This document shows positions 1 to 64,000 of a stretch of DNA of 64,000 nt, in pieces. The stretch comes from Halothiobacillus diazotrophicus. GTDB taxonomy: Bacteria; Pseudomonadota; Gammaproteobacteria; Halothiobacillales; Halothiobacillaceae. Positions within the stretch are counted from its first letter, which is position 1; each line of letters starts with the position of its first letter. The notes below the pieces were generated by a model. It was given only the letters and a program-made list of their open reading frames with translations. It was not told the DNA's origin and did not search any database. The DNA lies in NCBI RefSeq assembly GCF_001663815.1, contig NZ_CP016027.1, forward strand, positions 1,426,001 to 1,490,000, written 5' to 3'. The translations under genes were made by a program, and so were the position numbers.

Positions 1-249
1 ACCTGTCCATGACGCGCACCTGAGCCCGGCAAAGATACGCCCGCGACGCTGTTGGGGGAAAGTCGTGTCGTCAGTGCGTTCAACGCCCCGCGTGCACGCA
101 GACAATGCCACGACGTTCGGTGGCATGCGCACCACAGCCCAGGACCGAGGGCGCCCCACCCTGAGGTGAGCGCCATGGACAGTGTGCGCCGAGCTGGTTG
201 AAAGACGGTATTTGCAATCAGGTATTCCTAACGGAACCGGAGAACCATC
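1..249. other. Leader region upstream of dabB; possible tail of an upstream gene
   Basis: No gene can be supported here. One plus-strand frame is open from base 2 to a TGA at 167-169 (about 55 codons). It could be the 3' end of a gene lying to the left, but the translation is rich in Arg, Thr and Ser and matches nothing I recognise. Another frame stops at base 23. In related carboxysome loci the cso genes lie upstream of dabB, so a cut-off carboxysome-related gene is plausible but not shown. A weak promoter can be imagined before dabB (TTGAAA at 198-203 with a poor -10 near 221-228). The dabB ribosome site is the purine-rich CCGGAGA just before its ATG. Confidence 0.3.
105..126. promoter_or_regulatory. 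Short inverted repeat upstream of dabB
   Basis: ATGCCAC at 105-111 and GTGGCAT at 120-126 form a perfect 7-bp inverted repeat with an 8-base spacer. No T-run follows, so it is not a standard intrinsic terminator. It could be an operator half-site pair, an mRNA processing hairpin between the upstream operon and dabB, or chance. Confidence 0.3.
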
Positions 250-1932
250 ATGATACATAGCCAATGGTTGATTCCATTGTTACCCATCGCCTCCGCCGTG
301 CTGGTGCATCTGCTCGCCGGGCGGTTGGGCAAGCGGGTCGCCAAGCTGAGCGTCGCGGTCAGCACGCTGACCGTGGTGGTGGCGCTCTACAGCCTGATCG
401 GTTACATCACGACCCAGAGCAATCCGTACTGGGCCAGCCTGGGCGGATCCTGGGGCAGCCTGATCCTCGACCCGCTGAGCAGCATCATGTCCCTCGTGGT
501 TGCCGGGATCAGCCTCATCGTGCACATCTATTCCGTGCGGTACATGGCGGAAGAACCTGGCTACCCCCGGTTTTTCATGCTCCTCGACCTGATGACCGCG
601 TCGATCCTCCTGATGGTCTCCGCCGGCGATCTGATCACGCTGCTGGTTGCCTGGCATCTGGTCGGCGTGCTGCTGTACTTTCTCCTGGGACAGAACACCG
701 AATCCTGGCCAAGCCAGCGCTACGCCTTCTGGACATTCATCACCTATCGGATCGGCGATCTGCCTCTGGTGCTTGCGGCCGTCCTGCTTTATCAGGCCTA
801 CGGCGCACTGGATTTCCCGACGCTGTTCGCCCGTATTGCCGAAAATCCGGACGCCACCAGCGTATTGGGTCTGCCGGTGACCGCCACCGTCGCCCTGATG
901 GTCGCCTTCTCGGCCTTCGCCAAATCGGCCCAGTTCCCGCTGCACACCTGGTTGCCGTACACGATGGAAGGCCCGACCCCCGTCTCGGCACTGATGCACG
1001 CGGGCATCGTCAATGCGGGCGGTTTCATCATCAACCGCTTCGCCCCCGTTTTCGTCCACAGCGACGGGGTACTTCATCTGCTGTTCATCGTCGGCCTCAT
1101 CACCGCCCTCATCGGATCGGTACTCATGCTGACCCAGAACGACATCAAGAAATCACTGGGCTATTCGACCATGGGCCAGATGGGCTTCATGGTCATGGAG
1201 TGTGGCCTGGGCGCGTTCTCGCTGGCCGTCTTCCACCTGATTGCGCATGGCTTGTTCAAGGGCACCATGTTCCTCGGCTCGGGCAGCATGATCGGTGAGG
1301 CGCGGCAGCATGATGGCGTCCCGCACAACCCGTTGTACACCTTCCTCGTCGAACGCAAGTCCGCCAGCACGAAACTGCCCTGGCTGATCATCGGCGTGGT
1401 CACCCTGGTCGTGCCGCTGGCCATTCTGGTGCTGGCCCATTGGGTGGTTGCCGCCGACTTCTTCCAAAAGCAGGGGGCGATCGTGCTGCTGTTTTTCGGC
1501 TGGATCACCGGCGTTCAGGTACTGTTCGCCACCCACCGTCTCGACGCCAGCAACCCCATCCGCATGATGATGCTGATCCTGCTGTCATTCACCCTGATCG
1601 TGGTGGGCTACACCTTCATCGGTCACGCCTTCGAGAACTTCCTCTACCCGGATGAAGCGTTCCGAAACGCGATCTATCACACGGCGGGCATCGATGCCCT
1701 GACCTTCGACGGTCTCGTGGTGCTCCTTGCCCTGATCGTCATCGGTGGCTGGATCAGCAGCTACCTGACCACCCGAGACGAATCCCTGTTCGGCAACCGC
1801 TTCGGCAATCTGCAACTCACGCTGTACTCGCTGATTTCCCGCGAATTCTACGTGGCAGATCTGTATGACCGCATGGCCCATACCCTGCTCGATGTCTCCA
1901 AGCGGTTGAATGTCTGGCTGAGGTGGTACTGA
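250..1932 (+). CDS. dabB: DabB, membrane subunit of the DAB inorganic-carbon pump (NuoL/MrpA-like)
   Basis: A 560-residue polytopic membrane protein of the NADH-quinone oxidoreductase subunit 5 / Mrp antiporter family. The conserved core is visible around residues 215-260 (a FAKSAQFPLHTWLP stretch followed by GPTPVSALMHAG). Complex I subunits are not encoded nearby; instead dabA follows two genes downstream, which is the signature of the DAB (DABs accumulate bicarbonate) system. In that system DabB is thought to couple ion movement across the membrane to vectorial CO2 hydration by DabA. The length fits DabB better than full NuoL (about 610). The start is the first ATG after a purine-rich ribosome site. 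The next gene begins 3 bases after the stop, so translation is probably coupled. Confidence 0.9.
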   Translation: MIHSQWLIPLLPIASAVLVHLLAGRLGKRVAKLSVAVSTLTVVVALYSLIGYITTQSNPYWASLGGSWGSLILDPLSSIMSLVVAGISLIVHIYSVRYMAEEPGYPRFFMLLDLMTASILLMVSAGDLITLLVAWHLVGVLLYFLLGQNTESWPSQRYAFWTFITYRIGDLPLVLAAVLLYQAYGALDFPTLFARIAENPDATSVLGLPVTATVALMVAFSAFAKSAQFPLHTWLPYTMEGPTPVSALMHAGIVNAGGFIINRFAPVFVHSDGVLHLLFIVGLITALIGSVLMLTQNDIKKSLGYSTMGQMGFMVMECGLGAFSLAVFHLIAHGLFKGTMFLGSGSMIGEARQHDGVPHNPLYTFLVERKSASTKLPWLIIGVVTLVVPLAILVLAHWVVAADFFQKQGAIVLLFFGWITGVQVLFATHRLDASNPIRMMMLILLSFTLIVVGYTFIGHAFENFLYPDEAFRNAIYHTAGIDALTFDGLVVLLALIVIGGWISSYLTTRDESLFGNRFGNLQLTLYSLISREFYVADLYDRMAHTLLDVSKRLNVWLRWY

Positions 1933-1935
1933 CCC

Positions 1936-2679
1936 ATGAACTCCCTACTCTTGCTGATGGCGGGTTTCTTCCTGCCGCTGTTCCCGTTGAGCATCGTGTT
2001 TAATGCCTTGCTCAGCCGACTCTGTCATCCGGTGCTCCGCGTCATGCTGATCCTGGTCTGGCCGCAGATCGGCGTACTGCTGCTGGCAGCATCCGGACTG
2101 CCGCTCAGCTCGGACTTCTTCCTCGGTTGGGGCCTGCTGACCGCCCTGTTCTACGCCTGGCGCCTGCTCACTGTCCGTGATCTGGGGCAGTGGGCCGCCA
2201 TGCTGGCCACCTCCGCCTGGGCCATGACCTGGGCCGCCGCCACAGCGAACGACAGTCACAGCCTGCATGCCTTCGTTCTGTGGCTGTCCGTGGCACCGGC
2301 ACTGCTGATCCTGATCGGCGTCGCCCTCAAGAAGCGCTTCGGTGCCGCCTATGCCGGTCTCGTACTCGGTTTGGCCCGCGATCTGCCGCGTCTGTCCGCC
2401 CTGATCGTGATCGTGGTACTTGCCGCCATGGCCCTGCCCCTGTTCCCCGCGTTTTTCGCCCTGCTTCAGCTTCTGATGCACACCAGTATCGGTGTCGCGA
2501 TCCCCGTCCTGCTGACCTGGTTGCTGTGGAGCTGGTCCGGCACGCGTCTGCTGAACGGTCTCGTGTTCGGGCCCCGTTCCGGCGCCATTGCCGACGATCT
2601 CGACCTGCGCCTGACCTGGGCGTTTACGGGCCTGATCGCAGCCATCGTTCTGTTGAACCTGATCTGGACAGGAGCCTGA
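1936..2679 (+). CDS. Uncharacterised polytopic membrane protein between dabB and dabA
   Basis: A 247-residue, strongly hydrophobic protein with about seven to eight predicted membrane spans and short loops. I recognise no catalytic motif. It sits 3 bases after dabB and 4 bases before dabA, so it is almost certainly co-translated with the two DAB subunits. It may be an accessory or third subunit of the pump, for example extending the DabB membrane arm. It has no clear NuoL/NuoN signature by eye, so calling it a split DabB fragment would be a guess. Confidence is high that it is a gene and low for its role. Confidence 0.75.
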   Translation: MNSLLLLMAGFFLPLFPLSIVFNALLSRLCHPVLRVMLILVWPQIGVLLLAASGLPLSSDFFLGWGLLTALFYAWRLLTVRDLGQWAAMLATSAWAMTWAAATANDSHSLHAFVLWLSVAPALLILIGVALKKRFGAAYAGLVLGLARDLPRLSALIVIVVLAAMALPLFPAFFALLQLLMHTSIGVAIPVLLTWLLWSWSGTRLLNGLVFGPRSGAIADDLDLRLTWAFTGLIAAIVLLNLIWTGA

Positions 2680-2683
2680 GCAT

Positions 2684-5600
2684 ATGAGCCGTCTTCCTTT
2701 GGGTCACCGCCTGAAAATCCGATCCATGGTCCATATGGCCGCCGAGCCGATTCCGAATTTCTGGCCGATGCGGACCTTCATCCATCACAATCCGTTGCAT
2801 GGTCTCGAACACTTGCCGTTCGAAGAGGCCGTTCGCCAGGGCGAGCACCTGTTTCATGCCCGCGGTTTTCTACCCAGAGCGGATTACCAGCATTATCTGA
2901 ACCAGGGGCGGGTCGATCGCGACAGCCTGCGTCACAGCATTCAGGAATTTCTCGCCGATCGTGATGCCATCGGCGATCTCGACCGTACCGAGTTGCTGGA
3001 GACGCTGCTCTGCCAGACACCGGAAAAGGTTAGCCGGATGCGCTCGCTCGCGGATGCGGACGACATCCATCACGCCCTGCGCGGCGAGACCCTGAGAAAC
3101 GGGGAAATCACCGACCTCGAAGCATTGAATGCGCGTCTTCAGGCCCAGTTTCCGGCCGACCGGCCGCTGTACGAGGCCATTGATGCCCTGTTCGGCACCG
3201 ACATTGGCACCACGCTGGACGAACTGGTCGTCAAGAGCTGTCTCGACTTCTTCGACGAAGGTCAGTCGACCTGGGGCATGCCGGGCCGCCGGGATGGTCT
3301 GTTCACGGCCTGGAGCGCACTGGCCAAACGCAACCTCCGTCTGTTCCTGCGCGGCCTGCATATCAAGCAGATCCTGGCGCAGGACGACACCCCGGAAGGC
3401 ACGATTGCCTACATCCTGAGTGAACTCGGAATCGACGAAGATCACTGGGATGGTCTGATCACCCGCGAATTGACGCGCCTGCACGGCTGGGCCGGTTTTC
3501 TGCGCTGGCGCTCCTCGGCCAAGAACTACTACTGGTCGACGCAGTACCCCGCCGATCTGATCGATTTCCTGGCGATCCGCCTGGTTCTGGGGCTGGCGCT
3601 CATCCGCGAGCACGCCCGGCGGAAGCGTACGCCGGACACCCTCCCGAAACTCTCGGCCTATATCGAACAGCACACGGCGGAATGTTATCTGCGCCTCGCC
3701 TATCACGGCGGCTGCGTCCTGCCCGAATTCGCGCACGACGTCGACGATGCGCTGGCGCATCGTCATCCCGCTCGCGTCAACCGCATCCTGCCCGATTATC
3801 TACAGGCCCAGCGGGTCGCCGAAGCCCGCCGTCAGGCCAAGGCGCTGGTGGATCTGGCCTCGGCCGCCGGTCAGCTCGATGCCCTCAAGGCGCTCGACAG
3901 CGCACAAATCGCATCGCTCCTGGCACTGCTGCAGACCTTCGAGGAAAACGAAGGCATGGCTTGGCTGCGGGCCATGGAAACCGTATACCGGAACGAATTG
4001 CTGGCTCGCCTGAAGCCCGCGCCGACCGTCCAGCGCGAGAAGCGGCCCTTCGCCCAGATCCTGTTCTGCATTGACGTTCGCTCCGAGCGGGTGCGCCGCC
4101 AGCTCGAAACCGTCGGCGACTACCAGACCTTCGGCATTGCCGGTTTCTTTGGGGTACCGGTGAGCTTCATCGGCCTCGGCAAGGGCAGCGAAGTCAATCT
4201 GTGCCCCGTCGTCGTGACCCCCAAGAACCTGGTCCTCGAAGTGCCCACGGGCGCCGAGCCGATGGATGCCCAGTTCTACACCTCTGCCGGACATATCCTG
4301 CACGAAATGAAAAGCTCCGTGCTCTCGCCGTATTTCACGGTCGAGGCGGCAGGTCTGCTCTTCGGTTTCGACATGATCGGCAAGACGGTCGCCCCGTACA
4401 CGTATCACCGTCTGCGCGACCGGATCGAACCGGAAAAGACCTCGACCCGACTGCTCGTCGACAAGCTGACGCGCGAACAGGCCGACTCCATCGTGCGTGC
4501 CCTGCAGCGGGTGATGATCGTCCGTGCCATTCACCAGGATTTCGGCATCGAGCGCGAGGCCCTGACCGATGCCATCGTGCGGGAGCTGCGCGAGGTGGCG
4601 ATGGGCCATCAGAGCGGCCAGACGGAATTCGCCCGACAGTTCGCCCTGAGCCAGACCGCCGAAGAACAGTTCATCGAGCGTCTGCGCGAGGACTACAAGA
4701 TCAACCGTTCCTACGTCGACCTGCAGATGGAACGACTGGGCCGAATCGGCTTCACCCTGGACGAACAGACCTACTACGTCGGGCAGGCACTGCGCTCCAT
4801 CGGCCTGACCGAGAACTTCTCGCGGTTCGTCATCCTCTCCGGCCACGGCAGCACCTCGGACAACAACCCCTACGAATCCGCCCTGGACTGTGGCGCCTGC
4901 GGCGGCAGTCACGGCCTGGTATCCGCGCGCGTACTCGCACACATGGGCAACAAGCCGGAAGTGCGCCGTCGCCTGCGCAAGCAGGGCCTCGACATCCCCG
5001 ACGACGCCTGGTTCGTGCCCATGCTGCACAACACCACCACGGACGCGCTTGAGCTGCACGATCTGGATCTGCTGCCGGCGAGCCACCTCGTCTACCTCGA
5101 GCGGTTGCGCAACGGCCTCCGGGCTGCGTCCCGCCTGTCCGCCGCCGAACGCCTGCCCACCCTGGTGGAGCGCGTCACGCCGAATACCGATGCACTCAAG
5201 GCCTATCGCCTGATCCAGCGCAACGCCTCGGACTGGACCCAGGTTCGCCCGGAATGGGGTCTGGCGCGCAATGCCTCCGTCATCGTCGGCGGGCGCCATC
5301 TCACCGAAGGCGTCAATCTGGATGGCCGCACCTTCCTCCAGTCCTACGATTACCGGGTTGACCCGAAGGGACGCCTGCTCGAGAGCATCCTCACCGGCCC
5401 CCTGATCGTCGGCCAGTGGATCAACCTGGAGCATTATTTTTCCGCCGTCGACAATGCCCACTTCGGCAGTGGCAGCAAGGCCTACCACAATGTCGCCTGC
5501 CGCTTCGGCGTGATGACGGGCAACCTGAGCGACCTCCGCACCGGCCTGCCCGCCCAGTCCGTACTCAAGGACGGTCGTCCGTACCACGAACCCATCCGAC

Positions 5601-5824
5601 TGCTCGCCATCGTCGAGGCGCCGGTCGAACACACGCTCGCGGCAGCCAGCCGTCTACCGAAGGTCATGTCCCTGATCACCAACGGCTGGATCACCGTCGT
5701 GGTGATCGATCCGGAGACCGGCCACCGCCATTTTTATGACCGCGGAGAATGGTATGATCTGGGCGAAGGCCCCATTGCCGCGATTCCGAAACAACCTCCG
5801 CTTGCAGAAGAGCTCAGCGTATGA
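2684..5824 (+). CDS. dabA: DabA, zinc-dependent CO2-hydrating subunit of the DAB pump (DUF2309)
   Basis: A 1046-residue soluble protein of the DUF2309 family. The beta-carbonic-anhydrase-like site is readable: C462 and D464 in LFCIDVRSE, H721 in SGHGSTSDNN, and C736 in LDCGACGG. The spacing (2 between Cys and Asp, 15 between His and Cys) matches the zinc ligands reported for Halothiobacillus DabA. DabA bound to DabB hydrates CO2 to bicarbonate on the cytoplasmic side. The protein is longer than the roughly 830-residue DabA2 type, as expected for the version linked to carboxysome loci. A good ribosome site (AGGAG) precedes the ATG. The stop overlaps the start of the next gene (ATGA). Confidence 0.93.
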   Translation: MSRLPLGHRLKIRSMVHMAAEPIPNFWPMRTFIHHNPLHGLEHLPFEEAVRQGEHLFHARGFLPRADYQHYLNQGRVDRDSLRHSIQEFLADRDAIGDLDRTELLETLLCQTPEKVSRMRSLADADDIHHALRGETLRNGEITDLEALNARLQAQFPADRPLYEAIDALFGTDIGTTLDELVVKSCLDFFDEGQSTWGMPGRRDGLFTAWSALAKRNLRLFLRGLHIKQILAQDDTPEGTIAYILSELGIDEDHWDGLITRELTRLHGWAGFLRWRSSAKNYYWSTQYPADLIDFLAIRLVLGLALIREHARRKRTPDTLPKLSAYIEQHTAECYLRLAYHGGCVLPEFAHDVDDALAHRHPARVNRILPDYLQAQRVAEARRQAKALVDLASAAGQLDALKALDSAQIASLLALLQTFEENEGMAWLRAMETVYRNELLARLKPAPTVQREKRPFAQILFCIDVRSERVRRQLETVGDYQTFGIAGFFGVPVSFIGLGKGSEVNLCPVVVTPKNLVLEVPTGAEPMDAQFYTSAGHILHEMKSSVLSPYFTVEAAGLLFGFDMIGKTVAPYTYHRLRDRIEPEKTSTRLLVDKLTREQADSIVRALQRVMIVRAIHQDFGIEREALTDAIVRELREVAMGHQSGQTEFARQFALSQTAEEQFIERLREDYKINRSYVDLQMERLGRIGFTLDEQTYYVGQALRSIGLTENFSRFVILSGHGSTSDNNPYESALDCGACGGSHGLVSARVLAHMGNKPEVRRRLRKQGLDIPDDAWFVPMLHNTTTDALELHDLDLLPASHLVYLERLRNGLRAASRLSAAERLPTLVERVTPNTDALKAYRLIQRNASDWTQVRPEWGLARNASVIVGGRHLTEGVNLDGRTFLQSYDYRVDPKGRLLESILTGPLIVGQWINLEHYFSAVDNAHFGSGSKAYHNVACRFGVMTGNLSDLRTGLPAQSVLKDGRPYHEPIRLLAIVEAPVEHTLAAASRLPKVMSLITNGWITVVVIDPETGHRHFYDRGEWYDLGEGPIAAIPKQPPLAEELSV

Positions 5825-6147
5825 ACAACCTCAATCTCACCCCCCTCAAAAAGCTGGAAATCATTCTCGAGGGCGAGCACCAGGCGTTCGCCACGGATCT
5901 GCTCGATCGTGCCGGCGTGAAGGGTTACACCATCGTCGGCAACCTCTCGGGCAAGGGTAGCCAGGGCTACCACGAAGGACACCTGATGTTCAACGAGGAC
6001 GAAGTGCTGATCATGATCATCGCCGCCGTCCCCGAGGAACTCGTCAAACCGCTGCTCGAAGGCTTCGCGCCCTTCTTCAACAAGCACAGCGGCGTCGTGT
6101 TCCTCTCGGACATCCAGGTCAGTCGACTGGTGAAATTCAAGAGCTGA
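5821..6147 (+). CDS. CPII-like PII signalling protein
   Basis: A 108-residue PII-superfamily protein with the ferredoxin-like fold pattern (KKLEIILEGE strand at the start, IIAAVPEELVKPLLEGF helix and VVFLSDIQVSRL strand at the end). The T-loop region (about 40-58) is short and lacks the tyrosine that GlnD modifies in canonical GlnB/GlnK. It has no cysteine at all. Proteins of this kind beside DAB or bicarbonate-transporter genes are called CPII; the one studied structurally binds ADP/AMP and bicarbonate. Its ATG overlaps the dabA stop, pointing to translational coupling and a role in tuning DabAB. The ligand is an inference. Confidence 0.82.
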   Translation: MNNLNLTPLKKLEIILEGEHQAFATDLLDRAGVKGYTIVGNLSGKGSQGYHEGHLMFNEDEVLIMIIAAVPEELVKPLLEGFAPFFNKHSGVVFLSDIQVSRLVKFKS

Positions 6148-6225
6148 TCCGCCCGTCGACAGGACGCGCGGATCTGCCGGGGCAGAACCGAATCAACAAA
6201 CATCATTTTCAGACAAGGCAACACC

Positions 6226-7029
6226 ATGACTCAGAACGTCGATCAATACCGCGTGCAACGCGAGCCGTACTATCGTCCCGTACATGATGAAATCGAACTG
6301 TACCGCGCCGGCTACGAGGCCCGCATCCCGATGATGCTCAAGGGCCCGACTGGCTGCGGCAAATCGCGCTTCGTCGAACACATGGCCTGGAAACTCAACC
6401 GGCCGCTGATCACCGTCGCGTGTAACGAGGACATGACGGCTTCCGACCTCGTCGGCCGCTACCTGCTCGACAAGGACGGCACCCGCTGGCAGGACGGCCC
6501 CCTGACCGTCGCAGCCCGCATCGGCGCCATCTGCTATCTGGACGAAGTGGTCGAGGCCCGTCAGGACACCATCGTCGTGATTCACCCGCTCACCGACCAC
6601 CGTCGCGTGCTGCCCCTGGAAAAGAAAGGGGAACTGGTCGAAGCCCACCCGGACTTTCAGATCGTGATCTCCTACAACCCCGGCTACCAGAACCTGATGA
6701 AGGATCTGAAGCAATCCACCAAGCAGCGTTTCGGCGCCCTGGACTTCGACTACCCGAAACCGGACATCGAAGCGGAAATCGTGGCCCACGAGACGGGTGT
6801 GGATGTCGGCACGGCCGAGAAGCTGGTTCAAATCGCCCAGCGGGCCCGCAACCTCAAGGGCCACGGCCTCGACGAAGGTCTGTCCACCCGTCTGCTGGTC
6901 TACGCGGGCAAGCTGATCGCCAAGGGCGTGGAAGCCCGCGCCGCCTGCACCATGACCCTGGTCAACCCGATCACCGATGATGTGGACATGCGCGATGCGC
7001 TCGACACGGTCGTCAAGACCTTCTTCTGA
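6226..7029 (+). CDS. cbbQ: CbbQ, AAA+ subunit of the Rubisco activase
   Basis: A 267-residue MoxR-group AAA+ ATPase of the CbbQ/NirQ/NorQ family. Walker A is GPTGCGKS at residues 40-47 and Walker B is CYLDE at 103-107. CbbQ hexamers with one CbbO (a von Willebrand A-domain adaptor) remodel inhibited Rubisco, and carboxysomal CbbQ binds the shell. NorQ/NirQ are close paralogs, but the DAB genes before it and csoS1D after it favour CbbQ. No cbbO follows: the next gene encodes only 101 residues, so the partner must lie upstream of the window or elsewhere. A purine-rich AAGGCAAC sits just before the ATG. Confidence 0.85.
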   Translation: MTQNVDQYRVQREPYYRPVHDEIELYRAGYEARIPMMLKGPTGCGKSRFVEHMAWKLNRPLITVACNEDMTASDLVGRYLLDKDGTRWQDGPLTVAARIGAICYLDEVVEARQDTIVVIHPLTDHRRVLPLEKKGELVEAHPDFQIVISYNPGYQNLMKDLKQSTKQRFGALDFDYPKPDIEAEIVAHETGVDVGTAEKLVQIAQRARNLKGHGLDEGLSTRLLVYAGKLIAKGVEARAACTMTLVNPITDDVDMRDALDTVVKTFF

Positions 7030-7059
7030 TGTCGGCCGCCACTTGAGGTAATCACTGTC

Positions 7060-7365
7060 ATGATGAAACAGATCAATTACGTCGGCCTGGACGAGGACGA
7101 ACAGGGCGGCCTGACGCACATCGGCAAGATCATCCGCGATGGCTGGCTGTTCGGCTTCATCCCCGAAACCCAGACCGGTGCCGGCTGGAACCAAGGCCAG
7201 ATCCAATCGCTGTACGAGAAGGTCTGGGCGGCCTGGGAACCCTACGCCCACCTGCCGAGCCGTCTGCCGCCCGAGTTGCAGGAAAAGTACATGCGCATCC
7301 AGAACGAGGCACTGGCAAAAGCCAAGGCCAAGGGCTGGGATCCGGAACTCGAAGACGATGATTGA
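7060..7365 (+). CDS. Unrecognised 101-residue protein between cbbQ and csoS1D
   Basis: A small soluble protein I do not recognise. It begins with a Met-Met-Lys-Gln start, has a Gly/Trp/aromatic-rich middle (WLFGFIP, GAGWNQGQ), then a predicted helical stretch, and ends in an acidic tail (EDDD). It has no signal peptide, membrane span or cysteine. A ribosome site (TTGAGGTAA) sits about 9 bases before the ATG, and the gene is 30 bases after cbbQ, so it belongs to the operon. It occupies the place where cbbO often follows cbbQ but shows no von Willebrand A domain. A role in CbbQ/CbbO function or cargo recruitment is only suggested by position. Confidence 0.7.
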   Translation: MMKQINYVGLDEDEQGGLTHIGKIIRDGWLFGFIPETQTGAGWNQGQIQSLYEKVWAAWEPYAHLPSRLPPELQEKYMRIQNEALAKAKAKGWDPELEDDD

Positions 7366-7422
7366 GGGCGCGCTTCGACGCAATCCGGCAAACGCTGACG
7401 AACGCCAACTGAAGGCTGATGG

Positions 7423-7451
7423 TTCGCGGATCGCCGTCGGCGTGGTAAAAT
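7423..7451 (+). promoter_or_regulatory. Candidate sigma-70 promoter upstream of csoS1D
   Basis: TAAAAT at 7446-7451 is a good -10 match. TTCGCG at 7423-7428, with a 17-base spacer, is a weak -35. It lies in the 120-base gap before csoS1D, the largest gap in this operon, so the shell-protein gene may have its own transcript. No activator site was identified. Confidence 0.35.
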
Positions 7452-7485
7452 ATCGCGCGTTTTATTTCACCCGGTCCGTCCTTTT

Positions 7486-8124
7486 ATGAACAATGTCAAC
7501 CTGCGGGTCTATTCGTTTATCGACTCGCTTCAACCGCAGTTGGCATCCTATCTCGCCACGTCGTCGCAGGGCTTCCTTCCGGTGCCCGGCGATGCCTGCC
7601 TGTGGGTGGAGGTCGCCCCCGGCATGGCCGTACATCGCCTGAGCGACATCGCACTGAAGGCCACCAGCGTGCGCCTGGGCGAGCAGGTGGTGGAACGGGC
7701 GTTCGGCTCCATGGAAATTCACTTCAGGAACCAGAGCGAAGTACTCGCCGCGGGCGAAGGCATCCTGCGCGAGATCAACCACGAGGTTGGCGACCGCCTC
7801 CCCTGTCGCATCGCCTGGAAAGAGATCATCCGCGCCATCTCGCCCGACCACGCGACGCTGATCAACCGACAGTTCCGCAAGGGGTCGATGTTGTTGCCCG
7901 GCAAGAGCATGTTCATTCTGGAAACGGAACCGGCCGGCTATATCGTGCAGGCCGCCAACGAGGCGGAAAAGGCCGCGCATGTCACCCTGATCGATGTGCG
8001 CGCCTTCGGGACCTTCGGTCGACTCGTCATGATGGGCAGCGAGGCCGAGACCGCCGAGGCGATGCGCGCCGCGGAAGCCGCCATTGCGAGCATCAATGCC
8101 CACGCCCGCGACGACGGCAGATAA
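7486..8124 (+). CDS. csoS1D: CsoS1D, tandem-BMC gated carboxysome shell protein
   Basis: A 212-residue protein with two bacterial-microcompartment domains, roughly residues 5-95 and 105-207 (the second has the [17 protein letters not shown] stretch typical of the fold). [20 protein letters not shown] and [10 protein letters not shown] follow cyanobacterial CsoS1D closely. The Glu-Arg pair that opens and closes the large central pore corresponds to E70/R71 here. CsoS1D trimers stack face to face and are thought to admit ribulose bisphosphate and 3-phosphoglycerate. The long N-terminal extension of the Prochlorococcus protein is absent. No strong ribosome site precedes the ATG (CCTTTT), so translation may be low, consistent with a minor shell component. 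Confidence 0.9.
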
Positions 8125-8235
8125 TTGCTGCCGACGGCCCAAAGAAACATTCGGGCAATGAGCCGGACATGAACGGCGAACCGATTCGTTCCCTGCGTAC
8201 TGCCATCCCACATTAGCCATGTAGTAGGCGACATC

Positions 8236-9066
8236 ATGCTGACCTATCCAGACATCAACCCGATCGCCGTTGCCATCGGCCCATTCAAGGTTCACTGGTA
8301 TGGGCTGATGTACCTCGTGGGCTTCGTCGGCGCCTGGGCGCTGGGCCGGTACCGCGCCGCCAAACCGGACTGGCCGCTAACCCCCGAGCAGGTCGACGAT
8401 CTGATCTTCTATGGCGCGCTGGGCGTCGTCCTTGGCGGGCGCATCGGCTACATGGTCTTCTATCAGACACCGGAACTGATCACCCACCCCCTGAGCCTGT
8501 TCCAGGTCTGGGACGGCGGCATGAGCTTCCATGGCGGCCTGATCGGCGTGATGACAGCCATGGCGCTGTTTGCCCGAAAATACCATTACAACTTTTTCAC
8601 CCTGATGGATTTCGTCGCGCCGCTGGTCCCCATCGGCCTGTTTGCGGGGCGCATCGGCAACTTCATCAACGGCGAACTCTGGGGGAAGGTGACCACCCTG
8701 CCCTGGGGCATGGTCTTCCCGACCGGTGGCCCGTTGCCCCGGCACCCCTCCATGCTCTACGAAGCCTTCTCGGAAGGCATTTTGCTGTTTCTGATCCTGT
8801 TCATCTTCTCGCTGAAACCGCGCCCGCGCATGGCCGTTTCCGCCCTTTTCCTCATCTGTTACGGCACCTTCCGCTTTCTGGTCGAATTCGTCCGGGAACC
8901 GGATCCCCAGCTGGGCTATCTCTGGGACGGCTGGCTGACCATGGGACAAGTGCTCTCCGCCCCCATGATCGTGATCGGCATCGGTCTGATGATCTATGCC
9001 TACCGCCGTCGGATCATGGATCGTCCCGTTCAACCGATCACCTCATCGGAGGAATCCGCATCATGA
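8236..9066 (+). CDS. lgt: Prolipoprotein diacylglyceryl transferase
   Basis: A 276-residue inner-membrane enzyme that transfers diacylglycerol from phosphatidylglycerol to the lipobox cysteine of prolipoproteins. Family motifs are clear: HWYGLMYL near the N-terminus, GGRIGY, the signature [13 protein letters not shown] in the middle, and RHPSMLYEA after it, with about seven membrane spans. Length is normal. The last codons overlap the thyA start (ATGA), the common lgt-thyA arrangement of gammaproteobacteria. A 111-base gap separates it from csoS1D, with no convincing terminator between them. Confidence 0.97.
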
Positions 9067-9857
9067 AGACCTACCTGGACCTGATGTCCCACGTACTGAC
9101 GCACGGCGTCGACCGGGGCGACCGAACGGGAACCGGCACCCGCTCGGTCTTCGGCTACCAGATGCGCTTCGATCTGGCGGAGGGGTTTCCGCTGCTGACC
9201 ACCAAGAAACTCCATCTGCGCTCGATCATCCACGAGCTTCTGTGGTTCATCCGCGGCGATACCAATATTGCCTACCTCAAGGAGCACGGCGTACGGATCT
9301 GGGACGAATGGGCCGATGCCGAGGGCAATCTGGGTCCGGTCTACGGGAAGCAATGGCGCTCCTGGGCTACGCCCGACGGACGCACGATCGATCAGTTGGC
9401 GGAGGTCATTGAGGCCATTCGCAAGACCCCCGAGTCTCGGCGACTGATCGTGACGGCCTGGAACCCCGCGGACGTGCCCAACATGGCCCTGCCGCCCTGC
9501 CATCTGCTGTTCCAGTTCTACGTTGCCGACGGCAAGCTCTCCTGCCAGCTCTATCAGCGCAGCGCCGATATCTTCCTCGGGGTACCCTTCAACATCGCGA
9601 GCTATGCCCTGCTCACCCTGATGATCGCGCAGGTCACCGGCCTGAAGCCGGGCACCTTCGTCCACACCCTGGGCGACGCCCACCTCTACCACAACCACTT
9701 CGAGCAGGCGCGGACCCAGCTGACCCGAACGCCGAAGGCCCTGCCCACGATGCGGCTCAACCCCGCCCGTACCCGGATCGAGGATTTCGTGTTCGAGGAC
9801 TTCACGCTGGCGGATTACGATCCCGAGCCGCATATCGCCGCTCAGGTTGCCGTATAA
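9063..9857 (+). CDS. thyA: Thymidylate synthase
   Basis: A 264-residue enzyme that methylates dUMP to dTMP with methylene-tetrahydrofolate, giving dihydrofolate. The catalytic cysteine is in [13 protein letters not shown], and the folate/dUMP-binding stretches [18 protein letters not shown] and HLYHNH are intact. Length equals the E. coli enzyme. It is coupled to lgt by a 4-base overlap. Dihydrofolate reductase (folA) follows after psiE, so the two enzymes of the thymidylate cycle are near-neighbours. A TATAAT overlaps the stop codon (9853-9858) and may start transcription of the next gene. Confidence 0.98.
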
Positions 9858-9895
9858 TCAAACGCTGATTTCACCCGTTCAGTCAGGATGCAGAG

Positions 9896-10306
9896 ATGTT
9901 AGGAATTCGAAATAGTCATCGGTTTATCGAGAAACTGGGCAACGACCTGAACATGCTGGCGCACATCATCCTGCTGTTCATTCTCTGGATCGGCGTCGTC
10001 TGGTCGACCGGGGCGGCTGTTTTGGAAGTCATCCACAAGGGCACGCCCTCCCTGGATGACCTGCTCCTGTTCTTCATCTACCTCGAAATCCTGGCCATGA
10101 TCGGCATCTACTTCCAGACCAAGCGGCTCCCCGTACGCTTCCTGATCTATATCGCGATCACGGCACTCACACGGGTTCTGGTCGTTGACGTCAAGATCAT
10201 GACGAACCTGACCCTGCTGACCTACACCGGCGCCATCGCGATTCTTGCCATCGCCGTGCTGGTCGTGAAGTACGGCTCCACCCGCTTCCCCAGCGAAAAC
10301 GGCTGA
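9896..10306 (+). CDS. psiE: PsiE-family membrane protein
   Basis: A 136-residue protein with four membrane spans (about residues 18-40, 55-75, 82-100 and 103-125), matching the phosphate-starvation-inducible PsiE family in size and topology (conserved LDDLLLFFIYLEILAMI region and a KR-LPVRFLIYIAITALTR segment). Its biochemical function is unknown. AGGA lies 7 bases before the ATG. It separates thyA from folA and ends 5 bases before folA, so it is probably co-transcribed with it. No Pho box was seen upstream. Confidence 0.82.
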   Translation: MLGIRNSHRFIEKLGNDLNMLAHIILLFILWIGVVWSTGAAVLEVIHKGTPSLDDLLLFFIYLEILAMIGIYFQTKRLPVRFLIYIAITALTRVLVVDVKIMTNLTLLTYTGAIAILAIAVLVVKYGSTRFPSENG

Positions 10307-10311
10307 ACGAC

Positions 10312-10821
10312 ATGAAGATCGGACTGGTAACCGCACTATCCCGCAATCAGGTGATTGGCAGAAACAACGAACTGCCCTGGCACCTGCCAGCGGATCTGAA
10401 ACGCTTCAAGCGCATCACGATGGGCAAGCCCATCATCATGGGGCGCAAGACCTACGAATCCATCGGGCGCGCGCTGCCGGGCCGCAAGAACATCGTCATC
10501 AGTCGAAATCCCGACTATCAGGCGGCCGAAGGCGTCATCGTGGTCGATGGCCTGGATGCCGCCATCGAGGCCGCGGGCGATGCGCCGGAAACCATGGTCA
10601 TCGGCGGAGCGAACATCTATTACCAGTTCCTGCCGCGGGCGGATCTTCTGTTCTTCACGCTAGTGCACACCCGCATCGAGGACGGCGACGCCTTCTTCCC
10701 GGCCTACAACCGGCGGGAATGGCGACTGGTCATCGAGGAACATCACCCGGCCGACCCGGAAAATCCCTACCCCTACAGCTTCATGACCTGGCAAAGGGTC
10801 ACGACTCAAACGACCTCCTGA
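10312..10821 (+). CDS. folA: Dihydrofolate reductase
   Basis: A 169-residue cytoplasmic enzyme that reduces dihydrofolate to tetrahydrofolate with NADPH. Diagnostic segments are present: NNELPWHLPADLKRFK (substrate site), MGRKTYESIGRALPGRKNIV (NADPH site), and VIGGANIYYQFL with FFPAYN near the C-terminus. Length is normal. It lies 5 bases after psiE, with a poor ribosome site, so it is likely to depend on coupling to psiE translation. Confidence 0.97.
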   Translation: MKIGLVTALSRNQVIGRNNELPWHLPADLKRFKRITMGKPIIMGRKTYESIGRALPGRKNIVISRNPDYQAAEGVIVVDGLDAAIEAAGDAPETMVIGGANIYYQFLPRADLLFFTLVHTRIEDGDAFFPAYNRREWRLVIEEHHPADPENPYPYSFMTWQRVTTQTTS

Positions 10822-10902
10822 ACGCCCCCCTGCCCATTCATCCGAAAATATCGTCCGTTGAGCCGGACACACCGGGAATAACCTAGCGCTGGGCTGCGGC
10901 GT

Positions 10903-10954
10903 GTCATATCATCGTCATATCAATAGCAATTACCGTATGGTTCGAAGATACGGT
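10903..10954 (+). promoter_or_regulatory. Direct repeats and hairpin in the leader of the 10968 gene
   Basis: GTCATATCA occurs twice, at 10903-10911 and 10914-10922, an 11-base period (one helix turn). Directly after it, ACCGTAT at 10932-10938 pairs with ATACGGT at 10948-10954 across a 9-base loop. The GGGGAGG ribosome site follows at once. The repeats look like a tandem operator and the hairpin like a leader structure, but no regulator can be named. Confidence 0.4.
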
Positions 10955-10967
10955 CAGGGGAGGCGCC

Positions 10968-11417
10968 ATGCTCGATCTGCGCGACGAATTCCACTACCAA
11001 CCCGAGTTGGTCGATCGCCTGAATCGGCTACACGCGGTCATCAGTCAGCACCGGTACACCTATGCATCGCTCATGGCGCTTGCCGGCGGGCTCTTTCTCA
11101 TGCAATGGGCGCTACTGGCCGATCAGGCTGCAGGCTATCCCCTGCTGGGCATTCCGGTCCTCGTTGCGGCCGTCTGGTTGAGCATCACGCCCGCGGAAAA
11201 CGTAGCCAAATGGCTGTCCTGGTCCGTGCGTCTGAGCACGGGCTTTCTCTCTTTCCGCGATCTGAACTGGATCCAGGCGATGACCAAGCGACATCCCAGC
11301 CTGAAATCGCGCGCGGAAGCGTACCTGCTATCATCGACGCCGGTACCTGTCGACGCGTTGCGCCACTTCTGGACCCAGCTGGTGCGCGAAGAAGAAAAAG
11401 GGCAGACCGGCAACTAG
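10968..11417 (+). CDS. Uncharacterised small membrane protein
   Basis: A 149-residue protein with two hydrophobic spans (about residues 34-52 and 57-75) between hydrophilic ends. I recognise no family. A strong ribosome site (GGGGAGG, 5 bases before the ATG) supports it. Just upstream lie paired direct repeats and a hairpin, suggesting its own regulated promoter. It converges on pgm, with about 105 bases between them and no clear terminator. Confidence 0.7.
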   Translation: MLDLRDEFHYQPELVDRLNRLHAVISQHRYTYASLMALAGGLFLMQWALLADQAAGYPLLGIPVLVAAVWLSITPAENVAKWLSWSVRLSTGFLSFRDLNWIQAMTKRHPSLKSRAEAYLLSSTPVPVDALRHFWTQLVREEEKGQTGN

Positions 11418-11523
11418 GCCCGGTACGCCCAAAAATCATCCAACGCCCATTCAATCCGGTGCTGCCGCCCCGCCAACTGGAGCGGAAAGCGGCAGAGACC
11501 CGCCGCATCCGCGGATCGAGCGG

Positions 11524-13167
11524 TCACCCCGCCAACACCGCTCCGACCAGTTGCTTCGCCTGAGCGAGGATTTCCTCCAGGTGCGCGGTTGAAATGAAGC
11601 TTTCCGCGTAGATCTTGTAGATATCTTCCGTACCGGAGGGACGCGCGGCAAACCAGCCGTTCGCCGTTTCCACCTTGAGACCACCGAGGGGCGCGCCGTT
11701 CCCCGGCGCATGGGTCATGATCCGCGTCACGCGCTCGCCGGCGAGGGCATCGATCGTGACGGACTCCGCAGTCAGGCCCTTGAATCGGGCCTTCTGCTCG
11801 GGACTGATTGGGGCATCGGCCCGCGTGTAGTACGGCTGACCATACTGATCCACCAGATCATTGAAGTAGACCCAGGGATCCTTGCCAGTCACGGCCAGGA
11901 TTTCCGCAGCCAACAGGCCCATGATCAAACCATCCTTGTCCGTGGTCCACACCGTGCCATCCCGACAGAGGAACGTGGCACCCGCCGATTCCTCACCACC
12001 GAAACCGAGCTCCCCCGCCGTGAGCCCCGGCTGGAACCACTTGATACCCACCGGCGTTTCATAAACCTTGCGCCCGAGGCCGGCGGCCACGCGATCGATC
12101 ATCGAACTGGACACGACCGTCTTGCCGATGGCGAGATCCGCACGCCAATGCGGGCGATTGCGGAACAGATAATCGATGGCCACCGCCAGGAAGTGATTCG
12201 GGTTCAGCAAGCCCCCGTCCGGCGTGACGATGCCATGCCGATCGGCGTCCGTATCGTTACCGAATGCGACGTCGAAGCGATCCTTGATCTTCAGAAGCCC
12301 CGCCATGGCATACGGCGACGAGCAATCCATCCGGATCTTGCCGTCATGATCCAGCGGCATGAACCGGAAATCCGCTTCGATCCGTTCGTTGACCACGGAC
12401 AGATCCAGCTGGTACCGCTGGGCGATTGGCGCCCAGTAGGGCAAGCCGGCCCCACCCATCGGGTCGACACCGATCGACAGACCGGAGCGGCGAATGGCCG
12501 TGCAATCGATCACCTCCTCCAACTGGGCCACATACGGCGCAATGAAATCCTCGGCGATGATATGCGGCTGCTGTAGCGCCTGATCGAAATGCGTCCGCGC
12601 CACGGTTTCCCAGTCCGGCAACAGTTCGTTGGCACGCTGCTGGATCCAGCCCGTCGCATCCGTATCGGCGGGACCGCCGTGCGTCGGGTTGTACTTGAAG
12701 CCACCATCCGTCGGGGGATTATGGGAAGGCGTAATCACCACCCCATCACAGAGGCCGTCACCGGCTGAACGGCGGTTCTTGTCGATGATCATGCGCGAGA
12801 TGACCGGCGTCGGCGTCGGAGAGAATCCCAACTGGTAATGCACCGTCACGCCCGCGGCCGCCAGCACTTCGATCGCCGTCACGAATGCCGGCCAGGACAA
12901 GGCATGCGTATCGAAACCGAGGTAGAGCACCCCATCGATACCCTGAGCACGCCGATACTCGACGAGCGCCGCCGTGACCGACACGATATGCGCCTCGTTG
13001 AAGGAGGCACTGATGCTGGAGCCCCGATGACCGGAGGTACCGAAGCTCACCTGCTGAACCGGGTTTTCGGCATCAGGGACCCGGCTGTAATAGGCGCTCA
13101 CGAGCACAGGGACATTGATCAGCGCGGCATGGTCGGGCAAGGTGCCCGCCAGATCGGAGGTGGACAT
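11524..13167 (-). CDS. pgm: Phosphoglucomutase (alpha-D-glucose-specific)
   Basis: A 547-residue phosphohexomutase that interconverts glucose 1-phosphate and glucose 6-phosphate. It has TSGHRGSS near residue 45, the catalytic phosphoserine loop in TPSHNPPTDGG, the metal loop around GNDTDADRHG, the sugar loop GGEESAGA, and the C-terminal phosphate loop RPSGTEDIYK. Length and motifs match the E. coli Pgm type. With glgP in the same window it links glucan breakdown to central metabolism. A weak inverted repeat (ATCGGGT/ACCCGAT, 13215-13241) lies in the leader. Confidence 0.97.
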   Translation of the reverse strand: MSTSDLAGTLPDHAALINVPVLVSAYYSRVPDAENPVQQVSFGTSGHRGSSISASFNEAHIVSVTAALVEYRRAQGIDGVLYLGFDTHALSWPAFVTAIEVLAAAGVTVHYQLGFSPTPTPVISRMIIDKNRRSAGDGLCDGVVITPSHNPPTDGGFKYNPTHGGPADTDATGWIQQRANELLPDWETVARTHFDQALQQPHIIAEDFIAPYVAQLEEVIDCTAIRRSGLSIGVDPMGGAGLPYWAPIAQRYQLDLSVVNERIEADFRFMPLDHDGKIRMDCSSPYAMAGLLKIKDRFDVAFGNDTDADRHGIVTPDGGLLNPNHFLAVAIDYLFRNRPHWRADLAIGKTVVSSSMIDRVAAGLGRKVYETPVGIKWFQPGLTAGELGFGGEESAGATFLCRDGTVWTTDKDGLIMGLLAAEILAVTGKDPWVYFNDLVDQYGQPYYTRADAPISPEQKARFKGLTAESVTIDALAGERVTRIMTHAPGNGAPLGGLKVETANGWFAARPSGTEDIYKIYAESFISTAHLEEILAQAKQLVGAVLAG

Positions 13168-13304
13168 AAGGTGCTTCCTTGGGTGTTGTAACGAGGATGG
13201 TGTAACGATTGGCTATCGGGTTTATTTCAACGGTACCCGATGATTCTGCCCGATGTCTCGATCCGGCTCAAAGCCGAAGACGCGCGTACGACGGGCAACA
13301 GAGA

Positions 13305-13967
13305 TCAGTTGTGCGCCGTCTTCTTCGCCAAGTCGCTATAGCGTTGATGCAAATCCAGCACCCGTGACACGTAATGCTGCGTCTCGTCGTAGGGCGGAAC
13401 CCCATCGTATTTCTGTACGGCACCCTCGCCGGCATTATATGCAGCCACCGCCAGCTTCTGGTTTCCGTTGAACAGATCGAGCAGAAACGCCAAGTAGGCA
13501 ACGCCGCCGGCAATATTTTCCGCAGGATTGAATCGATCGGCTACGCCGAACCGGGCCGCCGTCTGGGGCATCAACTGCATCAGACCGCCGGCACCGGCGG
13601 GTGAGACCGCGTTGGGATTAAAGGCGCTTTCCGCGTGCATGACAGCGCGGACAAGCGTCGGATCCACGCCATACTGTCGAGCGTAATGATTGATTTCATC
13701 GTCATAGGTGTGCACGTCCAGACGCGGCAGAATCCGGAAACCATCCCGCCAGGCCTTGGGTGCCGTCAACGCGCTTTTCTGAAACAGGGTATAGCCCGAA
13801 TTCTTTTTCGGGGTGACATTGGTCAGGTGAGCGACGCCGGAAGCATCGCGATACACATACACATCCGCACGGGCTACCGGCAGAACGCCGACAAACAGAA
13901 AAGCCAGCCATGCTGCGCACCGCCATTGGCGAAAAAACCACGTAGTCCCGGTTCGGCAATCCCTCAT
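13305..13967 (-). CDS. Lytic transglycosylase with N-terminal DUF4124 domain
   Basis: A 220-residue exported murein-cleaving enzyme. An Arg-rich N-terminus leads into a hydrophobic signal segment ending near VARADVY (about residue 34). A DUF4124 stretch follows (YVYRDASGVAHLTN, about 35-60), then a family-1 SLT domain (about 85-210) with the catalytic Glu in HAESAFNPNAVS, then GLMQLMPQTAARFG and the YNAGEGAV motif. It cleaves the MurNAc-GlcNAc bond to 1,6-anhydroMurNAc. It is divergent from the yqiB-like gene with about 110 bases between them. The specific Slt/Mlt subfamily is not assigned. Confidence 0.9.
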   Translation of the reverse strand: MRDCRTGTTWFFRQWRCAAWLAFLFVGVLPVARADVYVYRDASGVAHLTNVTPKKNSGYTLFQKSALTAPKAWRDGFRILPRLDVHTYDDEINHYARQYGVDPTLVRAVMHAESAFNPNAVSPAGAGGLMQLMPQTAARFGVADRFNPAENIAGGVAYLAFLLDLFNGNQKLAVAAYNAGEGAVQKYDGVPPYDETQHYVSRVLDLHQRYSDLAKKTAHN

Positions 13968-14078
13968 GCCCTATATCCTCATTGCTCGTTGGTTCACAAT
14001 AACAGCCAACGCACACAACCTCCAACCCATGCGGCCACCATTGCGCACACCCGGATTTTATTGCATAACAACGCACTT

Positions 14079-14501
14079 ATGAATACAGACGACCTGCCAA
14101 CCCATCACAAGCGACCGCCGACCTTCGACCGGTTGATGGAACTGTACGAACACAACTACATCCTCATTCGTCGATTGTTTGGCGACCTGCGTCGACTGAA
14201 AGCCGGCGACGAATGCCCCTGGATCGCCAGCGTCTCGCCGAAGATCGTCGCGAACAGTCGATTTACCCTCGACATCGATTTCACGGACCATCGCATCCTT
14301 GGGCGGCGCCAACAACCACTGCGTCTCGCGGTCCGGATCTATCACGATGCGCGCGCGGCGGAATTGGTCGAAACCGGCAGTCGCAGCAAATGCCTCCATG
14401 ATCAGCAAAGTCGTTGCGCCGAAAAGCAGCACAAACGGAACACAATGTTGCAGAACTGGCTGATCGACCAATTAAAAACCTGCACGGAAAAAAGGAATTA
14501 A
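14079..14501 (+). CDS. YqiB-like DUF1249 protein
   Basis: A 140-residue soluble protein of the DUF1249 family, the same length as E. coli YqiB. Matching features are the N-terminal FDRLMELYEHNYILIRRLF helix, RLAVRIYHDARAAELVE in the middle and the WLIDQLKTC end. I chose the ATG at 14079 because the family begins a few residues before this helix; the reading frame is open much further upstream, but that part overlaps the divergent transglycosylase gene. The function is unknown. The stop falls 4 bases before an IscR-type operator. Confidence 0.8.
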   Translation: MNTDDLPTHHKRPPTFDRLMELYEHNYILIRRLFGDLRRLKAGDECPWIASVSPKIVANSRFTLDIDFTDHRILGRRQQPLRLAVRIYHDARAAELVETGSRSKCLHDQQSRCAEKQHKRNTMLQNWLIDQLKTCTEKRN

Positions 14502-14505
14502 CACT

Positions 14506-14530
14506 ATACCCAAGTGTTTTAGTCGGCTAT
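14506..14530 (+). promoter_or_regulatory. Type-1 IscR-like operator upstream of the Rrf2 gene
   Basis: By my alignment, 23 of the 25 positions agree with the E. coli type-1 IscR consensus (ATA-S-YY-GACT-R-WWW-Y-AGTC-RR-S-TAT). The right half AGTCGGCTAT fits perfectly. The left half has A for G at position 7 and G for C at position 9. In enterobacteria this motif is bound by [2Fe-2S]-IscR and represses iscR itself. Here it lies 70 bases before the Rrf2-family start, so autoregulation is the natural reading. The -10/-35 elements are not clear (TATGCT at 14528-14533 is one candidate). Confidence 0.65.
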
Positions 14531-14600
14531 GCTCTTCGGAAAGTACACAACAACCGGAAATCCAACGGGGAAATGAACATCCCCCAGGGAGATGAAGATC

Positions 14601-15089
14601 ATGCGACTCACCACCAAGTGCCGACATGCCGTCACTGCTTTGATCCACCTGGCCAACCGGACCGACGCCGAAACCACCGTGGCCCTGGCCGAGATTTCCG
14701 CGATTCAAGGCGTGTCGCTTTCCTACCTCGAACAACTGTTTGCCAAGATGCGCCAGGCAGAGCTCGTGGTCGGTACGCGTGGACCGGGTGGTGGTTATCG
14801 CCTGGGCCAGGATCCCAGCAAGATATCGATCGCAGACGTCATCGATGCCATCGACGACCGCTGCCGGGCAGATCGACTCCAGGGTTTCGACAAATCCTGT
14901 CCGGACAAGCGCAACTTCGCCCAGGACAAATGGAACGAGTTTTCCCGGGATCTTTATCTCTATCTCAGCGAGATTTCATTGAAGCGTTTCCTGGACATGG
15001 AGTCCCATGCCGAAGCCGATACCGAGGCAACACCGAGCCGACGACAGGAATCGCCCAGCAAACCGTCACGACGGAGCGCAGCGGCCTGA
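14601..15089 (+). CDS. Rrf2-family regulator, IscR-like with altered cluster ligands
   Basis: A 162-residue winged-helix transcription factor. MRLTTK at the start, SYLEQLFAKMRQAELV (recognition helix) and GTRGPGGGYRL (wing) are typical of IscR. E. coli IscR holds its [2Fe-2S] cluster with C92, C98, C104 and H107. Here C88 and C100 keep the 12-residue spacing of the outer pair, but the middle position is Gln94 and the His position is Lys103. I chose the ATG at 14601 because AGGGAG at 14586-14591 is 9 bases before it, while the ATG at 14592 directly abuts the ribosome site. The C-terminal 25 residues are low-complexity. No isc genes follow. Confidence 0.85.
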   Translation: MRLTTKCRHAVTALIHLANRTDAETTVALAEISAIQGVSLSYLEQLFAKMRQAELVVGTRGPGGGYRLGQDPSKISIADVIDAIDDRCRADRLQGFDKSCPDKRNFAQDKWNEFSRDLYLYLSEISLKRFLDMESHAEADTEATPSRRQESPSKPSRRSAAA

Positions 15090-15168
15090 CCAACTGCCCC
15101 AGAAGGCCAGAAGAGAATCGCGAGCGCTTGACAAATTCCCCTCGCCCATCAATAATCCCGGCCCTCCT

Positions 15169-15244
15169 GCGGGAATAGCTCAGCTGGTAGAGCGCAACCT
15201 TGCCAAGGTTGAGGTCGCGAGTTCGAACCTCGTTTCCCGCTCCA
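15169..15244 (+). tRNA. tRNA-Gly (anticodon GCC)
   Basis: A 76-base cloverleaf with the acceptor stem GCGGGAA/TTCCCGC, D-arm TAGCTCAGCTGGTAGAGC, anticodon loop TTGCCAA (anticodon GCC), T-arm GTTCGAAC and an encoded 3' CCA. Six bases separate it from tRNA-Cys, so the two are processed from one transcript. Confidence 0.97.
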
Positions 15245-15249
15245 AATTC

Positions 15250-15323
15250 GGCTGGATGTCAGAGTGGTTATGTCGCGGATTGCAAATCCGCTTACCTCGG
15301 TTCGATTCCGGGTCCAGCCTCCA
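15250..15323 (+). tRNA. tRNA-Cys (anticodon GCA)
   Basis: A 74-base cloverleaf with the acceptor stem GGCTGGA/TCCAGCC, anticodon loop ATTGCAAAT (anticodon GCA), T-loop GGTTCGATTCC and an encoded CCA end. It is co-transcribed with tRNA-Gly; a terminator follows about 30 bases later. Confidence 0.97.
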
Positions 15324-15355
15324 CTTCTCAGTTGGACAGTGTCCAATCCCAAATC

Positions 15356-15383
15356 AAATCCCGACTTCTGGCGGGATTTTTTT
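15356..15383 (+). terminator. Intrinsic terminator of the tRNA-Gly/tRNA-Cys transcript
   Basis: AAATCCCG at 15356-15363 pairs perfectly with CGGGATTT at 15372-15379 around an 8-base loop, and a seven-T run ends at 15383. This is a classical rho-independent structure. Confidence 0.85.
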
Positions 15384-15514
15384 CGTCCGGTGTCCTCCGA
15401 ACCTGATTTGGGACATTGGCTGGCAGCCTGCGTAGTAGTTACGACGCCTCTCATAGGCCACACGCACTGTGGCGTTCGATACGCCGCAAATCCCCCGTGG
15501 GGGTGCTTACGCGA

Positions 15515-17005
15515 TCAGGCGAGCGCCTGCTGATGCTCGACTTCGGCAACGCACACCCGGTTTCGGCCCGCGAGTTTGGCCTGATACAGCGCGTGGTCGG
15601 CACGGCGGAACAGCCGTTCGAAGTCGTCATCGGCCTGCAGTCCCGCCACGCCAAAACTTGCCGTCAACTGGTGGGATTCCGCGATGGTTACTTGCCGCAC
15701 CCGCTCAATAATCCGCTCCGCGATTAGCCGCGCGGCGCCGAGTTCGGTATGTGGCAACAACAGGACGAATTCATCCCCGCCATAGCGACCGAGCAGATCT
15801 GTGGGCCGTAGTAAGGATTGCGCTAATTGCGCAATCTGCTGGAGGGCCTGGTCGCCGACCTGATGGCCAAATTTGTCATTGATTTTCTTGAAATAATCGA
15901 TATCGAACACGATCATCGCCAGGGGTTTGGCATCCTGTCGGCTATACGTAATTTCCTGTGCTGAACGCTGTACCAGTAGATCGCGTGACGCCGCCTGGGT
16001 CAGACTGTCGGTAAATGCGACTTTGCGCAGTTTCAGGTTATCCGCCAGCAGGGAGGGAATCGCGAGGCCAAAGAGCGTGTTGGCAGCAATCACGTTGATG
16101 GCGAACTGATAGACCATCACGTAGTCCATCAAACCCAGCACATGCACCCAGAATGCGATCAGAAAACTCGACAGCGCTACGCTGCTGACATTCAGGAATG
16201 CCGACTCGGAACAGGCAATCCACATATGCGGGATCACCAGAAAGAAAATGGCAAAGGCACTGTTCGGCGAATGGGTGACTTTGGCCAGGAGCATGCACGA
16301 GACCAGCAGTAACGCATTCAGCAGCAACTTCATCAGGGAACGGGCGTTGAATGTCTGCTGATCCAAACCGGGCAGGTCCGCCAACTGAGGGAAAGCCCCC
16401 GGCTGCACCCAGTTCAGGAGGCCGACGAAGAAAGGGGCCATGACCATGACTCCAGCCATGTCACCGATCCAGAATGGCAACCAGGTGGAGGCCACGGCGT
16501 CGGGGGACATCATCTCGGTCATCACCAGCGTCGGCAGAACCAGCCAGGTGGCGAAGAAGGAGCTGACTGCCGCAATCACCAGGAAAAGCACGATGATCAC
16601 GCTCATATCCAGTGACCGCCGCTTGATGAGCACACGCAGCACGTTGGCACCAATGGCGTAGGGCAGAATATGGGCCAGACCGAACAGCAGGCCAGCTTTC
16701 AGGATCTGAAAATCACCAAGCGAAATATCGTAGGCATGCACGGTATAAATCGTGCTCAGCACGCAACCGGCCAGCAAGGCGGGGAGTATCGAGAAGCGGA
16801 ACAGAAGCAAGGAGGCGAAGGTGAGCCCCGCCGCCGGGAACCAGACACTGGCGTCGTGGGTATACTCGACCAGTGCACCGATCTTGAACACGAACAGCCA
16901 GAGCAGGAGCAATGCACCATTGCGCAACGCCCAGGAGCGTTGCAAACGGCCGACCCACAGCCGTTGATCAGAGTATGGCGCGGGGGTCGGACCTTCAAAT
17001 TTCAC
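15515..17005 (-). CDS. Membrane diguanylate cyclase (MASE1-GGDEF)
   Basis: A 496-residue protein. Residues about 25-320 carry some eight membrane spans of the MASE1 sensor type (VWFPAAGLTFASLLLF in the first third). A GGDEF domain occupies about 330-490, with the intact active site GRYGGDEF. RPTD lies exactly five residues upstream, giving the RxxD allosteric inhibition site. It should make cyclic di-GMP and be product-inhibited. The ATG comes 3 bases after the stop of the beta-propeller gene, so the two form one operon and the propeller protein may act on this cyclase. The MASE1 ligand is unknown. Confidence 0.92.
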   Translation of the reverse strand: MKFEGPTPAPYSDQRLWVGRLQRSWALRNGALLLLWLFVFKIGALVEYTHDASVWFPAAGLTFASLLLFRFSILPALLAGCVLSTIYTVHAYDISLGDFQILKAGLLFGLAHILPYAIGANVLRVLIKRRSLDMSVIIVLFLVIAAVSSFFATWLVLPTLVMTEMMSPDAVASTWLPFWIGDMAGVMVMAPFFVGLLNWVQPGAFPQLADLPGLDQQTFNARSLMKLLLNALLLVSCMLLAKVTHSPNSAFAIFFLVIPHMWIACSESAFLNVSSVALSSFLIAFWVHVLGLMDYVMVYQFAINVIAANTLFGLAIPSLLADNLKLRKVAFTDSLTQAASRDLLVQRSAQEITYSRQDAKPLAMIVFDIDYFKKINDKFGHQVGDQALQQIAQLAQSLLRPTDLLGRYGGDEFVLLLPHTELGAARLIAERIIERVRQVTIAESHQLTASFGVAGLQADDDFERLFRRADHALYQAKLAGRNRVCVAEVEHQQALA

Positions 17006-17008
17006 TTA

Positions 17009-18292
17009 CTACAATTTCCAGTAATAGATACTGCCGTCATCACTGCCGCCCACCGCCGTTCTACCATCAGGAGTCAGTGCCATTGGCCAATTCATCAGCC
17101 GAGTGTCATATTGCCACAATTGTTGACCAGATCTAGCATCCAGCAAATAGAAGTTCCCCGGCGATTCGTCTTGATTGATACCGCCGCCCTCTTCATCCGG
17201 TTCGCCATCGGTCGCCGTGACCAGCGTTGCATCCCGATCCAGTGACACCCCCGGATTAACCCCGTACAGCAAGGAATGAGTCCAGCCCGGTTGCGGCGCC
17301 CATACTGGAAAATTGGCGATTTCCGATTGGGTTTGCACGACATCAACCCGATACAACACGCCGGTATCGCCCTTTTTGTCGCCGATAGGGCTCTGATTGG
17401 CGCCGACCACGATGACCAGTTGTTTTGCCGGCGTTTCGGTAATGGCGATGGCATAAGCGATATCGAGCGACGCCAAGTCCGGCTTGTAGACAAAAGCTGT
17501 CGTTGGCTGTACCGCCTGAAAGAACGCACAACTGCCGTCGTGCAGCGATGCGGCCGCATAAACGCCGTTCTCCGTGGCCACCACACGCATCACACCCTGG
17601 GCCTGGTCATAAGTCGCCACGGCACCGAATTTGCCGTCCGTCACTTCAATCTGTTGTACCAGGCCGGTATAGGGTTGAGTATTGTAGTTAATCGCGCCAA
17701 CCCACACCCGGTCGCCAGAAGCAGCCAACACGCCGCTGTAGCTGGAGAAATCCGTCGGCAAGCCGATGCTGTCGCTCTGTGACCAGGCCGACAACGCCAA
17801 ATCGGAACAGCCAACCGTATATTGGCAGGACTGCAATTCATGTTCGAAGTATTGGTAGAGCCGCAACTCATGCTCGAAATCGGCGAGCAGTAAATTACCG
17901 TCATGGGAAAATGTCAGCTGATTGACGCGCGACGGGAGTTGATTGTCCTGAAACAGGATGCGGCCATCCGTGGCATCGACGATATACAAAAATCCGGCGG
18001 TTTCGCCCGTCTCTCCGCCACACGCAGCAAAGCGCTTGTCGTCGCTGATAGCCACCCAGAACACGCCCTGCGTGGCGTCTGGGCCTGACACTGGGACACG
18101 CCATACCTCGGCGCCTGTGGCGTCATATCCATAAAAACAAAACTGCCCGGTACCAAATTCACTGGATGAACCGCCGACAGTCAACTGACCATCCGGACTG
18201 ACCGCGACGGAATTGATCTGCAGACTGCTTTGCGGCGTCGCCAGCCAGGTCGGCTCACCGAGAAAGATATCTTGAGGTGCTGTGGTCATCAT
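17009..18292 (-). CDS. Uncharacterised beta-propeller (WD40/PQQ-like) protein
   Basis: A 427-residue protein built of repeating beta-strand blades. Phrases typical of such repeats recur: VAVSPDGQLTVGGSSS, GFLYIVDATDGRILFQD, NFYLLDARSGQQLWQYD and a last blade ending GGSDDGSIYYWKL, suggesting about six to seven blades. There is no signal peptide or membrane span, so it is probably cytoplasmic, and no enzymatic motif is visible. An imperfect tandem duplication (YFEHELRLYQ then YFEHELQSCQ) lies near residue 150. The gene is translationally linked to the downstream MASE1 diguanylate cyclase (3-base gap). I cannot assign a ligand or function. Confidence 0.8.
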   Translation of the reverse strand: MMTTAPQDIFLGEPTWLATPQSSLQINSVAVSPDGQLTVGGSSSEFGTGQFCFYGYDATGAEVWRVPVSGPDATQGVFWVAISDDKRFAACGGETGETAGFLYIVDATDGRILFQDNQLPSRVNQLTFSHDGNLLLADFEHELRLYQYFEHELQSCQYTVGCSDLALSAWSQSDSIGLPTDFSSYSGVLAASGDRVWVGAINYNTQPYTGLVQQIEVTDGKFGAVATYDQAQGVMRVVATENGVYAAASLHDGSCAFFQAVQPTTAFVYKPDLASLDIAYAIAITETPAKQLVIVVGANQSPIGDKKGDTGVLYRVDVVQTQSEIANFPVWAPQPGWTHSLLYGVNPGVSLDRDATLVTATDGEPDEEGGGINQDESPGNFYLLDARSGQQLWQYDTRLMNWPMALTPDGRTAVGGSDDGSIYYWKL

Positions 18293-18705
18293 GAGGTTCC
18301 TGATTGTGGATGAGTGGCCATCGCCCTGCCGAGGCGGACTGACCCGTCCGATATCGTGTCTGACCGGGCATGCCGCTTCTATGTGGCGTTACTCATTATC
18401 TGTCAAAGGACCAATCCGTACATGCACAAGCTCATGACAGTGGCACAGAAATATCGATGTCGCGTACATCGGCGGGCCTTCGAGGTTCTGGGTTCGAAGT
18501 TTTAGATCCCTCATGAGAAGCGCACCGCGCGGTCCTGAACAGACTGCGCGCTATGGGGTCTGGGGAAGGGGCTTCTTTGGACGGGGACAGACTGAGAAAT
18601 CAAGCATCGGAGCGCCATTCGCAATGAAGTTCCGGCAAACACCTATTCAAGAACAACGGATTCCCCCCCCCTCGAACCCGATGCTCCCGAGCCAGAACCT
18701 TGGGC
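18293..18705. other. Intergenic region between the propeller gene and the chemoreceptor gene
   Basis: 413 bases between two minus-strand genes. No coding frame has support: the open frames are short and lack ribosome sites. It should contain the promoter of the propeller-cyclase pair at its left end and the 3' end of the chemoreceptor transcript at its right end. A C8 homopolymer near 18664 is the only striking local feature. No terminator hairpin with a T-run and no RNA gene was recognised. Confidence 0.5.
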
Positions 18706-20460
18706 TCAAACTGCCCCGCGCGCGGGGGTGACTGCCCCTTGAGACCGAGGTACCGCACGGCGCGTGCGTGTGGCCAACGCCGCGGAGCTCGACCGCTCCT
18801 CAACCATCGCATGAGACAGCCTTCTGCCAGGGAGGCGCTTGACGGTCTGGTTGCTCGAACCAAGGTTGTAGGCCGACACGATCCGCTTGAGATCATCAGA
18901 CAGTGCCTCGATTTCGATACCCAATGACGCATTGTCCCGACTCAGGCTCGCGGCCGTGTCGGTCTGACTACGAATCTCGGTGATGTTGCGATTCATTTCC
19001 TCGGCCACCATGCTCTGTTCTTCCGTGGCCGTGGCGATCTGCGCACTCATGTCACCGATGCGCTGCACCGCCGTATTGATATAGCCTAGCGCCTGCTCGG
19101 TCGCCGTCGCCCGTTCCTTGACGTTCTCCATCTGGCTGTGTCCCTGCTGGACCACGTCCACGGCCTCGACGATCCCGCTGCGCAACTGTTCGATCATGTC
19201 GCGGATTTCAATGGTCGAAGATTGGGTCTTGGCGGCCAGGGAACGCACCTCGTCGGCCACCACGGCGAACCCGCGCCCATGTTCGCCGGCACGCGCCGCC
19301 TCGATCGCCGCGTTCAACGCCAGCAGATTCGTCTGGTCGGCAATGCCGCTGATCAGTTTGACCACGTTCTCGATCGCATCGCCCTTGGTGCGCAGCGTGT
19401 CAATCACCATGGCAGTGCCATCCAGCCGCGCCGACAACTGGTTGATCGCTTCGTGCGTCCGCTGCAGTTCCTGTTGCCCTTCGGCCGTCTGCTTCTGGGC
19501 CTGCGCCACGGCCTCGGCGGTCTCTGCCGCGTTCCGCGCCACATCCTGCACGCTGGCGGTCATCTGATTCATTGCCGTCGCAGCCATCTCGGTTTGCCGC
19601 ATCTGATGCTCGAGCCCCTTGACCGACTGTTCACTGCTGCTCGATAGCTGCTCGGCCACCGACGACAGGGTCACCGAAGACTCCGTGAATTCGCCGATCA
19701 CCGTAATCAGTCGGGCTTGCAAGGATTTGGTGGACTCGGTAATCACCCCCACCTCGTTACGCCCAAGCACGTCGATTTTTTCACGCAATTCGCCAGCGGT
19801 GATTTTTTGCAGCCAGTGCGCCGTGCGATGAATCGGCGCGAACAGCGACCGGATGACCAAATACATGGGAATCGGCCACAAAACACCGAGCAAACCAATC
19901 ACGAAACGCATGGTGGACAGATGATCCGCCCCACGCAATAACAGCAGAAAATTGACGATCTGAAACAGCATCAGGCCCAACATGCCGATATTAATCAGCA
20001 TCAGCGCGGACAGATTCGTGATCTGTCGCTTGCGGGGCACGACGGCATCCGGAGTGTCGTTCAATTGGCGATAGAGACGCTCGGCAATCGCGATTTGTGC
20101 GTCCGTCGGTCGCGTACGTACCGACTGATAGCCAATGATCTCCTTGCCTTTGTAGATGGGGCTGACATAGGCATCCACCCAATAGAAGTCGCCGTTCTTG
20201 CAGCGATTCTTCACGAGGTTTCGCCAGGACTCCCCCCTTTTCAGGGTTTGCCACAAGTCCCCGAATGCGGCGGGCGGCATGTCGGGATGACGAACGGTAT
20301 TGTGATTCTTACCGATCAGTTCCTCTCGGGAATAACCGCTCACATTGATGAAGTTGTCGTTGACGTAGGTAATGATCCCCTTGAGATCCGTCGTCGAAAC
20401 CAGAAAATCATCATCGGAGAAGGTAACGCTATTTTGCGTAACTGGAAGATTTTTTTTCAC
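18706..20460 (-). CDS. Aer-like PAS chemoreceptor (methyl-accepting chemotaxis protein)
   Basis: A 584-residue protein. An N-terminal PAS domain (about 15-125) resembles the FAD-binding PAS of Aer ([25 protein letters not shown], then HPDMPP). Two membrane spans follow near 160-205 with almost no periplasmic loop, then a HAMP region (about 210-265) and a long methyl-accepting helical hairpin whose tip is [35 protein letters not shown]. It probably senses redox or energy state and controls CheA/CheW. No C-terminal CheR-docking pentapeptide is present. The start is GTG at 20460, with AGAGATGGA about 8 bases upstream. Confidence 0.93.
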
Positions 20461-20951
20461 GAATCCATCTCTTTATTATGTAGTTATCGATCGAAGCACT
20501 GATCTTCAGACCAATCCAAAGGAAGATTCAGAACCCCACCCAAGACGTGTCATTTCGGCACCGGCCACCCCCAAGCATGTACCGGAGAGAAGCGTGCTCA
20601 TCCAATACGCGGGCGGCACGACTGACCAGGCCGGGGGAAAACACAGCAATATCCATACCATTACCGGGGATATTCTCGTTAAGGGGCGTATTTCCAGGTT
20701 TCGAGGCGGATTTGGCGCTATCGACGCACGGATTACGTGCAGTCCGTGACATTAACGCTCTGACAAAACGCGCTTTTTACGACAAGAACGGCAAGAAGGC
20801 CCGCCTTTACCAAGCCGATGGACGATGGTTGCAACGTGATCGGAATGGGTAGGAAGGACGCCGTCCACTCGGCATGACCAGGGCAAAGGAGAGATGGTGC
20901 ACCTTGGCGTGCAACTCAGGGCCGCACCGATCCGGCGAACAGGAATGCAGC
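20461..20951. other. Intergenic region between the chemoreceptor and a diguanylate cyclase
   Basis: 491 bases with no supported gene. Short open frames exist on both strands (for example 20528-20752 minus and 20547-20852 plus), but none has a recognisable protein or ribosome site. CACGGA and TCCGTG form an inverted repeat around 20730-20750. The left end should carry the chemoreceptor promoter. The region may hold a decayed gene, but I cannot identify one. Confidence 0.4.
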
Positions 20952-21929
20952 TCAGGCAGGGAGCAGATGCACGCAGTTCCGCCCCGAGTCCTTGGCACCA
21001 TACAGTGCCCGATCCGCCTGGATCAGCAGATCCCTGAACGAGGTACAGGTGGGCGAAAGGGTGGCCACCCCGATACTGAGCGTCACGGAAAGAACGGCAT
21101 TTTCGGCGGCGGAAATCGGTAGGGCTGCCACGGTAGCGCGCAATCGCTCCGCCAGACCCTGCGCGTTGGTGCCATCGGTTTCGGGCAGGATCAAGGCAAA
21201 TTCCTCACCGCCGATCCGCCCAACGATATCCACGTCGCTGCGAACGCTGCGCAGACAGGCATCCGCCACGGCACAGATCACCCGATCCCCGGTGGGATGC
21301 CCCCAGGTATCGTTCACCTGTTTGAACAGGTCGATATCCGCCACGAGCAAGGACAGCGGATGCGCCAAACGAAGGGCTCGCTGCACTTCGCTGACTCCGA
21401 CCTCCATGATCTGCCGTCGGTTGGCGATCCCAGTCAGCGGATCCGTTGTCGCCAGGGATTGCAGCATCAGATTCATCTTTTCGAGCAATGCGTTCTGGCG
21501 AACCAGCTTGCGATTGGCCGCAGACAGTTCAGCCTCGCGCCGCTTGCGGTCGTCGATATTGAACGTGACGCCGATGAAACGCTGCCCGGACGTTTCCAAA
21601 TGACGATCCATGATCTTGCCGTAGTTGGCAAACCAGACCCACCGACCATCCTTGGCTCGAATTCGGAACTCGCAGCGATACTGGGCGCTATCCCCGGCGA
21701 CGTGTGACTCGACGGCGCAGCGGATCACCGGGATATCATCCGGGTGGATCAGCTTGAACAATTCATCCATGTAGGCCCCGGACTCGTGTTCGCCGTAACC
21801 CAGTTCCGCGAATATCTTGGAAACCTTGCGGGTCACTTCCCCCGTAACAAGATTGTTTTCCCAGAGGTCGAGACCGGCTGCCTCCAGGGCCAGTTCCAAT
21901 CGTTCCTTGTTGATGTCGAAATCGTCCAT
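20952..21929 (-). CDS. PAS-GGDEF diguanylate cyclase
   Basis: A 325-residue cytoplasmic protein. A PAS/PAC domain covers about residues 1-130 (ENNLVTGEVTRKVSKIF, then YRCEFRIRAKDGRWVWF), a short helix follows, and a GGDEF domain spans about 160-322 with the catalytic GRIGGEEFALILPE. At the inhibition-site position the sequence is SDVD rather than RxxD, so product inhibition is probably missing. I used the ATG at 21929; a GTG three codons upstream is the alternative. It lies just downstream of the DUF917 gene on the same strand (20-base gap), possibly co-transcribed. Confidence 0.9.
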   Translation of the reverse strand: MDDFDINKERLELALEAAGLDLWENNLVTGEVTRKVSKIFAELGYGEHESGAYMDELFKLIHPDDIPVIRCAVESHVAGDSAQYRCEFRIRAKDGRWVWFANYGKIMDRHLETSGQRFIGVTFNIDDRKRREAELSAANRKLVRQNALLEKMNLMLQSLATTDPLTGIANRRQIMEVGVSEVQRALRLAHPLSLLVADIDLFKQVNDTWGHPTGDRVICAVADACLRSVRSDVDIVGRIGGEEFALILPETDGTNAQGLAERLRATVAALPISAAENAVLSVTLSIGVATLSPTCTSFRDLLIQADRALYGAKDSGRNCVHLLPA

Positions 21930-21949
21930 TCCACCCACTCAACCGCCAC

Positions 21950-23143
21950 TTAACCGGAATAAGGTAACGCGCCGGCAAAGCCGATCTTGCGCAACAATGT
22001 CGCGAAGGACGCAAGCACACCCGGGGCATAGGTGAAAGCGGGCACGGCAGCGACCTTGATGACACTGACCGCCAATCCCGTACTCCGCCCTGTCCTGAAG
22101 TCGAAGTATGTCGCCAGATCATCAGTGGCGTTGGAAAAACCACGCCCCGTACTTTCCGAGTAATAGCAGATGGAATCCGGAGCGATGACGCAGGGGTCAG
22201 TCTGCTCGCTCGAATACATGATCAGATTTTCGTTCAGGTTGTAGAGATAGACGGTGGCCGCGCTGTTAATCGGGTCCGGCGTGTTGTCGAGGCGAATGAT
22301 GCCCGCATCGAGTGACGAGGCATTGGTCGACTCGCTCACCTCGGTGATGTAGAAGTTGGTCGCGACCGGTGTGGCGACCCGTTCCGTCAGTTCCGCGATC
22401 CGATTCGCGACATCGACAGTCCTGCGAGGCACCGAGCCGGCGAGAAGGTATTCACCCAAGGCATGGGCCTGGGACAATGTCCCGAACAGATACCCCTCGC
22501 TCAGGGCATAGCCGTTGGTCGCATTGGAGGGCCAGAGTGCAATCCCAGAGAAGCTGCCGAAAGCCGCAGTGGCGACGATCCCCCCCGCCAGCGACTCCAC
22601 CTGGGCCGCGGTGGGCGCCCGCAGCACCGCGGATTGCGCCGCCTCTGGCGATCGGGCGTCGTCCGCCAGCGCACAGGGCGTCGCAGCCAATGCTCGGCAA
22701 CCGCTGTAGGTGGTCTGGGGCAATTCCGGTACGGCGCGGCCCGCCCCATCCCCATCCACCACCCAGGCGATCGAATTGGTGGACAGGGTTGCGGCGATCA
22801 AGGGAATGAGCGAATTGACGGGACCGACTTCGACAGGGACCACCGTGCCCAGCGCCATTCCGGTGGCCACCTCGAAGGTACAGACCGTATGCGCAATGGC
22901 ACGCTCCATGTCGGCCAGGGTCAGGGTGTCTGCCGCGTCCGGAGAGCCCATCAGGGCGAGGACGCAGGCATTGGTGGCACCGTCATAGGGTTGCACGACC
23001 ACCGAACCGGACCACCCCCGCTGTTCCAGTTCGTTCAGTACGCGGACGGCATCGGCATAGCTTCCCCCGCCACCGCTGCCAAGCACGGCGGCACCCGCCG
23101 CGATCTGCCGAAAGTCGTTCAGCCCATACTCAAGACCAGCCAT
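21950..23143 (-). CDS. DUF917 family protein (hydantoinase-associated type)
   Basis: A 397-residue protein of the DUF917 family. The N-terminal signature is LNDFRQIAAGAAVLGSGGGGSYADA, then VLALMGSPDAADT and GPVNSLIPLIAA. Members occur with hydantoinase/oxoprolinase genes, and some act on S-methyl-thiohydantoins; no such partner gene is present here. The start is the ATG at 23143, preceded by AAAGGAACGAGAC (AAGGA with good spacing); the frame is open further upstream without a ribosome site. The neighbour downstream is a PAS-GGDEF cyclase. Substrate and role are unknown. Confidence 0.8.
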   Translation of the reverse strand: MAGLEYGLNDFRQIAAGAAVLGSGGGGSYADAVRVLNELEQRGWSGSVVVQPYDGATNACVLALMGSPDAADTLTLADMERAIAHTVCTFEVATGMALGTVVPVEVGPVNSLIPLIAATLSTNSIAWVVDGDGAGRAVPELPQTTYSGCRALAATPCALADDARSPEAAQSAVLRAPTAAQVESLAGGIVATAAFGSFSGIALWPSNATNGYALSEGYLFGTLSQAHALGEYLLAGSVPRRTVDVANRIAELTERVATPVATNFYITEVSESTNASSLDAGIIRLDNTPDPINSAATVYLYNLNENLIMYSSEQTDPCVIAPDSICYYSESTGRGFSNATDDLATYFDFRTGRSTGLAVSVIKVAAVPAFTYAPGVLASFATLLRKIGFAGALPYSG

Positions 23144-23428
23144 GTCTCGTTCCTTTGGTGGGTCACCTGCAGCCAGGCAGGCACTCAATTCCGAGCCGAT
23201 AAGTGGGACAATATCCCACAAATCGACACATCCCCATGATTTTTACGTCGTTTTATCCATCGACAACAAAGAAGATTACCCTAAAGCCACCCGGGATAGC
23301 CAGCGGGAAATTGGATCATCGACGGTACCCCGGAGCCGACGCGAATCAGGGCGTTTTTATTCCATTTTTCGTGAATTCAAGGATCGAACACCCGCAAATC
23401 CGGCAGAACTCAACCACCGCATCGAAAG

Positions 23429-25963
23429 TCATTCGTGATCCCAGAGGATGTGCCGCGAATCCAGCGGGATTGACGCCAGGGGATGATTCGGCACGACCCG
23501 AACCGTGTAGTCGGCCACGGAGCGGTTCGTGGCCACATGCGCGGTGTAATGGAAGCCATTCACGGCGCCGGGCAGCGGCTCGGAGCGCACCAGCACATGT
23601 CTCTCCGGCGCGGTATCCGCTTCTACCGAGTTTGCAAACAACTGCACGCAGACATCGTCAACCTGCAGATCATCCAGGAATACCTGAACATCAACGTGCA
23701 ATACCCCCGCCTCTACGCCGAGATTGGCGCCCCCGATGCGCACCGCCGGCCAGTGCGCATCAATGCGGCGCGCCCAGTCCTGGAGTGCACGAGCCGCCTC
23801 ACCGCCACGCGCCAATCGGTTGCCCACGGCCCGTGCAGCGGGCAGGTAATAGGTTTCGACGTATTCCCGCAGCATCCGGTTCGTCGAATAGACTGGGGTG
23901 AGGTGCGCCATGCTCTCGCGCACGCGGGCGACCCAACGCTGCGGGATGCCCCGGGCGTCCCGCGCGTAAAAGTCGGGGATCACGGATTCCTCAAGCACCT
24001 GATAAAGCATCTCGGCTTCGTGTCGATCCCAGACCGGATCGGAATCGTGCTCCGCCCGATCGCCCAGCGCCCAGCCCACATCCGGGGTATAGGCCTCGGC
24101 CCACCAACCATCGAGCTCGGACAGATTCAGCCCCCCGTTGACCAGGACCTTCATGCCGCTCGTGCCGCTGGCCTCCCAGGGTCGACGCGGGGTATTGATC
24201 CAGACGTCGACGCCCTGCACCAGTTCGGCCGCAAGCGCCATGTCGTAATCCTCGATGAAGATGACGTGTCGGCTGAGCGCCTCGTTCTGCCGGATGAACT
24301 CGAACCACTGCCGGATCATGGCCTGCCCGGGGCCATCCTTGGGATGTGCCTTGCCCGCCAGCACCAGTTGCACGGGGCGATGGGGATCACTCAGCAGCCG
24401 AGCCAGTCGTTCTGGCTGTTCCAGCAGAAGATTGGGTCGCTTGTAGCCCGTGAAGCGTCGGGCAAACCCCAATGTCAGGGTATTGGGGTCGAGCAGATTG
24501 ACGGAAGCGGCCACCCGATCCTGCGGTTCGCCGCGGTTGGCGCGTTGCAGGGCAATGCGGGCCCGCAACGCGCCGATCAGGCCATGCCGCTGCTGGGCAC
24601 GGAAATTCCACAGGGTTTCGTCGTCGAGTACGGCGACCTTCTCCGCCACCGGCTTGATTTCGCCGCTCCATCGAGCCTTGCCACAGGCCCGCGTCCACAG
24701 GGCGTCGGCCGCCTGCGAATCCCAGGTTGGGGTATGCACGCCATTGGTGATGTGGCCGATGGGCACCTCGTCCAGCGGCCAACGGGGGAAAAGCGGGGCA
24801 AACAACGCCCGCGAGACGCTGCCATGCAGACGGGAAACGCCAAAGGCCGCCCCACTGGCCCGCAAGGCGAGATAGGCCATGTTCAATGGCGCGTCCGCCC
24901 CATCCGATACGCCGCGGCCAAGATCGAGCAGCGTGTCCAGATCGATCCCCCATTGCGTCGCATACGGTTCGAGATACTGCCGCGCCAACAGGGGATCGAA
25001 CCGGTCAAAGGCCGCGGGCACGGGGGTATGGGTCGTGAAGATGTTTCCGGCCCGTGTGGCGCGGAGCGCCGTGACAAAGTCTACGTCCAGTTGAGGCATC
25101 GCACGGGCGGCCCGCTCCAGCACCGCGAGAGCGGCATGCCCTTCGTTCAGGTGGCAGACGCGCACCGGGAGATCCAGCGCTTCCAGCAATCGCCAGCCAC
25201 CGATGCCCAGAATGATTTCCTGCGCCAGACGGGTTTCGTTGTCGCCACCGTACAATTCGCCGGTAATCCCGCGATCCCGGGGATTGTTCACCGGATGATT
25301 GGCATCGAGCAGATAGAGATGCGTCCGCCCGATCTGCACGTCCCAGCAACGCAGTTGCAGGCTGCGTCCGGGCAACTCCACCTGGATTCGCAGCCAGCTG
25401 CCGGAAGCATCGCGCAGGGGGAGAATCGGCAGCATCGCCGGATCGTTGAAGGGGAAATAGGCCAGCTGCTCGCCATTGCCGTTGATCGCCTGACGGAAAT
25501 AGCCCTGCTGATAGAGCAGGCCGATACCCACCATGGGCACCCCGAGATCGCTCGCGGTCTTGAGCACATCCCCGGCCAGAATCCCGAGACCACCGGAGTA
25601 GATCGGCAGCGACTCGCTGAGCCCGAACTCCATGCTGAAATAGGCTACGAGCCCCAGTTCCTCCCCGCGCTCGACGCGATCGAACCAGGTGGTTTCGGCA
25701 AGATTCTCGGCCCGATCCCGGATGATGCGCTGAAACTCGCTCATGAATGCTTCGTCCGCGGCCAAGGTATCCAACCGTTCACGCGAAACGCTCTGCATGA
25801 TGAGCCAGGGGTTGCCCGTGGCCTCCCAGAGATCCGGATCGATCAGCCGCCACAGCTCATCAGAAGCGTGGTTCCAGCTCCAACGCAGATCCAGTGCCAG
25901 AACCGACAGCGCCTCGAGCGGGGGGGGCAACTCCCGGGGTAAATACGGTTTCAGATCGATCAT
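23429..25963 (-). CDS. glgP: Alpha-glucan (glycogen/maltodextrin) phosphorylase
   Basis: An 844-residue GT35 phosphorylase of the long alpha-glucan type with an N-terminal DUF3417 segment (LDLRWSWNHASDELW). It releases glucose 1-phosphate from alpha-1,4-glucan. The pyridoxal-phosphate lysine is in GTSGMKVLVNGG; QGVDVWINTPRRPWEASG and GHITNGVHTPTW are family signatures. I chose the ATG at 25963 because AGGAGG lies 9 bases before it; upstream codons are open but unsupported. Pgm (11524-13167) would take its product to glucose 6-phosphate. A truncated repeat element lies about 70 bases upstream, possibly within its promoter region. Confidence 0.95.
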   Translation of the reverse strand: MIDLKPYLPRELPPPLEALSVLALDLRWSWNHASDELWRLIDPDLWEATGNPWLIMQSVSRERLDTLAADEAFMSEFQRIIRDRAENLAETTWFDRVERGEELGLVAYFSMEFGLSESLPIYSGGLGILAGDVLKTASDLGVPMVGIGLLYQQGYFRQAINGNGEQLAYFPFNDPAMLPILPLRDASGSWLRIQVELPGRSLQLRCWDVQIGRTHLYLLDANHPVNNPRDRGITGELYGGDNETRLAQEIILGIGGWRLLEALDLPVRVCHLNEGHAALAVLERAARAMPQLDVDFVTALRATRAGNIFTTHTPVPAAFDRFDPLLARQYLEPYATQWGIDLDTLLDLGRGVSDGADAPLNMAYLALRASGAAFGVSRLHGSVSRALFAPLFPRWPLDEVPIGHITNGVHTPTWDSQAADALWTRACGKARWSGEIKPVAEKVAVLDDETLWNFRAQQRHGLIGALRARIALQRANRGEPQDRVAASVNLLDPNTLTLGFARRFTGYKRPNLLLEQPERLARLLSDPHRPVQLVLAGKAHPKDGPGQAMIRQWFEFIRQNEALSRHVIFIEDYDMALAAELVQGVDVWINTPRRPWEASGTSGMKVLVNGGLNLSELDGWWAEAYTPDVGWALGDRAEHDSDPVWDRHEAEMLYQVLEESVIPDFYARDARGIPQRWVARVRESMAHLTPVYSTNRMLREYVETYYLPAARAVGNRLARGGEAARALQDWARRIDAHWPAVRIGGANLGVEAGVLHVDVQVFLDDLQVDDVCVQLFANSVEADTAPERHVLVRSEPLPGAVNGFHYTAHVATNRSVADYTVRVVPNHPLASIPLDSRHILWDHE

Positions 25964-26030
25964 GACAGATGCCCTCCTTCGGTACGGGACCGTGCGATTC
26001 GGCAAATCTGGAATTGTCGGGCCGGGTGCC

Positions 26031-26153
26031 CTAGGGCCTGTTCACACTAAATCCAAACCAGCGACGTAGGCCGTTTTTTCCCGGAACAAGGCGCATTGAG
26101 CGCGGTGTGCTTTATGCACACAAGCGAAATGCAACGCAGTTCCGGGGAAAAAC
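26031..26153. repeat. Truncated copy of a MITE-like repeat (copy 1)
   Basis: Starts CTAGGGCCTGTTCACACTAA, the same left end as the full copy at 62842. It continues nearly identically for about 55 bases to GTTTTTTCCCGGAAC. Its core (26088-26138) is then the reverse complement of the core of the other copy, apart from a 4-5 base indel and a few changes. It ends in GTTCCGGGGAAAAAC at 26139-26153. The right outer arm and right terminal repeat are missing. It lies between the starts/ends of glgP and the beta-CASP gene, 6 bases from the latter's stop codon. Confidence 0.85.
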
Positions 26154-26158
26154 CCGGG

Positions 26159-27544
26159 TTACAACGAGAGTTCATCCCCTTTCTTCGGCATGCTGACCTT
26201 CGTCTTCCGCGCCGCAATCAAATCGGCGAAGGTACGCATGGCCTTTTCCTCACCGTGCACGAGCACTGTCCGTTCCGGCTTCAGGGCGCCATGCCAGTCC
26301 AACAGTTCCGCCTGGTCGGCATGGGCGGAAAAGCCATTGATGGTATAGAGCTTCGCCCGGACGGGAATCTGTTCGCCGAACAGCTTGACCCGCTTGGCAC
26401 CGTCGATCAGGACGCGCGCCAGCGTACCGGGTGCGGCGAAACCGACGAACACCACGCTGGATTCCTTACGCCAGAGATTGTGCCGAAGGTGGTGTCGGAC
26501 GCGACCGCCAGTACACATCCCCGAGCCGGCCATGATCACGGCGCCGCCCACGAGGCGGTTCAGGGCGATGGAATCGGCCGTTTCCCGGACGAATCGCAAG
26601 GCGGGCAGCGCAAATGGATCCTTGCCGTTGTTGAACAGATCGCAGGCCTCGGCGTCGTAGCATTCGGGATGACGGCGGAAGATCTCGGTGGCCGAAATCG
26701 CCATGGGGGAATCCAGAAACACCGGAAGATTCTTCGGCAGGCGGCCCGCCTCGATGCCTTCCCGCAGGTAATAGAGAATTTCCTGCGCCCGCTCGAGGGC
26801 GAAGGTGGGCACGATCACGTTGCCGCCGCGCGCAAAGGTTTCGGTGATGGCATCGTAGAACTCGTCGATCGACGGGGCCAGCGCCTTGTGCGCGCGATCG
26901 CCATAGGTCGTTTCCATGACGACCACATCCGCTTTGGGCGGTACCTGAGGATCACGCAGGATCGGCCGCCCCTTGTTGCCGAGATCGCCGGAAAAGATGA
27001 TGGAACGGCGCTTACCCGTAGTCTCCTCGATGCGGATGCTGGCCGATCCCAGGATATGCCCCGCATCGTAGAAGGTCGCCGTCAGCTCCGGCGCCAGTTC
27101 GATGGTTTCCCCATAGTTTGCCGTCCGCCCGAACTGATCCAGGGCATTCAGCGCATCCAGCGTGCCATAGAGCGCAGGAGGCGGGCGACGACCGTGACGG
27201 TGGGCCTGACGACTATGGCGTTCCGCCTCCTCCTCCTGGAGATGGGCCGCGTCCAGCAACACGACCCGCGTCAGTTCACGGGTCGCGGCCGTCGTGATGA
27301 TCTCGCCCGTGAATCCCCGCTTGACCAGCAACGGGATGCGCCCGCAGTGATCGAGATGGGCGTGGGTGAGCAGCAGGATGTCGATGCTGGCCGGGTCGAA
27401 GCCGAAGTCCTCGGCATTTTCCTCGTCGAGTTCGCGCCCACCCTGATACAGGCCGCAGTCGATCAGGATACGCAACCCCTTGGCGTGGAGCAGATGACAG
27501 GAGCCGGTGACGTCGCGGTTGGCGCCGTGAAAGGAAAGCTTCAT
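26159..27544 (-). CDS. Beta-CASP metallo-beta-lactamase-fold RNA nuclease
   Basis: A 461-residue protein. The N-terminal metallo-beta-lactamase domain has the metal motif THAHLDHCGR (about residue 60) and further His/Asp motifs (DAGHILGSASI, FSGDLG). A beta-CASP insert follows, with PTFALERAQEILY and VIMAGSGMCTGGRVRHHL, then the C-terminal RMMBL segment containing NGFSAHADQAELL and VLVHGE. This is the CPSF-73/RNase J-like family of RNA-processing enzymes; the substrate is unknown. The ATG at 27544 begins the typical MKLSFHGA start; a longer open frame upstream overlaps the LOG gene and is rejected. It is the last gene of the ppsA-LOG-nuclease operon. Confidence 0.9.
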   Translation of the reverse strand: MKLSFHGANRDVTGSCHLLHAKGLRILIDCGLYQGGRELDEENAEDFGFDPASIDILLLTHAHLDHCGRIPLLVKRGFTGEIITTAATRELTRVVLLDAAHLQEEEAERHSRQAHRHGRRPPPALYGTLDALNALDQFGRTANYGETIELAPELTATFYDAGHILGSASIRIEETTGKRRSIIFSGDLGNKGRPILRDPQVPPKADVVVMETTYGDRAHKALAPSIDEFYDAITETFARGGNVIVPTFALERAQEILYYLREGIEAGRLPKNLPVFLDSPMAISATEIFRRHPECYDAEACDLFNNGKDPFALPALRFVRETADSIALNRLVGGAVIMAGSGMCTGGRVRHHLRHNLWRKESSVVFVGFAAPGTLARVLIDGAKRVKLFGEQIPVRAKLYTINGFSAHADQAELLDWHGALKPERTVLVHGEEKAMRTFADLIAARKTKVSMPKKGDELSL

Positions 27545-27567
27545 GCGAATGACTGCCTCTTGATGGG

Positions 27568-28551
27568 TTATGAGGGGGTATTGGCGGCCGCATCCGAGGC
27601 GCCGTTGAAGAGCGAACTGCCGTTGGCCTTGTGCCAGGCGCGGATCCCCGCCCAGGCTTCTTCCGCCGTTTCGGCATACCAGAACAATTCCGTGTCCTCG
27701 GCATCGATGCTGCCCGAGTCCACCAGAAAATCGACGTCGAACACGCTGCGCCAGTAGGCTTCGCCCACCAGCACGATGGGAATGGGCGGCACCTTGCGGG
27801 TCTGGATCAGGGTGAGCGCCCCGAACAATTCGTCCAGGGTGCCGAAGCCGCCCGGCAAGGCCACGATGGCCGCCGCCCGCTTCATGAAATGCAGCTTGCG
27901 CAGGGCGAAATAATGAAACTGGAAACAGAGCCCCGGCGTGAGGTACGGATTCGGATACTGTTCGCGCGGCAGGGTGATGTTGAGCCCCACCGTTTTCGCG
28001 CCGGCCTCGAAGGCGCCCCGATTCGCGGCCTCCATGCCGCCGGGTCCGCCGCCCGTCATGACGACCAGACGCGAGTCCTTCGGGCCCTCGCCGGCCTTGC
28101 CCACGAGATAACCCAGCTGGCGACCCACATCGTAGTATCGAGATAGCTCCATGCGCCGTTCCGCCAGACGCAGGGCACGGGCGCAGCGGGCATCGCCGGG
28201 ATGGGCGGCCAACTCGTGATGCGCGGCGGCCAGCTGTCGACGCGCCGTCTCCGGCTCGCGCAGACGGGTGCTGCCGAACACGACGATGCAATGGCGGATG
28301 TCATGATGCGTCAGCGCCTGCTCGGCCTTCAGGTAGTCGAGTTGCAACCGGACGCCGCGGGTCGTGTCGGTATGCAGGAAATCGACGTCGCGGTCCGGCT
28401 CGAGGTAGGAAGGATCCTGCATGATCGCCTGCAGGCGGGCGGCGACTTCGGCATCCTCCTCCGGGGACTTGGGATGCTCCCAGGGCAGCGGCTCACGACG
28501 CTCGATGGGGTGCGGCGGCTGGGGAATCTCGGTGTGACGGCGGCGGGTCAT
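27568..28551 (-). CDS. LOG family protein (lysine-decarboxylase-like / TIGR00730)
   Basis: A 327-residue Rossmann-type protein with the two LOG motifs: TGGGPGGMEAANRGA and PGGFGTLDELFGALTLIQT. The family includes cytokinin-activating nucleotide phosphoribohydrolases, so hydrolysis of a nucleotide 5'-monophosphate is the expected chemistry. The older lysine decarboxylase annotation is not supported by function. It is longer than the standard 190-residue LOG because of an N-terminal extension. Its ATG overlaps the ppsA stop (ATGA), so it is coupled to PEP synthase. Confidence 0.88.
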   Translation of the reverse strand: MTRRRHTEIPQPPHPIERREPLPWEHPKSPEEDAEVAARLQAIMQDPSYLEPDRDVDFLHTDTTRGVRLQLDYLKAEQALTHHDIRHCIVVFGSTRLREPETARRQLAAAHHELAAHPGDARCARALRLAERRMELSRYYDVGRQLGYLVGKAGEGPKDSRLVVMTGGGPGGMEAANRGAFEAGAKTVGLNITLPREQYPNPYLTPGLCFQFHYFALRKLHFMKRAAAIVALPGGFGTLDELFGALTLIQTRKVPPIPIVLVGEAYWRSVFDVDFLVDSGSIDAEDTELFWYAETAEEAWAGIRAWHKANGSSLFNGASDAAANTPS

Positions 28552-30965
28552 GCGTCTCGCCCGTCATCGCGGGGCTTTAGCCCCAACCCTGCCTCCAGTT
28601 CCAGCACATGCCGCGTGGTAGCGATCACGGTATCCGGGTTCAGGCTCATCGAGTCGATACCGAGCTGCACCAGATATTCGGCCATCTCGGGATAATCCGA
28701 CGGCGCCTGGCCGCAGAGACCGGAGTGAATACCGTTGCGCCTGCAGCCTTCGACCGCCAGCCGGATCATCTCCTTCACGCCGTCGTCCCGCTCGTCGTAG
28801 TCGAAGGCGACGATCTCGCTGTCGCGGTCGACGCCGAGGGTGAGCTGGGTGAGATCGTTCGAACCGATGGAGAAACCGTCGAATCGCCGGGCGAACTGAT
28901 CGATCAGGATCACGTTATTGGGGATCTCGCACATGGCGTAGACCTGCAGCCCGTTCTCGCCGCGCTTGAGGCCGTATTCGGCCATCTTCGCCAGCACGTC
29001 GTCCGCCTCCTGGACGCGGCGCACGAACGGCAGCATCAGGATCACGTTGGTCAGGCCCATGTCCTCACGCACGCGCTTCATCGCCAGGCACTCCAGGCGA
29101 AAGCCCTCGGCGTAGGCGGGATGGGCATATCGGGAGGCGCCCCGGAAACCGATCATCGGGTTGGACTCTTCCGGCTCGAAGTCGCTGCCACCGATCAGGC
29201 TGGCGTATTCGTTGGACTTGAAGTCGGACATTCGCACCACGACCGGCTTGGGCCAGAAGGCGGCGGCGATGGTGCCGATACCCTCGGACAGGCGCTGGAC
29301 GAAGAAGGACGCGCCGTCGGCATGGCCGTGGATCAACCGGTCGATCGTCTTGCGTGCGTCGGCGACCGTGACCTTTTCGGGGTGCAGCAGCGCCAACGGA
29401 TGAACCTTGATGGACTCGTTGATGATGAACTCCATCCGGGCAAGCCCCACGCCGTCGTTCGGCAGGAAGGAGGTCTTGAAAGCGAGCTCCGGATTGCCGA
29501 GGTTGATCATGATCTCGGTGGCCGGGCGGGGGATGTCCCCCACTTCCGTATGATCCACGTGATAGGGAACCGCTCCCTTATAGACACGTCCGGTATCGCC
29601 CTCCGCACAGGAAACGGTGATCTCGTCCCCATCGGGGATGCGTGTGGTGGCCTCCCCGGCACCGACCACGGCGGGAATGCCGAGCTCCCGGGCGATGATC
29701 GCGGCGTGGCAGGTTCGCCCGCCGCGATTGGTGACGATCGCCGCCGCGGTCTTCATCACCGGCTCCCAGTCCGGCGTCGTGATGTCGGCCACCAGCACTT
29801 CGCCGGGCTGGAAGTCCGCCAGATGATCCACATGCGTGATGATCCGCGCACGACCACTGGCGATCTTTTCCCCGACAGACCGCCCGGTGATGAGCACCTC
29901 GCCCTTGCCGTCAAGCACATGACTTTCCAGCATCGTGACCCGCCGCTGCGAGGCCACGGTCTCAGGCCGGGCCTGAACGATATACAACTGACCGTCCAGA
30001 CCGTCCTTCGCCCACTCCATGTCCATCGGACGGTCATAGTGCCGCTCGATGGTCAGCGCATATTCGGCCAGTTCCAGCACATCAGCGTCGGTCAGGCAGT
30101 ACTGCTGGCGCTCGGTCTCCTTGGTAGCGATGTTTCGGGTGGTGTGACGCGTCGAGCCATCCACATACACCATCTTCACCGCCTTGGCGCCCAGGCTGCG
30201 ACGCAGCACCGTCCGATGCCCCGCCGTGAAGGTCGGCTTATGCACGTAGAACTCGTCGGGATCCACGGCCCCCTGCACCACGTTCTCGCCCAGGCCGTAG
30301 GCCCCGGTGATGAACACCACGTCGCGAAAGCCCGATTCGGTATCCAGGGAAAACATCACGCCGGATGAGGCCAGATCCGAACGCACCATCTTCATCACGC
30401 CGATGGACAACGCCACCTTGAACTGATCGAAGCCCTGATCGATCCGGTAGTGGATCGCCCGGTCGGTGAACAGGCTGGCGAAATCCCGGCGACAGGCGTC
30501 GAGCAGGCTTTCGTCACCCTGCACGTTGAGATAAGTATCCTGCTGGCCGGCGAAACTGGCCGTCGGCAGATCCTCGGCGGTGGCGGAACTGCGCACCGCC
30601 AGGCTCAGATCCTCGCCGTACTCTTCCTGCAGCAGCCGATAGCCGGCGATGATCTCGGCAGCCAGATCGTCCGGCAGGCCGGCACCGTACACGATTTCCC
30701 GGGCACGCTTGCCGCGGCGGGCCAGATCCGTCACATCCTCGGGATCGAGGTCGTCGAGGGCATCGTGCAGCGCCTCCCAGGCGCCCGCCTGGTCCAGCAT
30801 GTAGGTATAGGCTTCCGCCGTGATCGCAAACCCGTTGGGAATGCGCACGCCTTCGGACGTCAGCTTGCGGTACATCTCGCCGAGGGAGGCATTCTTGCCT
30901 CCGACGAGCGGGACGTCCTCGATCCCCAATTCCTCGAAAAACCGGATGTATTTGAACGTACCCAC
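28548..30965 (-). CDS. ppsA: Phosphoenolpyruvate synthase
   Basis: An 805-residue enzyme that makes phosphoenolpyruvate from pyruvate and ATP (products AMP and phosphate). The N-terminal ATP-binding domain has LVGGKNASLGEMY. The mobile phosphohistidine domain carries the catalytic His in GGRTCHAAIIAREL. The C-terminal barrel has the family motif SIGSNDLTQLTLGVDRD and ends near the conserved SGLCGQAPSDYPE. I chose the GTG at 30965, preceded by AGGGAG with 7-base spacing, over an upstream TTG. It is needed for gluconeogenesis in an autotroph and is the first gene of the operon with LOG and the beta-CASP nuclease. Confidence 0.96.
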   Translation of the reverse strand: MGTFKYIRFFEELGIEDVPLVGGKNASLGEMYRKLTSEGVRIPNGFAITAEAYTYMLDQAGAWEALHDALDDLDPEDVTDLARRGKRAREIVYGAGLPDDLAAEIIAGYRLLQEEYGEDLSLAVRSSATAEDLPTASFAGQQDTYLNVQGDESLLDACRRDFASLFTDRAIHYRIDQGFDQFKVALSIGVMKMVRSDLASSGVMFSLDTESGFRDVVFITGAYGLGENVVQGAVDPDEFYVHKPTFTAGHRTVLRRSLGAKAVKMVYVDGSTRHTTRNIATKETERQQYCLTDADVLELAEYALTIERHYDRPMDMEWAKDGLDGQLYIVQARPETVASQRRVTMLESHVLDGKGEVLITGRSVGEKIASGRARIITHVDHLADFQPGEVLVADITTPDWEPVMKTAAAIVTNRGGRTCHAAIIARELGIPAVVGAGEATTRIPDGDEITVSCAEGDTGRVYKGAVPYHVDHTEVGDIPRPATEIMINLGNPELAFKTSFLPNDGVGLARMEFIINESIKVHPLALLHPEKVTVADARKTIDRLIHGHADGASFFVQRLSEGIGTIAAAFWPKPVVVRMSDFKSNEYASLIGGSDFEPEESNPMIGFRGASRYAHPAYAEGFRLECLAMKRVREDMGLTNVILMLPFVRRVQEADDVLAKMAEYGLKRGENGLQVYAMCEIPNNVILIDQFARRFDGFSIGSNDLTQLTLGVDRDSEIVAFDYDERDDGVKEMIRLAVEGCRRNGIHSGLCGQAPSDYPEMAEYLVQLGIDSMSLNPDTVIATTRHVLELEAGLGLKPRDDGRDA

Positions 30966-31110
30966 GACGCATCTCCCTGATGTGATCAAATTTTCAGCGA
31001 CGGCTCGCGACGGGAATCGCCGGGAAATCGACGCCCCCGCCCCCCAGAAGAACGCCGGTTACGGTACCCCCGGTCACCTGCCGCGGACAAGCAAAATGCG
31101 CCGGTAGGTG

Positions 31111-33597
31111 TCACGAAGGGTGCCGGTTGAGCTTGCTGCCCAATACCGCGAGAAACCCCTTGTGATGCGACATAGACCGGTTGAGATGTCGGTAGACCGC
31201 CAGCTTGGCCCAGTCCTCGATCACGACCCAGACGAGGCAGTACAGCCAGATCAGCCCGACGTACGCCCAGGGAATCGGCGAGACCAGCAGGCCGAAACCG
31301 GCGATCAGCGCGGCAATGGTTTGCGTGCCGAGAATGGCGCCCAGCAGGATCGGTGCGGGGAACGGCCGCGTCAGCATTGGCTGTCGCGTCCGCGCGACAA
31401 AGAGCGTGAGATGGCCGGCGACCGAGAGTTTCAGGAAGATGATGGTCTGGATCTGATCGATCGGCAGGGCGAACCATACCTTGACGATGATCAGCAGCAG
31501 GAAGGTTTCCACCACGCCGATCAGGCCGAGGATCGTCGCCAACGTCAGTACCCGGTGCATCTGCCAGCGCACGGGTTTGGGATCCAGCCAGGTGTTGTCC
31601 ACGGCGATGGCCATGATTGGCAGGTCGTTCAGCAGCGCCAGCATGATGATCATGATCGCGGTGATCGGATAATGGTCGAACACCAGCATGGCGGCGACCA
31701 TGAAGATCATGATCCGGATGGTTTCCGTGATGCGGTAGATCGCATAGGCGTTCATACGCTCGAAAATGCGCCGCGCGCCCTCGATGGCCTGGATGATCGT
31801 GGAAAGTCCCGGCGCGGTGAGAATCAGATCCGCCGCCGCCCGTGCCGCATCCGTGGCCCCGGACACGGCGATGCCCACGTCGGCCTGCTTGAGCGCCGGC
31901 GAGTCGTTGACCCCGTCCCCGGTCATGGCCACGAGGTGCCCCTGGGCCTGCAGGGACCGGACGATATCGTACTTGTGCTCCGGAAAGACCTGGGCGAAGC
32001 CATCCGCCTTGGCGATCCGGTCGGCCGCGTCGGCAGGCGGCTTGCCGTCGCCATCGAACAGAGCCGTGGCCGGCTGGATGTTCTTGCCGAGACCCAGCTG
32101 ACCGGCGATCTCGCGGGCGATCGCCACGTTGTCGCCCGTGACCATCTTGACCTGGATACCGTGCCCCCGCGCATTGTCGATCGTGTCCCGGGAATCTTCA
32201 CGCGGCGGATCGAACAAGGGCAGAATGCCCAGAAACTGCCAGTGCTGCCCGTCGTCCATCTGCGCGACGCCGAGGGTGCGATCCCCCTTCTCCGCCAGTT
32301 CGTCGATGATCCGGTTCGCGCGCTCGGTCGTTGCGGCATCCACCCGGCAGAGCTCGAGAATGACCTGAGGCGCCCCCTTGGTGACCTTGAAGGCCTTGCC
32401 GTCCTTGCTCTGGATACGTCCCTCGGTCCGCTTGCTCACCGGATCGAACGGCACGAAGCCCGTCTGGGTATAGGCGTCGAGCAGCTTGGGATCGCTCAAT
32501 CCGCCGATCACGGCAAGATCGATCGCGTCCTTGTCCTCGGCCTTGGACGCCAGCGCGCCTGCCAGGATCAGCGCCTGGGCATCCGCCGCGCCGAATACCT
32601 CGGGATTGCCGAGGGTGAGTTTGTTCTGGGTAAGCGTGCCGGTCTTGTCCGAGCAGAGGATGTCGATGCCGGCCATTTCCTCGATCGATTGCAGTCGCGA
32701 GACGATGGCCTTCATCTTCGACAGAGCCAGGGCGCCGACCGCCATGGTCACCGACAGCACGGCCGGCATGGCCACCGGAATGGACGCCACCGTCAGGATG
32801 AGCGCGAACTGCACCAGCTCCAGGAAGGGGGTACCCCGGTACAGCTGGACCAGCAGCAGGAGTGCAACGAGCCCGAGGCTCATGAAGATGAGATAGTCGC
32901 CGATGGCCAGCACGGCTTTCTGGAAATGGGAAGGGGCCCCAGCCCCCTGCACCAGCCTCGCCGTACGACCGAAGAAGGTGTCGCCCCCCGTGGCGGTGAC
33001 GACGGCCACCATCTCGCCCTGCTTGGCGACGGAACCGGAATAGACCACCTCACCGGGTTTCTTGTCCACCGGCAGGGATTCCCCCGTGAGCGCAGACTGA
33101 TCGACCGCCAGGTAATCCCCATCCACCAGCTTGGCATCGGCCGGGATGATATCCCCGAGGCGCAGGCGAATGATGTCGCCGGGCACCAGCTCGGCCGCAT
33201 CGACCTCGCCCCATTGCCCGTCGCGCCGGACCCGTGCCTTCAGGGCCAGCTGACTCTTGAGCGCTTCCAGCGCGTTCGCCGCCTTGAACTCCTGCCAGAA
33301 CCCGATGCCGGCATTGAAGATCAGCATGACGAGGATGATGATGAAATCCGGCCAGTGGCGCACCACGGCGGAGAGCACGGCCGCCACCTCGATCATCCAG
33401 GGAATCGGCCCCCAGAAATAACCGAGCAGCTTCAGCAGCGGATTGATCTTCTTTTCCTCGAGGGCATTTCGACCGAATTGCGTCAGCCGTTGCACCGCCT
33501 CGGTGGCCGATAGCCCCTGTTCGCCGGTACCCAGCCGTTCGAACGCCGCCTGAGTGTCGAGTTTTTCCGCCTGATCCGCGTCGAGATGATCAACCAT
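31111..33597 (-). CDS. Plasma-membrane proton-efflux P-type ATPase (P3A)
   Basis: An 828-residue P-type ATPase with the order and motifs of the plant/fungal H+-ATPase branch: actuator TGES, phosphorylation site CSDKTGTLTQNKLT, the KGAPQ nucleotide-domain motif, and hinge TGDGVNDSPALKQADVGIA. About ten membrane spans are present. No metal-binding N-terminal domain or CPC motif is present, which excludes heavy-metal pumps. The likely role is proton export and pH homeostasis, useful in an acid-producing sulfur oxidiser; that role is inference. The ATG at 33597 follows AAGGAG with 7-base spacing; codons further upstream are rejected. Confidence 0.9.
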   Translation of the reverse strand: MVDHLDADQAEKLDTQAAFERLGTGEQGLSATEAVQRLTQFGRNALEEKKINPLLKLLGYFWGPIPWMIEVAAVLSAVVRHWPDFIIILVMLIFNAGIGFWQEFKAANALEALKSQLALKARVRRDGQWGEVDAAELVPGDIIRLRLGDIIPADAKLVDGDYLAVDQSALTGESLPVDKKPGEVVYSGSVAKQGEMVAVVTATGGDTFFGRTARLVQGAGAPSHFQKAVLAIGDYLIFMSLGLVALLLLVQLYRGTPFLELVQFALILTVASIPVAMPAVLSVTMAVGALALSKMKAIVSRLQSIEEMAGIDILCSDKTGTLTQNKLTLGNPEVFGAADAQALILAGALASKAEDKDAIDLAVIGGLSDPKLLDAYTQTGFVPFDPVSKRTEGRIQSKDGKAFKVTKGAPQVILELCRVDAATTERANRIIDELAEKGDRTLGVAQMDDGQHWQFLGILPLFDPPREDSRDTIDNARGHGIQVKMVTGDNVAIAREIAGQLGLGKNIQPATALFDGDGKPPADAADRIAKADGFAQVFPEHKYDIVRSLQAQGHLVAMTGDGVNDSPALKQADVGIAVSGATDAARAAADLILTAPGLSTIIQAIEGARRIFERMNAYAIYRITETIRIMIFMVAAMLVFDHYPITAIMIIMLALLNDLPIMAIAVDNTWLDPKPVRWQMHRVLTLATILGLIGVVETFLLLIIVKVWFALPIDQIQTIIFLKLSVAGHLTLFVARTRQPMLTRPFPAPILLGAILGTQTIAALIAGFGLLVSPIPWAYVGLIWLYCLVWVVIEDWAKLAVYRHLNRSMSHHKGFLAVLGSKLNRHPS

Positions 33598-34078
33598 GCC
33601 ATCACTCCTTAACTGAACCGGAAACGACCGATCACCCTCCGCGCCGGATGGGTGAAACCAGGGTGCAGCAGCACTGTGCCGAGGGCGGTGCCGGACAACA
33701 CACGGCATTGGACAACGCCCTGGCAAATAGATTCCTTCCCTACTTATATCAGGGTTTTCACCATGAACGCCACCCGCCCCGAACCCGGGAACGAACCACA
33801 GGCCCAGGCACCGGGCTTTCCTTCATAAGAAACATCGAGTTGAATGACCATCCATTCCAAAACAAATGCCGGGAACCGCAGCTTTAGCTTGTGGCGCGAA
33901 GCACTGGGATCAGCCGGCATGTTCAACGGCGGGGATGCTTAAACCGGCGAATACGCGCAAAAATCCCGCCGCCGGTCCGATCGCCGAAGAAATTGGGCAA
34001 TAATCCCGTCATCGCCTATTCCCGAAACACCGACCCCGGACGAACGCCGCCCGGCGCAGCTGCCTGACGAGGACCGCC
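33598..34078. other. Divergent intergenic region between the H+-ATPase and corA
   Basis: 481 bases separating two divergent genes, so both promoters should be here. A 19-20 codon frame begins with the ATG at 33763 but has no ribosome site. No RNA gene, magnesium-sensor leader or clear operator was recognised. Confidence 0.45.
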
Positions 34079-35239
34079 ATGAACCACCCTGCCCCTCTTG
34101 CCAATCGCGTTGGTCTCCCCCCCGGGGCGCTGCTGGACGACACACTCCAAACCCCCGTGCAATTGCGCGTGGTTCACTATCTGGCGGACCAGATCGAGTC
34201 GCCCGCGCCCGCCAGTCTCGACACGTTCGCCCGCTGCGTCGCCGAAACGGACGGCGTGAGCTGGCTGCATATCCAGGGGCTGCCCGGCAAGGCGCTGCTC
34301 GAGGAATTGGGCAGTCGATTCGGCATCCATCCCCTGGTACTCGAAGACATCCAGACGCGCGATCACCGGCCCAAGTTCGACGAATACCCCGAACACCTGT
34401 TCGTGGTCCTCAGCGTACCGCGCTGGCAAAACGGATTCGTGATTCTCGAGCAGTTCAGCCTGCTGCTGGGTGAGCGTTACATCATCAGCATCCACGACTC
34501 GATGCAGGACATCACGGAAACACTGTGTGCCCGGCTTTCCCAATCCACTGCCCGATTGCGCACGCATGGGGCCGACTACCTGTTCTACGCGCTGATGGAT
34601 CTCGTGATCGATCAGGCCTATCCCCTGCTGGAAACCTTCGGGACCACGGTGGACGAACTCGAGGAGCACCTCGTCACACAGCCGCAGCGGGAAACCCTGC
34701 CGGATATCCAGAACGCCAAGCGCACCCTGATTCGCATCCGCCGTCAGCTCTGGCCGACGCGCGAAGTCATCAGCCACCTCATCCGGGGCGTGCAGAACGA
34801 CCAACTGCTGGATGCGGGGCTCCGTCCCTATCTGAACGACCTTTACGACCACACGATTACCGTCATGGACATGCTGGAAACCTACCGGGACGTCGTGACC
34901 GGGCTGATGGACATTTATCTCTCCAGTGTCAGCAATCGTCTGAACGAAATCATGCGCACCCTGACGGTGATCTCGACGCTGTTCATTCCCCTGACTTTCA
35001 TCACGGGCGTATACGGCATGAACTTCGGCAACAACACGGGCAGCCCCTGGGCCATGCCGGAACTCCGCATGTATTTCGGCTACCCAATGATTCTCGGATT
35101 GATGCTGCTGGTCGCCCTCGGCATGCTGCTGTTCTTCCGGCGACGGGGGTGGATCTTCACCGATCGGCAGCCCGCGTCCCGCGGACGCGGGGCGAGATGC
35201 CGGCATTCTATTCGGCCGCCATCAGCCCCCACCAGTTAG
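34079..35239 (+). CDS. corA: CorA-type magnesium/cobalt transporter
   Basis: A 386-residue channel. The large cytoplasmic N-terminal funnel spans about 1-310. Two C-terminal membrane helices follow (about 300-320 and 336-356) with the signature YGMNF between them. Some 30 hydrophilic residues trail after the second helix, longer than usual. The soluble part resembles the ZntB/CorA-II branch (GVSWLHIQGL, LEDIQTRDHRPKFDEY, LFVVLSVPRW), so Mg2+ uptake is likely but Zn2+ transport cannot be excluded. GAGGA lies 5 bases before the ATG. Confidence 0.9.
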   Translation: MNHPAPLANRVGLPPGALLDDTLQTPVQLRVVHYLADQIESPAPASLDTFARCVAETDGVSWLHIQGLPGKALLEELGSRFGIHPLVLEDIQTRDHRPKFDEYPEHLFVVLSVPRWQNGFVILEQFSLLLGERYIISIHDSMQDITETLCARLSQSTARLRTHGADYLFYALMDLVIDQAYPLLETFGTTVDELEEHLVTQPQRETLPDIQNAKRTLIRIRRQLWPTREVISHLIRGVQNDQLLDAGLRPYLNDLYDHTITVMDMLETYRDVVTGLMDIYLSSVSNRLNEIMRTLTVISTLFIPLTFITGVYGMNFGNNTGSPWAMPELRMYFGYPMILGLMLLVALGMLLFFRRRGWIFTDRQPASRGRGARCRHSIRPPSAPTS

Positions 35240-35259
35240 CAAGCCCCACGGCGAGGCAG

Positions 35260-35286
35260 AAAAAAGGCCCGGTCGAGCCGGGCCTT
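35260..35286 (-). terminator. Intrinsic terminator of the Spy-like gene
   Basis: AAGGCCCGG at 35264-35272 pairs perfectly with CCGGGCCTT at 35278-35286 around a 5-base loop. On the minus strand a six-T run (35265-35260) follows. It ends the Spy-like transcript and can also block read-through from corA. Confidence 0.85.
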
Positions 35287-35326
35287 GATCAACGAGGGCA
35301 GTCATGCCCGCGACATGGGCAACCGA

Positions 35327-35776
35327 TCATTTCTCGCCGGCGCGGTACAGATCGACCAGTTTCCGGTACTGCGCCTTGGACAGATGCTCCTGAACGGTCT
35401 CCACGTCCAGTGCCGACATCATCAGCAGCTGCGCATGGGAGGCGCCCAGCTGCTGAATCATGAAATCGCGCTGCGCCTGGTGGCCGCCCTCGAGAATCAA
35501 TGCCCGCAGCTTGGCGCGCATGTCGGCGACATCCTGCTCGATCTCCGCACGGCGGGGGGGATACTTCTTCATCCAGGCGGCAAAGAACGCCTTCTGTTCG
35601 GCCGTGAGATCCAGCGACTGTTCATGATGCAGCAGCACCGGCATCAGGTTCACGATCTGCGCCGATTCGGCGGCGGACTTGTGCTGAGCCGATGTCCCGG
35701 CCTGAACCGGCAGCAGGGCGGTTGCCATCAGGGTGGCGGCTGCGAAAGCCGACAAGGTCAGGGCGCGCTTGTTCAA
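35327..35776 (-). CDS. Spy/CpxP-like periplasmic protein (LTXXQ)
   Basis: A 149-residue protein with a clear Sec signal peptide (MNKRALTLSAFAAATLMATALLPVQAG, cut near residue 26; quoted in part elsewhere as needed). The mature part is helical, with one LTXXQ-type motif (LDLTAEQKAFF, about residues 55-65) and many Lys/Arg/Glu. Spy and CpxP proteins are ATP-independent chaperones or envelope-stress feedback sensors in the periplasm. It stands alone between converging corA and the Pat-type gene, with its own terminator. Confidence 0.72.
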   Translation of the reverse strand: MNKRALTLSAFAAATLMATALLPVQAGTSAQHKSAAESAQIVNLMPVLLHHEQSLDLTAEQKAFFAAWMKKYPPRRAEIEQDVADMRAKLRALILEGGHQAQRDFMIQQLGASHAQLLMMSALDVETVQEHLSKAQYRKLVDLYRAGEK

Positions 35777-35832
35777 GACGATATCCTCTGCAAATTAAAA
35801 GTGCCGGGCATTAAATCGCGTTTACCCCGGCA

Positions 35833-38532
35833 TTACAATCGCCGGGAAATCCGCACGATGTCCTCGTCGTTACCCACGAGCCGCTCCGTGAACCCCAGAC
35901 CGGCACAGAGCTTGCGCATGTTGGCATTGCGCAGGAGCACCTCGCCAACCAGTTCCCGCACCCCGCGCTGCCGGGCGTAGTCCACCAACGCTTCCAGCAG
36001 GTGACTGCCCACCCCGTGACCATGCCATTCATCGGCCACCACCAGGGCAAACTCCGCCGTTTCGCCATCGGGTTCCAGGCTGTACCGGGTCACGCCGATC
36101 TCGATCTCCTCGCCGGAAGGCGGGGTATAAAGCGCGATGAAGGCCATCTCGCGGTCGTAGTCGATCTGGGTGAACCGCACCAGCATCTCCCGGCTGAGTT
36201 CATCGAGCACCCGCATGAAGCGCAGGTAACGGGTTTCCTCGGAAAGCCCCCGCACGAACTGCTGCTCGATCTCGGCGTCCTCGGGCCGAATGGGACGAAG
36301 CATGATCGTCCGGCCATCGTCCAGCGTCCAGCTGCGGACGAAGTGCGCCGGATACGGGTGAATCGCCAGATGCGCGTAGCGATCGAGCACCGAGACGCGC
36401 TCGGTCAGTTCGATCCGCGCATCGACGGCAATCACGCCCGACTCCCCGGCCAGGAGCGGGTTGATGTCGATGGCCGCCACTTCCGGCAACTCGCAGACCA
36501 GTTCGGAAATGCGCATCAGTACCCGCTCGACGCCATGGGCCACCACCGGCGGTGCATCGCGGAACTGCCCGAGCATGCGGGCGGCCTTGGTGTTCTGGAT
36601 CAGTCGGTCGATCAACACGGCATTCAGGGGCGGCAGAGCCATCGCGCGATCACGCATCACCTCGACGGCCACCCCGCCCATACCGAAAGCGATGACGGGC
36701 CCGAACACCGGATCCCGCGCGACCCCGATCAGCAGTTCCCGGGCATGACCGACCTCCGCCATCCGCTCGATCGTCACGCCCTCGATGTCGACGTCCGGGT
36801 GGGCCGACCGGACCGTATTCAACATTTCCTGAACCTGCTGACGCGCCGTCTGCACGCTCCGCACATTGAGGCGAACGCCCCCGACGTCAGTCTTGTGCGT
36901 CAGCGCCGGGGCGCTGATCTTGAGGGCGACCGGAAAGCCCAGCGACTCGGCAGCGAGCATCGCTTCATCGGCATCCCGAACCAGCACCGTGGGCGTCGTG
37001 GGAATATGGAAGGCGTTGAGCACCGCCTTGGATTCGCGGGTCGTCAACACCCGGCGCCCGGCCGAACGCGCCGCAGCGAGAATCAGCCGCGCACCTTCGA
37101 TATCCGATGCCGCGGCGGGTGCCAGCGGGCCGGGCGTCTGCATCAGCACCTGCTGGTTGCGCTTGTGCGCCAACACGTAGGACAACGCCTCCACGGCCGT
37201 TTCGGGCGATCGGAACTGGGGGATCCCCGCCGCATCGAACAGATCCCGCGCCGCGCGCACGAGCCCTTCGCCCATCCAGCAGACCAGCACCGGCTTGGCC
37301 GGGCGGGTCTGCTTCTGTGCCTGCTCGATCACGGCCCGAGCGCAGGCCGTCGGATCCGTCATCGCCTGGGGCGTGAGCATGACGATCAGCATGTGCACCC
37401 CGGGGTCGGCCAGGCAGAGTCGCACCGAATCGGCATAACGCTCGGCCGTTGCGTCACCGATGATGTCGACAGGATTGCCGTGCGACCAGGTGGGCGGCAG
37501 CACCTGATCGAGCGCGGCAATCGTCTCCGGAGCCAGCGTCGCCAGCGGCACATCGAGATCCGCCGCCCGATCCGTGGCCATCACCCCCGGGCCGCCGCCA
37601 TTGGTCAGAATCAGGAGCTGATCGCCCGGCAGATGCAGGCCGCTCGCCAGAATCTGCGCCGCGGAGAACCACTGGGTGATCCGCTCCACACGCACAACCC
37701 CGGCTCGCGTCAGTGCCGCATCGAACACGTCATCGCCGCCGATCAGGGCGCCCGTATGCGTCGCCGCCGCGCGGGAACCCGCCGCATGGCGCGCGGACTT
37801 GAGCACGATCACCGGCTTCATCCGGGCGGCGGCACGCAGACCGGTCAGGAAATGCCGTGCATCGCGGATGCCTTCGATGTAGAGCAGAATGCCCGTCGTC
37901 TGCGGATCCAGCGCCAGATAATCCAGCAGGTCGCCGAAATCGAGATCGGCGGCATCCCCGGTTGAGACGATGGCGGAGAAACCGACCCCGCGACTCTGCG
38001 CCCAATCGAGCACGGCCGTGACCAGCGCGCCCGACTGAGAAACCAGCGCCAGATTTCCCGGTAGCGCCTGGTTGTGACTGAAGGTGGCGTTCAGACCGAT
38101 GCCCGGTCGCATGATGCCCAGGCAATTCGGCCCGAGCAGACGGATGTTGAACTGCTGGGCGATCTCGAGGCACTCCCGCTGCAGCCGCTTGCCGTTGCCG
38201 GTACCGCCGCCGCCCTCACCGAATCCCGCGGACAGGATCACGGCGGACATCACCCCGGCCAGTCCGCATTGACGCAGGATGCCGGGCACGCTCTCCGCCG
38301 GCGTGGCAATCACGGCCAGATCCACCGGCTGATCCAGGTGGACCAGATCCGGTCGACAGGGCAGCCCCTGTACCGTGTCGTGCTTGGGATTCACAGGCAC
38401 GATCGCACCGGTATAGCCCGCTTCGATCAGGTTCGTCAGCACCATCGTCCCGACGGCACCCGGTCGTTCGCTGGCCCCGAAGACCGCGACCCCCTGTGGG
38501 TTGAACATCGGTTCCAGTCTATGCTTTCCCAT
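35833..38532 (-). CDS. Pat-type protein lysine acetyltransferase (ADP-forming acyl-CoA synthetase-like + GNAT)
   Basis: An 899-residue fusion. Order: CoA-binding domain (about 8-135, GVAVFGASERPGAVG), succinyl-CoA-ligase-like domain (about 150-300, SQSGALVTAVLDWAQ and THTGALIGGDD), a linker, ATP-grasp domain (about 490-710), and a C-terminal GNAT domain (about 735-899) with the acetyl-CoA loop WHGHGVGSHLLEAL. This layout and length match Pat/PatZ (YfiQ) of enterobacteria, which acetylates acetyl-CoA synthetase and other proteins; residual acyl-CoA synthetase activity cannot be excluded. A divergent deacetylase gene begins 183 bases away. Confidence 0.88.
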   Translation of the reverse strand: MGKHRLEPMFNPQGVAVFGASERPGAVGTMVLTNLIEAGYTGAIVPVNPKHDTVQGLPCRPDLVHLDQPVDLAVIATPAESVPGILRQCGLAGVMSAVILSAGFGEGGGGTGNGKRLQRECLEIAQQFNIRLLGPNCLGIMRPGIGLNATFSHNQALPGNLALVSQSGALVTAVLDWAQSRGVGFSAIVSTGDAADLDFGDLLDYLALDPQTTGILLYIEGIRDARHFLTGLRAAARMKPVIVLKSARHAAGSRAAATHTGALIGGDDVFDAALTRAGVVRVERITQWFSAAQILASGLHLPGDQLLILTNGGGPGVMATDRAADLDVPLATLAPETIAALDQVLPPTWSHGNPVDIIGDATAERYADSVRLCLADPGVHMLIVMLTPQAMTDPTACARAVIEQAQKQTRPAKPVLVCWMGEGLVRAARDLFDAAGIPQFRSPETAVEALSYVLAHKRNQQVLMQTPGPLAPAAASDIEGARLILAAARSAGRRVLTTRESKAVLNAFHIPTTPTVLVRDADEAMLAAESLGFPVALKISAPALTHKTDVGGVRLNVRSVQTARQQVQEMLNTVRSAHPDVDIEGVTIERMAEVGHARELLIGVARDPVFGPVIAFGMGGVAVEVMRDRAMALPPLNAVLIDRLIQNTKAARMLGQFRDAPPVVAHGVERVLMRISELVCELPEVAAIDINPLLAGESGVIAVDARIELTERVSVLDRYAHLAIHPYPAHFVRSWTLDDGRTIMLRPIRPEDAEIEQQFVRGLSEETRYLRFMRVLDELSREMLVRFTQIDYDREMAFIALYTPPSGEEIEIGVTRYSLEPDGETAEFALVVADEWHGHGVGSHLLEALVDYARQRGVRELVGEVLLRNANMRKLCAGLGFTERLVGNDEDIVRISRRL

Positions 38533-38714
38533 GACACGCTCGCTCCTGATTTACCAGGCAAGCCCCGGACCGGACCGAGGCGCCCTTTCGACACGATTGA
38601 CTGGCAGCGGATCCGCGCCACCAGCAGGCATACCGTAGCATGTCGGTTGCCCGCCGGGCGCGGCCCGTTGAGAATACCCCCTGAGCGACCTTATCTGCCG
38701 AGGATGGCAATGAC

Positions 38715-39647
38715 ATGAATCTGGCACTCGTATCCCACCCGGACTGCCTTTTGCACAACAATGGCAGCGTTGCCGGGATGCCACACCCGGAAAACGCCGG
38801 CCGACTTTCGGCCATCCAGGATCAGCTGATCGCCCAGGGCCTCGACCCCTGGCTGATCCACATCGACGCGCCCGAGGCGACCCGCGCGCAGCTGCTGCGC
38901 GTCCACGAGGCGGGCTACCTCGACGAGGTCATCGACAGCATTCCCGAGCGGGGCATCGTCCATTTCGACCAGGACGTCGCTCTGGGCCCGGACAGCCTGA
39001 AAGCGGCACTGCGCGCGGCGGGCAGTGGCGTTGCCGCCGTGGACTGGGTCATGGCCGCGACCGATCGCCGCGCCTTTTGCGCGATCCGTCCGCCGGGGCA
39101 CCATGCGGGGCCCCGCAAGGCCGCCGGATTCTGTATCTTCAACAATGCCGCCGTCGCGACCTACCATGCCCTCGAACAATATGGCCTGCAGCGGATCGCC
39201 ATCGTCGATTTCGACGTACACCATGGCGACGGGACGGAACACATTGTCGCCGGCGATCCGCGCATCCTGTTCTGCTCGAGCTTCCAGCACCCCTTCTATC
39301 CCTACAGTGGGGTACCGGCGCGAGCCGACAATTGCCTGCCGGTGCCGCTGGCACAGGGCACGCGGGGGCCGGACTGGCGCACGGCCGTCGAGGCGGCCTG
39401 GTTTGCCCGACTGGAGGCCTTTGCCCCCGAACTCATCGTGATCTCCGCCGGATTCGACAGCCATCTCCAGGACGACATGGGCGGACTCGGACTGGTGGAG
39501 GCGGATTTCGCCTGGCTGACCGGTGTACTGGTTCGCCTCGCCGAGCGCCACGCCCAGGGACGGATCGTGTCTCTGCTCGAAGGCGGCTACGAACCCCATG
39601 CCCTGGCCCGGAGCGTCGCCGCCCACCTCACGGCGCTACAGGAATGA
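38715..39647 (+). CDS. Histone-deacetylase-family amidohydrolase
   Basis: A 310-residue zinc enzyme of the arginase/deacetylase fold. Motifs: catalytic His pair H129/H130 in RPPGHHAGP, zinc ligands D167 and H169 in DFDVHHGDGTE, and the third zinc Asp in SAGFDSH. Class II HDAC-like bacterial members deacetylate lysines, polyamines or small amides. The gene is divergent from the Pat-type acetyltransferase, which suggests a writer/eraser pair for protein acetylation, but that pairing is inference. The ribosome site is weak (GAGG about 12 bases before the ATG). Confidence 0.9.
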   Translation: MNLALVSHPDCLLHNNGSVAGMPHPENAGRLSAIQDQLIAQGLDPWLIHIDAPEATRAQLLRVHEAGYLDEVIDSIPERGIVHFDQDVALGPDSLKAALRAAGSGVAAVDWVMAATDRRAFCAIRPPGHHAGPRKAAGFCIFNNAAVATYHALEQYGLQRIAIVDFDVHHGDGTEHIVAGDPRILFCSSFQHPFYPYSGVPARADNCLPVPLAQGTRGPDWRTAVEAAWFARLEAFAPELIVISAGFDSHLQDDMGGLGLVEADFAWLTGVLVRLAERHAQGRIVSLLEGGYEPHALARSVAAHLTALQE

Positions 39648-39844
39648 AGATTGCGCCCATATCCCTTTCGCCCATACCGACGACATCGATCCCGGGGAAT
39701 GAACCGGAAAACACCGGATGAACAATTTGTAATGAAAACCGAACACAACGATCGGGCCTTCATTCGCTCATTTGCGCTAAGCTACGCGGGTTTTCACGTC
39801 CGCTGACCCGGACGCCCCCTTCAGAAACTCCAGGAATGTTCTCC

Positions 39845-40645
39845 ATGTTCTTACCCGATTGGCTCACGGCCGCCGTCCTTGGCCTGGTTGAAGGCGCCAC
39901 CGAATTCTTGCCCGTTTCCTCCACCGGCCACCTGATCATCGCGGCGGACTATCTCGGTTACACCGGGGACGGTGCCAAGGTCTTCGAGATCTTTATCCAG
40001 TTGGGCGCAATCCTGGCCGTCATGTGGTTCTACCGCCACAAGCTGTTCGCGGTCGCCAGGGGATTACCCACGGAGCGCAGCGCCCAGAAGTTCACCCTGA
40101 ATCTTTTCGTCGCCTTCCTGCCGGCCGCCGTGATCGGCCTGCTGACCCACAGCTACATCAAGGCCCTGCTGTTCAATCCGAAATTCGTGGCGATCGCACT
40201 GATCGTCGGCGGCTTCATCATTCTGCTGGTCGAACGATTTGCCCCGGCGCCCCGGATTCATCACGTCGACGACATGAGTCCCTGGGATGCCCTCAAGGTC
40301 GGCTTCGCCCAATGCTTCGCCCTGATCCCCGGCACCTCGCGGTCGGGTTCCACGATCATGGGCGGCATGATGTTCGGTCTTTCCCGCACCACCGCCACCG
40401 AATTCTCGTTCTTTCTCGCCATCCCGACCATGCTCGCCGCCACGCTGTTCGACCTGATCAAGCACTGGCACCTGCTGCACCCGGAAGACCTGCACATGAT
40501 GGCGATCGGGTTCGTGGGCGCCTTCATCTCCGGTCTGGCCTTCGTGAGCATGCTGTTGCACTACATCAGCAAGCACACCTTCAAAGGGTTCGCCTACTAC
40601 CGAATCATCTTCGGGGCGTTGGTCCTCTGGTATTTCTGGTCGTAG
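39845..40645 (+). CDS. uppP: Undecaprenyl-diphosphate phosphatase
   Basis: A 266-residue membrane enzyme (BacA/UppP) that recycles undecaprenyl diphosphate for peptidoglycan synthesis. Both catalytic segments are intact: [19 protein letters not shown] near the N-terminus and [15 protein letters not shown] in the second half, with about eight spans. I chose the ATG at 39845: AGGA ends 9 bases before it, whereas the ATG at 39836 directly abuts that ribosome site. A strong terminator follows. Confidence 0.95.
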
Positions 40646-40669
40646 GCGCGGATACGGATACCGCCATGA

Positions 40670-40696
40670 AAAAACGCCGGATTTCCCGGCGTTTTT
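40670..40696. terminator. Bidirectional intrinsic terminator between uppP and nusB
   Basis: AAAAACGCCGG at 40670-40680 and CCGGCGTTTTT at 40686-40696 form a perfect 11-bp stem with a 5-base loop. T-runs on both strands let it stop the converging uppP and nusB-rib transcripts. Confidence 0.88.
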
Positions 40697-40733
40697 CGTT
40701 TGGACAAGGCGAACCAGCGCGAATAGAAGCCGA

Positions 40734-41273
40734 TCAGCTCCGACGCGGCTCGTGAATGCGCACCCGATCCGCCAGGCGATCGAGTACGCCATTGATATAG
40801 CGATGGCTCTCGGAGGCGCCATAAAGCTTGGCCATTTCGACCGCTTCGTTGATCACGACCGCCCGGGGAATTTCCGGGCTGTGGATCAGTTCAAACGCAC
40901 CAAGGCGCAGGATCGCATGCTCGATCGGGTCGAGCTCCGCCAGCGGCCGATCCAGCAATTCGACAAAGGACCTGTCCAGTTCGCGTTCATGGGCGCTGAC
41001 GCCCCGCACGATACGCCGGAACAGATTCAGGTCGACCTTCAGCATGAAGGGGTCTTCCATGAACTGCGCGTCCAGCAGATCGTCCGAGGTGCTGTTGAGC
41101 AGCTGCTGGTACAAGGCCTGAACCGCGCGCTCGCGGGCCCAGCGCCAGCGCTTCTTGTCGGAAACGCGGCGCGGCGGATGATTCAGTTTGGGCTTGATCT
41201 TGCCGGGCGTCGCCGGTGTGTCCGGCTGTTCCGGTTCACTCGGTTCCCAGGGAATATCGCTCAGTTTTGTCAC
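40734..41273 (-). CDS. nusB: Transcription antitermination factor NusB
   Basis: A 179-residue all-helical RNA-binding protein that joins NusE/S10 on boxA for rRNA antitermination. The NusB core begins at about residue 40 ([16 protein letters not shown]) and has the conserved [16 protein letters not shown] and [17 protein letters not shown] segments. A proline-rich N-terminal extension of about 35 residues precedes the core and makes it longer than E. coli NusB (139). Its ATG overlaps the ribH stop by 4 bases, the usual ribH-nusB coupling. Confidence 0.95.
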
Positions 41274-41761
41274 TCGAAATGATCCAGTTGCTTGACGAGA
41301 TTGACCATCTCGATGGCGGTGGCGGCGGCTTCGCTGCCCTTGTTGCCGGCCTTGGTGCCGGCACGCTCGATGGCCTGTTCAATGGTGTCGGTGGTGAGTA
41401 CGCCGAAGATGACCGGCAGGTCGAAATCCATGGCGACGGCAGCGATGCCCTTGGCCGCCTCGCCAGCAACGTAATCGAAGTGCGGCGTGGATCCGCGGAT
41501 CACGGCACCCAGACAGATGATGGCATCGAAATGCTCGCTGGCCGCGACACGTTGCGCCGCCAGAGGCAGCTCATAGGCACCCGGCACCTTCAGCAGGGTG
41601 ATCGATTCGGCCGCGACCCCATGCCGTTTCAGGGTATCGATGGCACCCTCGACCAGTCGATCCACGATAAAGGCATTCCAGCGCGTGGCCAGGATGGCGT
41701 AACGCCCTTCGCCCGCGACGGTCAGCCCGCCTTCGATCACCTTGATCCCGGCCATACTCAT
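41270..41761 (-). CDS. ribH: 6,7-dimethyl-8-ribityllumazine synthase
   Basis: A 163-residue enzyme (RibH; called RibE in E. coli) that condenses 5-amino-6-ribitylaminouracil with dihydroxybutanone phosphate. Signatures: [44 protein letters not shown] and [17 protein letters not shown], which includes the subunit-interface residues. Length is normal. It overlaps both ribBX (start) and nusB (stop) by 4 bases, so the rib genes are translationally coupled. Confidence 0.97.
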
Positions 41762-42927
41762 TGCATTTCTCCCACGGCCACGTCTGCGGCCTCGTCATAA
41801 ATATAATCGACCACCTCGAGACCGTAACCGGCCAAGGCATGAAATCGTTTCGGCGCGCTCATCACCCGCATGCGCTGCACGCCCAGATCCTTGAGGATCT
41901 GCGCGCCCACGCCGTAGGTGCGGACATGATCCACCGGTGCCTTCGAGCGCATCGGCGCTACCTGGTTCGGATTCGCCCCCTGACTGTCCGCCTGGGCCTG
42001 CCAGTCGCGCAGTTGTTGCAGCACGTCCTGTTCATCGATCGTCGGCCGCAGGATGATGGCGACCCCTTCGCTCATCTGTCCGAGCCGGGTCAGCACATCC
42101 GAAAGCGGCCAGCCGCAATCGACGTCCTGCGGCTCCAGCAGATCGCAGACAGGATGGTGCACATGCACCCGCACCGCCACCGGATGATCGGGGCCGGGAT
42201 GACCGCGGACGACGGCCAGATGGGTCTGCCCCGTGCTGTGATCGCGATAGGCCATCACCCGGAATGCCCCCTGCTTGGTGACCAGCGGCGTTTCTGCCAC
42301 CCGTTCGATCGACCGCTCGTGCTTCATCCGGTAACGGATCAGGTCCTCGATCGAACCGATCTTGAGGCCGTGGGTCTCGGCGAACCGCTCGAGATCCGGA
42401 CGACGGGCCATGCTGCCGTCGTCGTTCAGGATCTCCACGATCACCGCCGCCGGCTCGCGGGCACCCGCCAAGCGCGCCAGATCGATACCCGCCTCGGTAT
42501 GCCCCGCACGGGTCAGCACCCCGCCAGGTCGGGCCATCAGGGGAAATACATGCCCCGGTTGCACGATATCCGTCGGCTTGGCGTCCTCCGCCACGGCAAC
42601 CTGGATGGTCCGCGCGCGATCCGCGGCCGAAATACCGGTCGTCACACCGGTCGCCGCCTCGATGGACATCGTGAAGGCGGTCGCGAAGGCTTCGCGGTTC
42701 TGCGACACCATCAGGGGCAGCTTGAGCTGATTGCAGCGTGCCTCCGTGAGGGTCAGGCAGATCAGGCCGCGGCCGAATCGCGCCATGAAGTTCACGTCCT
42801 CGGGACGGACCTTTTCCGCGAGCATCAGGAGGTCGCCCTCGTTTTCGCGATCCTCATCGTCGACGATGATCACCATGCGGCCTGCGGCCAAGTCGTCGAG
42901 AATGTCGTCGATGGGGCTAAAACTCAT
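41758..42927 (-). CDS. ribBX: RibBX: dihydroxybutanone-phosphate synthase with degenerate GTP-cyclohydrolase-II domain
   Basis: A 389-residue protein. Residues about 1-205 are 3,4-dihydroxy-2-butanone 4-phosphate synthase with the acidic metal loop [21 protein letters not shown] and the [13 protein letters not shown] motif. The C-terminal half has the GTP cyclohydrolase II fold but not its chemistry: the three zinc cysteines (C-x10-C-x-C in RibA) are not conserved (around VHHPVCDLL and DVDCGW only part remains), and the GTP-binding Arg-Gly segment is missing. Such RibBX proteins are known in proteobacteria; the RibX half lacks cyclohydrolase activity. A separate ribA should exist outside the window. 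The ATG at 42927 begins the conserved N-terminus. Confidence 0.88.
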
Positions 42928-42999
42928 GCCAAACCTCGTACCGGATCTACCCATGGCCGCCGGGAAATCCCGCGCGCGCCGCGAGGCTGGATTCTAGCA

Positions 43000-43662
43000 T
43001 CAGTCGGCGGGACTTGCCGGATAGGGTGAACCGGAATACCCGGCAAAGACGCCGCCATCCCCGCCGCCGATCCGTCCCGTCAGCAGCCGCTCGAGGTATC
43101 GGGCAACCACGTCCACCTCGAGATTCACCTTCCGACCCGGCTGGTAATCGCCCATGATGGTCTGCTGCAGGGTATGCGGGATGATCGTGAGCCGGAAGCG
43201 CGCGCCGTCGACCTCGTTCACGGTCAGGCTCACGCCATCCACGGCGATCGAGCCCTTCTGGGCGATGTAGTGCGCCAGCGCATCGGGCGCGCGCAACCAG
43301 AACGTCGTGGCGCGGGCGTCTTCCTGCCGGGATTCGACCGTACCCAGCCCGTCCACATGACCACTCACCATATGTCCGCCAAGCGCCGTCGACAGCGTCA
43401 GGGCGGGCTCCAGATTCACGGGCGAGCCGGGGCCGAGCTGACCGAGCGTCGTCAGTTTCAGGGTTTCCCGCGAACAGTCGACGGTAAAACTCTGGCTGTC
43501 GAATGCCGTCACGGTCAGGCATACGCCGTTGACGGCAATGCTGTCGCCCAGGGCGACCTTGCTCATATCCAGCCCCGGGGACTGCACCCGAAGTTGGATA
43601 TCCCCCCCTTTCGGGGTCAGGCTCGCCAACTTCCCGACCGTCTGAATGATTCCGGTAAACAT
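43000..43662 (-). CDS. ribE: Riboflavin synthase
   Basis: A 220-residue enzyme (alpha-chain type; E. coli ribC) that dismutates two ribityllumazines into riboflavin. The duplicated lumazine-binding fold is clear: MFTGIIQTVGKL at the start of repeat 1, SIAVNGVCLTV, and SIAVDGVSLTVNEV in repeat 2, with the intervening GHMVSGHVDG. It lies between ribD and ribBX on the same strand, 19 and 72 bases apart. That 72-base gap is too short for a standard FMN riboswitch. Confidence 0.96.
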   Translation of the reverse strand: MFTGIIQTVGKLASLTPKGGDIQLRVQSPGLDMSKVALGDSIAVNGVCLTVTAFDSQSFTVDCSRETLKLTTLGQLGPGSPVNLEPALTLSTALGGHMVSGHVDGLGTVESRQEDARATTFWLRAPDALAHYIAQKGSIAVDGVSLTVNEVDGARFRLTIIPHTLQQTIMGDYQPGRKVNLEVDVVARYLERLLTGRIGGGDGGVFAGYSGSPYPASPAD

Positions 43663-43681
43663 GGTTTCCCCCTATTGCGTC

Positions 43682-44827
43682 CTATTGCGTCGATTCGGGC
43701 ACGGCCGGTACCAGCGTCATCCGCAGGTCCATACCCACCATCTGCGATTCCCGTATGTGCCAGCGCGGCGCCTGATCCAGTTGCGTCAAGGTCCGGAGCG
43801 CCAGCGCGGGCTGTGCCTCATGGCCGAGCAGGATCGGTGCCTGATAGACGACGAGCTCGTCCACCCGGCCGCGATCGATCAGCGCCCCAGTGAGCTTGGG
43901 CCCGGCCTCGACCATCACCTCGTTGATGCCGCGTGCCGCCAGATCCGCCAGGACGAAATCCAGATCGAGCCCCACCGCGTCGTAGGGGGCTTCGATCAGC
44001 GCCGCACCGCGCGCCGCCAAACCCTCCGGATGAATCCCCTGCTGGGCATCGCGGGTATACAGCCAGATATCGCCCGGCGCATCGAAGATGGGCGCGAAGG
44101 GCGGCAGGCGCAGACCGCTGTCCAGCACGACACGGACGGGCTGGCGCACCGGACCCTCAATGCCAAGTTCCTCGGCGGACAACCGCACGTTCAGCCGGGC
44201 ATCGTCGGTGAGCACCGTGTCTACCCCCGTCAGAATCGCACCGTGCCGGGCACGCAGAAACTGAACGTCTCGACGCGCCTCGGGACCGGTAATCCAGCGG
44301 CTCTCGCCATTGGCCAACGCCGTCCGGCCATCCAGGGACTGGGCGATCTTTGCCGTCACCCAGGGGCGGCCGCGCTCGATGCGCGACAGAAACCCCCGAT
44401 TGAGCCAGCGTGCCTCATCGGCAAGCAACCCCACGTCGACGGCAACCCCCGCGGCCTGAAGGATGGCATGCCCGGCCCCAGCCACGCGCGGATCGGGATC
44501 CGTCTGGGCCGACACCACACGGACAACCCCCGCCGTCACAAGCTGCGGTGCGCAGGCGGGTGTCCGGCCGACATGGGCACAGGGTTCCAGCGTCACATAG
44601 GCGGTGGCGCCCACTGCCCGCGCGCCGGCTTCGCGCAAGGCCATCACCTCGGCATGTGGCTCACCCGCGCGGGCATGAAAGCCACGGCCGACGACGTGCC
44701 CCGCCTTCACAAGAAGGCAGCCGACCCGTGGGTTCGGTTGTGTCGTCGTGCTGCCGCGCGCCGCAAGTTGCAGCGCCTCGGCCATCCAGCGGCGATCCGT
44801 CTCGTCGAATCCGGAATCCGCAACCAC
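43682..44827 (-). CDS. ribD: RibD: riboflavin-specific deaminase/reductase
   Basis: A bifunctional enzyme of about 381 residues. The N-terminal deaminase domain has the zinc motifs GEPHAEVMAL (His/Glu) and EPCAHVGRTPAC (two Cys). The C-terminal reductase domain has TAKIAQSLDGRTA and a Rossmann region. It catalyses steps two and three of the pathway. The frame is open to an ATG at 44878, which would overlap nrdR by 47 bases. I prefer the GTG at 44827, directly after the nrdR stop, because it gives the normal short N-terminus before WMAEALQLAARG; its ribosome site is weak, so the start is uncertain. Confidence 0.92.
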   Translation of the reverse strand: MVADSGFDETDRRWMAEALQLAARGSTTTQPNPRVGCLLVKAGHVVGRGFHARAGEPHAEVMALREAGARAVGATAYVTLEPCAHVGRTPACAPQLVTAGVVRVVSAQTDPDPRVAGAGHAILQAAGVAVDVGLLADEARWLNRGFLSRIERGRPWVTAKIAQSLDGRTALANGESRWITGPEARRDVQFLRARHGAILTGVDTVLTDDARLNVRLSAEELGIEGPVRQPVRVVLDSGLRLPPFAPIFDAPGDIWLYTRDAQQGIHPEGLAARGAALIEAPYDAVGLDLDFVLADLAARGINEVMVEAGPKLTGALIDRGRVDELVVYQAPILLGHEAQPALALRTLTQLDQAPRWHIRESQMVGMDLRMTLVPAVPESTQ

Positions 44828-44831
44828 CGAC

Positions 44832-45326
44832 CTACTGCCCCGGTTCCGTAGCGGATTTCGATTCCGGTACGCCGACATCCTGATTGAGACTTTCGATGGC
44901 GGCGCGGAACGCCTCCACGTTGTCGAAGCTCAGATAGACGGACGCAAAACGGATGTACGCGACCTGATCGAGATGCCGCAAAGCCGCCATCACGAGATCA
45001 CCAACCCGACGGGCCGGCACTTCCTTCAGACTGAGTGCCTGCAGGTTCTTCTTGATCTGTTCGATGGCCTCATCGACTTTTCGGGTGGCCACCGGGCGTT
45101 TTTCCAGCGCCCGCATCATGCCCGCGCGCAGCTTGTCCTCGTTGAAGCTCTGGCGCGTGCCGTCGCTCTTGACGATCCGGGGCAACCGGATATCCGCGAC
45201 CTCATAGGTCGTGAAGCGCTGGTGACAGCCCAGGCATTCGCGACGGCGGCGGATGGACGTGCCACCCTCCACCATGCGCGAATCGATCACATGGGTTTCG
45301 GGGTGACCGCAGGCGATGCACAGCAT
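44832..45326 (-). CDS. nrdR: Transcriptional repressor NrdR
   Basis: A 164-residue regulator of ribonucleotide reductase genes. The N-terminal zinc ribbon uses C3/C6 and C31/C34 (MLCIACG, ECLGCHQRF) with the basic DNA-binding stretch SIRRRREC. An ATP-cone domain (about 49-139) begins RIVKSDGTRQSFNEDKL and senses (d)ATP. The position between glyA and ribD is the common gammaproteobacterial order. Length is normal. Confidence 0.97.
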   Translation of the reverse strand: MLCIACGHPETHVIDSRMVEGGTSIRRRRECLGCHQRFTTYEVADIRLPRIVKSDGTRQSFNEDKLRAGMMRALEKRPVATRKVDEAIEQIKKNLQALSLKEVPARRVGDLVMAALRHLDQVAYIRFASVYLSFDNVEAFRAAIESLNQDVGVPESKSATEPGQ

Positions 45327-45367
45327 GACTCAGTACCGAACCGGCTGAACCAAGCGAACCGGGGCGC

Positions 45368-46621
45368 TCAGCGCTCGTACACCGGGAAACGGCGGCAGAG
45401 GTCGCTGACCTTGGCGCGAACCGCCGCGATCACGGCCGGGTTTTCCAGGTCGTCGATGACGTCACACATCCAGCCCGCCAGTTCGCGTGCCTCGGCGGTG
45501 CCGAAGCCCCGCGTGGTGATCGCCGCGGTGCCAACCCGAATGCCGGAGGTGACGAACGGCGACTGCGGGTCGTTCGGCACGGCGTTCTTGTTCACCGTGA
45601 TATGGGCTTCGCCCAGCGCCGCATCGACGGCCTTGCCCGTCAGGCCACGCTTGATGAAGCTGACGAGGAACAGATGGTTGTCGGTTCCGCCGGACACCAC
45701 GTCCAACCCGCGCTCGACGAACACGGCGGCCATGGTGCGGGCATTCTCGACCACTTGCTTCTGGTAGTCGGTGAACGCCGGTTCCATGGCTTCCTTGAAG
45801 GCCACGGCCTTGGCCGCGATCACGTGCATCAGCGGGCCGCCCTGGGTTCCCGGGAAGACCAGCGAGTTGAGCTTCTTCTCGATGTCCGGGTTGGCCTTGG
45901 CGAGGATGATGCCGCCGCGCGGACCGCGCAGTGTCTTGTGGGTGGTGGACGTGGTGACGTCGGCGATCTGTACCGGGCTCGGGTAGACGCCCGCAGCGAC
46001 GAGACCCGCCACGTGGGCCATATCGACGAACAGATAGGCACCGACGGAATCGGCGATGTCGCGGAAACGCTGCCAGTCCATTACGCGGGAATAGGCCGAG
46101 AAACCGGCAATGATCATCTTCGGCTGGTGTTCCTTTGCCAGACGCTCGACCTCGTCGTAATCGACATAACCGTCGCCATCGATGCCGTACTGCACCGCGT
46201 TGTAAATCTTACCGGAGAAGTTGACCTTGGCGCCGTGGGTCAGGTGACCGCCATGGGCCAGGCTCATGCCCAGCACGGTATCGCCCGGATTCAGCAGCGC
46301 CATGAACACGGCGGCATTGGCCTGGGAACCGGAGTGTGGCTGGACGTTGGCGTAGTCGGCCCCGAACAGTTCCTTCACCCGGTCGATCGCCAGCTGCTCG
46401 ACCACGTCGACATGCTCGCAGCCGCCGTAATAGCGCTTGCCCGGATAGCCCTCGGCATACTTGTTGGTCAGCACGGAGCCTTGGGCTTCCATGACGCGCG
46501 GGCTGGCGTAGTTTTCGGAAGCGATCAACTCGATATGGTCTTCCTGTCGAACCACCTCGTCGGCGATGGCCTTCGCCAGCGCGGGATCATAGGAAGCGAT
46601 GGTCATAGATTTTGCGAACAT
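45368..46621 (-). CDS. glyA: Serine hydroxymethyltransferase
   Basis: A 417-residue pyridoxal-phosphate enzyme that converts serine and tetrahydrofolate into glycine and methylene-tetrahydrofolate. The cofactor lysine is in [43 protein letters not shown] and HSGSQAN are family motifs. The ATG at 46621 gives exactly the usual length and follows GGAG with about 9-base spacing; further upstream codons are rejected. It feeds one-carbon units to thyA and purine synthesis (purC also in the window). No glycine riboswitch was recognised upstream. Confidence 0.97.
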
Positions 46622-46941
46622 GTCGTTCAGTCTCCATAAAAGCAAAAGGATAGCCAATCACCCAAAGGAGATCGGACGTGAATGTGAAGTGTGAATTGGC
46701 GCGAAGTTTAGCATGAGTCCGCCCCCGCCTCTGCGCCCGGTCAAATCCCGAGGCCCGCTGCCATTGTGCCGCACCCCGAAGATGAATCCATTGATTGATT
46801 TATATAAATATAATGAACATCGCTTGATTTAATGTCATTTGCCGCTGACCTGTCGCACAATCACCACAGGATCGTGATCGACAAAACGAGCCAAGATAAA
46901 GACAATCAAGTATCAGTCCGCCTTATCAGAGAATACCGACC
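46622..46941. promoter_or_regulatory. Divergent, partly AT-rich promoter region (glyA / cNMP-binding protein)
   Basis: 320 bases between divergent genes. Bases about 46790-46850 are far more AT-rich than the surroundings and hold TATAAT at 46809-46814 (plus strand). Two TTGATT blocks lie at 46791 and near 46824. No 14-bp FNR site (TTGAT-N4-ATCAA) is complete. The plus-strand leader to the cNMP gene would be over 100 bases. A purine-rich segment at 46656-46670 (AAAGGAGATCGG) has no start codon in frame nearby. Confidence 0.45.
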
Positions 46942-47430
46942 ATGATTACCGATAGCGATCGCGCCCAATTGATCGACTTTTTGTCCCAGCACACCGACAG
47001 CCAGCTGTTCACGGCCCGGGAAGTCAATGCCTTTCTGGACTTCTGCGATCTGATGAACCTGAAGACCAACGACATCATCGCGGATATCGGCGAGGTCGGC
47101 GAGGCGCTCTACTTTCTGCTGGAGGGTGAGGCCCAGCTCATCGTAAGCACCAGCAATCAGGAAGTGGTGGTCGGCAAAATCCCGGCCGGCGAAATGCTGG
47201 GGGAAATGAGTTTCTTCGACCGCAAGCCCCGCAACGTACGCCTGCGTGCCAGCAAACCGACCCGACTGCTCCGCCTGCCCCGCATCATGTACAACCGCAT
47301 GCGATTGGAATACCCGGTACTGACCGTGCTGTTGCTGGAGTACGCCGTCATCAGCCTCGACAACCTGTATCGGCGCACGAGTACCGATGTCGCTCAGCTG
47401 AACCAGTACATCTACAACATCGGGAAGTAA
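46942..47430 (+). CDS. Stand-alone cyclic-nucleotide-binding-domain protein
   Basis: A 162-residue protein consisting of one Crp-like beta-roll (about residues 20-130) with no helix-turn-helix. The phosphate-binding cassette is GEMLGEMSFFDRKPRNVRLRA: the Gly-Glu and the Arg are kept, but the Ser/Thr-Ala after the Arg is replaced by Asn-Val, so cAMP or cGMP binding is uncertain. The helical C-terminus may mediate pairing with a partner. It converges on ccoI (18-base gap). Without a DNA-binding domain it must act on another protein; which one is unknown. Confidence 0.8.
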   Translation: MITDSDRAQLIDFLSQHTDSQLFTAREVNAFLDFCDLMNLKTNDIIADIGEVGEALYFLLEGEAQLIVSTSNQEVVVGKIPAGEMLGEMSFFDRKPRNVRLRASKPTRLLRLPRIMYNRMRLEYPVLTVLLLEYAVISLDNLYRRTSTDVAQLNQYIYNIGK

Positions 47431-47448
47431 GCGCCCGACGGGCGGACA

Positions 47449-49908
47449 TCAGTCCCGCCGCAGTCGCAGGGCGTTGCCCACCACCAGGATCGAACTCAGG
47501 GACATACCGATGGCCGCCACCCAGGGCTGAACCAGCCCCAGTGCCGCCAGCGGGATTGCCACGACGTTATAGGCCACGGACCACCACAGATTCTGGTGGA
47601 TGTTGCCCAGTACCCGACGGGCGTAACGCAAGCCGAAGGGAATCTGCTGCAACTGGTCGTTGATCAGCACGATATCCGCACTGTGCCGCGCGATCACCGT
47701 TCCGCCGCCCATGGCCATCGATACCTGCGCCTGGGCGAGCACCGGCGCATCGTTGATGCCGTCGCCGACCATCAACACCACCGCGCCGCCTTCCTGCAAT
47801 TCGTGGACGTAGGCCAGTTTCTCGGCAGGCAACAAGCCGCCCCGTGCCGCTTCGATCCCCAGCGATCGGGCCATCTGCGTGACACGTTCCGGCTGGTCGC
47901 CGGACAGGATGACCGGTGTCAGTCCCAGGTCGCGAATCCCCTGCAGGGCTTCCTGCGCGTCCGGTCGGAGGTTGTCGCTGAGGGTCATGATGCCCGCCAC
48001 CGCATCCTCGACGACGATCAGTACAGCCAGATCCGTGTGTTCGCCTGTTTGGGGCGGCGGGGCCACGCCGATTTCCTGCAAGAGGCGCGCGTTGCCGACG
48101 GCAATGCGACGACCGGCCACCCGCCCCTGCATGCCCCGCCCAGGATAGTTCTGAACCTCGGTCACCGGCAGAAGCGCACCCTGTTGCTGCGCGGCCCAGA
48201 CGATCGCGCGGCCGACCGGGTGCTCGGTCTGCTGCTCCAGCGAGCCCGCCCAGCAGAGAAGCTCGTCAGCCGAGAAATCGGCCACCGGCTCAACCCGCTG
48301 CAGGCTGAGACGACCGTCCGTCAGGGTTCCGGTCTTGTCGAAGACGACATGCGTGGCACGAGCCAGGCTCTCCATGGCGTAGCCACGGGTCACCAGCAGC
48401 CCGCTCCGCGTCATCCGCCCGACGGCAACGGCGATGGCGGCCGGGGTCGCCAGTGACAGCGAACAGGGACAGGTGATCGCGAGGATGGCCACGGCCACCC
48501 AGAATGCCTTGGCCGGATCGATGATCAACCACGCCACGGTCACGGAGGCCGTGATCGCCAGCAGGGCGATCACGAATTTGCGCGCAAAGCGGTCGGCGAT
48601 CTCCGCGATTTTCGGCTTCTGCGACTGGGCGCGATCGACGAGGCGGACGATGGAGGACACCATCGTGTCCTGCCCGACCTTCTCGACCGTCATCACGAGC
48701 GGACTTTCAAGGTTGATCGTGCCGGCCACGAGAGCCGCTCCCGCATACTTGTTTTCCGGAACGCTCTCGCCCGTCACCATGGCGGCATTGACGCTGCTTT
48801 CCCCCTCCTGCACCACGCCATCGGCCGGAATGGCATCCCCCGGACGGATCAGCACGCGATCCCCCGCCACCAGATCGAAGGCGGGAATCACCGATACCGA
48901 ACCATCCGGTTCCAGGCGATGCGCTACGGCAGGCACCAACCGGGTCAGCGCCTCGCTCATTTCACCGGCCTTGTGCCGGGCGGAGAGCTCCAGCAAACGA
49001 CCGCCGAGCAGCAAGGCAATGAACATGGTCACCGAATCGAAGTAGATGTGCCCCGTATTGGTCACCACGGCCCAGACGCTCCCCGAGTACGCCAGGATGA
49101 TGCTCAGGGACACGGGAAGATCCATCCCGACCTGTTTCTGCTTGAGATCGCGCCAGGCGGGGCGGAAGAATGCCTGTCCCGAATAGAAGACAATGGGCGT
49201 GGAGAGAATCAGACTCATCCACCAGAAGAAGTAACGAAGCTGATCGTTGATCCCGAGATAATCGCCGAAATACAGCGACATTGAGATCATCATGACCTGA
49301 AGATAGACGAGCGCCGCCACCGCCAGGCGCTGCATCAACACATGCCGTTCGCGTTTGAAGACCCGATCCTGTCGGTTCGGGTCATAGGGGTGCGCCCGAT
49401 AACCGATGGCGGCAATCGCGCGCAGAATCTCGCTCAGGGAAACCGCTCGGTTATCCCAGGTGACTTGGGCACGATGCGTTGAAAAATTCACGGAAAACGA
49501 GACCACCCCGGGCAATTGCTTCACGTGCCGTTCCGTCAGCCAGACGCACGCTGCACAGACGATGCCCTCAAGGATCAGGGAAGCCTCGCGAATATCCCCA
49601 TCCCGGTTGGCGACGAAGGATTTCTGCATCTCGGGACGATCGAATACCGCCATTTCCTCGAGCACCCGCTCGAGATCGTCGGTCGGCCGGGCGCCGGGTT
49701 CGGTTCGGTGACGGTAATAGTCCGACATCCCGTTCTCGACGATGGCCTCGGCCACGGCCTGACAGCCCGGACAACACATGGGCCGATCCGCACCAAGCAC
49801 GCTCGCATGGTAGGTTGAGCCCGGCGGCACCGGCAGACCGCAATGGAAACAGACTGTTTCCGACGCAGGTTTCAGAGAATCAGGCGCAGCAATCTGCTCG
49901 ACGGACAT
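47449..49908 (-). CDS. ccoI: CcoI/FixI copper-exporting P1B-type ATPase for cbb3 oxidase assembly
   Basis: An 819-residue pump. An N-terminal cysteine-rich segment has CFHC (C20, C23) and CCPGC (C45-C49), then an HMA domain with CAAC at 118-121. Eight membrane spans carry the ion motif TCPCSLSLATP; TGES, DKTGTLTDG and GDGINDAP complete the catalytic core. CcoI moves Cu+ to the periplasmic side for the CuB centre of CcoN. I used the ATG at 49908 because CCGGAG is 9 bases upstream; nine extra open codons lie before it. It follows fixH in the same operon. No ccoS was found downstream. Confidence 0.93.
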   Translation of the reverse strand: MSVEQIAAPDSLKPASETVCFHCGLPVPPGSTYHASVLGADRPMCCPGCQAVAEAIVENGMSDYYRHRTEPGARPTDDLERVLEEMAVFDRPEMQKSFVANRDGDIREASLILEGIVCAACVWLTERHVKQLPGVVSFSVNFSTHRAQVTWDNRAVSLSEILRAIAAIGYRAHPYDPNRQDRVFKRERHVLMQRLAVAALVYLQVMMISMSLYFGDYLGINDQLRYFFWWMSLILSTPIVFYSGQAFFRPAWRDLKQKQVGMDLPVSLSIILAYSGSVWAVVTNTGHIYFDSVTMFIALLLGGRLLELSARHKAGEMSEALTRLVPAVAHRLEPDGSVSVIPAFDLVAGDRVLIRPGDAIPADGVVQEGESSVNAAMVTGESVPENKYAGAALVAGTINLESPLVMTVEKVGQDTMVSSIVRLVDRAQSQKPKIAEIADRFARKFVIALLAITASVTVAWLIIDPAKAFWVAVAILAITCPCSLSLATPAAIAVAVGRMTRSGLLVTRGYAMESLARATHVVFDKTGTLTDGRLSLQRVEPVADFSADELLCWAGSLEQQTEHPVGRAIVWAAQQQGALLPVTEVQNYPGRGMQGRVAGRRIAVGNARLLQEIGVAPPPQTGEHTDLAVLIVVEDAVAGIMTLSDNLRPDAQEALQGIRDLGLTPVILSGDQPERVTQMARSLGIEAARGGLLPAEKLAYVHELQEGGAVVLMVGDGINDAPVLAQAQVSMAMGGGTVIARHSADIVLINDQLQQIPFGLRYARRVLGNIHQNLWWSVAYNVVAIPLAALGLVQPWVAAIGMSLSSILVVGNALRLRRD

Positions 49909-49979
49909 GGGCACGTACTCCGGAAGGACAGACAACGAAAGGAATCACGCAAGGCACACTGACCGGACCGCGCGCCCAC

Positions 49980-50786
49980 TCAATTGCCAAGACCGATATT
50001 GGTCTGTCCATCGAGCTCGAAGTTCGCATCGTCCTTCTCGATATGAATCACGACCTGCCACAGACCGGGGTTGCTCATGCTTAGGCTTTCCTGATAGATG
50101 CCCGGTGCCATTTCGGGCAGGGTCGCCATGAAATCCTTGCGCTTGTCGGCCGGGCGCATGAAGTGCAGTTTGACCAGCGCCCCATCGATCGGCTTGCCGT
50201 CCCGATCGAATACCGCCACGCGGAACGCCGCAGGCTTGCCGGTCTGCGGCGCGGAACCCCACCAGCCATAGTGAACCTTCCAGCCACGCTGGATCTGTTC
50301 GTCCAGGGCATCGTTGTACTGGTTGAACAGGCGCTCCTTCTGCTGGAAATCACGGGCTACCGTACCGGGGAAGAAGGAGGTCACCTTCGTCCCCTCGTCC
50401 GGCTTGGGCAACAGATCCTGAGCCGCCCGCTGAGACAGACCGCTGGACGCCAGGGTCACGAAAATCGAATCCAGCAATACAACGACCGAAAGAAAGATGA
50501 TGATCGCCGCGGGGCCCCAATGGAACGCGATCTTCGCGTCCTTGTCCTTCTGGGGCGGATAAATGAATCCCAGGATAAACGCGGTAATGATGTAGAGCGT
50601 GACCACCATCGTCACCACATCTGCACCCGGCCAGTCGATGATGCCAAAAGGCGCATAGGCCGCGATCGACAAAATACCCAGGATGGTGGCGATCGGGCGC
50701 CCTGCCTGCGGCCAACGCCACTTCAACAGGAAAAACAGGGCGATGATGCTGACGACACCAATACTCGCTGGGAAAATCAAATTCAT
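49980..50786 (-). CDS. FixH/CcoH-like membrane protein with extended N-terminus
   Basis: A 268-residue protein. Three or four membrane spans lie in the first 125 residues, more than the single span of classical FixH. The C-terminal soluble domain (about 165-268) matches FixH: VHYGWWGSAPQTGKPAAFRVAVFD (in part), HFMRPADKRKDF, MAPGIYQESLSM and GLWQVVIHIEKD. FixH/CcoH binds cbb3 oxidase during assembly. GGAGAG lies before the ATG. Order ccoG-fixH-ccoI is conserved. The extra spans may form an additional module or replace a missing small subunit. Confidence 0.85.
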   Translation of the reverse strand: MNLIFPASIGVVSIIALFFLLKWRWPQAGRPIATILGILSIAAYAPFGIIDWPGADVVTMVVTLYIITAFILGFIYPPQKDKDAKIAFHWGPAAIIIFLSVVVLLDSIFVTLASSGLSQRAAQDLLPKPDEGTKVTSFFPGTVARDFQQKERLFNQYNDALDEQIQRGWKVHYGWWGSAPQTGKPAAFRVAVFDRDGKPIDGALVKLHFMRPADKRKDFMATLPEMAPGIYQESLSMSNPGLWQVVIHIEKDDANFELDGQTNIGLGN

Positions 50787-50962
50787 CTGAACTCTCCAAA
50801 ATTCCCCGAATCGGGGGCTGTTTCTACTGGATGGAAACGGGGAACCCGCCCATCGAAATCGATCAACCGCCGACGGCGATTGAATTTATCCACCCACGCC
50901 ATGAACCTCACGCACCCGATGGCAGCCATCCCGGCGGAGCGGCCACACATCAGGTCTCAGGG

Positions 50963-52393
50963 CTACTTGTAATTGAAACTCGACTCCTGACTGATCGGCG
51001 CCATCCGCCCCTGCGCGTCGACGAGCTTGAAAGTAATCTCCTGGCGCCCAACACCACTGACCGCCGGCGCCCGGACGTGAATACGGTAGTTGCGTGTCTG
51101 ATCTGCGGGAATCTTCAGATCCGTGAAGCCGCCACCAATGCTGACTTCCGCACCGCGCAACCCTTCAAGATCCAGACGCAGATCCATCGGTTTTTGCGTC
51201 TTGTTGTTGATTTTCATTTCGTAATTGTTCTGGATGGATCCATCCGACATCATCACGAACAGGGGCTGCCGGATCTGCCGAACCGAGAAATCGGCGGGCT
51301 TGATCGAGAGCAGACCATAGATGAGCGCACCGGTGACTAGGATTGTCGCAATCCCGTAGCCGATCGTCCGAAACTTCAGCAGACTCGGCTTTTCACCGGT
51401 TTCGATCTCCTGTTCGGAAGCGTAGCGGATCAGCCCTTCCGGCCAACCGCGTTTGGTCATGATCTCGTTACAGGCATCGATACATAGGCCACAGGAGATG
51501 CAGGCGAGCTGCAACCCATCGCGAATGTCGATACCAGTCGGGCAGACCTGGACGCACAGTTTGCAATCAATGCAGTCGCCTGTGCCCAAGGCATGGCGCT
51601 CCTCGAGGGTCATCAATCCCTTCTGCAAGGGTTTGCGGCCTGAAGAACCTTCCCCACGATGGACGTCATAACTGACGAGCAGGGTCTCCTTGTCGAACAT
51701 CACGGACTGAAACCGCGCATAGGGACACATGTAGATACAGACCTGCTCACGGGCAAAACCCGCAGCCACGAGCGTCGTCAACATCAGGATTCCGGTCGTG
51801 ATGTAGGCCGCGGAAACCGCATGACCGGTAAAGAACGCGGCGAACAGCTGTGGCGCGTCCGCCCAATAGGCGGCAAACGAGAATCCGGTCCAGAATGCAA
51901 TCGCGCTCCAAATCAGGAACGTCAACCCCTTCTTGCCCCATTTCTCGAAGTTCCAGGGTTGCTTTTCCAGCTTGAGGCGCTTGTTGCGATCGCCCTGGAC
52001 CCAGTACTCGACCTTCATGAACAGGTCCGTCCACAAAGTCTGAAAGCAGAAGTAACCACAGAATGCCCTGCCGACGAGACCCGTCACGAAAAACAATAAC
52101 CAGGCGGCAAGGATCAGGAAGCCAGCAAGGAGAAAGATATCCTGAGGGTGGATAACGAGATCGAAAAGGTAGAAGCGCCGCCCGGGAATATCGAATAGCA
52201 CCGCCTGATCCGGCCCGACCGGACGTTCCCATCGAAGCCAGGGCAACAGGAAGAAAATCCCATAGGCCAAAACAAGGACCGACGTCTTGAACCGCCGGAA
52301 CCGACCCTTGATCGATTTGGGATGTATGGGTTCGCGCGCCTGATAAAGCTCAGGCTCTTTCTCGGTAAGGTCTACGGACGACATGGCCAACAA
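50963..52393 (-). CDS. ccoG: CcoG (FixG/RdxA), cbb3 oxidase copper-assembly ferredoxin-like protein
   Basis: A 476-residue membrane protein with about five spans. Two ferredoxin-type cluster motifs lie around residues 265-320 (CIDCKLCVQVCP and CISCGLCIDACNE); the 10-residue periplasmic-side CGYFCFQTLW is also present. The C-terminus is an IG-like domain. CcoG reduces Cu2+ for CcoN maturation. It is the first gene after the ccoNOQP terminator and likely has its own promoter in the 52394-52481 gap, where TTGGCC/TATTC-like elements are weak. A 176-base gap separates it from fixH. Confidence 0.95.
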   Translation of the reverse strand: MLAMSSVDLTEKEPELYQAREPIHPKSIKGRFRRFKTSVLVLAYGIFFLLPWLRWERPVGPDQAVLFDIPGRRFYLFDLVIHPQDIFLLAGFLILAAWLLFFVTGLVGRAFCGYFCFQTLWTDLFMKVEYWVQGDRNKRLKLEKQPWNFEKWGKKGLTFLIWSAIAFWTGFSFAAYWADAPQLFAAFFTGHAVSAAYITTGILMLTTLVAAGFAREQVCIYMCPYARFQSVMFDKETLLVSYDVHRGEGSSGRKPLQKGLMTLEERHALGTGDCIDCKLCVQVCPTGIDIRDGLQLACISCGLCIDACNEIMTKRGWPEGLIRYASEQEIETGEKPSLLKFRTIGYGIATILVTGALIYGLLSIKPADFSVRQIRQPLFVMMSDGSIQNNYEMKINNKTQKPMDLRLDLEGLRGAEVSIGGGFTDLKIPADQTRNYRIHVRAPAVSGVGRQEITFKLVDAQGRMAPISQESSFNYK

Positions 52394-52481
52394 ACTCCCG
52401 ACGGTGATGTCGACAACCCGCGTGCGGGTCGCGCATCGGAAATGAATTCAGGAATACTCAGACAAAAAAACACAGGAAGAA

Positions 52482-52511
52482 AAAAAACACCGGACGGCGC
52501 CGGTGTTTTTT
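52482..52511. terminator. Intrinsic terminator after ccoP
   Basis: AAAAAACACCGG at 52482-52493 and CCGGTGTTTTTT at 52500-52511 form a perfect 12-bp stem around ACGGCG. On the minus strand it stops the ccoNOQP transcript 17 bases after ccoP; being symmetric it works in both directions. It separates the oxidase operon from ccoG-fixH-ccoI, so the two are at least partly independent. Confidence 0.88.
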
Positions 52512-52527
52512 GAGCATCCCTGCAGTA

Positions 52528-53469
52528 TTAACTGCCGCCTAATTGACGCACATAGACAGCCAGCAACCGAATTTGTTCCGGTGACAGCCGATCGCCGAAT
52601 TTAGGCATCTGATGCTGGAGACCGTGATCGATGACGCCTTCGACCAGTTTCACCTTTTCGTCGATGGTCTTGGCACCAGGCACGTCCACGAAGTCCCAGA
52701 CCTTGTCGGTGAGGTTCGGGGCACCGATCATCTGGTTGCCCTGGCCATTGGCACCGTGACAGCCGGCGCAGGTCGCGAACGATGCCTTGCCACGGTTAGC
52801 AGCCTCTTCATTCACGCCTTCCTGATGCGACAGGCTGAGAACGTACTGGGCCAGATCATTCAGTTTCTCGCCCTTGAACAGCGCACCGAAAGCCGGCATG
52901 TTGCCATGAATACCATTGGTGATGTCCGAGACGATCTTTTCGTAGCTGTCGCCATGGATCCAGTTGTTATCGGTCAGGTTCGGATAAGAGCCGTCCGGGT
53001 TCACGGACAATACGCCCTGACCGCCGGTGCCGTGACAGGCTGCGCAGTGGTCGCCGAACAGGGCATGACCCATGGAGGTGGCGAAGTTCAGGGTATCCGG
53101 ATTGGCGGCGATCTGAGCAAAGCTCATGTCCTTCACCTTGGCCAGCCACTCCTTCTGGGCCAATGCAGAGGGACTGGACTCCATGTCCTTGTTGAACAAG
53201 GCACGGCTGTTCCAGTGCTCGGTCACCGTGGATGTCTTGCCATCCTTGTCCTGCACGGTGAACGATACCGTTTCGATCCCCTTGGTGAAGGTGCCGGCAT
53301 ACGGCCAGGCGGGGTACAGGATCCAATAGACAACCGCGAAGACGATCGTGCCGTAGAAGGCCCACAGCCACCAGCGCGGCAGCGGGTTGTTGTACTCACG
53401 CAGATCACCGTCCCACACGTGACCGGTGGTCTCGACCTGACCTTTCTTATTTTCTGGCGTCTGACTCAT
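52528..53469 (-). CDS. ccoP: Cytochrome cbb3 oxidase subunit III (dihaem cytochrome c)
   Basis: A 313-residue subunit with one N-terminal membrane helix (about 36-56) and two periplasmic c-type haem domains: CAACH at 142-146 and CAGCH at 234-238, with Met ligands expected in the GNMPAFG and QMPKFG loops. It passes electrons to CcoO/CcoN. The N-terminal half contains the usual EYNNPLPRWWLW start. It overlaps ccoQ by 23 bases. The insert between helix and haem I (about 60-130) is of normal length. Confidence 0.97.
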   Translation of the reverse strand: MSQTPENKKGQVETTGHVWDGDLREYNNPLPRWWLWAFYGTIVFAVVYWILYPAWPYAGTFTKGIETVSFTVQDKDGKTSTVTEHWNSRALFNKDMESSPSALAQKEWLAKVKDMSFAQIAANPDTLNFATSMGHALFGDHCAACHGTGGQGVLSVNPDGSYPNLTDNNWIHGDSYEKIVSDITNGIHGNMPAFGALFKGEKLNDLAQYVLSLSHQEGVNEEAANRGKASFATCAGCHGANGQGNQMIGAPNLTDKVWDFVDVPGAKTIDEKVKLVEGVIDHGLQHQMPKFGDRLSPEQIRLLAVYVRQLGGS

Positions 53470-53680
53470 TTTTCTTTACCTGCTCTTGATTTGCATCGGT
53501 AGGGATATGTTCGTGGTCATCCAGGAACGGAATATCTTTGTAGGTTTCCAGTCGCTGGCCCCGCTTTCGGCTGGCGTAGGCGTAGAGCACGACGATCACG
53601 AAGATCGTAAACAGCAGTACCAGCTCGATCGGTTTGGCAATTTCGGGACGACCAATCCAGTTAAAAAAATCACTGATCAA
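53447..53680 (-). CDS. ccoQ: Cytochrome cbb3 oxidase subunit IV (CcoQ)
   Basis: A 77-residue protein with one membrane helix (about 19-37) followed by a charged cytoplasmic tail (ASRKRGQRLETYKDIPFLDD). Position between ccoO and ccoP and the small size identify CcoQ/FixQ, which stabilises the CcoNOP core. Its 3' end overlaps ccoP, indicating coupled translation. Confidence 0.93.
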   Translation of the reverse strand: MISDFFNWIGRPEIAKPIELVLLFTIFVIVVLYAYASRKRGQRLETYKDIPFLDDHEHIPTDANQEQVKKNESDARK

Positions 53681-53708
53681 GATAATTCCTTCCGGACATT
53701 AAGCCCAA

Positions 53709-54440
53709 TTACCTGAATTTGGAGAAATAACCCTGGTTGTACTTGGAAAAGTCCACCATGGTACCGAGCACTTGCAGATAAGAGACGAGCGCGTCCATTT
53801 TGGTGATTTCCTTGGGGTTGCCATCCCAGTTCTGCGAAGCGGCTTCTGCCTTGACGGATTTGATGGCGTTCGGAATATGGAACTGGTCTGCCAGATCCTT
53901 GCCGAATTTCTTGACGTTGGCATCGTACTCGGCCTGCGTCTCGGAATACGGAACACCCACATCGCGCAGTGCCTTCATGCGGTTAGCGATGTCGCTGTAA
54001 TTCAGCGGCTGCATCAACCACGGATAGGACGGCATGATGGATTCCGGCACCAGAGATTGGGGATGGATCAGGTGCTGGGTCATCCATTCGTTGGAGTATT
54101 TACCACCGACACGCGCCAGATCCGGACCAGTCCGCTTGGAACCCCACTGGAAGGGATGGTCATACTGAGACTCCGCCGCCAGCGAGTAGTGACCATAACG
54201 CAGCATTTCATCCCGGAAGGGGCGAATCATCTGCGAATGGCACAGGTAGCACCCTTCGGCGATGTAGATATCCCGACCCAACTGCTCGAGCGGGGTGTAG
54301 GGATGCACACCCTCGACCTTTTCCACCGTACCCTTGATGTGGAACAGGGGCACGATCTCAACCAGACCACCGATGCTGATCACCACCAGGGTGAGGACGA
54401 TCAGCAGGGCGGAGTTAATTTCGATACTTTCGTGTTTCAT
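53709..54440 (-). CDS. ccoO: Cytochrome cbb3 oxidase subunit II (monohaem cytochrome c)
   Basis: A 243-residue subunit with one N-terminal membrane anchor (about 10-30) and a single haem c site CYLCH at 64-68. The distal region has MPSYPWL supplying the axial Met, and [26 protein letters not shown] (in part) is a CcoO hallmark. It lies 19 bases after ccoN and 28 bases before ccoQ. Confidence 0.97.
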
Positions 54441-54459
54441 TTAATTCTTTCCCCAGATA

Positions 54460-55920
54460 TCAGGTTCGTGCCACAGCAACGGCCGATTGATCTTGAACTT
54501 CGACGGATTCGCGACGGGCACCCCATACGGTCATGTACAGGTTGTAGGTCATCAGCAACATGCCGAAGAGGAACAGCGCACCGCCCAGGGCACGGACCAC
54601 ATACGGAATGTGCATGAAAGTGACCGTCTCAACGAAGGTGTAGGCGAGGTTGCCGTACTGATCGAAGGCACGCAGCATCAGACCTTGGCCGATACCGGAG
54701 ACCCACATGGCCACGATATACAGGACGATACCGATGGTCGCGATCCAGAAGTGGGTGAACACGAGTTTGGTTGAGTACAGCTTGACGCCCCACAGACGCG
54801 GAACCATGTGATAGAACGAACCGATCGTGATCATGGCCACCCAGCCCAGCGCGCCGGAGTGTACGTGACCGATGGTCCAGTCCGTGTAGTGAGACAGTGC
54901 GTTAACCGACTTCAGGGACATCATCGGACCTTCGAAGGTCGACATGCCGTAGAACGCCAATGCGGTGATCAGGAACAGCATGATCGGATCGGTACGCAGC
55001 TTCTCCCAGGCACCGGACAGCGTCATGATGCCGTTGATCATGCCACCCCAGGACGGCAGGAGCAGGAGGATCGAGAAGGTTGCGGCCAGCGTGCTCACCC
55101 AGTCCGGCAGCGCAGTCCAGTGGAGGTGGTGCGCACCGACCCACATGTACAGGAAAGACAACGCCCAGAAGTGCACGATGGACAGACGATAGGAGTAGAT
55201 CGGACGACCGGCCTGCTTCGGGACGAAGTAGTACATCATGCCGAGGAAAGCCGCGGTCAGGAAGAAGCCGACGGCGTTGTGACCGTACCACCACTGGGTC
55301 ATCGCATCCTGCACGCCGGAGAACAGGCTGTACGAATCCAGACTGTTCCATGCCACCGGCACCGCCAGATTGTTGAAGATATGCAGAAGGGCCGTCGCCA
55401 GAATGAAGGCCATGTAGAACCACAGCGCCACATAGATGTGCGGCTGGCTGCGGTTGCGGATGGTCATGGTGAAGACCAGTGCATAAGCAACCCAGGTCAC
55501 CAGAATACCCAGATCCACGGGCCAGACGAATTCCGCGTATTCACGACCCTGGGTATACCCCATCATGTACAGGATCACGCCGATACCGATGCTCAGCTGC
55601 CAGCCCCAGAAGGTGAATTCGGGCAGCCACTTGCCCCCCCAGAGCCGGGTCTGGCAGGTGCGCTGCACGATGTAGTAGGACGTAGCGAACAATGCGCTAC
55701 CACCGAAACCGAAAATCACCAGACTGGTATGCACGGGACGCAACCGGCCGAAGGTGATTTCCGCGATATCGAAATTCAGCACCGGCCATGCAAGTTCGCT
55801 TGCGATATAGAGTCCAGCACTCATACCGAGCAGCGCCCAAACCATGGCCATGATGGCAAATTTCTTGACAATATCGTAATTGTACTGGTCCGCCGTACCG
55901 GCTACCGTGTTCGCAGACAT
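54460..55920 (-). CDS. ccoN: Cytochrome cbb3 oxidase catalytic subunit I
   Basis: A 486-residue twelve-span subunit holding haem b, haem b3 and CuB; it reduces O2 to water and pumps protons with high oxygen affinity. Family motifs: [28 protein letters not shown] (CuB/haem ligand His and the active-site Tyr region), [15 protein letters not shown] and [12 protein letters not shown]. Length is normal. A strong ribosome site (GGAGGGG) precedes the ATG. It heads the ccoNOQP operon; the upstream 260 bases hold the promoter. Confidence 0.98.
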
Positions 55921-56182
55921 CGTGACCCCTCCGCGTAATGTTTAATCCGGGGCGAATCGGTGCGATTCGGCCCGCCTTTTGCAGGTTGCCTATATTAAAG
56001 CAATCTAATTCACACAAAAACCAATGAATTCGCTCATCTAATCACAGCCGACGAACAGCAACCCAATGATTCATATAACCCGAGCAACACCCGAACCTTA
56101 TATATAAGCGATAGAAATGTCTGAATAAGTATTTTCTATTGCTTCAACGCACCCATTTGGCGCGTCAATTAACTTATTTTGA
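55921..56182 (-). promoter_or_regulatory. ccoNOQP promoter/leader region with a hairpin
   Basis: 262 bases, markedly AT-rich in the part distal to ccoN. On the minus strand TAATAT (55997-55992) is a candidate -10 with a poor -35 (TTTTTG) 17 bases upstream. In the leader, CGAATCG and CGATTCG (55953-55959 and 55963-55969) form a 7-bp stem with a 3-base loop about 33 bases before the ccoN ATG. A symmetrical TTATATATAA lies at 56098-56107. No complete FNR/Anr box (TTGAT-N4-ATCAA) was found, unusual for a cbb3 operon. Confidence 0.4.
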
Positions 56183-57007
56183 TCATGGGATTTTTCGAGG
56201 CTCCTCGCTCATCGGGGATATGCCAGAGCCCCAGGCAAGACCGTAAACCACCTCGTACGTCAACGGAATACCCGCCCCTGTCTTCTCCGCCTCCAAGGCC
56301 GCAAGGAATGCCTGCCATTTGTGACGCCCGGTCAACCCGGACGAACGATCGAACAGGGTATTTCCCACACCGACCCCCCGCAATTCGCGTAACAAGGTCA
56401 TCGCATCCGGATAATGCAGGATCAATTGCTCCTGATCCAATACCGGATCCGCCAGACAGGCACGAACCATGGCATCGCCCACATCATGCATGTCGAGGAA
56501 ACCATGGATATGACTCCCCCCATCGACAGCCGCCCAAGCCCGCCGACATTCGCGAAGACTTTCAGGCCCCAGTGTGGTGAATGAAAGCACCCCGCCCGGC
56601 GCCAGCACCCGCGCGATTTCCGCCAGCAGGAGCCCCAGGTCGTGACTCCATTGTATGGCGAAGTTGGAGATGACGATATCGAAACTTCCCGTTGCAAAAG
56701 GCAGATGGTGCATGTCCGCGCAGACAGCCCGCTTCCGCTTGATCCAGCGACCGGACTTGGGCAGGGTCTCCAACATCTCCTCCGCCAAATCCAGCGCAAA
56801 CACGGCAGCCTTTGGATACCTGGCCTGAAGAGCGCGGGTCATCTGACCGGTACCGGCGCCGAGATCCAGAATCCGCGTGGGGGCCAGTTTCAGCCAGTCG
56901 AATCGGGCGGCCAGCCGCCGACCGGCCTCCTGCTGCACGACGGCATACTGATCGTAACTGCGATGTGCCCGATTGAACCGGGCGCGGACCTGAGCGTAAT
57001 CGAACAT
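56183..57007 (-). CDS. bioC: Malonyl-ACP O-methyltransferase BioC
   Basis: A 274-residue SAM-dependent methyltransferase. SAM motif I is ILDLGAGTGQMT (about residue 45); the N-terminal FNRAHRSYDQYAVVQQEAGRRL and ISNFAIQWSHDL are BioC signatures. It methylates malonyl-ACP to disguise it as a fatty-acid primer for pimelate synthesis. bioH, the esterase that removes the methyl group, ends 15 bases upstream, so both steps are in one operon. Confidence 0.92.
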   Translation of the reverse strand: MFDYAQVRARFNRAHRSYDQYAVVQQEAGRRLAARFDWLKLAPTRILDLGAGTGQMTRALQARYPKAAVFALDLAEEMLETLPKSGRWIKRKRAVCADMHHLPFATGSFDIVISNFAIQWSHDLGLLLAEIARVLAPGGVLSFTTLGPESLRECRRAWAAVDGGSHIHGFLDMHDVGDAMVRACLADPVLDQEQLILHYPDAMTLLRELRGVGVGNTLFDRSSGLTGRHKWQAFLAALEAEKTGAGIPLTYEVVYGLAWGSGISPMSEEPRKIP

Positions 57008-57022
57008 GGTGATCTCAACGAT

Positions 57023-57736
57023 TCAAATGATTTCCGACACCACGCGTGCCGTTTGTGTCCAAGGAATATCATGACGGGCGCCGGGAACGATCTCGTAGTG
57101 ATTCGCGGCGCCCACGGCCAATCGTCGCGGCCAGTCCGCGTCGGGAACCAACGGATCGTCACTGCCGTAAATCCAGCAAATCGGCGCCGGAGGAACCGCC
57201 AACATGGCACGTCGGTCGATACGAGCCAGCCAATCGAGCCCGGCAAGTAACGCATCGGGATTGACGTTACGCACTAGCGGCTTACCGACAACGCCAGCCC
57301 AGGCATCGAACTCTGCCAGCGCCGCATCTAAATCGCGCCGCACGGCGCGTCGCAAGTTCCGCCAAAGTGCCACGGAAAGTCCTGGCCACACATCATCCTC
57401 CGACAAATGTCGCGGAGTCGTGGAAAGCACGATCAACTTCCTGGGGACGATGGCCCCCTGCCCCATCGCTTCCAGCGCCAGGCTGCCGCCCAACGACCAT
57501 CCGCACCAGACCGACGTACCGCCGAGCGCTGACGGCGGCACCGGACAGGGCGCCCCCGCGTCAAAAAGCCAGCACCCCAGCGCATACCAATCGACACAGA
57601 GAATTCGCTCGGGCGGAATCCCGCGTACCACGAGTGCATCCCGCACCGGCTGCCACATGTCCGAGCCGAACGACCAGCCCGACACCAGAACCACCCAATC
57701 CGGCGCTTCTGGCGCCGCCTTCAAGAAATCTGTCAT
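57023..57736 (-). CDS. bioH: Pimeloyl-ACP methyl ester esterase BioH-like hydrolase
   Basis: A 237-residue alpha/beta hydrolase. The nucleophile elbow is GWSLGGS, the catalytic Asp is in YGSDDPLVP and the His in PGARHDIPW. DVWPG and LLAGLDWLARIDRR recall E. coli BioH (DEWPG, LNGGLEILKTVDLR). Directly upstream of bioC, which supports the BioH call. I used the ATG at 57736; a TTG six codons further up is possible. The ribosome site is weak. Confidence 0.85.
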   Translation of the reverse strand: MTDFLKAAPEAPDWVVLVSGWSFGSDMWQPVRDALVVRGIPPERILCVDWYALGCWLFDAGAPCPVPPSALGGTSVWCGWSLGGSLALEAMGQGAIVPRKLIVLSTTPRHLSEDDVWPGLSVALWRNLRRAVRRDLDAALAEFDAWAGVVGKPLVRNVNPDALLAGLDWLARIDRRAMLAVPPAPICWIYGSDDPLVPDADWPRRLAVGAANHYEIVPGARHDIPWTQTARVVSEII

Positions 57737-57807
57737 TTGCGCTTTGCGAACCAAACTCGTGATAATGATGCGCGCCTGTCATTCATCGTCATACCCGGGA
57801 AGTTATC

Positions 57808-58533
57808 GTGCATTTTTCATCTTGGCCCAGCCTCATCGGCATTGCCGTCGCCAGCTACCTGATTGGCTCCATCGCCTCGGCCGTCATTGTTGCACGAATC
57901 TTCAAACTCCCCGATCCGCGACAGGCCGGCTCCGGCAACCCCGGCGCAACCAACGTACTGCGTCTGGGTGGCAAGAAAGCGGCCATCTTCACGTTGCTGG
58001 GCGACTTGGGCAAAGGTTTGGCTCCCGTCCTGCTGCTCCGCGCACTCGGCGCCCCCGACGAAGCGCTGGCCGTCGCCGCCCTGTTTGCCTTCATCGGACA
58101 TCTCTTTCCGATATTTTTCGGCTTCAAAGGCGGGAAAGGCGTGGCCACGGCTGCCGGCGCCCTGCTTGGCCTCAACCCGATCATCGGCGGGCTCGCAGTG
58201 GGGACGTGGCTCCTCGTCGCCAAAATCACCCGCTACTCATCAGCAGCAGCCATCGCTGCAGCGATCATGGCGGCCCTGACCTCCGTTTATTTCGGCAGCC
58301 CGCCCATCCTGTTGGCCATCAACCTGATGTCCATTGCCCTGATCTACCGCCACCGCCAGAACATTCGCCGGTTGCTCCGTGGCGAGGAACCCCGCATTGG
58401 CCAGAAATCCCACGCGAAATCCCACGCGAAATCCCACGCGAAATCCCACGCGAAATCCCACGCGAAATCCAACGCGCCCGCCAGCCCCACATCGAGCCAG
58501 GAAGCGTCCGGCCAGGAAGAATCCAGCCAGTAA
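57808..58533 (+). CDS. plsY: Glycerol-3-phosphate acyltransferase PlsY with a KSHA-repeat tail
   Basis: A 241-residue inner-membrane enzyme that acylates glycerol 3-phosphate from acyl-phosphate. The core (about 1-195) has the three motifs GSGNPGATNVLR, GFKGGKGVATAAG and the HxxxIxxL segment before the end. Instead of stopping near 200, the protein carries a hydrophilic tail: five KSHA units and one KSNA, then a Ser/Gln/Glu-rich end. The tail is encoded by a perfect 12-base tandem repeat. The start is GTG at 57808 after GGGAAG. The gene is divergent from bioH and converges on tsaD. Confidence 0.93.
   Translation: MHFSSWPSLIGIAVASYLIGSIASAVIVARIFKLPDPRQAGSGNPGATNVLRLGGKKAAIFTLLGDLGKGLAPVLLLRALGAPDEALAVAALFAFIGHLFPIFFGFKGGKGVATAAGALLGLNPIIGGLAVGTWLLVAKITRYSSAAAIAAAIMAALTSVYFGSPPILLAINLMSIALIYRHRQNIRRLLRGEEPRIGQKSHAKSHAKSHAKSHAKSHAKSNAPASPTSSQEASGQEESSQ
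58405..58476 (+). repeat. 12-bp tandem repeat inside plsY
   Basis: AAATCCCACGCG is repeated six times without gaps (58405-58476); only the last unit differs (one base, CCAACG). It encodes KSHA units. Because the unit is a multiple of three, gain or loss of copies keeps the frame and only changes tail length. It is not a CRISPR: there are no spacers. Confidence 0.95.
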
Positions 58534-58576
58534 CCGCGTCCGCTCGACCCCAGGCGGGCGCGTCAAGGTTCGCCAA

Positions 58577-59602
58577 TCAAGAGGCGACTGGGGCCTCATG
58601 CAGTGGGCGCAATTCGGATAAGGGCCAGCGTGCCCGCACGGAGAATCCAGCCGCGGCATCCGACTCCCCGGCCTCCAGGCGCAATGCCGCCACCAGCGCG
58701 ATCATCGCGGCATTGTCCGTACATAATTCCGGGGCCGGATAGAACACGGCGCCGCCGCGCTCCGCCATGACTTGCCGAAGCCGTTCGCGGAGTGGCCGGT
58801 TCGCAGCCACGCCGCCAGCCAGCACCAGTCGGTCATAGCCCGTCTGGTCCAGGGCCCGACGAATCTTGATCACCAGCGTATCGATAACGGCCTGTTCGAA
58901 CGACGCAGCCACGTCCGCATGATCCGACCCAGCGGCGACGGCATTCGCCACGGCAGTTTTCAACCCACTGAAACTGAATGTCAAACCCGGTCGGTCAACC
59001 ATGGGACGAGGAAAATGAATCGCATCCCGGCGCCCCTGCTGAGCCAGACGCGAGAGCGCAGCACCGCCGGGATAACCCAATCCCATCAACTTGGCCGACT
59101 TGTCGAAGGCCTCCCCGACGGCATCATCGATACTCTCGCCCAACAGGACATAGTCCCCAACGCCAGCCACCGCGATCAATTGCGTATGACCGCCGGAAAC
59201 CAGCATCGCCAAAAACGGGAAAGTGGGGGCCGGTATCTCCAGCAGGGAGGCCAGCAGATGCCCTTCGAGGTGGTGCACCCCCAAGGCGGGACGACCGAGC
59301 GCCCGCGCCAAGCCCTTGGCGAAAGCCGCACCGGTCATCAGGGCGCCCTGAAGCCCCGGCCCGGCCGTATAGCCGACCCCGTCGATCATGTCGCGGGACA
59401 GACCCGACTCTGCCATCGCGGCCGCAAACAGCAGCGGGAGCTTGCGGACGTGGTCCCGCGCCGCGAGCTCGGGCACGACGCCGCCGTAGCAGGCATGGAC
59501 ATCGGTCTGCGAGTGAATCCGATTGGTCAGCAACCCGGCTTCGGTATCGTAGATGGCGATCGCCGTCTCATCACAGGATGTTTCAACACCCAATACACGC
59601 AT
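58577..59602 (-). CDS. tsaD: tRNA N6-threonylcarbamoyladenosine transferase TsaD
   Basis: A 341-residue ASKHA-fold protein that transfers the threonylcarbamoyl group to A37 of ANN-decoding tRNAs, with TsaB and Tsa[15 protein letters not shown] at the start, HHLEGHLLA (metal-binding His residues) and SFSGLKTAV are family signatures. The ATG at 59602 is used; a TTG four codons earlier is open but less likely. It is divergent from nothing nearby and converges with plsY (44-base gap). Confidence 0.96.
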
Positions 59603-59719
59603 CTGCAACCCCAACTGCCGTTTCAGGAAAGGGGCCGATCTTACCGCAGGCGCCCGTCATTCGAAACCGGGCGTCGGATTCGCCACCCGGTTATCGGACC
59701 GCTGATCCCGTCGTCGACA

Positions 59720-61039
59720 TTACGGCGATTTTCCCGATGCCTCCTCCTGAATCAGCTGGTCGATGATGGCTTTCACCTTTGGCGTCGTCCAGTCGATCGC
59801 AGCATTTACGGAGTAACGGATCCGCCCCTGGTTATCGACGATAAAGGAGCTGGGGAAGGCGAAGGCCCCCCACTGGGCGGCCACATCGCCCTGCCGATCG
59901 ATCAGTACCGGGAACGATACGTCGAACTTCTTCATGAAGTCCGCCACATGGTCATGGGATTCCTTGAAGTTGATCGACAGTACCCGCAACTTGTTGGGCG
60001 GATATTGCTTGGACAGGTCGTTCAACGACGGAATCTCCTCGATGCAGTGCGGACACCAGGTTGCCCAGAAATTGACGATCGTCACCGCGGAGTGATCGGC
60101 AGCAGAACCGCCATCCAGGCGCCGAACCTGCCCGCTCAGGTCCGGCAGGGCGAAATTGGGGGCTTTTTTGGGGGCAACCTTGATCAGGCCGAATTGCTGT
60201 TCGATCGGTTTTTCCAGTGCCTCGTCAACGGGCAGCACCCCATTCGGATGCGGGGCATCGGCCAGCATTTTGATACTGCGGAGCATCTGGTCAGGCAATT
60301 CCTGCATGGCCCGGGCTTCCTGGGGTTTCATCAGGCCCGACAGATTCTTGAGCGTATCGTTCTGAGGTGTCTTGAGGTGCAGCGGGAAATAGTCGCGCAC
60401 GTCGGGAATGATCCAGCCATAGGTCGGGCTGCCAGCAGCCTGCAGGGTATCGAGCAACGATCCGAGACGGTTGCGGTTTACACCGTACTGCGGCTCGAGA
60501 ACCATGACGGGCATGTTCGTCGCAGACACGATACCGAGAAAGCTCGGCTCCTGCCCGGCCACAGGTGTCCCTCGATAGAGGTTCGGGAAGAGCAGGATGG
60601 CTCCGGTCACGGCATGGACATCCTTCGCCTCGGATTGCCACAGGCGCAGTCCCCGCAAAATCGGCACCGCCATGCGGTCGAGTCCGAACAGGGCCACGGG
60701 GCGGCCGGTCTTGACCCCGGCTTCGATCAAGGCTCTGACGCCGTGCCCGTTCAAATCCCGAACCGAATTGTTCGAACGCGGCAACAACAGCGAGTTGAGC
60801 AGGTCGACCATCCAGACGGTAGCACCGCGGCGTGCCAGAGCGTGCGCGAGGGCGACTTCGCCGATCGTCTCCCCATACTGGTTGCTGAACCACAACACCA
60901 ATGGGCCCTGGGTATTCTTTTCCCCGATGACCGTCACGTCGAGTTCGTTGCCCTGGGTCCCGTACGGCAGGGTAAAGCCCGCTTCTGCACGGAAAGCCAC
61001 CAGAATCAACGCGACCGCCACCAGAATTTTCTTGATCAT
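59720..61039 (-). CDS. Exported two-domain protein: hydrolase-like domain fused to TlpA thioredoxin
   Basis: A 439-residue protein. A signal peptide covers residues 1-20 (ends FRAEA). Residues about 30-230 look like an alpha/beta-hydrolase-type or DUF3530-like fold ([38 protein letters not shown]), but where a GxSxG nucleophile would be, the sequence is GLDRM, without Ser. Residues about 288-435 are a TlpA/ResA thioredoxin domain with WCPHC at 328-332 and [11 protein letters not shown]. It should act in the periplasm as a disulfide reductase or in cytochrome c maturation. I know no named family with this fusion. The ATG at 61039 begins the signal peptide. Confidence 0.8.
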
Positions 61040-61202
61040 GACCTTGATTTTCCTCTCGCCACCACAGCACACTGCCCCAATCCGACCGTCCGACATCCGT
61101 TCCTTTCACATCAGGACGCTTCCCGCGCCAATCATCCCGTACAATAGACGATCGATTCGAGCTCGGCTCGAAAATATTAACAACCTAACTATTAAACAGG
61201 CC

Positions 61203-62114
61203 ATGTTACCAACACCCAACGCCCTCCTGGAGTCGAATCTCAGTCAACTGACCTTGCTGCATCGGGGCAAGGTTCGCGACCTGTATGCAATCGATGCGCA
61301 GCGATTACTGATTGTCACGACGGATCGGATTTCCGCCTTCGATGTCATCCTGCCCACGCCGATTCCGGACAAGGGCCGGGTTTTGACGGCCATTTCCCGC
61401 TTTTGGTTCGATCGTACGAAAAACATTGTGCCGAACCAGCTTCTGGACGATCAGTTGCTCGAAGCCATCGTGCCGGATCCCACCGAGCGCGCCCAGCTAC
61501 AAGGGCGCAGTCTGGTGACGCGCCGACTCAAGGCGCTACCGATCGAAGCCGTTGTTCGCGGTTACCTGATCGGCAGCGGCTACAAGGACTACCTTGCCAC
61601 TGGTGCCGTCTGCGGCATCCGGCTACCGGCTGGCCTCCCATTGGCCGCCAAGCTCCCGGAACCGATCTTCACGCCGGCGACGAAAGCGGCCGTGGGCGAC
61701 CACGACGAAAATATCGATTTCGACGCCACCGTCGCCCTGCTCGGGCAAGCACTCGCCGAGCAGGTACGGGACACGGCGATCCGCCTGTACCGGGAGGCGG
61801 CGGATTATGCGCTCGAACGCGGCATCATCATCGCCGACACCAAGTTCGAATTCGGACTCGACGATCAGGGAACGCTGTACCTCATCGACGAAGCGCTCAC
61901 GCCGGATTCCTCGCGCTTCTGGCCTGTCGATCAGTATCGGGTCGGCATCAGCCCGCCTTCCTACGACAAGCAATTCATCCGCGATTGGTTGGAAACCCTC
62001 GACTGGAACAAGACAGCGCCCGGCCCGGCCATCCCGGAGGACATCGTGGACCAGACCCGGGCCCGCTATCTGGAGGCCTACCACCGGCTGACGGGAAACA
62101 CCGCCCTGGCATGA
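61203..62114 (+). CDS. purC: SAICAR synthase (phosphoribosylaminoimidazole-succinocarboxamide synthase)
   Basis: A 303-residue purine-pathway ligase of the long form: joins aspartate to CAIR with [14 protein letters not shown] (ATP loop), [34 protein letters not shown] and [14 protein letters not shown] are diagnostic. The ATG at 61203 begins the family N-terminus; the open frame extends far upstream over the divergent gene and is rejected. An inverted repeat TTCGAG/CTCGAA (61156-61172) and an AT-rich AAAATATTAAC lie before it, a plausible operator and promoter. The stop overlaps the bioD start (ATGA). Confidence 0.95.
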
Positions 62115-62878
62115 GGCACGGTCCAACCCTGATGGCAGACACGCATGCCACCGGCTGGGTCATGCTCGGCACCGACACCGGCGTCGGAAAAACCTTCATC
62201 GGCTGCCAGATTATCGAAGCCCTCCGTGCGGCCGGTCACCGCGTACGCGCCCGAAAGCCGATAGAAACCGGTTGCGCCAATCAGGAAGGGACGTACATTC
62301 CAGCCGACGCAACCGCCCTCTGGAACGCGGCCGGACGGAGCGAATCGCTGGAAACCGTTTGCCCATTGCGCTTCCTCGCCCCCCTTGCCGCCCCCGAAGC
62401 GGCCCGGCACGAAGGCCGACGTCTCGAGTTCGCCCATGATATCGCGCCGCTGCTCCCCGCCCCGAACGACACCCGTCAGCCCAACGACGCCCTGTGGCTC
62501 ATCGAGAGCGCGGGCGGCCTGATGTCTCCGCTCACCGAAGACGCCCTGGGGCTGGCGCTGGCAAGCCACACCCGACTGCCGGTCATTCTGGTGGCTCCGG
62601 ATCGTCTCGGCACGCTCAGCGGCCTGTTTGCCAGTATGGAAGCACTGGATCGCCGGGGCATCCCGATTGCCGCAGTCATACTCAACCGGAGACCCGAAGA
62701 CCGCAGTACGCAGAACGATTCATCGCCGGACAACCTCATGCATATTCGACACTGGTTGCCGCAGATAGTTACCCGGATGCCGCATCCTGCCGTCCTGAGC
62801 CACGACCAGAGATTCTCGACACCGGTCGTTCCGGTACTGCTAGGGCCTGTTCACACTAAATCCAAACCAACGACGTAG
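62111..62878 (+). CDS. bioD: Dethiobiotin synthetase with repeat-derived C-terminus
   Basis: A 255-residue P-loop enzyme that forms the ureido ring of dethiobiotin from DAPA, CO2 and ATP. Walker A is GTDTGVGKT (about residue 27), and ARKPIETGC and [12 protein letters not shown] are family motifs. It is coupled to purC by ATGA; an ATG seven codons later (62132) is an alternative start. The last 13 residues ([11 protein letters not shown] and two before) and the stop codon come from the MITE-like element that begins at 62842, so the original C-terminus has been replaced or trimmed. Other biotin genes in the window: bioC and bioH. Confidence 0.92.
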
Positions 62879-63113
62879 GCCGTTTTTTCCCGGAACTGCG
62901 TTGCATTTCGCTTGTGTGCATAAAGCACACCGCGCCCAATGCTCCGCGCCTTGTTCCGGGAAAAAACGGCCCCGTCCCTTCGGGCTGGGCCCCAAAACGG
63001 GCCATGCGGCGTTGCTCGTCGTTCATTTGGAATAACCAAACCGCTCTCCTCGCGCCTTGCCTGGCCCGTGTTGGGGCTCCAGCGCTGATTTGAATTTAGT
63101 GTGAACAGGCCCT
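62842..63113. mobile_element. MITE-like non-autonomous element (copy 2, complete)
   Basis: 272 bases bounded by a perfect 20-bp inverted repeat: AGGGCCTGTTCACACTAAAT at 62842-62861 and its complement at 63094-63113, continuing imperfectly inward. Inside, a second perfect 19-bp inverted repeat (GGCCGTTTTTTCCCGGAAC at 62878-62896; complement at 62953-62971) flanks a 56-base core. No coding frame of transposase type is present. The terminal sequence resembles IS5-group ends, but that is inference. No clear target duplication was found. Its left end runs into bioD. Confidence 0.85.
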
Positions 63114-63166
63114 CGTAGAACGTATACACCACACGCACGGCTGAAATCGTTCGATACCGGCAACAC

Positions 63167-63190
63167 AAAGGCCCCGCATGCGGGGCCTTT
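63167..63190. terminator. Palindromic terminator downstream of the sulfurtransferase gene
   Basis: A perfect 24-base palindrome centred between 63178 and 63179 (AAAGGCCCCGCA and its complement). It lies 32 bases past the minus-strand sulfurtransferase stop, with a short T-tract on each strand. The stem is strong and GC-rich, but the U-tail is only three long. Confidence 0.65.
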
Positions 63191-63222
63191 GTCATCGTCA
63201 CACCGGTGACCGGGTAACGGGC

Positions 63223-63999
63223 TTATTTGCCGAGCTTGGCCGTATCGACCGTCTTGGCACCGTCGTACATGCTGTATTCGACCAGGGAACCGTCGTACAG
63301 GCGGGCTTTCTTGTCGCCGACGATTTCATGCGTGACGAACCACAGACCGGATGCCAGGTGCCCGGTATTGCAGTAATCGATAGTGCTCTTGTTCGGGCTC
63401 AGGCCGACTTTCTTCATCATCGACACGTAGCTGGCCTTCGGCAGGAAACGCGCAGAAGCACCATCGGCGGTCGTCAACAAATCGGGCGACATGTTCTTGG
63501 CACCTTCCAGGTGACCGGACTTCTCGCCCTTCTTGGTGAACACGCCCATGTATTGGTTGGCCGGACGGGCATCGGCCAGCTGTACAGAACCCGGATGGTC
63601 CACGGCATGCTTGACTTCCTTGTAGGTCGCCAGAATCTTCTTGTCCTCGCCCTTGGCGACCCAGTCGCCCGGCTTGACGTCCGGATTGTCGGTCGCAACC
63701 GGCATGCCATCGGCCAGCCATTGCGCCATGCCGCCGTTCAGGATGGCCATGTTCTTCTGACCGTAGTATTTGAACTGCCAATACAGGCGGGTCGCCTCAT
63801 CCACATCCCCGGTCGACAGGCCCTTGGGAACGATCACGATCGGCTCGTCCTTGTTCACGCCCCAGGATTGCGCCAGCGCCTCGAAGGCCGCCTTGTCGGG
63901 GATCATGCCCTTGACCTTCTTGCCATCGACATCCTTGGTCACACGGATTTTCTTGAAATCGACGAAAGAGGCTCCCGGGATATGCCCTGAAACATCCAT
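63223..63999 (-). CDS. Tandem-rhodanese sulfurtransferase (5' end beyond the window)
   Basis: At least 258 residues; the gene very likely continues past the right edge, because the first visible residues (VSGHIPGASFVDF) are the middle of a rhodanese domain, not a start. Two rhodanese modules are present: the N-terminal one lacks a catalytic Cys (inactive), and the C-terminal one has DYCNTGHLASG with the persulfide Cys. It belongs to the thiosulfate/3-mercaptopyruvate sulfurtransferase family. The CNTGH loop differs from the CRxGxR of TST and CGxGVT of MST, so the donor is uncertain. A signal peptide, if any, is outside the window. Sulfur transfer fits a sulfur oxidiser. Confidence 0.85.
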   Translation of the reverse strand: MDVSGHIPGASFVDFKKIRVTKDVDGKKVKGMIPDKAAFEALAQSWGVNKDEPIVIVPKGLSTGDVDEATRLYWQFKYYGQKNMAILNGGMAQWLADGMPVATDNPDVKPGDWVAKGEDKKILATYKEVKHAVDHPGSVQLADARPANQYMGVFTKKGEKSGHLEGAKNMSPDLLTTADGASARFLPKASYVSMMKKVGLSPNKSTIDYCNTGHLASGLWFVTHEIVGDKKARLYDGSLVEYSMYDGAKTVDTAKLGK

Positions 64000-64000
64000 G

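Follow-up and report, generated by a model that had tools for sequence, protein, structure and literature searches.

The locus described here raises the question of what a short unnamed gene, hereafter X, contributes between a RuBisCO activase gene and a carboxysome shell gene. The window, meaning the whole stretch of 64,000 nucleotides from Halothiobacillus diazotrophicus that was analysed, carries X at positions 7060–7365, and the original prediction, made from the sequence alone, regarded the product as a good candidate for a new carboxysome or activase accessory factor. Many chemoautotrophs rely on form IA RuBisCO, which is also a candidate enzyme in efforts to engineer faster fixation of carbon. 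An overlooked helper, if there is one, could affect the yield or stability of this enzyme in foreign hosts, and X would become a new family among RuBisCO accessory proteins if its function were confirmed.

Gene X and its neighbourhood

The predicted reading frame was confirmed as an ATG to TGA frame of 101 codons that begins 30 bp past the cbbQ stop codon and is followed by csoS1D 120 bp further down (Table 1). Pfam searches likewise bore out the proposed operon of CO2-pump, Rubisco-activase and shell-pore genes, with dabB, dabA, a P-II gene and cbbQ upstream of X and csoS1D downstream. The idea that X sits where cbbO might be expected did not survive, as cbbO is present just upstream with its stop codon at window bases 10–12; X is thus not standing in for cbbO, and this candidate role was rejected. 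In the 20 kb upstream of the window, tblastn identified cbbL, cbbS, cbbR and cbbO plus a second cbbQ/cbbO set belonging to a form II RuBisCO. Inspection of the same 20 kb by eye added what we take to be the end of a gene for form II RuBisCO, csoS2, csoSCA, two csoS4 genes, csoS1 genes and, presumably, a bacterioferritin-like gene, acRAF and parA. The gene at 8236–9066 is putatively lgt and is called so here. Counterparts of the window ORF at 1936–2679, 41–68% identical, were also observed between dabB and dabA at loci L002, L038 and L138.

Table 1. Features in and around gene X, in window coordinates
Feature	Position	Strand	Basis
cbbO, last codons and stop (stop codon at 10–12), body just before the window	1–12	+	tblastn and upstream fetch
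dabB (NuoL-like)	250–1932	+	PF00361
Membrane-protein-like ORF between dabB and dabA, without Pfam family	1936–2679	+	Pfam search; membrane character by eye
dabA	2684–5824	+	PF10070
P-II-like protein	5821–6147	+	PF00543
cbbQ (AAA+ RuBisCO activase ATPase)	6226–7029	+	PF07728, PF08406
GAGGT, ribosome-binding-site-like, 10 nt 5' of the X ATG	7045–7049	+	Read from sequence
Gene X, 101-aa protein, conserved family without name or family model	7060–7365	+	ORF, homologue search, alignment, dN/dS
Conserved core of X, residues 7–43, consensus YVGI..D..GGMT..G.IIRDAWVFGLIPETETCEGW; near-invariant Cys40 is Gly here	7078–7188	+	Alignment
Predicted helix, residues 20–31	7117–7152	+	AlphaFold2 model, mean pLDDT 88.8, pTM 0.78
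Predicted helix, residues 45–62	7192–7245	+	AlphaFold2 model
Predicted helix, residues 71–90	7270–7329	+	AlphaFold2 model
C-terminal tail, acidic, low-confidence, residues 94–101	7339–7362	+	Composition and model
csoS1D-type BMC shell protein	7486–8124	+	BMC domain; CcmP model below cut-off (227.7 of 340 bits)
lgt-like gene, constant flank downstream of X across the genus	8236–9066	+	Conserved position; name putative

X is a genuine, widely conserved protein family without a name. It is single-copy in its own genome by genome search, and the dN/dS value against its closest homologue was 0.12 (dS 1.58), with values of 0.05–0.15 across five pairs indicating purifying selection. Alignment of 70 members showed seven invariant columns and the consensus YVGI..D..GGMT..G.IIRDAWVFGLIPETETCEGW...LP.ELRERH.RI..EA..RAR..GW, followed by a mostly acidic tail; Cys40 was retained in 96% of 135 rows and is Gly in the X of the window. 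The Trp/Gly-rich character and acidic tail noted originally hold for the window protein (5 Trp, 10 Gly and a D/E-rich end), and so does the claim that it has no known domain, as neither Pfam nor NCBIfam returned a family for it at E<=1. Searching 125 X members against Pfam gave a best E value of 0.0088, to an unrelated model matched by two members, while a single-sequence search of PDB sequences returned E 0.39 and worse and a search of PHROGs yielded two entries of unknown function (E 0.017 and 0.33) and no credible match. PDB chain 8fjg 'H12' was considered as a relative on a profile match of 9e-5 over 48 residues and was set aside as probably a chance match of helices. No viral relative was confirmed among 31 candidate stretches, and the promoter and terminator scan gave nothing beyond shuffled expectation.

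The X alignments used for modelling (A2, 66 rows; A3, 125 rows) are subsets of the X places described below. An AlphaFold2 model built on the 66 rows reached a mean pLDDT of 88.8 and a pTM of 0.78 and placed helices at residues 20–31, 45–62 and 71–90, a short one at 95–98 and a low-confidence end. A second model, led by a member from a cbbLS-X-cbbQO operon and built on 125 rows, scored 88.7 and 0.80 and returned the same three main helices; X is therefore predicted to be all-helical. Comparison of the X model with PDB structures gave no match at E<=0.001, and a second structure comparison gave a best Z of 2.2 over 55 residues (rmsd 4.8) with no RuBisCO chaperone among the matches listed; a model-based Z of this size is evidence of neither a new nor an old fold.

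It could be argued that X is a spurious ORF or a passenger, given that it is without a family model and that the Halothiobacillus neapolitanus gene between csocbbQ (Hneap_0905) and csoS1D was termed 'hypothetical' and 'not conserved among loci' in the accessible text of Sutter et al. (2015, PMC4633670). Against this stand the presence of X in 111 of 369 genomes, the seven invariant columns in 70 rows, the dN/dS values of all five pairs and the confident structure models; the spurious-ORF reading is refuted by this conservation, and we regard it as next to inconceivable. Judging by its identical gene position, the H. neapolitanus gene is probably the X orthologue; it was described as not conserved, whereas X as surveyed here is a conserved family found mostly outside carboxysome loci.

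X accompanies form I RuBisCO

The distribution of X was surveyed in 369 genomes from 272 genera of the window's class, a sample not weighted for relatedness. X was detected as a strong match (E<1e-13) in 111 genomes and at E<=0.1 in 119, so that the stricter threshold dropped eight, including one (G241) with a real gene piece in a 48-aa open frame. Form I RuBisCO was scored as a PF00016 match of about 1e-128 or better, a cut set after seeing the list and near which matches are ambiguous, and by this definition it was found in 99 of the 111 genomes with X in comparison to 38 of the 258 without (p ~9e-44, unweighted for relatedness). Relaxing the definition to any PF00016 match at E<=1e-20 gave 106/111 versus 76/258. 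Identities of cbbL were mostly 80–97% to two reference cbbL sequences of cbbLS-X-cbbQO operons, and the form I enzyme accompanying X is probably type IA, as judged by cbbL identity and by CbbQO and cso neighbours rather than by a cbbL tree. A profile search for X in the 38 form I genomes lacking it came back empty for 37 of them and with a gene piece for the remaining one (G241); form IA RuBisCO can therefore do without X.

Twelve of the 111 X genomes gave no form I match, of which four had form II as the best match (G131, G163, G232, G304), three had weak or partial RuBisCO matches (G052, G154, G318) and five had none (G033, G048, G285, G300, G360), even at E<=1e-5. These five genomes are the weakest point of the RuBisCO reading. 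Four of them are 72–93% complete and G360 is scored as 100% complete. Of the two X genes in G360, one is next to what remains of a cbbO and the other is on a contig that begins acRAF-parA-cbbR; with these genes at the contig edge the RuBisCO operon may be absent from the assembly, which suggests a gap.

Outside the class, X was found in 12 of 398 genomes of the phylum, nine of these belonging to a single family from a different class, where it is present in 9 of 74 genomes. In a second draw, eight of the nine X genomes of family f207 gave a RuBisCO match, which in seven was a full-length form I match on the X contig within ~4 kb. Among 72,556 plasmid records a single one, from Nitrobacter hamburgensis, carried X. 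On this plasmid (L038:981-13786) a dabB-hypothetical-dabA-P-II set adjoining X occurs twice in tandem, and the P-II and hypothetical proteins of both sets share the same accession.

Gene order around X

All X places in the 111 class genomes, 117 in number, were read with their flanks; a wider set of 138 places adds named records and duplicates of three genomes. X lies near cbb, cso or dab genes at 59 of the 117 places, and 58 have none of these within the fetched flanks; by a rough binomial estimate the linkage is far beyond chance if ~1% of a genome lies near such genes. The most frequent order was cbbL-cbbS-X-cbbQ-cbbO (30/117), followed by X on the strand of cbbO and no more than 1.3 kb downstream of it (12/117). 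Less frequent were cbbQ-X-cbbO (two places), cut operons (two), other arrangements within 7.5 kb (nine) and X near cso or dab genes only (three); the window itself is the one remaining linked place. The commonest recurring neighbours were RuBisCO, activase and LysR genes, and at the 64 unlinked places of the 138 no neighbour cluster occurred at more than nine places in a clustering that overlooked the diverged family Y described below. These data show that X and form I RuBisCO tend to be found in the same genomes and that X is frequently part of cbbLS(X)QO operons.

Several individual loci are worth recording. One operon (L060) contains two X genes (6998-7300 and 10619-10882) flanking cbbQ and cbbO in the order cbbLS-X-cbbQO-X. 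At L162:6554-7288 a C-terminal cbbO remnant directly precedes an intact X, and the fetched stretch gave no match to cbbL, cbbS or cbbQ. A second unnamed family of ~140 aa, here Y, recurs beside X in the fetched loci, as at L003:8288-8689 (-), L203:8869-9282 (+), L144:2177-2623 and L091:1861-2307, with neither an NCBIfam match nor a credible match in Pfam. It lies within 100 bp of X at eight of the 117 class places (L042, L046, L059, L061, L066, L069, L071, L128). Two Nitrosomonas have it 3 bp from X, six genomes of the window's genus have it in the interval from X to lgt, and some cbbLS-X-cbbQO operons carry it close to their end; where it adjoins X the two are 3–60 bp apart in some lineages.

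Two natural experiments

All ten searched genomes of the window's genus possess X, and two other genomes of its family (G757, G759) lack it. Within the genus X is upstream of lgt in 10/10, at distances from 55 bp to ~4.2 kb, and its other neighbour takes one of two forms. Six genomes (G748-G753) have a plain RuBisCO operon there, reading cbbL-cbbS-cbbQ-cbbO-X in five and cbbO-X at the start of a contig in the sixth. The window, G747, G754 and G755 have X in a carboxysome satellite operon, dab-P-II-cbbQ-X, with csoS1D present in three and absent in G754. CbbQ identity to that of the window was 75–76% in the five complete plain operons in comparison to 87–95% in the three other satellite operons, and X identity was 61–69% and 70–76%, respectively. 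The simplest account of the gene orders and sequence identities would be that X stayed in place and the adjoining RuBisCO operon was exchanged.

The second case is locus L144 (genome G153), where an intact X is flanked on one side by a cbbL fragment of 110 residues. The short ORF on its other side has a match to 31 residues of cbbO and, by eye, a cbbQ-like start. This genome has kept carboxysomal cbbLS and csoS2 on another contig.

Carboxysome, activase or RuBisCO

If X were a carboxysome component or assembly factor, it should be restricted to, or enriched in, genomes with CsoS2. Some loci agree with such a role: X lies in a carboxysome satellite operon in the window, in three further genomes of its genus and at L002, it adjoins dabAB on the Nitrobacter plasmid, and the carboxysome locus L163:2720-12303 ends, as the window's does, in csoS1D-X; the 19 kb fetched there gave no match to cbbQ or cbbO, and the best CbbQ match elsewhere in that genome is 7.7e-127. 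Homologues are nonetheless widespread without carboxysome genes. CsoS2 was found in 50 of the 111 X genomes (40/80 and 10/31) and not in 61, and among form I genomes its share was 49/99 with X versus 22/38 without, which is no enrichment (p 0.45). Matches to the window genome's csoS2, csoSCA, csoS4A and csoS1 were absent from the fetched flanks of all 30 cbbLS-X-cbbQO loci, and in fetched flanks such matches occurred at L081, L120, L163 and L177 only. A carboxysome-specific role is ruled out by the CsoS2 counts, the carboxysome as the general function of X is largely refuted and its involvement as shell component or assembly factor is very improbable. The accessible text of PMC9040747 does not mention X. 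The carboxysome label of the original prediction was too narrow; its idea of an accessory factor has good support as far as an association with form I RuBisCO, probably of type IA, is concerned.

The activase half of that prediction fared differently. X might join CbbQ and CbbO as a third activase component or might regulate them, for instance as an adaptor that modulates the CbbQ ATPase or presents RuBisCO to CbbO. At 44 of the 117 places it lies in the cbbS–cbbQ or the cbbQ–cbbO interval or at most 1.3 kb behind cbbO. Window-type CbbQ, defined by a match of ~1e-136 or better (a cut also set after seeing the list, with ambiguous matches near it), was present in 82/111 genomes with X versus 20/258 without, and among form I genomes X occurred in 77 of 92 with this CbbQ in comparison to 22 of 45 without it (odds ratio 5.4, p 4e-5). 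The latter 22 genomes argue against an activase subunit: 19 have CsoS2, only two have CbbX, and their CbbQ matches were none at E<=1e-60 in nine, only 1e-91 to ~1e-107 in eight and intermediate in five. In the opposite direction, 15 form I genomes have window-type CbbQ and no strong X by the first search, one of them (G241) with the X gene piece, and the available text of Tsai et al. (2021, PMC8718961) describes purified CbbQO activating RuBisCO in vitro without an X-like protein. With CbbQ presence counted genome-wide, X parts more readily from CbbQ than from RuBisCO and is not an obligate activase subunit. The enrichment with CbbQ stands, and a role within the activase seems unlikely. Of the 23 form I genomes with neither X nor window-type CbbQ, CbbX was over the cut-off in nine and below it in one; the nine suggest that X belongs with the green-type rather than the red-type enzyme.

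A further alternative is that X belongs to the CBB regulon and acts away from RuBisCO, in regulation, carbon sensing or on another Calvin-cycle enzyme. The 58 of 117 X genes unlinked to cbb genes, the five X genomes in which RuBisCO was not found and the widely retained Cys40, which could be functional, are compatible with this. The most recurrent neighbours are nevertheless RuBisCO, activase and LysR genes, and the cysteine is replaced by Gly in the window, and we consider action elsewhere in the cycle rather doubtful.

The reading we tentatively favour, at somewhat under an even chance, is that X is an accessory protein dedicated to green-type form IA RuBisCO, both carboxysomal (IAc) and non-carboxysomal (IAq), with a likely part in assembly or upkeep. 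X accompanies one RuBisCO class with or without carboxysomes, which makes it a probable, so far overlooked, helper of the enzyme. As a small helical protein it would bind RuBisCO itself, either the large subunit or an assembly intermediate, and the bound protein may aid assembly or upkeep while needing neither CbbQO nor a shell. Window-type acRAF gave no match in the fetched flanks of all 30 cbbLS-X-cbbQO loci, and a dedicated small helper would be sensible in such plain operons. A broader and more speculative version, in our view improbable as a whole, is that X, in some lineages with family Y, forms a hitherto unrecognised module for the maturation or upkeep of form IA RuBisCO in proteobacteria, comparable to RbcX/Raf1 and kept through activase loss and through the swap from plain operon to carboxysome.

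Such a helper would not be essential. In the gene list given in the accessible part of PMC2942843 the Acidithiobacillus ferrooxidans cbbL2-S2-Q2-O2 operon has no X-like gene (genes 'hyp1' and 'hyp2' appear in that paper), and A. ferrooxidans form I RuBisCO has been made functional in E. coli, according to the available text of PMC4660213. With no X-like gene in the operon as listed and a functional enzyme from E. coli, such a helper would tune yield or stability.

X in the literature

No literature naming X was found in a search whose coverage leaves out most subscription journals, and the sole remark on a gene at this position, in the text accessible, was that of PMC4633670. Flamholz et al. 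(2020, PMC7714395, accessible text) cloned a ten-gene operon of H. neapolitanus, which was transferred to E. coli as pCCM, and the X orthologue is probably among these ten genes, in which case it may already have travelled to E. coli unremarked. In another study, as far as its accessible text goes, the DNA between cbbS and cbbQ was deleted and treated as non-coding (PMC5506194). A 2026 review lists acRaf, CbbQO, McdAB, Dab and Ham1 as peripheral factors, with no mention of X in the available text (PMC12918739).

Comparison with known systems

CbbQ and CbbO resemble X in that they are often encoded in the same operon and would share its partner enzyme; X differs in having neither an AAA+ nor a vWA domain and in occurring without window-type CbbQ in form I genomes, as noted above. 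The small gene behind cbbO in the Nitrosomonas europaea cbbLSQON operon, cbbN, may be a similar case and possibly X. The likeness is one of position only, a small unnamed gene behind cbbO such as the 12 X genes downstream of cbbO. A difference is seen in genome G323, where X is encoded away from cbbO and the ORF after cbbO is long and, by eye, phosphorylase-like; the G323 X groups with two Nitrosomonas X in a tree that has few columns for its 134 rows and was used for nearest relatives only.

Two further systems are closer in kind. acRAF, the PCD-like putative RuBisCO assembly factor of alpha-carboxysomes, is likewise small and an accessory protein associated with form IA RuBisCO, and a putative acRAF-like ORF, named by its position, lies upstream in this genome. 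acRAF belongs to another family, as PF01329 (pterin dehydratase-like) was not matched by the window X at E<=1 and is absent from the 12 families matched by 125 X members at E<=0.1. RbcX is the small, all-helical assembly chaperone of cyanobacterial RuBisCO, with the gene order rbcL-rbcX-rbcS. X has no Pfam match and sits after cbbS, in contrast to RbcX, and the structure matches listed for X include no RuBisCO chaperone, though a fold in common with RbcX is conceivable. The two are alike in being small, in being all-helical (X by prediction) and in being encoded in a RuBisCO operon.
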